A program made the translations under genes and the position numbers. This document shows, one piece after another, positions 1 to 37,896 of a stretch of 37,896 nucleotides of DNA. How positions within the stretch are numbered: the first letter of the stretch is position 1; the number at the start of each line of letters is the position of its first letter. Origin of the DNA: Opitutaceae bacterium. GTDB lineage: Bacteria; Verrucomicrobiota; Verrucomicrobiia; Opitutales; Opitutaceae. Location of the stretch: assembly GCA_003164715.1 (NCBI GenBank), contig PLTZ01000044.1, positions 1 to 37,896 on the forward strand, written 5' to 3'. The notes beneath the pieces were generated by a model. That model saw only the letters and a program-made list of their open reading frames with translations, did no database searches and was not told the DNA's origin.

Positions 1-61
1 CAAGATCTGTCTGGACCTCCCGCTCCTTGGCCCGGGCGCGGCCCCGCCGCCAAAGCCCCGG
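1..61. other. Left edge, no gene seen
   Basis: This short GC-rich stretch lies 3' of the Dcp stop codon and runs to the window edge. I see no convincing terminator with a T-tract and no partial coding region that can be supported. Confidence 0.4.
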
Positions 62-2203
62 TCAGTTCCCGGGCTCGTCGAGGCCCCTGTGGCGGAGCAG
101 CGGCCCGATCTCCGGGTCGCCGCCCGAGAACTCGCGGAAGAGCACCTTGGGCTCCACGCTGTCGCCGTGGGAGAGGACCGTCGCGCGGAAGTGGTCGCCG
201 TTGGCGCGCGTCAGCCCGCCGTTCTTCTGGAACCACTCGATGCTGTCCGCGACGAGCACGTCCGACCAGATGTAGGCGTAGTACCCCGCCGAGTACCCGA
301 TGTAGAAGACGTGGGCGAAGTAGGTGCTCCGGTAGCGCGGCGGCACGGGCGCAAAGTCGGCGCCGTACCTCCTGAAGGTGGCCTCCTCGAACGCCGCGAC
401 GTTGGTCGGTATCTGGTCGGGTTTGAGCGTGTGCCAGGCCTGGTCCAGGAGTGTGGCCTTGAGGTACTCGGTCGTCTCGAAGCCCTCGTTGAACTTCCGT
501 GTGGAGAGCATCTTCGCCAGCAGCGCCTCGGGCATCGGCTCCCCGGTCTTGTAGTGCCTCGCGTAGTGCTTCACCACCTCGGGCCACGCGGCCCACATCT
601 CGTTCACCTGCGAGGGGTACTCGACAAAGTCGCGCGGCACGCTCGTCCCCGCGAACGTGGGGTACTCCACGTGCGAGAACATGCCGTGCAGGCCGTGCCC
701 GAACTCGTGGAAGAGCGTCACGACCTCGTCGTAGGTCAGGAGCGTCGGCTCGCCCGTCGGGGGCTTGGGGATGTTGTGGTGGTTGGCCACGACGGGTTTG
801 TCCCCGAAGAGCCCGGACTGGGAAACATACTCGTTCATCCAGGCGCCGCCCTGCTTGGAGGGCCGCGCATAGAAGTCCTCGAGCAGGAGTGCGAGCGGCT
901 GGCCGTCCGCGTCATAAACCTCGAAGACGCGCACGTCCGGCACGTAGACCGGGAGGTCGTGGCGCTCCTTGAACGTGAGGCCATAGAGCCTGTGGGCCGC
1001 GAAGAAGACCCCGTTCTCCAGGACGCTGTTCAATTCGAAGTACGGCTTGAGCTGCGCCTCGTCGAAGGCGTAGCGGGCCTTCCGCACCTTCTCCGAGTAG
1101 TAGTCCCAGTCCCACGCCGCCAACTTGAAGGCGCCGTGCTCCTGGTCGATGACAGCCTGCATGTCGGCGGCCTCGCGCCTGGCCTTCGCCACGGCCGGCG
1201 ACACGAGCTGGGCGAGGAGCTTGTCGACTTCGCCGACGGTCTGCGCCATCTGGTCCTCCACGCGGTAGGCCGCGTGGCTCTCGTAGCCCAGCAGCGCGGC
1301 CTGCTCGGCGCGCACCTTGGCGATCCTCTCGATGGTGGCCTGGTTGTCGAAGGCCCCCCCGTGGCTCCCGCGCGAGAGCGAGGCCTCCATGATCCGCTGC
1401 CGGAGCGCCCGGTTCCCGAGGGAGGCGAGGGGGGGCTGACCCGTGGTGTTTTCGAGCGCGATGACATACGCCCCCGGCTTGTTCTCCGCCTTCGCCTGGG
1501 CCTCGAGGCCCGCGATCTCGGCATCGGAGAGCCCGGCGAGCTCCGCGCGGTCGCGGACGACGACCGACGACGCATTCTTCTCGTTGAGGATGTTCTGGCT
1601 GCAGGCGCTCTCGAGGCTCGCCAGCTCCGCGTTCAGGGCCTTCAGGCGCGTCTTGTCGGATTCGGCGAGGAGTGCGCCGGCGCGGACAAAGTCCCGGTAA
1701 TAGCGCTCGACCAGTCGGAGCGACTCCGGGTCAAGACCGAGCGTCGAGCGCTGATTGTAGACGGCCTTGACCCTGGCGAACAGCGCAGCGTTCAGGTAGA
1801 TGGCGTCGTTGTGGGCGGACAGCCGCGGGGCCATGAGGCCGTCGATCCTCTCGATCTCGTCGTCGGTGTTGGCCTCCTTGAGGTTCGAGAACACGACGTT
1901 TACGCGGTTGAGCAGCCGGCCCGACCGCTCCAAGGCGACGATCGTATTGTCGAAGGTTGGCTTGCCGGGGTTCGCCGTGATCGCGTCCACCTCCTTCAGC
2001 TGGTCGGACATCCCGCGCTCGAAGGCCGGCACGTAGTCCGAATCCCTGATCCGGTCGAACGGCGGCAGGTGGAAGGGAAGGGGGCTCTCGGTGAAGAAGG
2101 GATTGTCCGTCATGGGCGGATCGGCTTGAGGGGCTCCCGCGGCCGTGTTGGCCGCCAGCGCCGAGAGGCATGCGAGGGAAAAGGAAGACAGGATATTCCG
2201 CAT
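62..2203 (-). CDS. dcp: Dcp-type peptidyl-dipeptidase, M3 metallopeptidase
   Basis: This M3-family zinc metallopeptidase removes C-terminal dipeptides from oligopeptides, serving peptide recycling or nutrition. The 713-residue protein carries the M3 site HEFGH at residues 499-503, with the third zinc ligand at Glu528, 25 residues after the second His as the family expects. The stretches DEAQLKPYFELN, PRDFVEYPSQ and the C-terminal LQHRG-like ending (LLRHRGLDEPGN) match E. coli Dcp as I remember it. A signal-peptide-like N-terminus (about residues 1-23, ending AAGA) suggests periplasmic export, whereas E. coli Dcp is cytoplasmic. It starts 14 nt after the esterase stop, so it is probably the last gene of the response regulator-fsr-esterase unit. 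OpdA is the main alternative, but the Dcp match is stronger. Confidence 0.93.
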   Translation of the reverse strand: MRNILSSFSLACLSALAANTAAGAPQADPPMTDNPFFTESPLPFHLPPFDRIRDSDYVPAFERGMSDQLKEVDAITANPGKPTFDNTIVALERSGRLLNRVNVVFSNLKEANTDDEIERIDGLMAPRLSAHNDAIYLNAALFARVKAVYNQRSTLGLDPESLRLVERYYRDFVRAGALLAESDKTRLKALNAELASLESACSQNILNEKNASSVVVRDRAELAGLSDAEIAGLEAQAKAENKPGAYVIALENTTGQPPLASLGNRALRQRIMEASLSRGSHGGAFDNQATIERIAKVRAEQAALLGYESHAAYRVEDQMAQTVGEVDKLLAQLVSPAVAKARREAADMQAVIDQEHGAFKLAAWDWDYYSEKVRKARYAFDEAQLKPYFELNSVLENGVFFAAHRLYGLTFKERHDLPVYVPDVRVFEVYDADGQPLALLLEDFYARPSKQGGAWMNEYVSQSGLFGDKPVVANHHNIPKPPTGEPTLLTYDEVVTLFHEFGHGLHGMFSHVEYPTFAGTSVPRDFVEYPSQVNEMWAAWPEVVKHYARHYKTGEPMPEALLAKMLSTRKFNEGFETTEYLKATLLDQAWHTLKPDQIPTNVAAFEEATFRRYGADFAPVPPRYRSTYFAHVFYIGYSAGYYAYIWSDVLVADSIEWFQKNGGLTRANGDHFRATVLSHGDSVEPKVLFREFSGGDPEIGPLLRHRGLDEPGN

Positions 2204-2217
2204 GCTTGCAGGAAACC

Positions 2218-2970
2218 CTACCCGAGCAGAGAGGCAAGACCTGCGCTCAAGGTGTGTGGGACGACATCGTAGTGGTTGCGCCCGGTGAACCGCTCACAGA
2301 CGAGGCGCAGGTCCCTGAAGGGCCGTTCGTTGAGCTGGCCTTCGAGAAGGCCAAGGTCGGCGGTCATCGAGGGCGTATCGTCCGCGCCGACGCCGATGTA
2401 GAGGGCTCCCTTGAGCGTGGCCTGCCGGTCCCGCAGCTTTGAGACGAGCCCCAGGATGCTGCGGTCATCCCACCAGATGGACGGGGCGCTCGCGAGGGCG
2501 AGGTCGAAGAACGGCCTGGGCTGGAAGAGGGCGTGGAGCACGAGCAGCGACCCAAGGGAATGGCCGGCCAGCATCCTCCCCGTCTCGCGCAGCGGCAGGC
2601 GCCGCACGAGTTCCGGCCAGAGGGTCGCCGAGAGATAGTCGAGGAACCGGTCCGCATGCCCGCTGTTCGGCTCGTCCGCCGAGGCGGTTGGGGTGTAGTC
2701 GCGTCCCCGCAAATTCCCGGGCTCACCAAAGCTGGCGCCGTAACCCACCCCGATGATCGCAACCGGCGGGATTCGGCCCGCCTTCCGCAGGGACCGGGCC
2801 GCCTGGACAGCCGCGTCGAAAAGGAAGTCCCCGTCCATGAGGAGCACGGCGGCCAGCGGCTCCCGGTACGGGGAGCCGCGCGGCGCGTCGACATAGATCG
2901 TGTAGTCCGTCCCGGTCTCCCCGGAATGGGAGATGAACGCGGGCTTCGCGTCGGTGATTCTGGGTTTCAT
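2218..2970 (-). CDS. Alpha/beta-hydrolase, putative esterase (esterase D/IroE-like)
   Basis: This 250-residue protein resembles the PF00756 esterase family. The nucleophile elbow GHSLG places the catalytic serine at Ser138. An oxyanion-type segment follows the LLMDGDFLFD strand near residues 43-52, and a candidate catalytic His lies in GRNHYDVVP near the C-terminus, with acidic residues in VGADDT. Members hydrolyse carboxyl esters such as formylglutathione-type thioesters, acetyl-sugars or siderophore esters; nothing visible picks the substrate. There is no signal peptide, so it is probably cytoplasmic. Its start overlaps the end of the upstream fsr gene by 4 bp (ATGA), which implies translational coupling. 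Confidence 0.8.
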   Translation of the reverse strand: MKPRITDAKPAFISHSGETGTDYTIYVDAPRGSPYREPLAAVLLMDGDFLFDAAVQAARSLRKAGRIPPVAIIGVGYGASFGEPGNLRGRDYTPTASADEPNSGHADRFLDYLSATLWPELVRRLPLRETGRMLAGHSLGSLLVLHALFQPRPFFDLALASAPSIWWDDRSILGLVSKLRDRQATLKGALYIGVGADDTPSMTADLGLLEGQLNERPFRDLRLVCERFTGRNHYDVVPHTLSAGLASLLG

Positions 2971-4226
2971 GTCGCGGAATCGGCCTCGATGGCCTCGCGT
3001 TCAAGGCGCCGGGCGCGCCGGCTTGCGCCCTCGATGTCGGGCAGGAACCAGGCGAGCAGACCGATCAGGGGGAGATAACCGCACACGTTGAAGACAAACC
3101 CGATGCTCGTGAAATCGGCGAGGCGGCCCAGGGCCGCCGCTGCGATGCCGGCGCATCCGAAGGCGAAGCCGAAGAAGAGCCCGGAGATCATGCCGACGCG
3201 CCCGGGGACGAGCTCCTGCGCGTACACGAGGATGGCCGAGAACGCGGAGGCGAGGATTAGTCCGATGACAACGGACAGGGCGACCGTCGCCGTCAGCCCG
3301 ACATGCGGCAGGACGATTGAGAACGGTGCCACGCCAAGGATCGAGATCCAGATGACGTACTTCCGGCCGAAGCGGTCGCCGAGGTGACCTCCGAGGATCG
3401 TCCCGACCGCGATTGCCGCGAGGAAGACGAAGAGCAGGTACTGTGCCCCCTGGATGCCCATACCGAAGCGCTGGATGAGGTAGAACGTGTAGTAGTTGGT
3501 CAGGCTCACCAGGTAAAAGTATTTGGAGAAGATGAGGGCGAGCAGCACCGACAGCGCCAGGATGACGGCACTTCGGGGGAGGGTGCTCGGCGGGTGCGTG
3601 GCGGCACGTTTCCTGAAATGGGGCAGGTGATGGCTGTACCAGCCGCCGACCCGGCTGAGGAGCATGATGCCCCCCAGCGCCAGGGCAGTGAACCAGAGGA
3701 TGGAGGACCGGCCATTCGGCACGATGATCAGCGCGGCTAGGAGCGGCCCGATCGAGGAGCCGAGGTTGCCGCCCGTCTGGAACACGGATTGCGCCAGACC
3801 GTACCGGTGCCCAGCCGCCATGTGGGCCACACGCGAGGCCTCCGGATGGAAGATGGCCGAGCCCATCCCCACCAGGACGGACGAGACAAGGATCATGGTG
3901 TAGCTGCTCGCAAAGGAAAGCAGCACGAGCCCGGCGAGCGTGATCGCCATCCCGGCCGCCAGGGAGTAGGGCTTGGGATGCCGGTCGGTATACCGCCCCA
4001 CCACCGGCTGCAGGACCGACGCCGTCAGCTGGAAGCTGAGCGTGATCAGCCCGATCTGCGTGAACGTGAGGCCGAACGACTCCTTCAGAACGGGGTAGAT
4101 CGAGGGAATGAGCGCCTGGAGCGTGTCATTGATCATGTGGGACGCACTCAACGCGACCAGGATACCGAAGAAGGTCTGGCGGCCGCCGACGGGCTCGGCC
4201 GCTCCAGGTTTTGGGTCGCTTTGCAC
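2967..4226 (-). CDS. fsr: Fsr-type major facilitator (fosmidomycin-resistance family)
   Basis: This is a 419-residue major facilitator with about 12 membrane segments. Several stretches match E. coli Fsr closely as I remember it: SHMINDTLQALIPSIYP near the N-terminus, GLTFTQIGLITLSFQL, LVGMGSAIFHPEASRVA, IFSKYFYLVSLTNYYTFY and ILASAFSAILVYAQELVPGR. Family members export fosmidomycin and possibly other phosphonates; the physiological substrate here is unknown. The start is GTG at 4224-4226, because no ATG lies ahead of the first membrane segment and no strong ribosome binding site is visible. It lies 48 nt after the response regulator and overlaps the esterase by 4 bp. The drug-resistance role is an inference from the family. 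Confidence 0.92.
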   Translation of the reverse strand: MQSDPKPGAAEPVGGRQTFFGILVALSASHMINDTLQALIPSIYPVLKESFGLTFTQIGLITLSFQLTASVLQPVVGRYTDRHPKPYSLAAGMAITLAGLVLLSFASSYTMILVSSVLVGMGSAIFHPEASRVAHMAAGHRYGLAQSVFQTGGNLGSSIGPLLAALIIVPNGRSSILWFTALALGGIMLLSRVGGWYSHHLPHFRKRAATHPPSTLPRSAVILALSVLLALIFSKYFYLVSLTNYYTFYLIQRFGMGIQGAQYLLFVFLAAIAVGTILGGHLGDRFGRKYVIWISILGVAPFSIVLPHVGLTATVALSVVIGLILASAFSAILVYAQELVPGRVGMISGLFFGFAFGCAGIAAAALGRLADFTSIGFVFNVCGYLPLIGLLAWFLPDIEGASRRARRLEREAIEADSAT

Positions 4227-4274
4227 CGGACTTTGGTAGCCGGGATCGGAGGATCTGCAACCCAGACCGTGCGA

Positions 4275-4934
4275 TTATGGGGCGGGCCGTGGGCGCTGGG
4301 CCACCGGGGGCCGCTTCAGCCCGCATCGCCGCGCGAATCGGGCGGATTCGGCGCGGGACCGGAGCCCCAGCTTCCGCATGATGTTGAAGCGGTGCTTCTC
4401 CACGGTCTCCGGGGAAACCTGGAGCTGGGCCGCGATCTTGGCGTCCGACAGGGGCTCCCCGACGAGGCTCAGGATCGTCTGCTCGCGGTCCGTCAGGACC
4501 TTGTCGAAGGCGACCGGGTTGCGGCTGTGGGCCCGGCACGCCTCCATGAAGGGCATCGGAAAGTAGGTCGAGCCGCGCTCGATCGCCGCGATCGCCAGGC
4601 TCAGCTCCGAGACGGTGTTCGTGGACTTGTCGATGAACCCCTGGACGTCCGCGCGCTCGATCCTGCAGAGCAGGTAGTCGTCAAAAAAGGACGAGATCAC
4701 GAGCGTCTTGAGCAGCGCCCGCTTGCGGCGCACGGAGCGCAGCACCTCGAAGCCGTCCATGTCGGGAAGGTGGATGTCGAGGACGAGAAGATCGGGGTGC
4801 GCCGACGGCACGACAAGCAGCGCCTCGCGCCCGGTCCCGGCTTCGCCCACCACCTCGTGCCCGAGGTCCGCCGCGCACGCCTTGTGCAGGACATCGCGGA
4901 AAAGGCGCTCGTCTTCGACAATGGCGATCTTCAT
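4275..4934 (-). CDS. NarL/LuxR-type two-component response regulator
   Basis: The N-terminal receiver domain (about residues 1-120) has the acidic pair Glu7/Asp8, the phosphoacceptor Asp53 in VLDIHLPDMDGFEVL, and Lys103. The C-terminal LuxR-type helix-turn-helix (about 145-205) contains LTDREQTILSLV and VSPETVEKHRFNIMRKLGL, typical of NarL/FixJ regulators. It should be a phosphorylation-controlled DNA-binding regulator. No histidine kinase is visible in the window, so its partner must be encoded elsewhere. It lies 74 nt downstream of the asparaginase gene and 48 nt upstream of fsr, and may control this transporter/peptidase unit or simply be co-transcribed with it. The proline-rich tail is not informative. 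Confidence 0.92.
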   Translation of the reverse strand: MKIAIVEDERLFRDVLHKACAADLGHEVVGEAGTGREALLVVPSAHPDLLVLDIHLPDMDGFEVLRSVRRKRALLKTLVISSFFDDYLLCRIERADVQGFIDKSTNTVSELSLAIAAIERGSTYFPMPFMEACRAHSRNPVAFDKVLTDREQTILSLVGEPLSDAKIAAQLQVSPETVEKHRFNIMRKLGLRSRAESARFARRCGLKRPPVAQRPRPAP

Positions 4935-4982
4935 CGGGCACGGAATCTTGCGGCCGCGCCCCGGAAAGTGAAGCTCTCATCC

Positions 4983-4998
4983 TACCGGAAAGCCGGTA
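4983..4998. other. Small perfect hairpin between asparaginase and regulator genes
   Basis: The arms TACCGG and CCGGTA flank a 4-nt loop, in the 74-nt gap between the asparaginase stop and the response regulator start. No T-run follows on the minus strand, so it is not a classical intrinsic terminator. It could be an mRNA-stability element, an attenuator or chance. Confidence 0.25.
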
Positions 4999-5008
4999 AG
5001 GGCGCGCT

Positions 5009-6031
5009 TCAGTAAGCGTAAAACATCTCCTGGAGCGCCGCCGGATCCCGGGTCTGCATGAGCCCGAGCATCAGCAGGATCCGCGCCTTCTGCGGGTTCA
5101 GCTCGTCGGCGGCGATGAACCCGAGCCGGTCGTCGTCCACCTCGATGTTGCGTTCGACGATGCCGCCGCCTGTGCGGGTGCTGCGCACGACGGCAAGGCC
5201 GGCGCGAGAAGCCTTCGCTGCCGCGGCCAGGGCCGCCGAGCCCAGGTTGCCGTTGCCGACGCCCGCGACTACGAGGCCGCGGGCCCCCCCGCGGACCGCG
5301 GCGTCGATCAGGCCCCTTCCCATCCCTGCGTAGGCGTAGATGATGTCGACGCGGGGCATCGCCGCCTTCCCGGGGATGAGAAAAGCGCTCCCGAGCGTGT
5401 TGCGCCGGACCGGGGCGCCGTAGTAGTGGATGCGCCCGGAGCTGACGAGACCGGCGAGGCCCCGGTGGGTGCTCTTGAAGGTCCCTACCTGGGTCGTGTT
5501 CGTCTTTGCCACCTCCCGGGCGAAATGGATCTCGTCGTTTGCGACGACGAGGACGCCACGGCCCCCCGCTTCGGGGTCGGCCGCCGTGGCGACCGCATTG
5601 AAGAGGTTCATGGGGCCGTCGGCGCTCATCGCCGTGGCGGGCCGCATGGCGCCGACCAGCACGACCGGCTTTGAGCTCTTGACCACTAGGTTGAGGAAAT
5701 ACGCCGTCTCCTCCATCGTGTCGGTCCCGTGCGTGATCACGACCCCGGCCACGTCGGGGCGGTCGAGCGCCGCCTGGGTCCTTCGGGAGAGGGTGCGCCA
5801 GACCGCCTCGCCCATGTCCTGGCTGCCGATGCTGGCGACGTGCTCAACGTGGAGCCTCGCAAGGCGTTCGATCCCCGGGGCCGCCGCGATCAGGGACTCG
5901 ATCGAGAAGATCGCGGTTTGGTAGCCGCGGCCCGGTCGGGGCATCTCCGCCCCCGCGATTGTCCCGCCCGTGGCGAGGACGGCGACAAGCGGCCGGGAGG
6001 GGTGGGGTACGGATGCGCGCGAGGGGGCCAT
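5009..6031 (-). CDS. L-asparaginase (type II-like)
   Basis: This enzyme hydrolyses asparagine to aspartate and ammonia. In the 340-residue protein the first catalytic motif ATGGTIAG gives nucleophile Thr24. The substrate-binding IGSQDM contains Ser70, and the second signature THGTDTMEET contains Thr103-Asp104, equivalent to Thr12, Ser58 and Thr89-Asp90 of E. coli AnsB. GAMRPATAMSADGPMNL also matches the family. No signal peptide is apparent, although it looks like the high-affinity type, so a cytoplasmic location is likely. The chosen ATG leaves about 15 residues before the first strand. It is divergent from the nucleotidyltransferase gene across an 85-nt gap and 74 nt upstream of the response regulator. 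Confidence 0.94.
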   Translation of the reverse strand: MAPSRASVPHPSRPLVAVLATGGTIAGAEMPRPGRGYQTAIFSIESLIAAAPGIERLARLHVEHVASIGSQDMGEAVWRTLSRRTQAALDRPDVAGVVITHGTDTMEETAYFLNLVVKSSKPVVLVGAMRPATAMSADGPMNLFNAVATAADPEAGGRGVLVVANDEIHFAREVAKTNTTQVGTFKSTHRGLAGLVSSGRIHYYGAPVRRNTLGSAFLIPGKAAMPRVDIIYAYAGMGRGLIDAAVRGGARGLVVAGVGNGNLGSAALAAAAKASRAGLAVVRSTRTGGGIVERNIEVDDDRLGFIAADELNPQKARILLMLGLMQTRDPAALQEMFYAY

Positions 6032-6116
6032 GGACCGCGATCATGGACCTCCCGCGCATTGTGTCTAGCCGCCTGCGGCTTGACCAATCGGGGCGTTTGG
6101 GCCGTGTTGCACAGGG

Positions 6117-6989
6117 ATGGCCCCGTCTCTCCTCGTCCTTGCCGCCGGAATGGGCTCCCGCTACGGGGGGCTCAAGCAGATCGACCCGGTCGGGCCGTCG
6201 GGCGAGACCGTGCTCGACTATGCCGTCTTTGACGCGGTGAGGGCCGGCTTCGGCCGGGTGGCCTTTGTCATCCGCCGGGAGCTTGAGGAGACGTTCCGGA
6301 CGGCGGTGCTCGCGAAGTATTCCGGCAGGATCCCCGTGGAGCTGGTCTTCCAGGAGGCGGACGACCTGCCGCAGGGGGTCGGCCCGTTTGCGGGCCGGGA
6401 GAAGCCCTGGGGGACGGGCCACGCGGTCTGGTGCGCGCGGGCGGCGATGGGAGGCCCGTTCGGGGTCATCAACGCCGACGACTTCTACGGTGCAGGCTCC
6501 TTCGCCCGCCTCGCGGCGTTTCTTCGGAACGCGCAGGGCGCCCGGTTCGCGATCGTGGGATTTCGCCTTGGCAACACGCTCTCCGAAAACGGTACGGTGT
6601 CCCGCGGCGTATGCAGGGTGGAGGACGGGCGCCTGGTCTCCATCACAGAGGAGCGGGCGATCGCCCGCCCAGACGTGGGCCGGGGCCTGCGCTTCACCGG
6701 GGAGGAGACCGTCTCGATGAACTTCTGGGGCTTCACGCCAGCCGTCTTCGGGGGGCTGGAAGCGGGGCTGCGCGCGTTCCTTGCGGCCCCAGGATCGGAT
6801 CCTAAGGCGGAGTTCTACCTGCCCGCTGCCGTCTCCGACCTGGTGGCGCAGGGAGCGGCATCCGTGGAGGTCCTTCCCAGCAAGGAGGAATGGTTTGGCA
6901 TCACCTACAGGGAGGACCGAGGGCGGGTGGCGGAGGCGATCGGGGCGCTTGTCGCCCGGGGCGCGTACCCCGCCCAGCTATTCCCTTAA
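6117..6989 (+). CDS. Sugar-phosphate nucleotidyltransferase family protein
   Basis: This 290-residue protein has the nucleotidyltransferase signature LAAGMGSRYGGLKQ at residues 8-20 and a later GVINADDFYG segment that supplies the metal-binding Asp of NDP-sugar pyrophosphorylases. HAVWCARAAMGGPFGVINADDF, EFYLPAAVSDLV and EWFGITYREDRGRV are typical of a subgroup that often lies beside sugar kinases. The expected reaction is NTP + sugar-1-phosphate to NDP-sugar; base and sugar specificity cannot be read. The gene converges on the amino-sugar kinase, with stop codons only 8 nt apart. That neighbourhood, rather than the sequence, suggests hexosamine-related substrates. Confidence 0.82.
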   Translation: MAPSLLVLAAGMGSRYGGLKQIDPVGPSGETVLDYAVFDAVRAGFGRVAFVIRRELEETFRTAVLAKYSGRIPVELVFQEADDLPQGVGPFAGREKPWGTGHAVWCARAAMGGPFGVINADDFYGAGSFARLAAFLRNAQGARFAIVGFRLGNTLSENGTVSRGVCRVEDGRLVSITEERAIARPDVGRGLRFTGEETVSMNFWGFTPAVFGGLEAGLRAFLAAPGSDPKAEFYLPAAVSDLVAQGAASVEVLPSKEEWFGITYREDRGRVAEAIGALVARGAYPAQLFP

Positions 6990-6997
6990 GGCGGCCG

Positions 6998-7885
6998 CTA
7001 GCCCGGATCGCGCGCGAGCAGGAGGCGCACGCCCTCGATGGGCGGCTCGGTGATCGGGGAGAGGGGAAAGGGGGCCCTCGAGGACAGGGCCTGGAACGCG
7101 AAGGGATGGTTAAGGATGTGCCCGCTCACCCCCGCACGGAACGTGTCGGGCCGCTTCCCTGGAAAGAGCTTCCCCGCCACCGCCACGGCCAGCGCGAGAA
7201 GCTGCCCGACGGAGGCCGCCACGGCCTCGCCCGCCGCCGCGTCCCCGCCGGCCGCGAGGCGGAGCACCTCCGGCGCCAGCGAAGCGACGCCGTTGTTGAT
7301 GGAGGGATCCCCGTAGAAGTAGCCCGCAACGGCGCCCGCCGTCGACTCCCCGGTCCTTTCGCGGACAAGCGCACCGAGGCCGGACGGGGGCGCCCAGCCC
7401 TGGAGCTCGACGAGCGCACGGGCGATCGTGCGCCGCCCGAGGTCATAGCCGCTTCCCTCGTCGCCAAACCTCCATCCGGTCCCCCCGGCGTAGTGGACCG
7501 CGCCGTCCGCCGTCCGTGCGGCCACAAACGAGCCGGTGCCGGCGTGAAGGACAAGGCCCGGCGCGCCCCTCGTGGCGAGCTCAAGGACGGGTATCGAGTC
7601 GTCAACCGTCGTGACGCGCCCGAGGCCGATCAGCTCGGCGCCGAACTCCCTCCAGAAGCTCCGGCTTCCCGCCATGCAGAGGAGCGTCGCCGAAACCTCG
7701 GCCTGCGGATGCCCCGCCTGGACCGCCTCAAGGGTCTCGGAGGCGATCTCCCTGGCGCGGGCCGAGCCGACCAGGCTCGGGCTGCACCCGAGGCCCGTGT
7801 GCCGGGCGGCGATGGCGCCGGACGGGTCCACGAGAATGCACTCCGTCTTCGTGCCGCCGCCATCCACGCCGATCTTCCAGTGCAT
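6998..7885 (-). CDS. BadF/BadG-type ATPase, probable N-acetylglucosamine/MurNAc kinase
   Basis: The 295-residue protein has the ASKHA fold of the GlcNAc-kinase branch of the BadF/BadG/BcrA/BcrD family. The phosphate-1 motif DGGGTKTE is at residues 8-15. The adenosine/phosphate-2 region HAGTGSF lies around 115-120, and GWRFGDEGSGYDLG around 137-150 matches eukaryotic NAGK and bacterial MurK-type kinases. It should phosphorylate an amino sugar with ATP; GlcNAc versus MurNAc cannot be decided by eye. It is the last gene of a minus-strand unit, 9 nt downstream of the SIS protein, which supports a joint role in amino-sugar catabolism or cell-wall recycling. Confidence 0.85.
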   Translation of the reverse strand: MHWKIGVDGGGTKTECILVDPSGAIAARHTGLGCSPSLVGSARAREIASETLEAVQAGHPQAEVSATLLCMAGSRSFWREFGAELIGLGRVTTVDDSIPVLELATRGAPGLVLHAGTGSFVAARTADGAVHYAGGTGWRFGDEGSGYDLGRRTIARALVELQGWAPPSGLGALVRERTGESTAGAVAGYFYGDPSINNGVASLAPEVLRLAAGGDAAAGEAVAASVGQLLALAVAVAGKLFPGKRPDTFRAGVSGHILNHPFAFQALSSRAPFPLSPITEPPIEGVRLLLARDPG

Positions 7886-7894
7886 GGGGTGGCG

Positions 7895-8623
7895 TCAGGC
7901 GAGCTGGCGGCTGAGGCGGCCCTTGTAGCGCCGGGCGAGCTCCCGGTTGTGCTCAATGGCCCCGGGCAGGTTCTGGCTCTTGAGCACGGGGAGCGGATGG
8001 CCGTTCGACCGGAGCCACTCCACGACCTCGAGCATCAGCCAGTTCAGGACCGAGCAGCCGATAAGGGTCGACGTGGGTCCGGCACTGATCCCGTCCGCGA
8101 CCTCGACAATGGCGTCGCCCGGGACACCGCCGTTGTCCAGGACGTGGTCGGCCACCTCGAAGAGCCTCTTGCCCGACGGATGATGGGAGGGCGTGGCCCG
8201 GGACATGGCGAGGCAGGTGAGGGCCGCTACCGTCAGCCCCTTGGACTTCGCATAGAGCGCCACGTCGATCGGCGACGCGTTCTTGCCGGAGTTAGAGATC
8301 ACGATCACGGTCTCCCCGGCGATCAGCTGGTACTGCCGGTCATAGCGCGCGGCCAGCCTCTCGCCGTACCCCGGCAGGTTTTCGATGAACCCTCCCGTGG
8401 GGTCGATGATCCCGGTCACGCAGACAAGCCCGCCCGCCCGCCCGATGATCTCGCGGGAGATGAGCTCGCTGTGTCCGCTGCCGAACGTGTGGACGACCCC
8501 GCCCCGGGCGACCGACTGGCCGATGACCGGGGCGAGCCGGGCGATAACCGGTGCGTTGAAGGCGCGTGCTCTCTCAAGGAGCCTGCCGGCGCGCTCATGG
8601 TAAAGGTCTGCGAATGAGGGCAT
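7895..8623 (-). CDS. SIS-domain sugar isomerase-like protein (UPF0309 type)
   Basis: I start the protein at ATG 8621-8623, giving 242 residues beginning MPSFADLYHERAG. The open frame runs 63 codons further upstream, but that part is arginine/serine/proline-rich, overlaps the methyltransferase gene and looks like shadow sequence. The SIS domain shows FGSGHS at 47-52 and ISNSGKNASPID at 109-120, the two phosphosugar-binding loops. The overall pattern (HTFGSGHS, GIIDPTGGFIENLPGYG) fits the UPF0309 group. It probably isomerises or senses an amino-sugar phosphate made by the adjacent kinase. The EGGRPP-type signature of MurQ etherase was not recognised, so I do not call it MurQ. Confidence 0.85.
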   Translation of the reverse strand: MPSFADLYHERAGRLLERARAFNAPVIARLAPVIGQSVARGGVVHTFGSGHSELISREIIGRAGGLVCVTGIIDPTGGFIENLPGYGERLAARYDRQYQLIAGETVIVISNSGKNASPIDVALYAKSKGLTVAALTCLAMSRATPSHHPSGKRLFEVADHVLDNGGVPGDAIVEVADGISAGPTSTLIGCSVLNWLMLEVVEWLRSNGHPLPVLKSQNLPGAIEHNRELARRYKGRLSRQLA

Positions 8624-8645
8624 GGGAGTGGGCTTGGGGTCTCGC

Positions 8646-9551
8646 CTAGGTCCTGGACTTCCACCGTCCGTAGATCCCGCAGGGAAGCACCTTGCCGTCG
8701 CGCTGGATCGGAAGGCCGACCTCCCCGGCCGAGACGTCCCCGGGGAGGTCGTGGAGCAGCTGGGTGAGCAAGTTCGCGACGACCGTGGGCGAGAGCCGGG
8801 CCGTGTACGCATTGATGAGAAAGAAGAGCGGCTTGTCCGAGAGGAGGGCCCGGCATTCCCGCAGGAGCTCCCAGAGGTGGTCCTCGAGGCGCCAGAGCTC
8901 GCCCGTGCTCCCGCGGCCGTAGGTCGGGGGGTCCATGATGACCGCGTCGTAGCGCCGGCCGCGCTTCACCTCGCGCCGGACGAACTTGAGGCAGTCGTCG
9001 GCAATGTAGCGGACGGGCTTGTCCGCGAGGCCGCTCAGGGCGGCGTTCTCCTTGCACCACTTGACCATCCCCTCGGCTGCATCGACGTGGCAGACCGCAG
9101 CGCCCGCCGCCGCCGCCGCGCACGTCGCCGCTCCGGTGTAGCCGAACAGGTTGAGGACGCTCACGGGCCCGCCGGCGCCGCGCACCGACGCGTCGATCCA
9201 GTCCCAGTTGACCGCCTGCTCGGGAAACAGCCCGGTGTGCTTGAAGGAGGTGGGGCGTATCTTGAAGGTCAGGCCGAGCGCGTCGTACCGGATCTCCCAG
9301 TGCTCGGGCAGGGGCCTGCGGAACTCCCACCGGCCCCCGCCGGCCTCGCTGCGGTGGTAGAACCCGTCCCAGTGCTCCCAGCGGGCCCCGGGCTCCGCCC
9401 CCTGGCGGGGCCAAAGGACCTGCGGGTCGGGGCGCACGAGGGTGTACGGGCCCCAGCGCTCCAGCTTCATCCCCTCGCCGCAGTCGACGAGTTGGTAGTC
9501 GCGCCACCGGTCGGCTACAAGGAGGGGCGGTCTATGCACGGCAAGGGACAT
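8646..9551 (-). CDS. RlmI/RlmK-type class I SAM-dependent methyltransferase
   Basis: The protein is 301 residues from ATG 9549-9551 (MSLAVHRPP), preferred because the 51 additional upstream codons in frame look non-coding. SAM-binding motif I is VLNLFGYTGAAT at 132-143. The catalytic-loop motif DPPTYGRG is at 207-214, and KHTGLFPEQAVNWDW precedes the fold as in RlmI/RlmK-like 23S rRNA methyltransferases. No clear N-terminal PUA domain is seen, so it is a compact relative and the RNA substrate is unproven. It is first in the methyltransferase-SIS-kinase unit, 22 nt ahead of the SIS gene, and divergent from the DUF481 gene. Confidence 0.85.
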   Translation of the reverse strand: MSLAVHRPPLLVADRWRDYQLVDCGEGMKLERWGPYTLVRPDPQVLWPRQGAEPGARWEHWDGFYHRSEAGGGRWEFRRPLPEHWEIRYDALGLTFKIRPTSFKHTGLFPEQAVNWDWIDASVRGAGGPVSVLNLFGYTGAATCAAAAAGAAVCHVDAAEGMVKWCKENAALSGLADKPVRYIADDCLKFVRREVKRGRRYDAVIMDPPTYGRGSTGELWRLEDHLWELLRECRALLSDKPLFFLINAYTARLSPTVVANLLTQLLHDLPGDVSAGEVGLPIQRDGKVLPCGIYGRWKSRT

Positions 9552-9737
9552 CGGGTCGGGTTCGCCCCTGAGGCAATCGCCGCCCGCCCCCCATGTAAAG
9601 ACGCGAGCGGCGCCGGCGGACGCGCCAGGATCCCCAAGATATTCTGAACTCAGTATTTGACTGCCTGTCGCACTTACTCTGCGATTTCGCGCTTTTCCCT
9701 TCATCGATAGCGCACACTGAAAACAGCAATCAACATC

Positions 9738-10790
9738 ATGGCATTCCCTAAACTCGCCCGAATCAGCATGTGCGCGGCCCTGTGCTGTGCGCTTCGGCTC
9801 TCCGCTGACGTCGTGGAGACAAAGAACGGGGCCCGTCTCGTCGGCAAGATCACCTCCATCAAAAACGTGATCGTCACGCTCAACACCGACTACGCCGGCG
9901 AGCTCAAGATCAAGCAGGACCAGGTGACGTCGATCACGACCGACAACCCCGTGGCCGTGAAGCTTGGGGACGGCTCGGTCGTCGTGGGCGTCATTTCCGC
10001 GCCTGAGGCGAACAAGCAGCGGATCACCAACCCGGAGAAGTCGGTCGACTTCGTCCTTAGCAGCATCCGGTCGTCGTGGGCGGTGGGCGAGGAGGATCCC
10101 GACGTGGTCTTCCGGCGCCGGAAGTGGAGCTACGAGGCCTCGGTCGACATCAACGGCCGCAGCGGCACCCAGAAACAGCTCACGACGGGCTACGCCTTCC
10201 GCGCGAAGCTCACGGGCCCGGATGATACGTTGCAGTACTACACGAACTACCTGCGGCAGGAGACCGAGGGCCAGGTGTCCGCCGACCAGTTCAAGGCGGG
10301 TGTGGACTACGCCGACACCATCAACGACGGGAAGACCTGGTACGTGAGGGACGAGGGAGGCTTTGACCGGGTGGCCGACATCAAGATCTACGATGTGGCG
10401 GCCGCCGGATTCGGCTACGACTTCATCAAGACGAAGGACCAGGTGTTTACGGGCCGCGTGGGGCTCTCGTACCGCTACGACGAGTACACGACGCCGGACA
10501 CCTCGAACCTGAGCTCAGCCGGCGCCGACCTTGGTCTGATGTACGGCCTGAAATTCAAGAACTCGGACCTTTCCGACAAGATCGCGTTTGTCCCGGCGTT
10601 CCAGGACCTCGGCAACTTCGTCCTCACGCACGAATTCGCGTACAACGTGCCGATCGACAAGGCCCGCTGGAAACTGAGCATGGGCGTTGCGAACAACTAC
10701 TACAGCCGGCCTCCTGTGGGGACGGTCGACAAGCTCGACACGCTGTACTTCGCGAGGCTCGTCTTGTCGTGGGGAGCCACCCCCCCCTGA
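9738..10790 (+). CDS. DUF481 family outer-membrane-type protein
   Basis: The 350-residue protein begins with a signal peptide (about residues 1-23). Two short SH3-like beta repeats follow (ETKNGARLVGKI and VKLGDGSVVVGVI, about 27-75). A long region from about 120 has alternating hydrophobic and aromatic strands ending in LYFARLVLSWGATPP. This layout matches DUF481 (YdiY-type) proteins, which are predicted beta-barrels of the outer membrane with unknown substrates. It is monocistronic, with divergent and convergent neighbours. A weak TTGACT hexamer lies at 9657-9662, but no good -10 could be matched, so no promoter is called. Confidence 0.85.
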   Translation: MAFPKLARISMCAALCCALRLSADVVETKNGARLVGKITSIKNVIVTLNTDYAGELKIKQDQVTSITTDNPVAVKLGDGSVVVGVISAPEANKQRITNPEKSVDFVLSSIRSSWAVGEEDPDVVFRRRKWSYEASVDINGRSGTQKQLTTGYAFRAKLTGPDDTLQYYTNYLRQETEGQVSADQFKAGVDYADTINDGKTWYVRDEGGFDRVADIKIYDVAAAGFGYDFIKTKDQVFTGRVGLSYRYDEYTTPDTSNLSSAGADLGLMYGLKFKNSDLSDKIAFVPAFQDLGNFVLTHEFAYNVPIDKARWKLSMGVANNYYSRPPVGTVDKLDTLYFARLVLSWGATPP

Positions 10791-10800
10791 CGCGGGGCCC

Positions 10801-11418
10801 TCAGGTCCCGTAGAGCCGGTCGCCGAAATCCCCGAGGCCCGGCAGGATGTATTTGCGCTCGTTGAGCGCCCGGTCGAGCACGCCGACGTGGACCGAGGCG
10901 TCGGGGTGGTGCCGCGTGACCTCCGCGACGCCCTCCGGCGCCGCGATGATGCAGACCAGCCGGGGCGCCACGGCGCCGTTGCGCTTGACGACGTCGAGCG
11001 CCTGCGTCGCGGAGCCCCCGGTCGCGAGCATAGGGTCGACGACAAAGACCCGCCGGCCCGCCAGCGGCGGCAGCTTGCAGTAGTAGCTCCGCGCGACCGC
11101 GGTCACATGGTCGCGCTCGAGGCCCACGTACCCGACGCTCACCTCCGGGAAGACGTCCAGGAAGGGCTGCACCATCGACACGCCGGCGCGCAGGATCGCG
11201 ACCACGACGATGGGCTGGTGCCCCAGGACGTGTCCGATGGTGGCCTCAAGCGGCGTCTCGATCGGCCTCTCCTCGGTCGCGAGGTCGCGCGTCGCGTCGA
11301 ACGCGAGCATGAGCGTCAGCTGGTAGGCGAGGGTCCGGAAGGTCGCCGGCTTCGTCGTCTTGTCGCGCAGGTGCGTGAGGATATGGTCAGCCAGGGGGTG
11401 TTCGAGCAGGCGCAGCAT
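10801..11418 (-). CDS. upp: Uracil phosphoribosyltransferase
   Basis: Upp converts uracil and PRPP to UMP in pyrimidine salvage. The 205-residue length is typical. The PRPP-binding loop DPMLATGGSA lies at 128-137, AILRAGVSM around 74-82 forms the flexible loop region, and the C-terminus PGLGDFGDRLYGT is the uracil-binding signature. It starts 7 nt after the deoxyribosyltransferase-like gene. That gene could liberate free pyrimidine bases, so the pair makes sense as a salvage module. Confidence 0.96.
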   Translation of the reverse strand: MLRLLEHPLADHILTHLRDKTTKPATFRTLAYQLTLMLAFDATRDLATEERPIETPLEATIGHVLGHQPIVVVAILRAGVSMVQPFLDVFPEVSVGYVGLERDHVTAVARSYYCKLPPLAGRRVFVVDPMLATGGSATQALDVVKRNGAVAPRLVCIIAAPEGVAEVTRHHPDASVHVGVLDRALNERKYILPGLGDFGDRLYGT

Positions 11419-11425
11419 AGGCGGA

Positions 11426-12118
11426 TCAAAGCAGGTCCCTCTGGACCTTTCGCTCGAGGTGGTGCTCGAACTCCCGGCGCAGCGCCTTCTCCTTGCCCCG
11501 GAGCCCCGGCATCATCGGAAGCCAGTTGTAGATCTCCTCGCGCAGGTGCCGCGGCATCGCCGGGGAAAGCTCGCGGACGCGGTCGAACGCCCGGACGGCG
11601 GCGGCGGCGATGTCGTCGCACATCCGCTGCGCGTCGGCCGAGCTGTGCTGGCCGGCGAGGCGGATCACCTCGTCCATCTTGCGGTGGCGCCTCTTCAGGA
11701 TGGCCTTGTAGGCGCCCAGGCCGTCCAGCACGATCGTTGCCGTGCGCGGGTAGTAGTTGGCCATCGGGTTCCACAGCGACGCCCGGGTGCCCGCCCCGCG
11801 GCGGTCGCTGCGCAGGATCACGGACGGGATGTCGGCGAACTTCGCGATCATGAACTCGGCCACGGTCCCGCTGTCCAGGTCGGGGCCGTCAAAGCTGAAG
11901 AGCGCCAGGTCGCACCCCACGAGCGAGCGGATGTGGTGGTCGCGGATCGTGCGCGGGGTCGTGCCCCTCGGGTCGAAGTCCTGGGGAAGGGCGCACAGGT
12001 ACCTGCCGTGCGACTTCTCGTAGATGGCCTCGGCGAGGTACGCGTTCCCGATGAGGTGCTTTAGGTTGAAGATCTCGCCTGCAAAGAATACGTCGAGGCT
12101 GCGCTGGGGCTTCTTCAT
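11426..12118 (-). CDS. Nucleoside 2-deoxyribosyltransferase-like protein
   Basis: The 230-residue protein starts with the Rossmann-like strand DVFFAGEIFN and contains DLALFSFDGPDLDSGTVAEF (about 70-89), where Glu88 sits at the nucleophile position of the nucleoside 2-deoxyribosyltransferase family (PF05014). Such enzymes cleave or exchange the N-glycosidic bond of deoxynucleosides or nucleotides. The C-terminal 100 residues are helical and extend beyond the short lactobacillal enzymes, so substrate and reaction may differ (a 5'-phosphate hydrolase such as DNPH1 is a possible relative). It overlaps nothing and is 7 nt upstream of upp and 72 nt downstream of the acylase gene, consistent with nucleobase salvage. 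Confidence 0.72.
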   Translation of the reverse strand: MKKPQRSLDVFFAGEIFNLKHLIGNAYLAEAIYEKSHGRYLCALPQDFDPRGTTPRTIRDHHIRSLVGCDLALFSFDGPDLDSGTVAEFMIAKFADIPSVILRSDRRGAGTRASLWNPMANYYPRTATIVLDGLGAYKAILKRRHRKMDEVIRLAGQHSSADAQRMCDDIAAAAVRAFDRVRELSPAMPRHLREEIYNWLPMMPGLRGKEKALRREFEHHLERKVQRDLL

Positions 12119-12190
12119 GGGCGCGTGGGCCTCACACTAAGCCGCGAAGGCCCCGTCCGGACAATGCAATTCACTTGGGGCTTGGGCTCC

Positions 12191-14599
12191 TCAGGGCGCG
12201 AGTTCGAGGGTGTGCTCCGCCCTGCCGGGCAGGAACGGCGTGGGATCGCCGCGGACCCAGGCCTCGTGGCCCGCCCTGAAGTACGGGGAGAGGGGGTTCG
12301 AGCACTGGCCCCCCGGCATGTTGAAGAGGCCGGCGTCCTCGTGGCCGGGCGACACGACGAAGCGCTCGCTGGCGCCGAAGTTGGGGTGCTGAATCCGCGG
12401 CATGTTGGAGTCCCCGGGGAGCGGGTCGACTGGCATCGCGAGCCATGTGGCGGCCCAGCGGGGCAGGAACCGCGCGAACGGGTGCTCGATTCTCGCCGCG
12501 TTCAGCGTCCCCCAGGTGGCGGTCCCGAGGTTGTTGCCGGCCTCCCTGTACGAGCGGGCCACGTCGTCCGCTGCGGCCACCAGCAGGTCGTCCCACGTGG
12601 CGAAGGAGGGATCCAGGAGACGCACGGGCCTCGTCCGCAGTATCGTCTCGATCGCCTGCTCGTAGTTGAACCGGGTCCAGGTGAAGCCGGGGTCCCGCTC
12701 GAGGCACGGCGCAAAGATCGGATCGAGGATGCGCCGCACGACCGCGAGCCGGAAGGCGCGGACGACCCCGTAGCTGACCGAGCCGGCGTCCGCCCGGCCC
12801 TCCCACTTCTGAGAGGCCCCAAGGAGCGCCGCCCGCGCCGGCTTCCCCGAGACCACCTCCCCGCGGAGCGTGTCGATCAGCAGGGCGTGCCATTTCTCGA
12901 GGAGGACGGCCCGGTCGTCCAGCTGCACCGACAAGAGGTCCGCCGGCTGGACCGGCCGGGATCCGCCCAGCAGCGCGCCCAGGTCGTCCTGGATCTGGCG
13001 GGCGCGGGCCGCCATGTCATAGCCCGAGTCCCCGACGGCCTCCAGAGCCTTCCCGCCGACCGTCCTGTTGTTGGCGGTCCAGAGGATCCCCTCCGCGGGC
13101 GAGACGACCGAGGGGACTTCGCCGGACGCGAGGTATCCCTCCCACCTGCGGTCGCCGAAGCTCCATGAGACCGGCAGGCGGCCGTCGTAGCCCACGCGCT
13201 TCGGCAGGAACCCGGCGACGGTCCAGGCGATCTGCCCGATCGAGTCCGCTACGACGAAGTTCTGGGCGGGGAGGCCCATGTGGTGGGCGATCGCGACGGC
13301 CTCGCGGGCGCTTGCGGCGTCCTCGAGGTCCATGATGTCGAGGTTGGTGGCGGCGGGATCATCCTCAGTCCAGTGGTACACGAGCTGCCTGCCCTCGCCG
13401 GCTTCGCCGACGACGGGTCCCCAGACGGTCCAGTCGAAGTCCATCGAGACGGGCTTGGAGCCCCTCACCGCCACGGCCTCGGTCCGCTTTTCATACGGCA
13501 GGAGTCCCTTCGCCTTCGGCCCGTGGTAAAGCGCGGGGGAGATGCTCGGATCCACGACCAGCAGGTCCCCCGTGCCGGCATTCGAGTTCGTGAAGCCCCA
13601 GGCGATCCTTCCGGTGCTTCCGGCGACCAGCGTGGGCGAACCGGGCAGCGTCACGCCGGTCTCGCTGTGCCCGGGCCACCTGAGCGACATGCGGTACCAG
13701 ATGTTCGGGACGCCGAGGTGGAGGTGCATGTCGTTCGCGACCAGCGCCCCGCCGCCGTCCGCGCGCACCCCTGCAACCGCGAAGCTGTTCGAGCCCGGCG
13801 TTTCGCGGTCGCCCCAGGGGGGGGCGCCGGCCCGCATTGCCGCGGCGGGCGCCGCGGCGCGGCCGCGCACGTCGAGTTCGGAGGCGGGGGGAATCGGGGC
13901 CGCGGGGAGCACGCTCCCGTCGAGGGCGGCGTCCTGCGGGTTTAACAGGGGGGCGAAGAACGCGAGCGACGCGGGGCCCAGCTCGTTGCGGACGGCGGCG
14001 AGCGACCGGTGGTAGCGCCCTGTGGGCTCCTGGAGGTCGAGCGTCATGGCGAACGTGATGAGGATGCTGTCCTCGGGGGTCCACGGCTGCGGCTCCGACC
14101 GCAGGACTGCATACTCCCACGGCTTCGCGCCGAGGGCCCGCAGGCCCGCGTTCACCCCGTCCGCGTAGGCGCCGACGAGCGCCCTGCGCTCGGGGCGCTC
14201 CCGCTCGAGGACCAGCCGCGCGACCTTCCTGAATCCGTGCATCCTGGCCTCCCGGTCCAGGGGAAGCGCGGCCTTCCCGAAAAGCTCGGAGAGCTCGCCT
14301 GCGCCCCTGCGCCGCAGGACGTCCATCTGGAAGAACCGGTCCTGGGCGTGGAGCCATCCGGTGGCGCGTGCGACGTCGATACGGCTCCCTGCGGTGACGG
14401 TGGGCACCCCGAGCGCGTCGCGGGCGACCGTTGCGGGGGACGCGAGGCCGCGCAGCTCCGAGGTCCCGTCAAGCCTCGGAAGGCACGCGGCGATCCGGCC
14501 TCGCAGCCACAGCCCTGCGCCCGCGGCGGCCACCGCCGCCACGGCGCAAACGATTCCGAGGGCCGCGAGGGCGCGCCTGGATGCGGAGCGGACGCTCAT
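12191..14599 (-). CDS. Penicillin acylase family protein (Ntn-hydrolase, S45)
   Basis: The 802-residue precursor has an N-terminal hydrophobic segment (about 11-32) that could be a signal peptide or membrane anchor. An alpha-chain region with GWLHAQDRFFQMD follows. The self-cleavage site is TPGSNSF: Ser270 would become the N-terminal nucleophile of the beta chain, and Asn271 and the following VAG fit the family. These enzymes hydrolyse amide bonds of beta-lactams or acyl-homoserine lactones, or other N-acyl compounds. The true substrate cannot be read, and acyl-homoserine lactone quenching is only a possibility. Its start overlaps the gluconokinase stop by 4 bp, so it is translationally coupled in a six-gene unit. 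Confidence 0.9.
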   Translation of the reverse strand: MSVRSASRRALAALGIVCAVAAVAAAGAGLWLRGRIAACLPRLDGTSELRGLASPATVARDALGVPTVTAGSRIDVARATGWLHAQDRFFQMDVLRRRGAGELSELFGKAALPLDREARMHGFRKVARLVLERERPERRALVGAYADGVNAGLRALGAKPWEYAVLRSEPQPWTPEDSILITFAMTLDLQEPTGRYHRSLAAVRNELGPASLAFFAPLLNPQDAALDGSVLPAAPIPPASELDVRGRAAAPAAAMRAGAPPWGDRETPGSNSFAVAGVRADGGGALVANDMHLHLGVPNIWYRMSLRWPGHSETGVTLPGSPTLVAGSTGRIAWGFTNSNAGTGDLLVVDPSISPALYHGPKAKGLLPYEKRTEAVAVRGSKPVSMDFDWTVWGPVVGEAGEGRQLVYHWTEDDPAATNLDIMDLEDAASAREAVAIAHHMGLPAQNFVVADSIGQIAWTVAGFLPKRVGYDGRLPVSWSFGDRRWEGYLASGEVPSVVSPAEGILWTANNRTVGGKALEAVGDSGYDMAARARQIQDDLGALLGGSRPVQPADLLSVQLDDRAVLLEKWHALLIDTLRGEVVSGKPARAALLGASQKWEGRADAGSVSYGVVRAFRLAVVRRILDPIFAPCLERDPGFTWTRFNYEQAIETILRTRPVRLLDPSFATWDDLLVAAADDVARSYREAGNNLGTATWGTLNAARIEHPFARFLPRWAATWLAMPVDPLPGDSNMPRIQHPNFGASERFVVSPGHEDAGLFNMPGGQCSNPLSPYFRAGHEAWVRGDPTPFLPGRAEHTLELAP

Positions 14600-15549
14600 G
14601 CGAGGCCGAGGGTTTCGAGTATCCCTTTGACCAATAGATCAGGCGCAGCCAACGCGTCCAGCGCGAGCGCGTCCAGCGGCTCCTCGAGTGCCTCGAACTG
14701 CGACCCGAGGAGCCCCTCCTTCATGAAATGCCCGGTGCGGGCGCGCAGACGCCCCTCGATGGCCTCGCGGGTTCCCTTCAGGTGCACGAACCGAACATGG
14801 GCGGGGTCGGGCGCGAGCGCGAGGCGGTATGCGAGCCTCAATGCGGAACAGGCGACGACGACCTTGGCGCCCCGGGGCATGCGCGCATTTATCGAGGCGT
14901 GCACGGCCTCGAGCCAGGGCGCCCGGTCGGCGTCGCCGAGGGGCGTTCCGGCGGACATCTTGGCGATGCTGGCGGCGGGGTGGAGGGTGTCGGCCTCCAG
15001 GAACTCCCAGCCGAGCGCCGTGGCGAGGGCGCCCCCGACAGTCGTCTTCCCGCAGCCCGAGACCCCCATGACGATGATCACCGAGAGCGGGTGGGGCTCC
15101 CATGAGCGTGTGGCCCCAGGCGGGCGGCCCTCGTCGACATCAAAGAGCTCGCACATGGTCTGGGGATCCGCGCCGCCGAGGCCGGACTCGGCCACCCGCT
15201 TATGCAGCAGGTCACTCAGGTCGTCGCGCCAGCCGATCTTCGTCATGAAGCGGTTCCAGATAAGGCAGTCCTCGTCGCTCCTCGGGACCCCGCGGGCGTG
15301 CGCCCAGGCGAGGATCTCCTCGTCGCATCCGCCCGCCAGCGCCCGCCCGCGCAGGTCGCTGTAGGAGACGCCAAGGAACCGGCAGCAGCGCGCGTCGAAA
15401 AGCCGCGGCCTCGCCTCGCCGAGGTTGTCCTGGTACTCGGGCGGAAGCGCGCCGCGGGCCTGCAGGCGGAGCTTGTCGAGCATCCGGCCGAAGACGACGA
15501 TGCGGCCGACCTTGGCGTGTGGGCTTCTCAGTCCGACGATGCGTGGCAT
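14596..15549 (-). CDS. gntK: DUF5069-gluconokinase fusion protein
   Basis: The 317-residue protein has two parts. Residues about 1-150 resemble DUF5069 (LDKLRLQARGALPPEY, DARCCRFLGVSYSDLR, GCDEEILAWA, DEDCLIWNRFM), a small domain of unknown function that I associate with Verrucomicrobiota and Planctomycetes. Residues about 155-317 are a GntK-type gluconokinase with Walker A GVSGCGKT at 162-169. It carries the diagnostic DTLHPAASIAKMSAGTPL and DADRAPWLEAV, with Ala where Asn is usual in the LHPxxN motif. The kinase makes 6-phosphogluconate from gluconate for the pentose phosphate or Entner-Doudoroff route. The single uninterrupted frame makes a sequencing fusion unlikely. It starts 20 nt after the small membrane protein and overlaps the acylase by 4 bp. 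Confidence 0.88.
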   Translation of the reverse strand: MPRIVGLRSPHAKVGRIVVFGRMLDKLRLQARGALPPEYQDNLGEARPRLFDARCCRFLGVSYSDLRGRALAGGCDEEILAWAHARGVPRSDEDCLIWNRFMTKIGWRDDLSDLLHKRVAESGLGGADPQTMCELFDVDEGRPPGATRSWEPHPLSVIIVMGVSGCGKTTVGGALATALGWEFLEADTLHPAASIAKMSAGTPLGDADRAPWLEAVHASINARMPRGAKVVVACSALRLAYRLALAPDPAHVRFVHLKGTREAIEGRLRARTGHFMKEGLLGSQFEALEEPLDALALDALAAPDLLVKGILETLGLA

Positions 15550-15569
15550 GGGCTTAAGGCGGCTTCGCC

Positions 15570-15842
15570 TCAGTCCCGAAGGAGGTACACCGCCGTGCAG
15601 AGTGTTGCAAAGACAATGGTTGGGGCGATCACCCAGAGCGCGTTGACCGGAACGTGGTAGCGGTCGAACAGCCAGGCGACCGCGACGCTCTTGACCAGGA
15701 TCAACCCCCAGCAGATCGCAAAGAGGCGCTCGACGCGCGCATTCCTCGGCGTCCGCGCACGGACCTTCACCTCGCGCACGAAGCCGCGTTCGTAGTCGGC
15801 GGACGCGCGGCGGTTGATGAGTCTGACGAGATCGGCGAACAT
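15570..15842 (-). CDS. Small two-helix membrane protein, unknown function
   Basis: I set the start at ATG 15840-15842 (MFADLVRLINRR), giving 90 residues. The open frame extends 48 codons upstream but overlaps malQ and is proline/arginine-rich there. Residues 1-38 are charged and predicted cytoplasmic (ADYERGFVREVKVRAR). Two hydrophobic helices follow at about 39-58 and 68-88, ending in YLLRD. I recognise no family. It sits between malQ (43 nt upstream) and the gluconokinase fusion (20 nt downstream) and is presumably co-transcribed. Confidence 0.65.
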   Translation of the reverse strand: MFADLVRLINRRASADYERGFVREVKVRARTPRNARVERLFAICWGLILVKSVAVAWLFDRYHVPVNALWVIAPTIVFATLCTAVYLLRD

Positions 15843-15885
15843 GGGGGTGGGGTCCGCCGGAAGGTACGCCAGCACTCCTCCGCGC

Positions 15886-17469
15886 TCAAACCGCGGGGAG
15901 CGGATTCCCAGGGGCTTCGGCCTCCGGGGGGGCCCGCCCGGTGAGCGCGGCGAGCTCGGCCAGGTACTTGGCGGTGCCCGAGGCAAAGAGGCGCTCCACG
16001 TCGCCCTCCGCGAGCCTCCAGCGCCAGTTTCCCTCCGGCTTGCCCGGCGAGTTGAGGCGGGCCTCCGAGCCGAGGCTCAGGATGTCCTGCATCGGGATGA
16101 CTGCGATCCTGCTCACGGACGCGTACGCGGAGCGAATGAAGTCCCAGCCGACCTCGCGCCCGTCGACCCGCAGGTAGCGCCGCACGTGGTCGCGGGTCGC
16201 CTCGCCGGCCGAGGCGTACCAGCCGAGCGTCGTGTCGTTGTCGTGCGTCCCGGGATAGACGACCCCGTTGGGCACCAGGTTGTGCGGCAGGTAGGGGTTC
16301 TTCGCGTTGCCGCCGAACGCGAACTGGAGGACCGCCATCCCCGGCAGCCCGGTGTCCCTGAGGAGCTTCTCGACGGAGGGGGTCAGGAGCCCGAGATCCT
16401 CCGCGACGATCCTCGCGTCCGGAAACACCGCGCTCACCGAGCGGAAGAAGTCCAGTCCGGGACCCGGCCGCCACTCGCCCGTCCTGGCGTTCGTCGCGGG
16501 AAGGGGAATCCTCCAGTACGCGTCGAAGCCGCGGAAGTGGTCGATCCGGACGACGTCGCACAGGTCGAATGAGGCCCGCAGGCGCTGCTTCCACCAGGCA
16601 TAGCCGTCGGCCCGGTGAATCTCCCACCGGTAGAGCGGGTTGCCCCAGAGCTGGCCGTCCGCCGAGAAATAATCGGGGGGCACGCCGGCCACGGCGATCG
16701 GCCGCCCGTCGGCGCCGAGTTCGAAGAGCTCGGGCCGGGCCCAGGCGTCCGCCGAGTCCGCCGCGACAAAGATGGGGAGGTCCCCGATGATGCCGATCCC
16801 GCGCTTGCGGGCTGCGGCCCTTATCCCGCGCCATTGGGAGAAGAACGCGTACTGGTAGAACTGGTGCGCCGCCACCTCGTCGCGAAGCCGCGCGCGGAGG
16901 GAGGACGGCACCCCCGAGTATGAGCGCACATTCGCCGGCCACTCCCACCAGGCGCGCCCGCCGAAGCTGTCTTTAAGGGCGCGGAAGAGGGCGTAGGGCT
17001 CGAGCCAACGCGCCTGGGCCGCCTTGAACTCCACGAAGCCCTCGGGCCCAAGTGCAGGGGACCCGGCGACCCGGTGGCGCTCAAAGGCGCGGCGCAGCAG
17101 CGGCCACTTGGCCTTATAGAGAGCCCCGAAGTCGACGGCGCCCCGTCCCTGGAGGGCCAGGGGCGCCACCTCGGCTGCGCTCAGCAGCCTCCGGGCGACC
17201 AAGTCCTGGAGGTCTATCAGGTAGGGGTTGCCGGCAAAGGCGGAGAAACACTGGTAGGGGGAGTCGCCGTAGCCCGTCGGCCCGAGCGGGCAGACCTGCC
17301 ACCACGACATCGCGGAGGCCTCGAGGAAGTCGAGGAACCGCACGGCCGCGCTGTCCAGGGTCCCGATCCCCTGGCGGCCCGGCAGGCTCGTGGGGTGCAG
17401 AAGGACCCCGGCTGACCTCGCGGACAGCCAATTGAACAAGGTTTCGGCCGCGGCCGGACGTGGTGTCAT
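15886..17469 (-). CDS. malQ: 4-alpha-glucanotransferase
   Basis: MalQ (GH77) disproportionates malto-oligosaccharides or glycogen-derived chains. The 527-residue protein has the typical short bacterial length and the opening SAGVLLHPTSLPGRQGIG. The three catalytic acids are visible: Asp310 in VVRIDHFRGF, Glu357 in RIVAEDLG and Asp412 in YPGTHDND, each offset by the same 17 residues from Thermus aquaticus MalQ. GYGDSPYQCFSAFAGNPYLI is the expected donor-site loop. It is the first gene of the six-gene minus-strand unit and is divergent from the DUF3016 gene, so its promoter should lie in 17470-17671. Confidence 0.96.
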   Translation of the reverse strand: MTPRPAAAETLFNWLSARSAGVLLHPTSLPGRQGIGTLDSAAVRFLDFLEASAMSWWQVCPLGPTGYGDSPYQCFSAFAGNPYLIDLQDLVARRLLSAAEVAPLALQGRGAVDFGALYKAKWPLLRRAFERHRVAGSPALGPEGFVEFKAAQARWLEPYALFRALKDSFGGRAWWEWPANVRSYSGVPSSLRARLRDEVAAHQFYQYAFFSQWRGIRAAARKRGIGIIGDLPIFVAADSADAWARPELFELGADGRPIAVAGVPPDYFSADGQLWGNPLYRWEIHRADGYAWWKQRLRASFDLCDVVRIDHFRGFDAYWRIPLPATNARTGEWRPGPGLDFFRSVSAVFPDARIVAEDLGLLTPSVEKLLRDTGLPGMAVLQFAFGGNAKNPYLPHNLVPNGVVYPGTHDNDTTLGWYASAGEATRDHVRRYLRVDGREVGWDFIRSAYASVSRIAVIPMQDILSLGSEARLNSPGKPEGNWRWRLAEGDVERLFASGTAKYLAELAALTGRAPPEAEAPGNPLPAV

Positions 17470-17572
17470 TGCGGTTCATCTTGTCCGGGAGCCCGCCGGG
17501 GCGAAGCCCAAAAAAGCCCTCCCGGGCCGGGTGGGGGTGCGGACCCCGGCGGCCCAATTCCGGCCTTTGTTG

Positions 17573-17601
17573 TGGAAAACATGGGCTTCAGGGGCTATAT
17601 T
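17573..17601 (+). promoter_or_regulatory. Candidate sigma70-like promoter for the DUF3016 gene
   Basis: TGGAAA (-35, four of six consensus bases) and TATATT (-10, five of six) are separated by 17 bp in the divergent malQ/DUF3016 gap. The implied leader is about 65 nt. The A/T-rich TATATT stands out in this GC-rich DNA. This is pattern recognition only. Confidence 0.4.
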
Positions 17602-17671
17602 TCGGCCTTCCTTGGGACGAAAGACCCGGAAGCTGAAGGAACCCGAGACCGCCATCCAAATCCCAACGACC

Positions 17672-18205
17672 ATGAAACCGCTCCGCCTGCTTTCCATCGC
17701 CGTCGTTCTGCTGGCCGGTTGCGCACTTGCCCCGGCCACCGCCACCAAGGCGCCCCCGCGCACCAGCGTCGTGTTCGACCACCCTGATAAGTTCGCCGAC
17801 GTCAAGGACGCCTACATCCCGACCGACGAGGGACGCGACCTCATCCTCTCCCACCTGCGCGAGTATCTTGTCAGCCGTTGCGACCCGCTGCTCCCGGAGG
17901 GCTACAAGCTAACGATCACCTTCACCGACATCAAACTGGCGGGTGAATACGAGCCGTGGCACGGCGCGCAGTGGGAGAACGTCCGCATCATCAAAGCGGT
18001 CTACCCGCCGGCGTTCACATTCACCTACTCGGTGACGGATCCTTCGGGCAGGACGGTCAAGGAGGGCTCGGAGAACATCATCGACATGGCGTTCCAGATG
18101 AGGCTTCTGACCCCCTACGCCACCTCCTACGACTCGCTGGCCTACGAGAAGGACATCCTAAACGACTGGGCGCGCGCGACGCTGCGCGGGCTAGCAAAGG
18201 CGTAA
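17672..18205 (+). CDS. DUF3016 domain lipoprotein
   Basis: From ATG 17672 the protein has 177 residues. It opens with a lipoprotein signal (hydrophobic 4-14, lipobox LAGC with Cys17). The longer open frame upstream lacks signal-peptide logic and overlaps the divergent malQ promoter region. The mature part shows VVFDHPDKFADVKDAY, LILSHLREYLVSRCDPLLPEGYKLTITFTDIKLAGEYEPW and a C-terminal YDSLAYEKDILNDWARATL, typical of DUF3016 proteins. Function is unknown; it is expected to be anchored to a membrane facing the periplasm. Nothing in the short neighbourhood indicates a partner. Confidence 0.85.
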   Translation: MKPLRLLSIAVVLLAGCALAPATATKAPPRTSVVFDHPDKFADVKDAYIPTDEGRDLILSHLREYLVSRCDPLLPEGYKLTITFTDIKLAGEYEPWHGAQWENVRIIKAVYPPAFTFTYSVTDPSGRTVKEGSENIIDMAFQMRLLTPYATSYDSLAYEKDILNDWARATLRGLAKA

Positions 18206-18408
18206 ATCCACCCACGGGACGGGGTTGCGCTTTATCCTTGCACAACCCCCATAACCGTGAAATGTTGCACTATCGTTAGAGATAGCGTTTTGGTGACAGT
18301 TTCTGGTGAGTCGTTGGCTGAGCGGTTTGCTCAAGTGATGATTTCGAAACCCGACGGTGGGAACGGACTGGCAGCGGACGGTGGCTCTACCGAATATATC
18401 ATCACATC
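18206..18408 (+). other. Intergenic leader upstream of the RRM gene
   Basis: These 203 nt separate the DUF3016 and RRM genes. A small hairpin CTATC/GATAG (18270-18285) followed by CGTTTT may be a weak terminator for the upstream gene. TTGCAC occurs twice (18238 and 18265), but neither has a good -10 partner at 17 nt. No Shine-Dalgarno sequence precedes the RRM ATG; the bases before it are A/T-rich (gaatatatcatcacatc). A long leader like this could carry cold-responsive control, as is known for some bacterial RRM genes, but that is inference. Confidence 0.35.
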
Positions 18409-18795
18409 ATGAGCAATTCCAAACTATACGTTGGAAACCTCTCGTTCAAGACTACCGAAGACGAGCTCCGTTCGCATTTCGGTCAGTTCGGTACCGTTAC
18501 CGACGTTTACGTCGCAATGGACAAAATGACGGGCCGCCCGCGCGGCTTCGCGTTCGTCACCATGGGCACGGCCGAAGAGGCCAAGGTCGCGGCTGAGAAG
18601 ATCAATGGCGTCGAGCTCGGCGGCCGTCAACTGACGGTCAATGAGGCGCGTCCGAAGGAAGACCGTCCGGGTGGCGGCTTCGGCGGCGGCGGCGGCGGCG
18701 GTCGCGGCTTCGGCGGCGGCGGCGGTGGCGGCCGTGGCTTCGGCGGTGGCGGCGGCGGCGGCGGTCGTGGCGACCGCGGCGAGCGCCGTTACTAA
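18409..18795 (+). CDS. Glycine-rich RRM RNA-binding protein
   Basis: This is a single RRM protein of 128 residues. RNP2 is LYVGNL at 6-11 and RNP1 is RGFAFVTM at 45-52, each with aromatic residues for stacking on RNA. The tail from about 87 is three copies of [10 protein letters not shown] followed by a basic RGDRGERRY end, an RGG-like low-complexity segment. Such proteins bind single-stranded RNA in the cytoplasm and in cyanobacteria are cold-induced. Here the role (RNA chaperone, cold response, RNA localisation) is inferred. A strong intrinsic terminator follows 25 nt after the stop. Confidence 0.95.
18679..18768 (+). repeat. Three 30-nt in-frame tandem repeats ([10 protein letters not shown])
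   Basis: Three consecutive 30-nt units encode [10 protein letters not shown] (the third ends GGR) in the RRM protein tail. Units differ at third codon positions (ggc/ggt, cgc/cgt), so the repeat is maintained at protein level and may vary in copy number between strains. Confidence 0.85.
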
Positions 18796-18820
18796 GACTG
18801 TCCCGCATCGAGATTTTGCG

Positions 18821-18858
18821 AAGGATGGAGCGCCCGCAAGGGCCTCCATCCTTTTTTT
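18821..18858 (+). terminator. Strong intrinsic terminator after the RRM gene
   Basis: A perfect 10-bp stem (AAGGATGGAG at 18821-18830 with CTCCATCCTT at 18844-18853) is topped by an inner GCCC/GGGC stem closing a GCAA tetraloop, with one unpaired C at 18831. Seven T residues (18852-18858) follow. This is a textbook Rho-independent terminator. It ends 3 nt before the ATG of the uracil-DNA glycosylase gene. Confidence 0.9.
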
Positions 18859-18861
18859 GCG

Positions 18862-19494
18862 ATGTCTGCGACGGCCATTGAGAAACACCTGGCGGCGCTG
18901 CGCAGGTGCCACCTCTGCCCGCGGATGCACAAGCCGGTCGTTGTCGGCCGCCCTGTGGCGAGCCTGATCATGCTCGTCGGACAGGCCCCCGGCGACAAGG
19001 AGCCGCACCTCGGGCGGCCGTTCGCCTGGACCGCTGGCAAGACCCTCTTCAAGTGGTTCTCGACGGCTCTGGGATGGAGCGAGGACGAGGTCCGCGACCG
19101 GATTTATTTTGCAGCCGTGTGCCGCTGCTTTCCGGGAAAGCATCCCCGGGGAGGCGACCGCGTGCCCGCACCCGAGGAGATCGACGTCTGCGGCCGCTGG
19201 CTTGAGAGGGAGTTCGAGCTCCTGCAAACAGCACTGGTGATCCCCGTCGGCAGGCTTGCGATCGGGCGGTTTCTCGAGCCGGCCCCACTTCAGGAGGTTG
19301 TCGGCAGGACCTTCCGTGTCCGCCTGGCAGGCCGTCAGGCCGACTGCATCCCCTTGCCGCATCCTTCCGGAGCCTCGCCATGGCACCGGATGGAACCCGG
19401 CAAGACGCTGCTTGCCCAGGGGCTCGCGCTGATCGCGGCGCATCCGGCGATCGCCGCTCGTTCCTTGACGAAGGCGCAGGGCTTTGCAGGGTAG
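18862..19494 (+). CDS. Uracil-DNA glycosylase family protein (Fe-S type)
   Basis: The 210-residue protein has the UDG fold motifs of the iron-sulphur (family 4-like) group. Cys16 and Cys19 are in CHLCPRM, with further cysteines in VCRCF (87, 89) and at 110, enough for a cluster. Motif A is GQAPGDKE at 40-47, and the C-terminal motif HPSGAS is at 167-172. It should remove uracil from DNA at the start of base-excision repair. Motif A has Gln where family 4 usually has Glu (GEAPG), so activity or substrate may differ. The start cannot be moved far downstream without losing Cys16/Cys19, yet no ribosome binding site fits because the terminator T-run lies directly upstream. FKBP starts 6 nt after the stop. 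Confidence 0.85.
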   Translation: MSATAIEKHLAALRRCHLCPRMHKPVVVGRPVASLIMLVGQAPGDKEPHLGRPFAWTAGKTLFKWFSTALGWSEDEVRDRIYFAAVCRCFPGKHPRGGDRVPAPEEIDVCGRWLEREFELLQTALVIPVGRLAIGRFLEPAPLQEVVGRTFRVRLAGRQADCIPLPHPSGASPWHRMEPGKTLLAQGLALIAAHPAIAARSLTKAQGFAG

Positions 19495-19500
19495 TGCGAC

Positions 19501-19971
19501 ATGCCCACTCTACGGATCGCAGCGTTTGCCTTCGCGCTCATGGCCGCGCCCGTGCTCCTGCATGCGCAGCGCGAGAAACTGCCGCCAGACGACCTCGACT
19601 TTGTGGAGAAGAAGTGGCCCGACGCCAAGAAATCGAATACGGGCATCCGCTATGTGGTCGAGGTTCAGGGCAACGGGCCCCTGCTGGTTCCGGGCGACAA
19701 GGTGATGGTGACCTACGTCGGGAGCCTGCTCAACGGCAAGGTGTTCGACTCGGTCCTCAGCACGCAGCACCCGTTCACGTTCCGGGTGGGCCGCAGCGAG
19801 GTGATCGCGGGATGGGACCAGATTCTGCAGATGATGCACCCGGGCGACAAATGGGTCGTGATCATCCCGCCCGAGCTTGGCTACGGACGGCTTGGAAGCC
19901 CGCCAAAGATCCCCAGCGAGGCGACGCTTGTGTTTGAAATAGAGGTCCTTGGCGTCAGAAAGGACAGCTGA
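19501..19971 (+). CDS. FKBP-type peptidyl-prolyl cis-trans isomerase, exported
   Basis: The 156-residue protein begins with a signal peptide (about 1-22, ending LLHAQ) and carries one FKBP domain. VMVTYVGSLLNGKVFDS, VIAGWDQILQMMHPGDKW and IPPELGYG hold the conserved Tyr, Asp, Trp and Tyr of the active site. It should act on proline bonds of secreted proteins in the periplasm. It lies 6 nt after the uracil-DNA glycosylase gene and is probably read from the same transcript. Its TGA overlaps a TGATCA palindrome shared with the stop of the convergent lipoprotein gene. Confidence 0.93.
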   Translation: MPTLRIAAFAFALMAAPVLLHAQREKLPPDDLDFVEKKWPDAKKSNTGIRYVVEVQGNGPLLVPGDKVMVTYVGSLLNGKVFDSVLSTQHPFTFRVGRSEVIAGWDQILQMMHPGDKWVVIIPPELGYGRLGSPPKIPSEATLVFEIEVLGVRKDS

Positions 19972-20241
19972 TCATTTTGCCTGCTGGCTCACCTTCAGGT
20001 ACTTGAAGGTCGCCTTGAATTCGGCGATCGCCTGATCGTGGGCCGCCTTTGCCGGGACACCCTGTGTGACAAGGTCGTTCGTGCGCTTGTCTATCCAACG
20101 CTGCATGAAGTCCTTCTCGTCGTCCGACGCCAGCGTCTTGCTCTCCTTCGGAGCGGCGGGATTCTTCTTCTTTGAAAACATGTGGCAGCCCGAGTTCGCG
20201 AGCAGTGCTGCGCAAAGGACGAAGGGGACGAGGCGTTTCAT
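19972..20241 (-). CDS. Small lipoprotein, unknown function
   Basis: The 89-residue protein has a short signal with a lipobox-like end (NSGC, Cys19) followed by a lysine-rich linker. A predicted helical segment (DDEKDFMQRWIDKRTNDLVTQG) with AKAAHDQAIAEFKATF follows. I recognise no family. Its stop lies directly against the FKBP stop (TGATCA, 19969-19974), so the genes converge with no spacer. It is divergent from the proline-rich protein gene across 95 nt, and the two could share regulation. Confidence 0.7.
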   Translation of the reverse strand: MKRLVPFVLCAALLANSGCHMFSKKKNPAAPKESKTLASDDEKDFMQRWIDKRTNDLVTQGVPAKAAHDQAIAEFKATFKYLKVSQQAK

Positions 20242-20336
20242 TGGGATTTGGACTAGGATGGGGGTCGCTGCCTTGGACCGCCAGTGAATCTTTTTGTTTT
20301 CGTGTTTTGTCCGGTAAGTAGTTTACGTGCCTATCG

Positions 20337-21698
20337 ATGAGCGATGAGCCGCAACCGCTTCGCCTGAAGCCGCGCCTGCAATCAGGCGGCGAGGCGTCGT
20401 CTCCTCCTCCCCCGCCCCCGCCTCCTCCTCCCCCAGGCGCCGAACAAACCGAGGCGGCCGGCCGCCTTCGCCTGAAGCCGCGCCTCAATCTTGGGGAGGA
20501 GCCGGCGGGCAGGGCCGCCCAATTCACGCCTCCGCCCGAGGCGTTTGTCCCGCCGCCACCACCACCTCCTCCCCCCGTGGCGTTTCCTATTCCGGTCGCA
20601 TTGGCGCCGGAGGAGCCCCCGGCGTCCGAGCTTCCCACGTTCAAGCTCAGGCCGAAGGGAGCCCAGGCTCCCGCGGCGCCCCCGCCCCCCGCCTTCGCGC
20701 CACCTCCCCCGGCGTTTGCTCCGCCGCCCCCCGCCTTCGCGCCACCGGAGCCCGCGGGATATTCCTCCACGCCTCCCCCGCCGCCACCCCCGCCGGTGCC
20801 GATGTCCGATCTTCCTCCGCCCCCGCCGCCCCCGCTGCTTAGGTCAGGGACCATGCCGCCGATGTCGGTGCTTTCCATGCCACCCCCTCCGCCACCGGGC
20901 GGAGCCCCGGAGCCTCCGGGCGTTCCGGGGGCGATCCCGCGCCTGTCCCTCTCGAAGCCGCACGAAAAGTCGTCCGCACCGTTCCCAAAGGCCGGCCTCA
21001 ACATAAAGGTCGTTGCCGAGCCCGCGGTGAAGATGGGGGGCAAGCCGGTGGCGATCCCGCCCGGCAAGAAGGGTGCCGTTCTTCGGAGGCGGGCGACGCT
21101 CAGCCCCGTCATGAAGGCGGGCGTCGCCTTTGTCATCGTCGCGTTTGCGATCGGCGGCGTCTACACCTACAGGATCTTCTTCCCGGCCCCCAGTCGGGAA
21201 GTTCCCATCAAGTCGACGCCCATAGCCAAGCCGGGCCCCAAGAAGGACCTTGAGGCGGAGGCCGCGGACTCACTGAACCGGATCACCTCGGGGCCGGGCA
21301 AACTGATGGACAAGGCCCAGAACGCCATCGCGAACCGCCGCGCCGACGAGCAGGCGAAGGTGGACGCGGCGATCACGGGGTTGGAGGAGCCCTCGCCGAC
21401 ACCCGCCACCATCTCGGTCATGGCCGAGGCGCAGCTCACGACGGACATCAAGGTGAACAGCACGCGCCTCGAGGCGGCGCCGGCCGCCAGCGCCGAGTTC
21501 CGGGTGTTCGTCGGGAACGCCAGCGTGGGCGGCGTGTTTCAGGGGACGCCCTCGCGGGCCCTGGTGAACGGCGTCATCGTGCGCGAGGGGCAGACCGTAA
21601 ACGCGGCCCTGGGCATCACCTTTGACCGCGTCGATGCGGTCAAGAAGATGATCTACTTCAAGGACGCGACCGGGGCCGAGGTGTCCAAGAGTTACTGA
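20337..21698 (+). CDS. Proline-rich single-pass membrane protein with C-terminal beta domain
   Basis: The 453-residue protein has no signal peptide. Residues 1-250 form a proline-rich cytoplasmic tail with runs of up to 11-12 prolines. The short basic motif LRLKPRL occurs at 8-14 and 44-50, with looser copies at 101-108 (TFKLRPKG) and 201-208 (PRLSLSKP). One transmembrane helix lies at about 261-282, then a charged helical stretch. A compact C-terminal domain (about 387-453) contains RALVNGVIVREGQTVN and LGITFDRVDAVKKMIYFKD, which resembles GspB/GspC/PilP-type periplasmic domains of secretion and pilus systems. It may link a cytoplasmic partner to an envelope complex; this is inference. No secretion genes lie nearby. 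Confidence 0.75.
   Translation: MSDEPQPLRLKPRLQSGGEASSPPPPPPPPPPPGAEQTEAAGRLRLKPRLNLGEEPAGRAAQFTPPPEAFVPPPPPPPPPVAFPIPVALAPEEPPASELPTFKLRPKGAQAPAAPPPPAFAPPPPAFAPPPPAFAPPEPAGYSSTPPPPPPPPVPMSDLPPPPPPPLLRSGTMPPMSVLSMPPPPPPGGAPEPPGVPGAIPRLSLSKPHEKSSAPFPKAGLNIKVVAEPAVKMGGKPVAIPPGKKGAVLRRRATLSPVMKAGVAFVIVAFAIGGVYTYRIFFPAPSREVPIKSTPIAKPGPKKDLEAEAADSLNRITSGPGKLMDKAQNAIANRRADEQAKVDAAITGLEEPSPTPATISVMAEAQLTTDIKVNSTRLEAAPAASAEFRVFVGNASVGGVFQGTPSRALVNGVIVREGQTVNAALGITFDRVDAVKKMIYFKDATGAEVSKSY
20358..20485 (+). repeat. 20-nt direct repeat encoding the LRLKPRL motif
   Basis: Identical 20-nt copies lie at 20358-20377 and 20466-20485 (cttcgcctgaagccgcgcct), encoding LRLKPRL twice. The flanking sequence differs, so the motif itself has been duplicated or conserved. 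Confidence 0.8.
20683..20746 (+). repeat. Proline-rich repeats (PPPPAFA units)
   Basis: A 22-nt identical sequence occurs at 20683-20704 and 20725-20746, with a diverged copy between them. It makes three 21-nt units that each encode PPPPAFA. Slippage-prone low-complexity coding DNA, likely variable between strains. Confidence 0.75.
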
Positions 21699-21714
21699 CA
21701 CCCGGGCCGCGCCC

Positions 21715-22827
21715 TCACCAGGTCTCGACCGGTCCGCGCGGGACGGGAATGGAATCGCGGTCCGAGGGGCCCCCCTCCGCCCCGCCTCGCGAGAACGCCG
21801 GCGACATCGGGGCCGGCCGGTATTTGGGAAGGAGCTCCCCCGAGGCGTCGCAGAACGCCGAGCGCCAGGACAGGTATTCGGAGACCACGGCCTCGAAGTC
21901 GGCCTTGGATTCAATGGTGAGGATCCGCTGCTTGAAGGGCTTCGCGGGGCCGAACCGCTTCGCATACCAGGGCGCCACCTTCCGGAAGAGCCGCGGCCCG
22001 CGGGCGTCGCCGTAGAAGTCGCAGTACCTCTCGAAGTGGCGCCTCAGGACGCGGATCCTCTCGGCGAATCCAGGCTCCGGCAGGAGTTCGCCCGTGCGCA
22101 GAAAGTGCTCCGTCCTTCGGAATATCCACGGGTCGTAGAAGGCGCCGCGGCCGATGCTGACGCCGGCGCAGCCCGTCTCGGCCAGCATGCGGCGCGCGGC
22201 CTCCGGGGTCGTGACGTCCCCGTTGCCGATGACCGGGATCGAGCGGACCGCCTCGACGACGGCGCGGATCCCCGCGAGGCTCACCGCGCCCGAGAACCCC
22301 TGCGCGCGCGTGCGGCCGTGGACGAAGACCGCGGCGACGCCCGCCTCCTCCAGCACCCGGGCCAGATCCGGGGCCGTGATGTTCTCGGAGTCCCAGCCGA
22401 GGCGCATCTTGGCCGTCACCGGGATCCCGACGGCGCCGACCATCCGCCGCACGAGGTCCGCGGTCTTCGACAGCTCGGTCATCATTGCCGAGCCCCCACC
22501 GATCTTCGTCACCTTCTTCACCGGGCAGCCCATGTTGATGTCGACGGCCTGCGCGCCCATCTCCTCGCAGATGACGGCCGCGTCGCGCATCTCGTCGGGC
22601 CTGCTCCCGAAGAGCTGGATGGAGAGGGGGCGGTCCCCCGCGCACGACTCTACGAGCTTGAGCGCGGTGGGATTGCGCTCGATCAGCGAGCGGGCGTTGA
22701 CGAGGTCGGTCGTGGCCCATCCGAGGCCCCCCAGCTCGCGCAGGGTCATCCGCATCGGGAGGTTGGTGTAGCCCGCCAGCGGCGAGAGGAAGAGGTTCGA
22801 ATCGAGCTCGATCTGTTGGATGCGCAT
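21715..22827 (-). CDS. dus: tRNA-dihydrouridine synthase
   Basis: I start at ATG 22825-22827 (MRIQQIELDS), preceded by GGGGAGG about 5 nt upstream, giving 370 residues. The 103 extra in-frame codons upstream overlap the amidohydrolase gene and look like shadow. The FMN-barrel opening LFLSPLAGYTNLPMR, the catalytic Cys101 in DINMGCPVKKVTKIGGGSAMM, the Lys in TAKMRLG, and VHGRTRAQGFSG and IGNGDVTTPEAA are diagnostic of Dus enzymes, nearest DusB in feel. It reduces uridine to dihydrouridine in tRNA D-loops with NADPH. The last 30 residues are a proline/glycine-rich extension. It lies 70 nt downstream of the amidohydrolase gene. Confidence 0.95.
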   Translation of the reverse strand: MRIQQIELDSNLFLSPLAGYTNLPMRMTLRELGGLGWATTDLVNARSLIERNPTALKLVESCAGDRPLSIQLFGSRPDEMRDAAVICEEMGAQAVDINMGCPVKKVTKIGGGSAMMTELSKTADLVRRMVGAVGIPVTAKMRLGWDSENITAPDLARVLEEAGVAAVFVHGRTRAQGFSGAVSLAGIRAVVEAVRSIPVIGNGDVTTPEAARRMLAETGCAGVSIGRGAFYDPWIFRRTEHFLRTGELLPEPGFAERIRVLRRHFERYCDFYGDARGPRLFRKVAPWYAKRFGPAKPFKQRILTIESKADFEAVVSEYLSWRSAFCDASGELLPKYRPAPMSPAFSRGGAEGGPSDRDSIPVPRGPVETW

Positions 22828-22897
22828 GGCCCTCCCCGCACGATGCGCCGCCCCGATGCGGCCGCAACCGGCAAGTGGGCGCCCGGCATGTCCCGCT

Positions 22898-24271
22898 TCA
22901 GCCCGCGACAAGCGTGCGGGACAGGCGGTTGTGGCGCTCGATGACGGACGGGAGGTCGACCGTGCGCAGGCGTCCCTCCTCGACCACGACCCGGCCGTTG
23001 ATAACCACCCACGACGAGCGCTCGGGCGCGCAGAACACGAGAGCCGCGACAGGGTCGTGAAGCCCGCCCGCGGTGCCGACCCCGCGCAGGTCGTAGGCCG
23101 CGAAATCCGCCGCCATCCCTGGGGCGAGCGCGCCAATGTCGTCGCGCCCGAGGACCCGGGCTCCTCCGAGGGTCGCCAGCTCGAGCGCCTGGCGCGCCGT
23201 CATGGCCGAGGGGCCGAGTCCGACCCGCTGCAGGAGCATCGCCTGGCGCGCCTCGGCGATCATGCTGCCTGCGTCGTTCGATGCCGACCCGTCGACGCCG
23301 AGGCCCACGCGTACGCCCCTTGCGACCATGCGTCGGACTGGCGCAGTGCCCGACCCGAGGCGCATGTTCGAGCACGGGCAGTGCGCGACCCCCGTGCCCG
23401 TGCGGGCGAAAAGCTCGATTCCGGCGTCGTCCAGCTTCACGCAGTGCGCGTGCCACACGTCCGGGCCGACCCATCCGAGCGCCTCGGCGTACTGCGCCGG
23501 CGTCGCCCCGAACTGCTCGCGGCTGTAGGCGACATCGTTGTCGTTCTCGGCTAGGTGGGTGTGGAGCGAGACCCCGAGGGAGCGGGCGAGGCTCGCGGAC
23601 TCCCGCATGAGGTCCCTGCTGACCGAGAACGGCGAGCACGGGGCGACGCCGATCCTGAGCATCGAGAGGCGCGCGGGATCGTGGTGGGCCTCGACCACCC
23701 GCTGCGTGTCCTTAAGGATGCCGGCCTCGTCCTCGACCAGGCTGTCGGGCGGAAGGCCGCCGCGGCTCCTTCCGACGCTCATGCTGCCGCGCATGGCGTG
23801 GAACCGGATGCCGATTTCTTCGGCCGACTGGAGCGTGTCCTCGAGGCGGCAGCCGTTCGGGAAGAGATAGAGGTGGTCGCTCGACGTCGTGCACCCCGAC
23901 AGGACGAGCTCGGCCATCGCCGTCAGCGACGAGACCCGCAGCATCTCGGGCGTCATCCGCGCCCAGATGGGGTAGAGCGCCTCGAGCCAGCCGAACAACC
24001 CGGCATCCTGGGCGGCGGGAAGGGCCCGCGTCAGGCTCTGGAACATGTGGTGGTGGGTGTTGACGAGCCCGGGCACGACGGCGTAGCCGGCGAGGTCGAG
24101 CACCCGGTCCGCCGACTGCGGGAGCTCGGAGGCCGGCCCGACCGCGGTGATCGTGTTGCCCTGCGCGTACAGGCCCCCGCCCCGGAGCTCCCTGCGCTGC
24201 CCGTCCATCGTGACGAGAACGTCCGCGTTGCGGACCAGCAGCGTCCTGGCCGGGGCCCCGGACGAGGTCAT
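22898..24271 (-). CDS. Amidohydrolase, probable 8-oxoguanine deaminase
   Basis: From ATG 24269-24271 the protein has 457 residues. The metal site appears as NTHHH (His73-75), HTHLAE (His237, His239, Glu242), His274/His276 in WHAHC, and Asp327. CPCSNMRLGSGTAPVR and GLGVDGSASNDAGSM are characteristic of the 8-oxoguanine deaminase/atrazine-chlorohydrolase-like branch (as in Pseudomonas PA0142). The expected reaction is 8-oxoguanine to uric acid plus ammonia; isocytosine or pterin deamination is possible. The 368 codons further upstream in frame overlap the aminotransferase gene antiparallel in coding quality and are rejected. It overlaps malY-type gene by 4 bp and stands in an operon with adenine deaminase, supporting purine-base catabolism. 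Confidence 0.87.
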   Translation of the reverse strand: MTSSGAPARTLLVRNADVLVTMDGQRRELRGGGLYAQGNTITAVGPASELPQSADRVLDLAGYAVVPGLVNTHHHMFQSLTRALPAAQDAGLFGWLEALYPIWARMTPEMLRVSSLTAMAELVLSGCTTSSDHLYLFPNGCRLEDTLQSAEEIGIRFHAMRGSMSVGRSRGGLPPDSLVEDEAGILKDTQRVVEAHHDPARLSMLRIGVAPCSPFSVSRDLMRESASLARSLGVSLHTHLAENDNDVAYSREQFGATPAQYAEALGWVGPDVWHAHCVKLDDAGIELFARTGTGVAHCPCSNMRLGSGTAPVRRMVARGVRVGLGVDGSASNDAGSMIAEARQAMLLQRVGLGPSAMTARQALELATLGGARVLGRDDIGALAPGMAADFAAYDLRGVGTAGGLHDPVAALVFCAPERSSWVVINGRVVVEEGRLRTVDLPSVIERHNRLSRTLVAG

Positions 24272-25428
24272 CGCGCGTGCAGCGCGGCCTTCATCCGCTC
24301 GAGGCCTCGTGCGAGCGTCGCCCGGGGGCATCCGAAATTGATACGGACATGGCTCCCCGGGGTGGCGCCGAACGGGGCGCCATCGCTCAGGCCGACCCCG
24401 CCGGCCTCGAAATGCCTCACCGGGTTCGGCAGGCCGAGCGCCGAGACGTTGAGCCAGGCGAGGTAGGTCGCCTCGATGGGCGCCTCGATGACGACGCCCG
24501 TGAGCTCCCGGGACACGGTGTCCACGAGGAAGTCGCGGTTGCCGCGGAGGTAGGCCAGGAGCGCCTGGCGCCACGGCTCGGCATCCCGGTACGCGGCCTC
24601 GCACGCGGCATAGCCAAAGGCGTTGACCTCGGCGACGATGCCCGCCCCGGCCTTCGAGAAACGCGCGCGCAGGGCGGCGTCGGGGATGATGGCGAACGAC
24701 GCCCCGAGGCCCGGCGTGTTGTACGTCTTGCTCGGGGCCATGAGGGTGACGGTCCGCGGGGCCGCCGCGGGGGCGGCAACCGCGGCGGGCTCGTGCACGG
24801 CGCCCGGCTCGAGCAGGAGGTCGCAGTGGATCTCGTCCGAGACGAGCACGAGGCCGTGGCGGGTGCAGAAGTCGGCGGCCCTCGCGAGCTCCCCGCGGCC
24901 CCACACGCGGGCGACCGGGTTGTGGGGGTGGCAGAGCAGGAATACGCGGGTGCGGGGGGTGACGGCCCTCTCGAGGGCGTCCCAGTCGATCTCCCAGCGC
25001 CTCGCGCGGGGGTCGAGCGCGAGCGGGATGCTCCGCGGCACCCGGCCCGAGTTCCTCGGGGCGTTTGTGAAGGGCGGGTAGATGGGCGAGAGGCTTAGGA
25101 TCTCGTCCCCGGCCTCGGCGAACGCGCGGGCCGCCACGTTCAGGCCGCACACGAGCCCGGGCAGCCAGACGAGCCATGAGGGGTCGACCTGCCAGCGGTA
25201 CCTCTCGGCTAGCGCGCCCAGGACCGCGTCGACCGTCGACTTGACGGGCCGGGCGTAGCCGAAGATACCGTGCGCCGCGCGGCGCTGGAGCGCCTCGACG
25301 ATCGCGGGCGCGACCTCGAAGTCCATGTCGGCGACCCACATGGGCAGCACGTCCCGTCCCTCGTACTTCTGCCACTTCTGGGAGTCGGTGCCGAGCCGGC
25401 GGGGCGGCGTGTCAAAGTTGAACGTCAT
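24268..25428 (-). CDS. MalY/PatB-type PLP-dependent aminotransferase or C-S lyase
   Basis: This is a 386-residue fold-type I PLP enzyme. The start MTFNFDTPPRRLGTDSQKW followed by VLPMWVADMDFEVAP is the MalY/PatB signature. HPHNPVARVW (about 167-176), SDEIHCDLL (Asp198) and the Schiff-base lysine Lys234 in APSKTYNTPG are in place. Relatives cleave cystathionine or cysteine conjugates to pyruvate and ammonia (cystathionine beta-lyase), and some are aminotransferases. It lies between adenine deaminase (78 nt upstream) and the amidohydrolase (4-bp overlap), an unexpected sulphur-amino-acid neighbour for purine enzymes. Confidence 0.9.
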   Translation of the reverse strand: MTFNFDTPPRRLGTDSQKWQKYEGRDVLPMWVADMDFEVAPAIVEALQRRAAHGIFGYARPVKSTVDAVLGALAERYRWQVDPSWLVWLPGLVCGLNVAARAFAEAGDEILSLSPIYPPFTNAPRNSGRVPRSIPLALDPRARRWEIDWDALERAVTPRTRVFLLCHPHNPVARVWGRGELARAADFCTRHGLVLVSDEIHCDLLLEPGAVHEPAAVAAPAAAPRTVTLMAPSKTYNTPGLGASFAIIPDAALRARFSKAGAGIVAEVNAFGYAACEAAYRDAEPWRQALLAYLRGNRDFLVDTVSRELTGVVIEAPIEATYLAWLNVSALGLPNPVRHFEAGGVGLSDGAPFGATPGSHVRINFGCPRATLARGLERMKAALHAR

Positions 25429-25477
25429 CGGGGCGCCGAGAGAACCACATCGCCCTGCGGATTCCGAACGTTTTTTG

Positions 25478-25502
25478 GCGGGCCTCCCGGAGCCGGGCCC
25501 GC
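25478..25502. other. GC hairpin just after the adenine deaminase stop
   Basis: GCGGGCC (25478-25484) pairs with GGCCCGC (25496-25502) 4 nt beyond the adenine deaminase stop. On the minus strand an A-run, not a T-run, follows, so it is not an intrinsic terminator. It may act as a processing or stability hairpin between ade and the aminotransferase gene. Confidence 0.3.
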
Positions 25503-25506
25503 GGGG

Positions 25507-27318
25507 TCACGCGGGCTCGAAGAGGGGCACGATCCGCATCCCGGGAACCGTGACAAGGCCCTTGTCGGTGATCCGGATCTCGGGGATGACGGAGAGAGGG
25601 ATCAGGTTGAAGCCCATGTAGGGGAGGGTGCAGCCGGCCGCCTTCCACGCGCGCTTGAGCCTCGTCGTCGCGCGGGCGACCTCGGGCGCCCGCCTGTCCG
25701 ACATGAGCCCTGCGACCGGCAGCGCCACCTTGGCGACCACCCTGCCTGCCCGCACGACGCACACCCCGCCCCGCATGCGCTTGATCTCGGCCAGCGCCCG
25801 GCGCATGTCAGGCTCGTTCCTGCCGGCGACGATGATGTTGTGGGCATCGTGCCCCACGGAGCTGGCGACGGCCCCTTCCCTGAGCCCGAAATCCCTGAGG
25901 AGCCCGTGCGCGACCGCGCCGGACAGGCCGTGGCGCTCGACGACTGTGACGAAGCACAGCCGGTGCCGCGCCAAGAGGCCCGCCCAGCCCTCTCCGGCGC
26001 GCGGCCTGAGTTCCACCCGGTCATGGAAGAGGATGATCCCCGGAAGCGCGGTCCGTATGACGTTGGCCGTCACCGGCCTTGTCGGTAGCTTCGGCACGAG
26101 GCCCAGCCCGGCCGAGAACGTGACGGTGCGGTACGCGGCGCGCGGATACCGGTACCGGCGGGACAGCGCCCTGTCGAGGACGGGCGTTATCCTGCGGTTC
26201 CTGACGACGAGCTCGCCGCCGTACCAGGTGCACTGCGGCTTCAGGGAGTCGTCGAGCAGCACCAGATCGGCCCGGCGCGCGGGCGCCAGCCCCCCGATCT
26301 CGCCGTCCATGCCGAACCGCGTGGCCGAATGAAGCGACCCCATGCTCCATGCGGCCTCGGGCGCCAGGCCCGCCCTCACCGCCGAGCGCACGACCCAGTC
26401 CATCCCGAAGAGGAAGAGGTCGTCGGCGTCCCTGTCGTCGGTGCAGACGCAGACCCGCTTCGGGTTCGCGCCGAGCTCGGTCACGGCCTTGATCGCCTGA
26501 GGAAGCGAGTTCCACGGCGTCGTGGGGGGCCCCCCGCGCAGGAAGACCCATACGCCGCACTCGAGGAAGTCGTCGGAGATCTCGCGGTCGATCGCCTCGT
26601 GGGTGTCCGAGATCCCGGAGGCGGCGCCCGCCGCGACGAATTCGCGGCCGTAGATATGGCCCGACACGGGCAGCCCGCGGCGAAGCGCCTCGGCGAGGAC
26701 GGCGTGGCTCCTCCGGTCGCCCATGGCCACCTGGACGAAGTCCATCTTCTCGCCGAGCCCCACGGCCTCGGGCCAGCGGTCGAATATCCTGCCAATCTTT
26801 GCCGGCGTCAGGTCGCCCCCGGCGGTCTCAAACCTCGGACCCGTCGCGGGGACCGTGCTCGGCACGGTGAGGAAGATGGAAAGCGGCGCCTGCCTTGCGT
26901 CCTCGAGCATCCACTCGATCCCCTTCGCGTCGCAGACATTGCCGATCTCATGGCTGTCGCAGAAGATCGTCGTCGTCCCGTTAAGGAGCGCGGGCTCGGC
27001 GTAGGCGCACGCGGTCATCATCGAGCTCTCGATGTGGATGTGCGGATCCACCAGGCCGGGCGCGAGGATCCCGCCCCGGGCGTCGAACCGGCGGGTCGCC
27101 GAACCCCGCGGCGCCTTGCACGCCCCTGCGGGCTTCACGGCGGCGATCCGGCCGCTCTTTATCCACACCTCGCGGCCCTCGTGGATCCTCTCCGTGAACG
27201 TGGAAAGGATCCGGGCGCCCGTGATGACGAGGTCCGGGGCCTCGCGGCCCATTGCGACGGCCGCGAGCGTGCGGGTGACCCTGTGGAGGGGGGGTACGGA
27301 GAAGCGCGTGAGACTCAT
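25507..27318 (-). CDS. ade: Adenine deaminase
   Basis: Ade deaminates adenine to hypoxanthine in purine salvage or breakdown. The 603-residue protein has the amidohydrolase metal motif [12 protein letters not shown] (His93, His95), CDSHEIGNV around 120-128, GHIYGREF, the [13 protein letters not shown] segment and the late [19 protein letters not shown] region of the Ade C-terminal domain, all matching the bacterial Mn-dependent Ade family. A second amidohydrolase acting on a purine lies two genes downstream. It starts 112 nt after the CAP-domain gene. I checked the leader for a purine riboswitch and found no recognisable core. Confidence 0.95.
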
Positions 27319-27421
27319 GGTGCTTGGGAAATCCTGCGGCTGCGGGCCGGGCCGACCGGCCCGCGCCTGATGATCCGCTTATACATCCGAGGACCGGACG
27401 AGGCGAGACGATTGAGGGCCG

Positions 27422-27440
27422 CGGCCCGTGTCACGGGCCG
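27422..27440. other. Hairpin at the CAP-domain gene stop codon
   Basis: An 8-bp GC stem (CGGCCCGT/ACGGGCCG) with a 3-nt loop contains the TGA of the CAP-domain gene. No T-run follows on the minus strand. It may protect the 3' end or assist termination. Confidence 0.3.
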
Positions 27441-28051
27441 GGTGCGCCTGCGGGAGCCCCGTCCGTCTCATAGGACGTGGTGAAGAAGACCTGAGTCGCG
27501 TAGATTCTTTGGTCGACAGCTAGGACGGCATGGCCGAAGCGACAGGCGCAACCTGTCCGCTTGAAGGCGGGGTTGAGCAGGTTGGCGCGGTGGCCCGGGG
27601 AATTCATCCAGCCCGCAAGAAGAAAAGCCGCATACTCCGAGTAGGAATAATAGCGGTTGGGCGAGCCGGCGGAGCGAAGCAAGGGTATCCAGAGCGCGTT
27701 TTCCGCCACGATGCCGCCCTGGAGTCCTGCGCGCTCCACCCGCTCCCTAACGGTGTGCGCCCCGGGGAACGGATTGGAATGCTGGGCCTTCATGGCCAGC
27801 ACTAGGTAGGAGGCCTGCTCATCCGCGGCGGCGTCAAGGGCCGGCTCGCGCGCGAGGGCCGGCACGCCATGCGCGGCGCGCACCCGGTTTGACTCCTCGA
27901 AGATCGCCCGAGCCAGCAGCCCGTGGTCGAAATCCTCCGGCGTCATCAGCCGATCATACCGTTCGGCGCTGGGCGCCGGGGGACTCGCGTGGGAGCACGC
28001 CGCGAAGAGCCCGGCGAGCAGCCCGACTAGGATGCTGTGGCGGATTCTCAC
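27431..28051 (-). CDS. CAP-domain (SCP/PR-1-like) lipoprotein
   Basis: The 206-residue protein starts at GTG 28049-28051; no earlier ATG gives a signal peptide. It has a lipobox-like LFAAC with Cys19. The CAP fold is seen in ARAIFEESNRVRAAHGVPAL, DEQASYLVLAMKAQHSNPFPG, AENALW and LAGWMNSPGHRANLLNPAFKRTGCAC, containing the usual His and Glu positions. CYATQVFF-like ending (RIYATQVFFTTSY) completes the domain. Bacterial CAP proteins are secreted or envelope-bound with unclear biochemical activity. It is divergent from the AIM24 gene over 130 nt. Confidence 0.9.
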   Translation of the reverse strand: MRIRHSILVGLLAGLFAACSHASPPAPSAERYDRLMTPEDFDHGLLARAIFEESNRVRAAHGVPALAREPALDAAADEQASYLVLAMKAQHSNPFPGAHTVRERVERAGLQGGIVAENALWIPLLRSAGSPNRYYSYSEYAAFLLAGWMNSPGHRANLLNPAFKRTGCACRFGHAVLAVDQRIYATQVFFTTSYETDGAPAGAPGP

Positions 28052-28181
28052 GGTGACGATACAAGCGCGGGAGCGCAGTTACGTAAAGAGTTTCGGCGAT
28101 CCAGGTCCGGGTAACCGGAATCAGGCGTTGTCATTTACGGCCCGCAGATTCTTACATGGAAGGCGACATCCCCCTTACACC

Positions 28182-28877
28182 ATGGCCATACCCAAGCAAC
28201 TTTCCACGACCGCGCAGAACGAGACGTTCGGCGGGGTCACCTACCACATCGAGGGCGAGCTTGTGCCGGCCCTGCAGGTCGAGCTGAGCACGACGGGAGT
28301 CTATTTCGAGCACCATATCCTGCTCTGGAAGGACCCGGCGGTGCAGATCGCGCTGCACCCCCTGAAGGGCTCGTTCAAGCGGATGCTCGCGGGGATGCCG
28401 TTCATGCTGACCGGCGCGAGCGGGCCCGGGCGGATCGCCTTCAGCCGCGACGGAGCCGGCCACGTGTTCGGCCTGCACCTGAGTCCCGGCTCAGGCATAG
28501 ATGTGCGCGAGCACCAGTGGCTGGCCGCGACTGAGAACGTCGAGTACTCGTTCACGCGTGTCAAAGGCGCGGCCAACATGCTGCTGGGCGGCACGGGCTT
28601 CTTCATCGACACGTTCTCCTGCCCGGCCCGGGAGGGGATCCTCTGGCTGCACGGCTTCGGCAATGTGTTCGAGGTCGTACTGGCGCCCGGCGAGCAGATC
28701 GACATCGAGCCGGGCGGCTGGATCTACAAGGAGCGCTCGGTCCAGATGGAGACGACGTTCCAGAAGCTCACGACGGGGCTCTTCGCCAGCGCGGGACAGA
28801 TTGTTTTCAACCGCTTTACCGGTCCAGGGAAGATCGCGCTCCAATCGATGTACTACCACATGGCGGGCAGCGAGTAG
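28182..28877 (+). CDS. AIM24/TIGR00266 family protein
   Basis: Starting at ATG 28182 (MAIPKQLSTTAQNETF) the protein has 231 residues; the 50 upstream codons are unlike coding sequence. It is built of repeated beta strands with FKRMLAGMPFMLTGASGPGRIAFS, GVYFEHHILLWKDP, GILWLHGFGNVFEVVLAPGEQIDIEPGGWIYKE and SAGQIVFNRFTGPGKIALQSMYY, the pattern of the AIM24 (mitochondrial biogenesis AIM24-like) family. Its function in bacteria is unknown. It is monocistronic and followed by a terminator-like hairpin. Confidence 0.9.
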   Translation: MAIPKQLSTTAQNETFGGVTYHIEGELVPALQVELSTTGVYFEHHILLWKDPAVQIALHPLKGSFKRMLAGMPFMLTGASGPGRIAFSRDGAGHVFGLHLSPGSGIDVREHQWLAATENVEYSFTRVKGAANMLLGGTGFFIDTFSCPAREGILWLHGFGNVFEVVLAPGEQIDIEPGGWIYKERSVQMETTFQKLTTGLFASAGQIVFNRFTGPGKIALQSMYYHMAGSE

Positions 28878-29314
28878 CCTAGACCGGCGGAATGTTCCCG
28901 AAGGGGTGGGTTCGGGAACGCACCCTTGAAAATCCCGACGGGCCTAAACGCCGCGAGGGAGTCGGACCGAGTGGTGCGGGCAATCATCATGAATCCCGAG
29001 ACGGAATTCATTCTTGGGCGACAAAAGGTTCGTACCCTCATTGGCCTTGACTCGACCGTCGGGTCTTGCCGGCCGGAGTTGGGTAGCCGTGCGCAATAGG
29101 GGGGTCAAGCAAGGTCTCGTCTCGGGGCAATTCACCTAGTGACAGCGCCCATTCGTCGTCACGTCAGCCACCGGATTGGCGCAAGGCGTTTATGGGTAGC
29201 GTATAGCGCCATCTCATGATCGAATGGCGCAAGACGGGCATTGAATCCTCAAGCATCATTGGAATGCGCCTGGAATTCGACCATCGTGGAACAACCCCAA
29301 GAAGAGGCGGCCGC
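28878..29314. other. Gene-free 437-nt stretch before the secreted gene pair
   Basis: I see no convincing coding region here. It contains the hairpin at 28894-28919 and, near the right end, an inverted repeat GCGCCAT/ATGGCGC (29206-29212 and 29224-29230, 11-nt spacer) that could be an operator for the gene at 29315. A good SD-like GAAGAGG lies at 29301-29307. No clear -35/-10 pair stands out. Confidence 0.4.
28894..28919 (+). terminator. Terminator-like hairpin after the AIM24 gene
   Basis: A perfect 9-bp stem GTTCCCGAA/TTCGGGAAC with an 8-nt loop begins 16 nt after the stop. The following sequence (gcacccttg) lacks a T-run, so termination may be Rho-assisted or the hairpin may stabilise the mRNA end. 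Confidence 0.5.
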
Positions 29315-30757
29315 ATGCGAAGAAAATCTAGAGTTGCCGTGGTGTTGATCCTGGCAGCGCTGACCCCGCTGCCGGCAAGTGTTGCGCGCGCCGACCAGGG
29401 GGAGGAGGCGGAGCAGATCGAGGCCATCTTTTCAAAGACGAGCAATGGCTACGTTCGCCTGCTGCGCCCGGACGGCTCCCTCCGGCCCGAGACCTACCGA
29501 TATGGAAAGGGCGAGTTCTGGGGAGGCGACTTCGTCGACTCATCGGTGGACCGCCTGACCGTGGACGACATCGCGCGGACAATATCGCCGGCCCTTGCAC
29601 GGCGGAGCTACGTGGCCGCCAAGGATCCAAGCTTCGCGGAGCTCTTCATCGTGATTAGCTGGGGGACGACCGTGGCGCCGGAGCATCGAACAATGGATCC
29701 CGCATATGAGGACGTCGAAAGGGGGCAGATGCGGGCCAACACGAAGCCGCATTCCCCGTTCTTCGGCAAAGCAGGCTACACGGTTGTCATGAGCGGAGTC
29801 ACCGGTGGCCTGCAGGAGGGGGCGTTGGACGGCAGCGCAAATACTTGGAACCTCGGCGGGGCGGACCCTTCCTCGGCGATCGTACCGACCCGATCGACCT
29901 CGGACGCGAACGCAAACGACAATGTCATCATCCAGGCAAGCTCCGCACTTCGGGTTGAGAACCAGATGTGGGCGCAGATAAGCCAGGAAAACGCCCGGAT
30001 GCTGGGGTACGCGTCGCTCGCCGACGCCGAGCTCCAAAGGTACCGGTACTTCGTGGTGCTGCAGGCCTACGACAACAGGACCCTCTCCCAGAAGAAGCCC
30101 AAGCTGCTGTGGGAGGCCCGCCTGAGCATCAGCGAGCATCGAAACCTTTTTGACAAACGGCTCGGGGCGTTGGCGGAGAATGCCAGCGCCTATTTCGGGC
30201 AGGACAGCAACGGACTCGTGCACAAGGCGGTGCCCGTCGGATTTGTGCGCATCGGCCAGATGAGCTCGCTGGAGTTTCCCACCGAGCCCGAGGCTGCGGC
30301 CCTGGCCGGCGATGGGGCTCATGTGGCTTACCTCAGGAGGGAGCGCTCCGAGACCGGACTGGCGGTTGTCGACGTGGACAAGCCCGAAGAGACCGTCTTC
30401 GCCAAGATACCCGGCGGCGCGGAGCCCGCCCGAATCGCATGGAGCGATCCGGAGCACATCCGGGTGACCCTCGTTTCGGCCGGCGCGGCGACCTTCGACA
30501 CAAGGTCCCTGTCCTGGTCGGCAGCGCCGGCGGACTCCGCGCCCGCCGGGCATCCGACCGCCGCGCGCGACGATGCAATGCTGGCCCGAGTGGAGGGGAA
30601 GTTTCCCCATCGAAACGTCGAGATCCTGGGTTCGGACAATCGCGGCCGGCGCTATCTCCTGGCCGTCTCGGGAACGAAGGGCCCCGCCAGGTACTACCTC
30701 TTCGACAATGAGGACGACGTACTCGTCGACGTCGGCAGATCCAGCCGAGCCCCATGA
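29315..30757 (+). CDS. Secreted protein with S9-peptidase-like propeller segment, no hydrolase domain
   Basis: From ATG 29315, with GAAGAGG 7 nt upstream, the protein has 480 residues and a signal peptide (about 1-26, ending ARA). Residues about 30-300 contain GGDFVDSSVDRLTVDDIA, AKDPSFAELFIVISWGTT and an LQAYDN segment, which I know only as a lineage-specific hypothetical family. Residues about 320-480 look like propeller blades (LAGDGAHVAYLRRE, GLAVVDVDKPEETVFA). They end in a segment like the last blade of S9 prolyl-oligopeptidase-type enzymes (RNVEILGSDNRGRRYLLAVSG, YYLFDNEDDVLVDVGRS). There the catalytic hydrolase would normally begin, but the protein stops. Its TGA overlaps the next ATG by 4 bp. 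The S9 relationship is inference. Confidence 0.65.
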   Translation: MRRKSRVAVVLILAALTPLPASVARADQGEEAEQIEAIFSKTSNGYVRLLRPDGSLRPETYRYGKGEFWGGDFVDSSVDRLTVDDIARTISPALARRSYVAAKDPSFAELFIVISWGTTVAPEHRTMDPAYEDVERGQMRANTKPHSPFFGKAGYTVVMSGVTGGLQEGALDGSANTWNLGGADPSSAIVPTRSTSDANANDNVIIQASSALRVENQMWAQISQENARMLGYASLADAELQRYRYFVVLQAYDNRTLSQKKPKLLWEARLSISEHRNLFDKRLGALAENASAYFGQDSNGLVHKAVPVGFVRIGQMSSLEFPTEPEAAALAGDGAHVAYLRRERSETGLAVVDVDKPEETVFAKIPGGAEPARIAWSDPEHIRVTLVSAGAATFDTRSLSWSAAPADSAPAGHPTAARDDAMLARVEGKFPHRNVEILGSDNRGRRYLLAVSGTKGPARYYLFDNEDDVLVDVGRSSRAP

Positions 30758-32523
30758 AACACCTGTCACGCTGGGAGCTCGCCGTGGTATTGCCCGCGCT
30801 GCACACGCTGGGTGCGGCAACCGGGGATGGCGGCCCCATCATGATGCCGCCATTCTTCGTCGAGGAGCAGCGCGCCGACGGAATCAAGTGGCTCTATGGC
30901 GCCGACGCCGACCTGCAGGTGCTTTCCGGCTGCGCCACCGATGCGACGGCCGGATTCCTCAGGCAGATCATGGAGCAGCGCAATGAGCTCCGGGCGTTCA
31001 TCCCGGATGAGTTCCTGCTCCACGCAAGCCTGCCGACGACGCTCATCGTCTTCCCGGAGTCGCTGAAGCAGACCATGGACCAAGCCCTGGCGCGGGAGCT
31101 TGAACAGGGGGACGCGGATAAGCCCCGGCGGTTCAGCCCGATGAACGACCTTCGGCTATCTGAGCCCGATTCCAGCTATATCTTCATCGTGTTTGACGAT
31201 GTCGCGCCGGGGACCGAGGCATGGCTCCGGGGAGGTGGCGGCACGCGCCCAATGAACCTTCAAACGGCCGTGCACTCTCCCGCCTATCTCCGATTCCTCC
31301 TAAAGGCGCGCGTTCCGGCGCTGCCCGACTGGTATGTGAGCGGCTGCGTGGGGCTTTATGAGACCAATGAATTCAAGGCGGACAGCGGATCCGACGGGCG
31401 GCCGTCGCAAGCCGGCCGCCTCGCATTGGACGGGGCGAGATTCGGAACGGATCCGTGGCTCTCCGAAGGCGACGCCTCGGCCCTCCGGCGGCACCCGGAT
31501 GGCGCAAGGCCGCTGGTCCCGATGCGCGAGCTCTTCGCCGCGCGGTACCCCTCCTCGAAGTCGGATGAATATCGCCGGGTCTGGGAGGCGCAGGCCGAAC
31601 TCTTTGTCCGGTGGGCCCTCTCCGGTGGAGTGGATGGGGGGCCGGAACGTCTGCGGCGCTTCGTGGAAGGCGCCACAACGCAGCGCACCACCGAGGAGTT
31701 CTTCTATTCCTGCTTTGGAATCGACTACGGCGACGCCTTGGACGCGCTCAGCGACTTTCTTCCGCACGCTGTCGAAAGGCCGCTCTACGTCGCGCCCGGC
31801 ACCGCCCCAGGGTTTCCCTCTTTTGACCTTCGGGAAGCCACCGCGGGCGAGGTGCGCAGGATCAAGGGCGAATGGTCGCGCCGGGTCCTCGGGGTGATCA
31901 AGGAAGACAATCCCGGCTCCCTTCCCCATTTCGCCGGGAAGGTTCGCGCTTCTCTGGAGGGGTCCCTGGCGCGCGGCGAACGCGATCCGGGTTTTCTGGC
32001 ATCGTTGGCCCTGTTTCGCATTCAGAACGGTAGCCCGAAGGAGGGGTTTCAATTGCTGGAGCAATATTCCGGCGCGGCGGCCGCGCGCCCGATGGCCCAG
32101 CTGGAGCTTGCGCAGCAGCACCTTCTCGAGGCGCTTGCACGGCCGACCGGGACCAAGGGGCTTCTCGGGGATGAACAAGCCTCCGAACTCCTCCGCGAAA
32201 TCTCGGCCTGCCTTAACGCGGGTCCCATCGAGTCAGCCTACAAGCTGGCCGCCAAGGTACTCGAGCACCTGGGGCGCGACCCTACGCGATCGGAGAGAAT
32301 GATGCTTGCCGACGGCGCGCGCCTGTTCCCAAGGGATTCGCAATTGGTCGTGCAGGCCGTATCCTGGGAGCTTCGGGCTGGGGAGGTCATGGGCGCATCA
32401 AGGTTGATTGAATTCGGCCTTTGGGAAGGCGCAGACCCGTCTGAGAGCCAGAAGCTCCTCGTGCTGGAGAATCTCGCGAGACAGGCCCTGGCGGCCACAA
32501 GCCCGCAAGGAGGCATTCGCTGA
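30754..32523 (+). CDS. Peptidase-MA/DUF1570-like protein lacking the HExxH site
   Basis: The 589-residue protein starts inside the previous stop (ATGA). The N-terminal part has the usual MA/DUF1570 order: an LQVLSGCATDATAGFLRQIM segment, then ASLPTTLIVFPESLKQ. The metal-site region is TAVHSPAYLRFLL (His174-Tyr178) where HExxH is expected. DWYVSGCVGLYE (192-203) replaces the usual WxxEGxAEY, and VWEAQAELFVRWAL (276-289) matches the YAQSWALVHYL helix. The second His and both Glu are missing, so it should not be an active gluzincin. The remainder is helical, TPR-like (LASLALFRIQNGSPKEGFQLLEQ). The N-terminal hydrophobic stretch could be a weak signal. It is probably a partner of the preceding secreted protein. 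Confidence 0.6.
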   Translation: MKHLSRWELAVVLPALHTLGAATGDGGPIMMPPFFVEEQRADGIKWLYGADADLQVLSGCATDATAGFLRQIMEQRNELRAFIPDEFLLHASLPTTLIVFPESLKQTMDQALARELEQGDADKPRRFSPMNDLRLSEPDSSYIFIVFDDVAPGTEAWLRGGGGTRPMNLQTAVHSPAYLRFLLKARVPALPDWYVSGCVGLYETNEFKADSGSDGRPSQAGRLALDGARFGTDPWLSEGDASALRRHPDGARPLVPMRELFAARYPSSKSDEYRRVWEAQAELFVRWALSGGVDGGPERLRRFVEGATTQRTTEEFFYSCFGIDYGDALDALSDFLPHAVERPLYVAPGTAPGFPSFDLREATAGEVRRIKGEWSRRVLGVIKEDNPGSLPHFAGKVRASLEGSLARGERDPGFLASLALFRIQNGSPKEGFQLLEQYSGAAAARPMAQLELAQQHLLEALARPTGTKGLLGDEQASELLREISACLNAGPIESAYKLAAKVLEHLGRDPTRSERMMLADGARLFPRDSQLVVQAVSWELRAGEVMGASRLIEFGLWEGADPSESQKLLVLENLARQALAATSPQGGIR

Positions 32524-32764
32524 CCAATCGCTCGAGCTATCGCGATGCCTGTGCCAGTAGCTTGACCCGCTCTTTTGCCGCACCTCTACCCGGTTGGATC
32601 TGAGGAGGCGCTCGTTTCTCCGGCGTCCTTTCAGACTGGCCGGTAGGTGCTTCAGAAGCTGGCTGAAAATCGGTCCATTCTGAATCGGCACGCCCCATTG
32701 CTCCTTTGCCTGCATCGTTCGGGTTCCGGCTCCCGATACGGGTGCTCGCTGTCCTCGAAATGCG

Positions 32765-34714
32765 TCAGATCGCTCGGAAGTCCCCGATCTTCAATGGAAA
32801 CAGCGGCCGGCCCAGACGTTTCGAACTCACGCGCTCGATTTCGAGAGCCACGGTGTAGTTGTGGGTCACAAATCGAAGCATTTCCACGCGTGGAATCGTC
32901 AGGCACCGCGTCCCGTTGTTCGCCGTCACGCTTGAATTGGGCGAGCTGTTTTGCATCAGTCCGATTTCCCCGAAGAAATTGCCGGACTTAATTGTCGCCA
33001 CAGGGCGGCCGTTTCGGGACACCTGAGCATCTCCCTGAAAGATGACAAAGAAGTCCTCAACGACCTGGCCTTCATTCAATATGCCCTGCCCCTGCGCATA
33101 GTCGGCGATGCGGGAGAGTCGCGCGAAGCGATCTATGGCCTGGAGGTGCCAGTTCTTGCAGAGCGAGATTCTCCGCAGGAACGGGCGCTTGAGTACCATA
33201 TCAGCAAGCGTCGCCTGTGAGACCCTCTTGACAATGAGCTCCTCCGCCACCGATCGCTCGACCGTGAGCAGCGTGACCGGAGTCAGCGTGCGCAGGCGAT
33301 AGTTTGGAAACCCGGGGTCCGCCAGGTCATGGAGGCCGATCAAGTTCCCTTCGCCTATCACCTGTACCTGCACCGTCCTCCCCGTCGTCAGCTTGCGGCG
33401 CAGGCTGACTTTCCCGCTTACGATCAATGAGACACACGTCGGAACGTCCCCGCCTTGGAGCGTCTTCCATGGCCCGTGCCTGGTGACCTTCATTTTCCGG
33501 ACCAGCTCGATCCTTTGGGGCGGCAGCATCCCGCTGAAGAGGGGCAGCGCCGCAAGCAACTTCAGGCGGCTGGACTCGTCAAGCGCTGGGGCATCGCGAT
33601 CGAACCAGCGCGTCTGCCAGAGACGGATTGCTTTGCGCCACAACCTGGCGCGGGAACGCACCCATGCGAAGAGTTCCCATCCTAGATAGCCTGCACACAG
33701 GACCGCAAGCGAGCCGCCGGTTCCCACGGCTATGTGCAGGCCATTGGTCCGCCAGAACGCCACGCTCCAGGGCGGCAGGTCTGAAAGGCGGCCGATCCAG
33801 CTAAGGACGACTAGGGTCCAGACGACACTGTATGCCATCCTGCACCAGGTAGTCGGATGGGAAAGCGTCCGTCTGAGCAGCCGGCCGCGGGCCACCGGCT
33901 GCAGATTGGGCGGAAAGACGAATGCATGCTCGGAGTCGCTTGGTTCTCGCGTGGCGCCGACATGGAAGAGCGTGGCAAGCCTCTCGCCAAGGATTGGACG
34001 CAGGCTGACAATAAGGCCGAGCAGGGGAAAGAACGCCCACTCGGGCCTGTGCCACGAGGCGACGCCCGCGGCGGCCGACAATGTGGCCGGCATCGCGAGC
34101 GCTATCATTAACTGGTCAACGCGCGGCAGCATCACGACGTCGGACTTGTCCGAGGTGAATCGAGGCGGGACCTTCGTCCAGCTCCACCTGGGCCGGTAGA
34201 CTTCGCCGCCCGAGCCGCGTATCATGCAGCAGGCTAGAAGCTCGCCCGCACTGAGCGCGGCGCTGAGAAGCGCCAGCCCGACCAGTACGTCGGGTACTGA
34301 CGCGGGAAGCCTGGGCCGGAAGGACAGGGCCACGGCCAGGCTCGCGAAGAAGAGCAGTCTGACGGAGCGCTTTAGGGCTCGCGATCGCACCCCCCAATGC
34401 CAGTCATATGCGAGGATGGGCTCGGGCCCAATGCCCGGCTCCAGAAGGATATTGGCCCTCAACGCCTTGAGGATCAATTCGTAGGATTCGCCCAAGGGCA
34501 GGCATTGTCTATTGCGGATCGCCTCATCCAGCATCGCTGGAACCGTCTTCGGCTTCTCGAACTGGCACAGGGTCCGCCACTGCTCGGGCGTCACGCTCAG
34601 GTAAGTCCGCGCGGTGATGTTCTTCAGCACGATGAGGCCGTTGACAGGCTCGCTTTGCCTCAGATTCGGAGCCAGGTGCAGCGTCTGCGCGGAAAGCAGG
34701 AGATTGATGTCCAT
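32765..34714 (-). CDS. M50-like membrane pseudoprotease with two cyclic-nucleotide-binding domains
   Basis: I start at ATG 34712-34714 (649 residues); a TTG at 34738 is possible but would overlap the upstream gene. Domains in order: an N-terminal winged-helix or PqqD-like part (1-95); membrane segments from about 116; an M50-like core; two cNMP domains (about 392-495 and 515-625). The M50 site reads SAGELLACC (about 155-163) in place of HExxH. GGEVYRPRWSW and SDVVMLPRVDQLMIALAMPA follow as in M50 relatives, and LRPILGERLA replaces the NPLLxxDG third-ligand motif. All zinc ligands are therefore missing. cNMP domain 2 has GNFFGEIGLMQNSSPNSSV, without the usual Arg. It follows a response regulator by a few nt. 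Confidence 0.75.
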   Translation of the reverse strand: MDINLLLSAQTLHLAPNLRQSEPVNGLIVLKNITARTYLSVTPEQWRTLCQFEKPKTVPAMLDEAIRNRQCLPLGESYELILKALRANILLEPGIGPEPILAYDWHWGVRSRALKRSVRLLFFASLAVALSFRPRLPASVPDVLVGLALLSAALSAGELLACCMIRGSGGEVYRPRWSWTKVPPRFTSDKSDVVMLPRVDQLMIALAMPATLSAAAGVASWHRPEWAFFPLLGLIVSLRPILGERLATLFHVGATREPSDSEHAFVFPPNLQPVARGRLLRRTLSHPTTWCRMAYSVVWTLVVLSWIGRLSDLPPWSVAFWRTNGLHIAVGTGGSLAVLCAGYLGWELFAWVRSRARLWRKAIRLWQTRWFDRDAPALDESSRLKLLAALPLFSGMLPPQRIELVRKMKVTRHGPWKTLQGGDVPTCVSLIVSGKVSLRRKLTTGRTVQVQVIGEGNLIGLHDLADPGFPNYRLRTLTPVTLLTVERSVAEELIVKRVSQATLADMVLKRPFLRRISLCKNWHLQAIDRFARLSRIADYAQGQGILNEGQVVEDFFVIFQGDAQVSRNGRPVATIKSGNFFGEIGLMQNSSPNSSVTANNGTRCLTIPRVEMLRFVTHNYTVALEIERVSSKRLGRPLFPLKIGDFRAI

Positions 34715-34722
34715 GGCCGAAA

Positions 34723-35163
34723 TCAGCCGGACACACAACCGCCCGTCGCTTCGCTGACGGCGGCGACCAGCTGTGCGTTTTCGAAGGGTTTTGCCAGAAA
34801 TCTGTGTTCCCGGAGGTCATCCGGCCACCACGACACATCAGTGAGATGACCGCTGATGAATATTACGCAAAGGCCGTCGATACGGGCGCACATGCGGCGC
34901 GCAAGCTCCAGTCCGTCCACGCGTGGCATCATGACATCGCATATGGCGACAGCCGGAGGACGGGACGCGGCATCCAGGATGTCCATGGCGTGCGCCGCAC
35001 CGTCCGCTGTCCTCACCACCCAGCCCATGCCCCGAAGAACATGGTCTATAAGGCATAGGAAGGAGATCTCGTCATCGACGACAAGAATCCACGGTGCGTC
35101 AGGGCTTGTTGAGGCGGACTCAATGGGCGCACACGCCGGCGGATCTGTCGGTTCTCGTTCCAT
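34723..35163 (-). CDS. Single-domain response regulator (receiver only)
   Basis: The 146-residue protein has a 24-residue extension and then a complete receiver domain: acidic pair Asp30/Asp31, phosphoacceptor Asp76 in AICDVMMPRVDGLEL, Ser104 at the Thr/Ser switch in FISGH, and Lys125 in FLAKPF. There is no output domain. Such CheY-like proteins act by protein contact or pass phosphate in relays. Its stop is 8 nt ahead of the pseudoprotease ATG (or overlaps it if TTG 34738 is used), so the two are almost certainly one operon. No histidine kinase is nearby. Confidence 0.92.
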   Translation of the reverse strand: MEREPTDPPACAPIESASTSPDAPWILVVDDEISFLCLIDHVLRGMGWVVRTADGAAHAMDILDAASRPPAVAICDVMMPRVDGLELARRMCARIDGLCVIFISGHLTDVSWWPDDLREHRFLAKPFENAQLVAAVSEATGGCVSG

Positions 35164-35633
35164 GGGCGGACATTACCACCGGTGTCCGCGGTAAGCAAAA
35201 TGAACAACTACTTAGTCGGGGCCGGTTCCGTCACCCGTTCTACCTCGCGCATCACAGGCATCCGAAGTTGGCTGGCTGCCCCGCATAGTGCCCAAAAACT
35301 GGTGGGTTAACCGAACACCCGCTGCGAAAGGCACCCCTTTTTCAAACGGGTGGTCGAGGACGAATGGATTTCCGCAGTATATCGAAAAGCAAGGATCCTT
35401 GGGCTTTTAGAATCGATGGAAGCCGCCGTCGCTTCCAAGGGCCTCACGAATGTCAGCAATGGACCGACGAGCTTTCCATCACGAGATCGCCCTGCCCAGA
35501 CCGAAGTGGGAGTCGTGATCTCGCCGTCAATCGGGGTGTTTCTTGCCGATAGAAGAGAGACACCACGAATTACCCGCGCGGCCAGAGCGCCTGACAAGAT
35601 TCAGCTATGACACGTCCTAAACTTAACCAAGTA
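35164..35633. other. Gene-free 470-nt stretch between response regulator and beta-helix gene
   Basis: Open frames here (for example 35307-35597 minus and 35350-35610 plus) have no recognisable motifs, no ribosome binding site and overlap each other, so I call none. The stretch holds the inverted repeat at 35166-35189 and a GGTTAACC palindrome at 35305-35312. It may contain decayed coding or mobile DNA, but no transposase motif is visible. Confidence 0.4.
35166..35189 (-). promoter_or_regulatory. Inverted repeat over the response regulator start region
   Basis: GCGGACA and TGTCCGC (7-bp arms, 10-nt spacer) end 2 nt upstream of the response regulator ATG. In the mRNA the loop would hold the SD-like GGUGGU. 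It could be an operator or a translation-controlling hairpin. Confidence 0.35.
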
Positions 35634-37550
35634 TTACTTGATAGCAGCGGAAGGGGGATAGTGCCGGCTTGCATTGAAGACCAGGATCCTGTTCCCCACC
35701 TCGTCAACCGGGTATGAGGCGTCCCTTGGTGCGCTCCTGTAGCAGAGTTCGGCGGGATTGGCATAGACGTGCCCCGTGGGATCGTCTCCTCCAGTGACAT
35801 CCGGTCCGATGGCCGGCCACGGCATATTGCCCCACCAACTTGGCTTTTTGGAGAGATAGAAGGAATTCGGTAACCTGTGGTCAGCCGGGGCTGAATTTGC
35901 GAGCTGGACCAGGCCGCTTGGCATCTCTGACGGGTTCCACTGCGCCTGTTTGGTCACCGTGTCATAATTGCCCCAGCGCACCAGCGTTCCTGCCACCCTC
36001 GGGTCATCCTTTAGCGGCGGCCTAGAGCTGCCCTCGTTCCCCGACCAGCCCAAGAGATATATCGCAGTGTTGCCGTTTTTGCCGCCCGGTGGCGCGCACT
36101 CGTAGGTGTCGTGGTAGCCCGGCTTTCCAAGCACGTTCCCGACCAGGTTGAAGTAGCGCGTGCCTGTGAATAGGTTTATTGGGACCGTCGATCTGGACAT
36201 TCCGGGCTCCCACCCAATGAACTGGTTGCGGAACGCCGTGACTAAGTTGTGGGTTCCGTGGATGTAGTCGGCGATGAGCCCTGTCGAGTCATTGCCCTCG
36301 ATGAGCATCATGTCGGTGCCCGCCGCGTGCATGGCGTTGGCGGCCAAGAACCACACGCGTATCTTCGTCCTCCGCGCGTAATCGTCCGCATAGTAGTCGT
36401 CGACCGCGTAGTTGTAGGCGAAGACCGTGCCGGCTCCGGTTCCATTGGCGATCATGGGTGAGACCACATGCTGAAAGATATTGTTCTCCACCAGGTTGTC
36501 CGCACCCATGTACGTCTCGATTCCGTAGCTCAGGAACCACTTGTTTTGCGTGCCGTAGAAATAGCTGTCGCGCACAACGCAATGGTTCGCGAGGTGAAAC
36601 CACACGTGGTTGCGGTTGGTATTGAGATCACGAATACCCTTAACCCAACACCGGGTCGCGTTGTAGAGCAGGATTCCCGACTTCGATCGGCTGTTTAGGT
36701 GGTCGATGGAGAGATCCTCGATTCCCACGCCGCTGATGACTGAGTTTGCCCACCAGGCACCCGGCTTCTGCGAGCACCTCCAGTTCGGCATGTAGAGCCC
36801 CGGAGAGATCGTGACTCTTTTTCCGTATACGGCCGTTGCGAGCACCATCTGCATCTGGGCGCGACCTTTGCGGCCGGCGCCACCCGGGCCCTCCACGCCG
36901 GAGATGCCCTTCTTCTGGCTCACCCAGATCGTCTCGCTTGCGGCATCGGAATCGTCGAGCTGGTCAAGGCAGATGATGCTCTTGCCCGGAACCAGGTTGG
37001 CCGTGCTGCTAAGCGTGATCTCAGTCGCGCCCTGCGCGTAGCCGTCGGTCCACTCGGCGCTGTTGTTGGGTGCTGACGCGCTATGGTCCTTGTATTTCGG
37101 AAGGCTGGAATCGAAGTTCTTGATGCGGATGTCCGCGTCCGTGGCGTCCGACCCTTTGCCCTTCCTATCGTCGCCCTGGGTGAAGATGAGAAACGTCTGG
37201 TCGGCGCCGGCGCCTCGCAATGTCACGTCGCCGTGGTTGGCGAAGTCGATGCTCGAGGAAAGCGGATAGGTCCCTGCGCTCAACAAGACGACCTGCCCGA
37301 TGGGGCACGATGCGATGGCGCTGTTGATTTCCTCGGCCGTCGCCCCCGGCGAGAGCGTCTTCCAATTTGTCGTCCGGCTGGGAATCTCTTCAGGGATTCC
37401 CGCCTTGGACCAATCGGCGGCGCGCTCCGGGCTCAGTATGCCGCTCCAGTTCGCGGCGGGAGAAGCCTGGCAAAGGCATGCCAGCAACGCGCAGACGGCG
37501 CCAAGGAGACGATGGAAGCGGGGGCAATGGAGTGAAAGTCTCATTTGCAT
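35634..37550 (-). CDS. Secreted right-handed beta-helix (pectate-lyase-like) protein
   Basis: The 638-residue protein has a signal peptide (about 1-32, ending QASPA); the start could be the ATG at 37548-37550 or the in-frame ATG two codons later (37542-37544). Neither has a strong ribosome binding site. The pattern GATAEEINSAIASCPIGQVVLLSAGTYPLSSSIDF with DVTLRGAGADQTFLIF is the first coils of a pectate-lyase-3-type beta-helix. Further coils follow: ISGVGIEDLSIDHLN, YNATRCWVKGIRDLN, LANHCVVRDSYFYG, and NLVENNIFQHV. Such proteins are extracellular lyases, hydrolases or adhesins on polysaccharides. No catalytic residues can be assigned. It is alone on the minus strand. Confidence 0.82.
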   Translation of the reverse strand: MQMRLSLHCPRFHRLLGAVCALLACLCQASPAANWSGILSPERAADWSKAGIPEEIPSRTTNWKTLSPGATAEEINSAIASCPIGQVVLLSAGTYPLSSSIDFANHGDVTLRGAGADQTFLIFTQGDDRKGKGSDATDADIRIKNFDSSLPKYKDHSASAPNNSAEWTDGYAQGATEITLSSTANLVPGKSIICLDQLDDSDAASETIWVSQKKGISGVEGPGGAGRKGRAQMQMVLATAVYGKRVTISPGLYMPNWRCSQKPGAWWANSVISGVGIEDLSIDHLNSRSKSGILLYNATRCWVKGIRDLNTNRNHVWFHLANHCVVRDSYFYGTQNKWFLSYGIETYMGADNLVENNIFQHVVSPMIANGTGAGTVFAYNYAVDDYYADDYARRTKIRVWFLAANAMHAAGTDMMLIEGNDSTGLIADYIHGTHNLVTAFRNQFIGWEPGMSRSTVPINLFTGTRYFNLVGNVLGKPGYHDTYECAPPGGKNGNTAIYLLGWSGNEGSSRPPLKDDPRVAGTLVRWGNYDTVTKQAQWNPSEMPSGLVQLANSAPADHRLPNSFYLSKKPSWWGNMPWPAIGPDVTGGDDPTGHVYANPAELCYRSAPRDASYPVDEVGNRILVFNASRHYPPSAAIK

Positions 37551-37896
37551 TGTAGCTAGTGGTGCGGAGACTCGGTTCGTGGGAAGAAGCTTCGACTACT
37601 CGCGGGTCCCGAGGCGATTCCTGAGAGGCATTCGGGGCCCCGAAACTCCACACGACAGCCCATCGAGGCCGGCCATGTGATTAAACCCGCTATCTGCACC
37701 GTCAACACCTTATCGGAACTGCCTTAAAAAAATAGGGCGGGTTCCAGTCCAGAAGTCGCCAGCAAAGCCCTGACGGGAATGCCGAGGAGAGCTGCAGGCC
37801 CCAACGAGGAGGGAATGGACGCTGCCTTGGGCGGAGCCGAGACCGCGCAGCCGTGCGCCCTTGACCAGACCATTTATTGAGCTTTCACTAAAGAAT
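37551..37896. other. Right edge, 346 nt without a gene
   Basis: This holds the upstream region of the beta-helix gene. On the minus strand TTGACG (37705-37700) and TTTAAT (37685-37680) are only 14 nt apart, too close for a confident promoter. The last bases are A/T-rich. No coding region is supported. Confidence 0.35.

Follow-up and report, generated by a model that had tools for sequence, protein, structure and literature searches.

The gene analysed here encodes, as judged from its sequence, a protein of the pseudoprotease kind and not an active member of peptidase family M50. With a probability of roughly 60% we read it as a bacterial pseudo-site-2-protease that serves as a membrane-embedded signalling or scaffold protein and not as an enzyme, whose membrane part is set by a receiver through a module of cyclic nucleotide-binding (CNB) type, and whose input was replaced in this lineage. 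The gene lies in a stretch of 37,896 nucleotides from an Opitutaceae bacterium (the window; genome of 3.79 Mb, 98.8% complete), and its features are collected in Table 1 together with the adjoining receiver gene.

Table 1. Position, strand and supporting basis of the features discussed (numbering of the window).
Feature	Position	Strand	Basis or remark
Pseudo-M50 / tandem CNB membrane protein gene	32765..34714	minus	649 aa, ATG at 34714, stop ending at 32765; full-length homologues
PqqD-like N-terminal domain, residues 1-95	34430..34714	minus	hhalign match of residues 1-98 to the aligned PqqD-M50 proteins; predicted to be cytoplasmic
Degenerate M50 core, residues 112-349, six predicted membrane spans	33668..34381	minus	Averaged hydropathy and loop K/R over 40 homologues; hhalign
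GELLA (157-161) in place of HExxH, without zinc ligands 1 and 2	34232..34246	minus	Profile alignment
RPILGERLA (239-247) in place of NPxxxxD, without ligand 3 but with Pro240	33974..34000	minus	Profile alignment
CNB-A (first cyclic-nucleotide-type domain), residues 386-505	33200..33559	minus	Pfam; phmmer matches at 386-510 to solved structures of Crp type
Degenerate phosphate-binding cassette of CNB-A (GNLIGLHDLADP)	33314..33349	minus	No Glu at residue 461 or Arg at residue 470 in any of the 19 members of the window's clade
CNB-B (second cyclic-nucleotide-type domain), residues 510-636	32807..33187	minus	Pfam, best stretch 539-617
CNB-B cassette, Glu583 invariant, Arg absent	32924..32983	minus	Alignment of 40 homologues
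Stand-alone receiver (CheY-like) gene	34723..35163	minus	8 bases upstream of the pseudo-M50 ATG; Pfam Response_reg E 1.4e-16

Kinship to M50 proteins and loss of the zinc ligands

Searches of relatives and of the phylum yielded 40 complete homologues, found in the family and order to which the window belongs and, beyond its class, in two genomes. A contig scan with the window protein as sole query gave two loci, and viral contigs scanned with the family alignment returned 23 pattern stretches with no relative among them. Close full-length homologues share the start methionine with the window protein, and since the third codon position varies most in a comparison with six relatives, the reading frame is under constraint. 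Omitted from the set were two loci cut by contig ends (L008 in G006, L013 in G010) and one with an in-frame stop (L032, the same locus as L004, in G029). The latter is an otherwise conserved homologue with an open receiver gene, in which a TAG at codon 299 represents either a sequencing error or a recent pseudogene.

The sequence-only reading had described an M50-like membrane protein in which all zinc ligands are lost while the surrounding landmarks persist. Pfam calls M50 (PF02163) in 0 of the 25 family members scanned, and Pfam and NCBIfam together find no M50 match and nothing else above cut-off in residues 1-380 of the window protein; membership therefore rests on profile-profile comparison. 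As comparators we used 30 loci obtained from a 145-genome sample of the phylum, in which a search with a single protein, L047, was positive in 31 genomes. Their frames were selected by HExxH, the NPxxxxDG motif is found in 30/30, and they are presumably annotated as peptide zinc metalloprotease proteins. The single comparator scanned by Pfam shows PqqD (below cut-off, E 0.0032), M50 and HlyD.

Residues 1-375 of the family align with these comparators at E 2.7e-11 (hhalign, joining residues 8-283). The N-domain alone reaches E 3.8e-7, and residues 100-375 alone reach E 9.9e-7 over 121 columns. Block shuffles never attained the real score (0/100 in each of four hhalign tests, 0/400 in total), reversed alignments gave E 0.24-0.56 against the comparators, and an MFS family (25 rows) gave E 0.2. 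Matched directly with that MFS family, our family obtained E 1.7e-4 over 44 columns (2.7e-4 for residues 1-375), so that the membrane-only similarity, which surpasses that of the best unrelated control by roughly two orders of magnitude, is not huge. Nonetheless, the M50 kinship is firm, because the N-domain matches independently of the membrane part. RseP-type M50 proteins (12 rows) match the same comparators less well (E 1.5e-5) than the membrane part of the family does, and between the family and RseP-type M50 no profile match was seen (E 0.27-0.29). This comparison makes the PqqD-M50-type proteins of the same phylum the nearest relatives that retain an intact zinc site.

Within the alignment HEFGH stands ungapped over GELLA and NPLMRFDG over RPILGERL, and the landmarks GGEV and D..M..R fall in register with the PqqD-M50-type proteins, just as had been claimed. 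The membrane-only alignment begins just past the HExxH place, and the ungapped placement of HEFGH over GELLA is taken from the longer one. An intact HExxH in homologues at this position would have spoken against the proposed ligand loss. None of the 40 carries a histidine at either HExxH ligand place or an aspartate at the third-ligand (NPxxxxD) place, and no HExxH occurs anywhere in the first 400 residues of the 40 frames. Histidine is also missing from the HExxH place in the omitted L032 and in L033 (from the same G006 contig as L008). Of the features of an active M50 or site-2 protease, the family accordingly has the homologous membrane core, with neither HExxH nor the NPxxxxDG/LDG third ligand. 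The absence of proteolysis, which these losses would entail for the pseudo-M50 protein, can be regarded as well supported.

The former histidine positions have been filled in an orderly way. The first is G, A or S in 40/40 homologues (Gly in 35) and the second in 36/40 (Ala in 25); when 127 membrane columns are ranked for small residues, they tie for top and for third, respectively. Pro240 of the former NPxxxxD motif is retained in all 40. This orderly substitution argues for a stable pseudoprotease family rather than decay, and the small residues at both positions look like a GxxxA helix-packing pattern.

Hydropathy averaged over the 40 homologues indicates six spans. Lys and Arg per non-span stretch amount to 13.2 (residues 1-112), 0.7, 4.2, none measurable between spans 3 and 4, 7.5, 0.8 and 6.8, a positive-inside pattern from which both protein ends are predicted to be cytoplasmic. 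The comparators show seven main hydropathy peaks plus weak single-column ones. Both groups share the order of PqqD-like domain, M50 core and C-terminal partner domain, as well as spans 1-6 and the loop motifs. The comparators differ in keeping HExxH and NPxxxxDG (30/30 loci) and a seventh main span, whereas the window family has tandem CNB domains, no ligands and six spans; HlyD was seen in the one comparator scanned. On the predicted topology, the lower span count would agree with the difference in C-terminal partner, which is an exported HlyD part in the comparators and a cytoplasmic CNB part in the window family. AlphaFold2 models had a mean pLDDT of 35.6 for the whole protein (from a three-row alignment of the window protein, L032 and L033) and 49.7 for the N-domain.

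Cyclic-nucleotide-type domains and the upstream receiver

Pfam recognises two stretches of PF00027 in the window protein (E 2.3e-21), in agreement with the two domains reported earlier, and detects the profile in 25/25 members scanned. The second domain was said to be without the phosphate-contacting Arg, and this holds for the whole family: Arg is found in 0/40 homologues at residue 592, against 40/40 that keep Glu583. The canonical cassette is general among CNB domains, and on this basis we call the change in CNB-A a loss.

A tree built from 536 columns, CNB-A excluded, splits the rows into the window's clade (19) and a sister clade (21) with 100/100 support. By regular expression, the canonical CNB-A cassette is present in 17/40 homologues, all of them outside the window's clade (17/21 against 0/19). 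Counted by column, the cassette Glu is found in 18/21 rows outside and 0/19 inside, and the same numbers apply to the Arg at its place, which stands one residue off in five rows of the window's clade. Within this clade L, A, V or S stands where the Glu would be, with a His directly after it in 15/19 (residues 461-462, positions 33329-33334), a possible new site. Because neither CNB domain of the window protein keeps a canonical phosphate-binding cassette with Glu and Arg, gating by cyclic nucleotides is unlikely here. Of the earlier picture of a membrane-embedded, non-proteolytic, possibly ligand-gated sensor, the first two parts are upheld by the missing ligands, the M50 kinship and the six predicted spans with cytoplasmic ends; the gating by cyclic nucleotides is not.

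For the sister clade such gating through CNB-A is plausible, given its intact cassettes. Class III cyclase domains (PF00211) occur in 36/38 family-bearing genomes, with three matches in the window genome, and cyclic nucleotides may therefore be available to this clade, although the presence of cyclases does not separate the two clades. Two NCBIfam models, TIGR03896 (cyc_nuc_ocin) and that of family 2B encapsulin shell proteins, share CNB domains with the window protein. Their matches are limited to the CNB part and lie far below the cut-offs (25.5 of 161 bits and 41.1 of 400 bits), with residues 1-380 unmatched. A reading as a defence system was rejected: the PADLOC matches (Pycsar TIR effector and cyclase models) are confined to CNB-B, and Pfam sees no effector domain.

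A gene that the sequence-only reading did not mention, a stand-alone receiver, adjoins the pseudo-M50 gene upstream on the same strand. It has the phospho-Asp, acidic pair, Ser/Thr and Lys of receivers, and the phospho-Asp and Lys are kept in 20/20 receivers aligned (including L132 and the partial locus L013). In 14 of 18 neighbourhoods compared, a receiver is the adjacent upstream gene, and nothing else recurs at a constant place; the other shared clusters listed (frames overlapping the gene or the receiver aside) were scattered and consisted of an ABC ATPase shared by four loci and a further gene shared by three. Altogether 19/40 homologues have a same-strand receiver frame directly upstream. 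This count includes L132, whose neighbour is a long multi-domain protein, so the number of stand-alone receivers is 18, corresponding to 18/19 of the window's clade and 0/21 outside it. In the one exception within the window's clade, L136 (G026), the 1845 bases ahead of the gene hold no receiver, and for L080 and L081 the absence is based on about 1.4 kb. L132 itself (G095, sister clade, about 2628-4761) lies directly behind a frame of 711 residues which by eye reads REC-PAS-GGDEF-EAL, of c-di-GMP type.

The conserved upstream receiver indicates another input than cyclic nucleotides, and receiver control, though unproved, is the better hypothesis here. Fisher's test associates receiver and cassette state with p 7e-8 (L132 scored receiver-positive), a value that overstates the association because the rows are related; an independent-pairs test finds two to three pairs (p = 1). 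Receiver presence and loss of the CNB-A cassette count as a single event, since both map to one branch, and with its midpoint root the tree fits gain as well as loss. Five of the 40 homologues (L136, L125, L126, L130 and L132) have neither a stand-alone receiver nor an intact cassette, hence the cassette is also lost without this partner. Each clade is represented by one copy in two genomes, G028 (L059/L125) and G360 (L124/L140); the CNB-A cassette of the sister-clade copy is intact in G360 and not in G028. Such two-copy genomes point to separate roles of the clades.

Proposed mechanism and competing explanations

In the mechanism that we favour, the pseudo-M50 and receiver genes would be co-transcribed and all soluble domains would reside in the cytoplasm. 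Once phosphorylated by a kinase, the receiver would dock on the CNB module, most likely on the remodelled CNB-A, and the docked receiver would control which state the membrane part adopts. A peptide or membrane protein may still be held, though no longer cut, by the PqqD-like domain together with the emptied M50 groove. For the sister clade the input would probably be a cyclic nucleotide, replaced by the receiver in the window's lineage; we propose this replacement because the sister clade, without the receiver, mostly keeps the canonical cAMP/cGMP cassette in CNB-A. A bolder version, offered tentatively and at less than even odds, sees a bacterial counterpart of the iRhom type: an emptied intramembrane protease fold whose HExxH has become a GxxxA-like packing helix, with cytoplasmic sensors of cyclic-nucleotide type at the place taken by an export domain in its kin, rewired in one lineage from cyclic nucleotides to a phosphorylated single-domain receiver. 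This would be a two-component switch on a dead site-2 protease.

The same observations might be explained by a membrane sensor whose CNB domains bind cAMP or cGMP. The two Pfam domains, the cyclases in nearly all carrier genomes and the 17 intact CNB-A cassettes are in line with this, and non-canonical ligands are compatible with the sequence; with CNB-A devoid of Glu and of Arg at its place throughout the window's clade (Arg one off in five) and CNB-B devoid of Arg in every homologue, we consider it rather unlikely. A role as regulator of an active protease, be it as dominant-negative or as chaperone-like partner, has a similarly small chance. Such a role has a parallel in the iRhoms and their effect on rhomboids, and Pfam finds M50 proteins in 29/29 genomes scanned, the window genome included; however, a search for subfamily members with an intact site, which would be the obvious clients in an iRhom-like role, came back empty in 26/38 carrier genomes, the window genome among them, and profile comparison does not link the family to RseP-type M50.

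It might also be argued that the protein belongs to a separate six-span membrane family with M50-like motifs by chance, as the missing Pfam M50 matches and the direct match to the MFS control would allow. This is very unlikely given that the matches of the N-domain and of the membrane part are independent of each other and collinear, that the loop motifs align, and that neither reversed nor shuffled alignments come near the real scores. Least probable of all, and ruled out at the level of the family, is a decaying pseudogene of a former M50 exporter component: lost ligands and the in-frame TAG in G029 are what decay would produce, but 40 complete homologues across two deep clades, the variation concentrated at third codon positions and the conserved neighbour speak against it.

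Known pseudoproteases and a neighbouring gene

To our knowledge, pseudoproteases of intramembrane protease families are known mainly from eukaryotes. EGY3 of Arabidopsis presumably has no CNB domains and no receiver partner and belongs to another S2P subfamily. The iRhoms are animal proteins of an unrelated (serine) protease class. Like the window protein, EGY3 is an S2P homologue without zinc-binding motif, although from the chloroplast of a plant, and this pseudoprotease is reported still to have a biological role (PMC10978774). The iRhoms resemble our case as members of an intramembrane protease family with lost catalysis and a regulatory role, namely inhibition of rhomboid-dependent signalling (PMC3149277). 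A search of non-subscription papers found nothing that joins site-2 protease with cyclic nucleotide-binding domain, PqqD with M50 and HlyD, or peptidase M50 with cyclic nucleotide-binding, response regulator and Verrucomicrobia. The family thus offers a putative bacterial S2P-like pseudoprotease in two sister clades distinguished by their pocket and their partner, with a receiver gene as candidate input and two genomes holding copies of both clades. This makes accessible the questions of what role an emptied site-2 protease fold has and how CNB domains switch input.

Elsewhere in the window, an unnamed protein encoded at 30754-32523 (plus strand, just behind 29216-30757, also plus) contains an LPxW(F/Y) stretch, which we take to resemble the one that follows HExxH in gluzincin peptidases. 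HExxH is absent from this protein and from 11 aligned homologues. Matches to it occur in 17/38 genomes, with six in the window genome (itself included), and it possibly represents a second degenerate metallopeptidase-like family.
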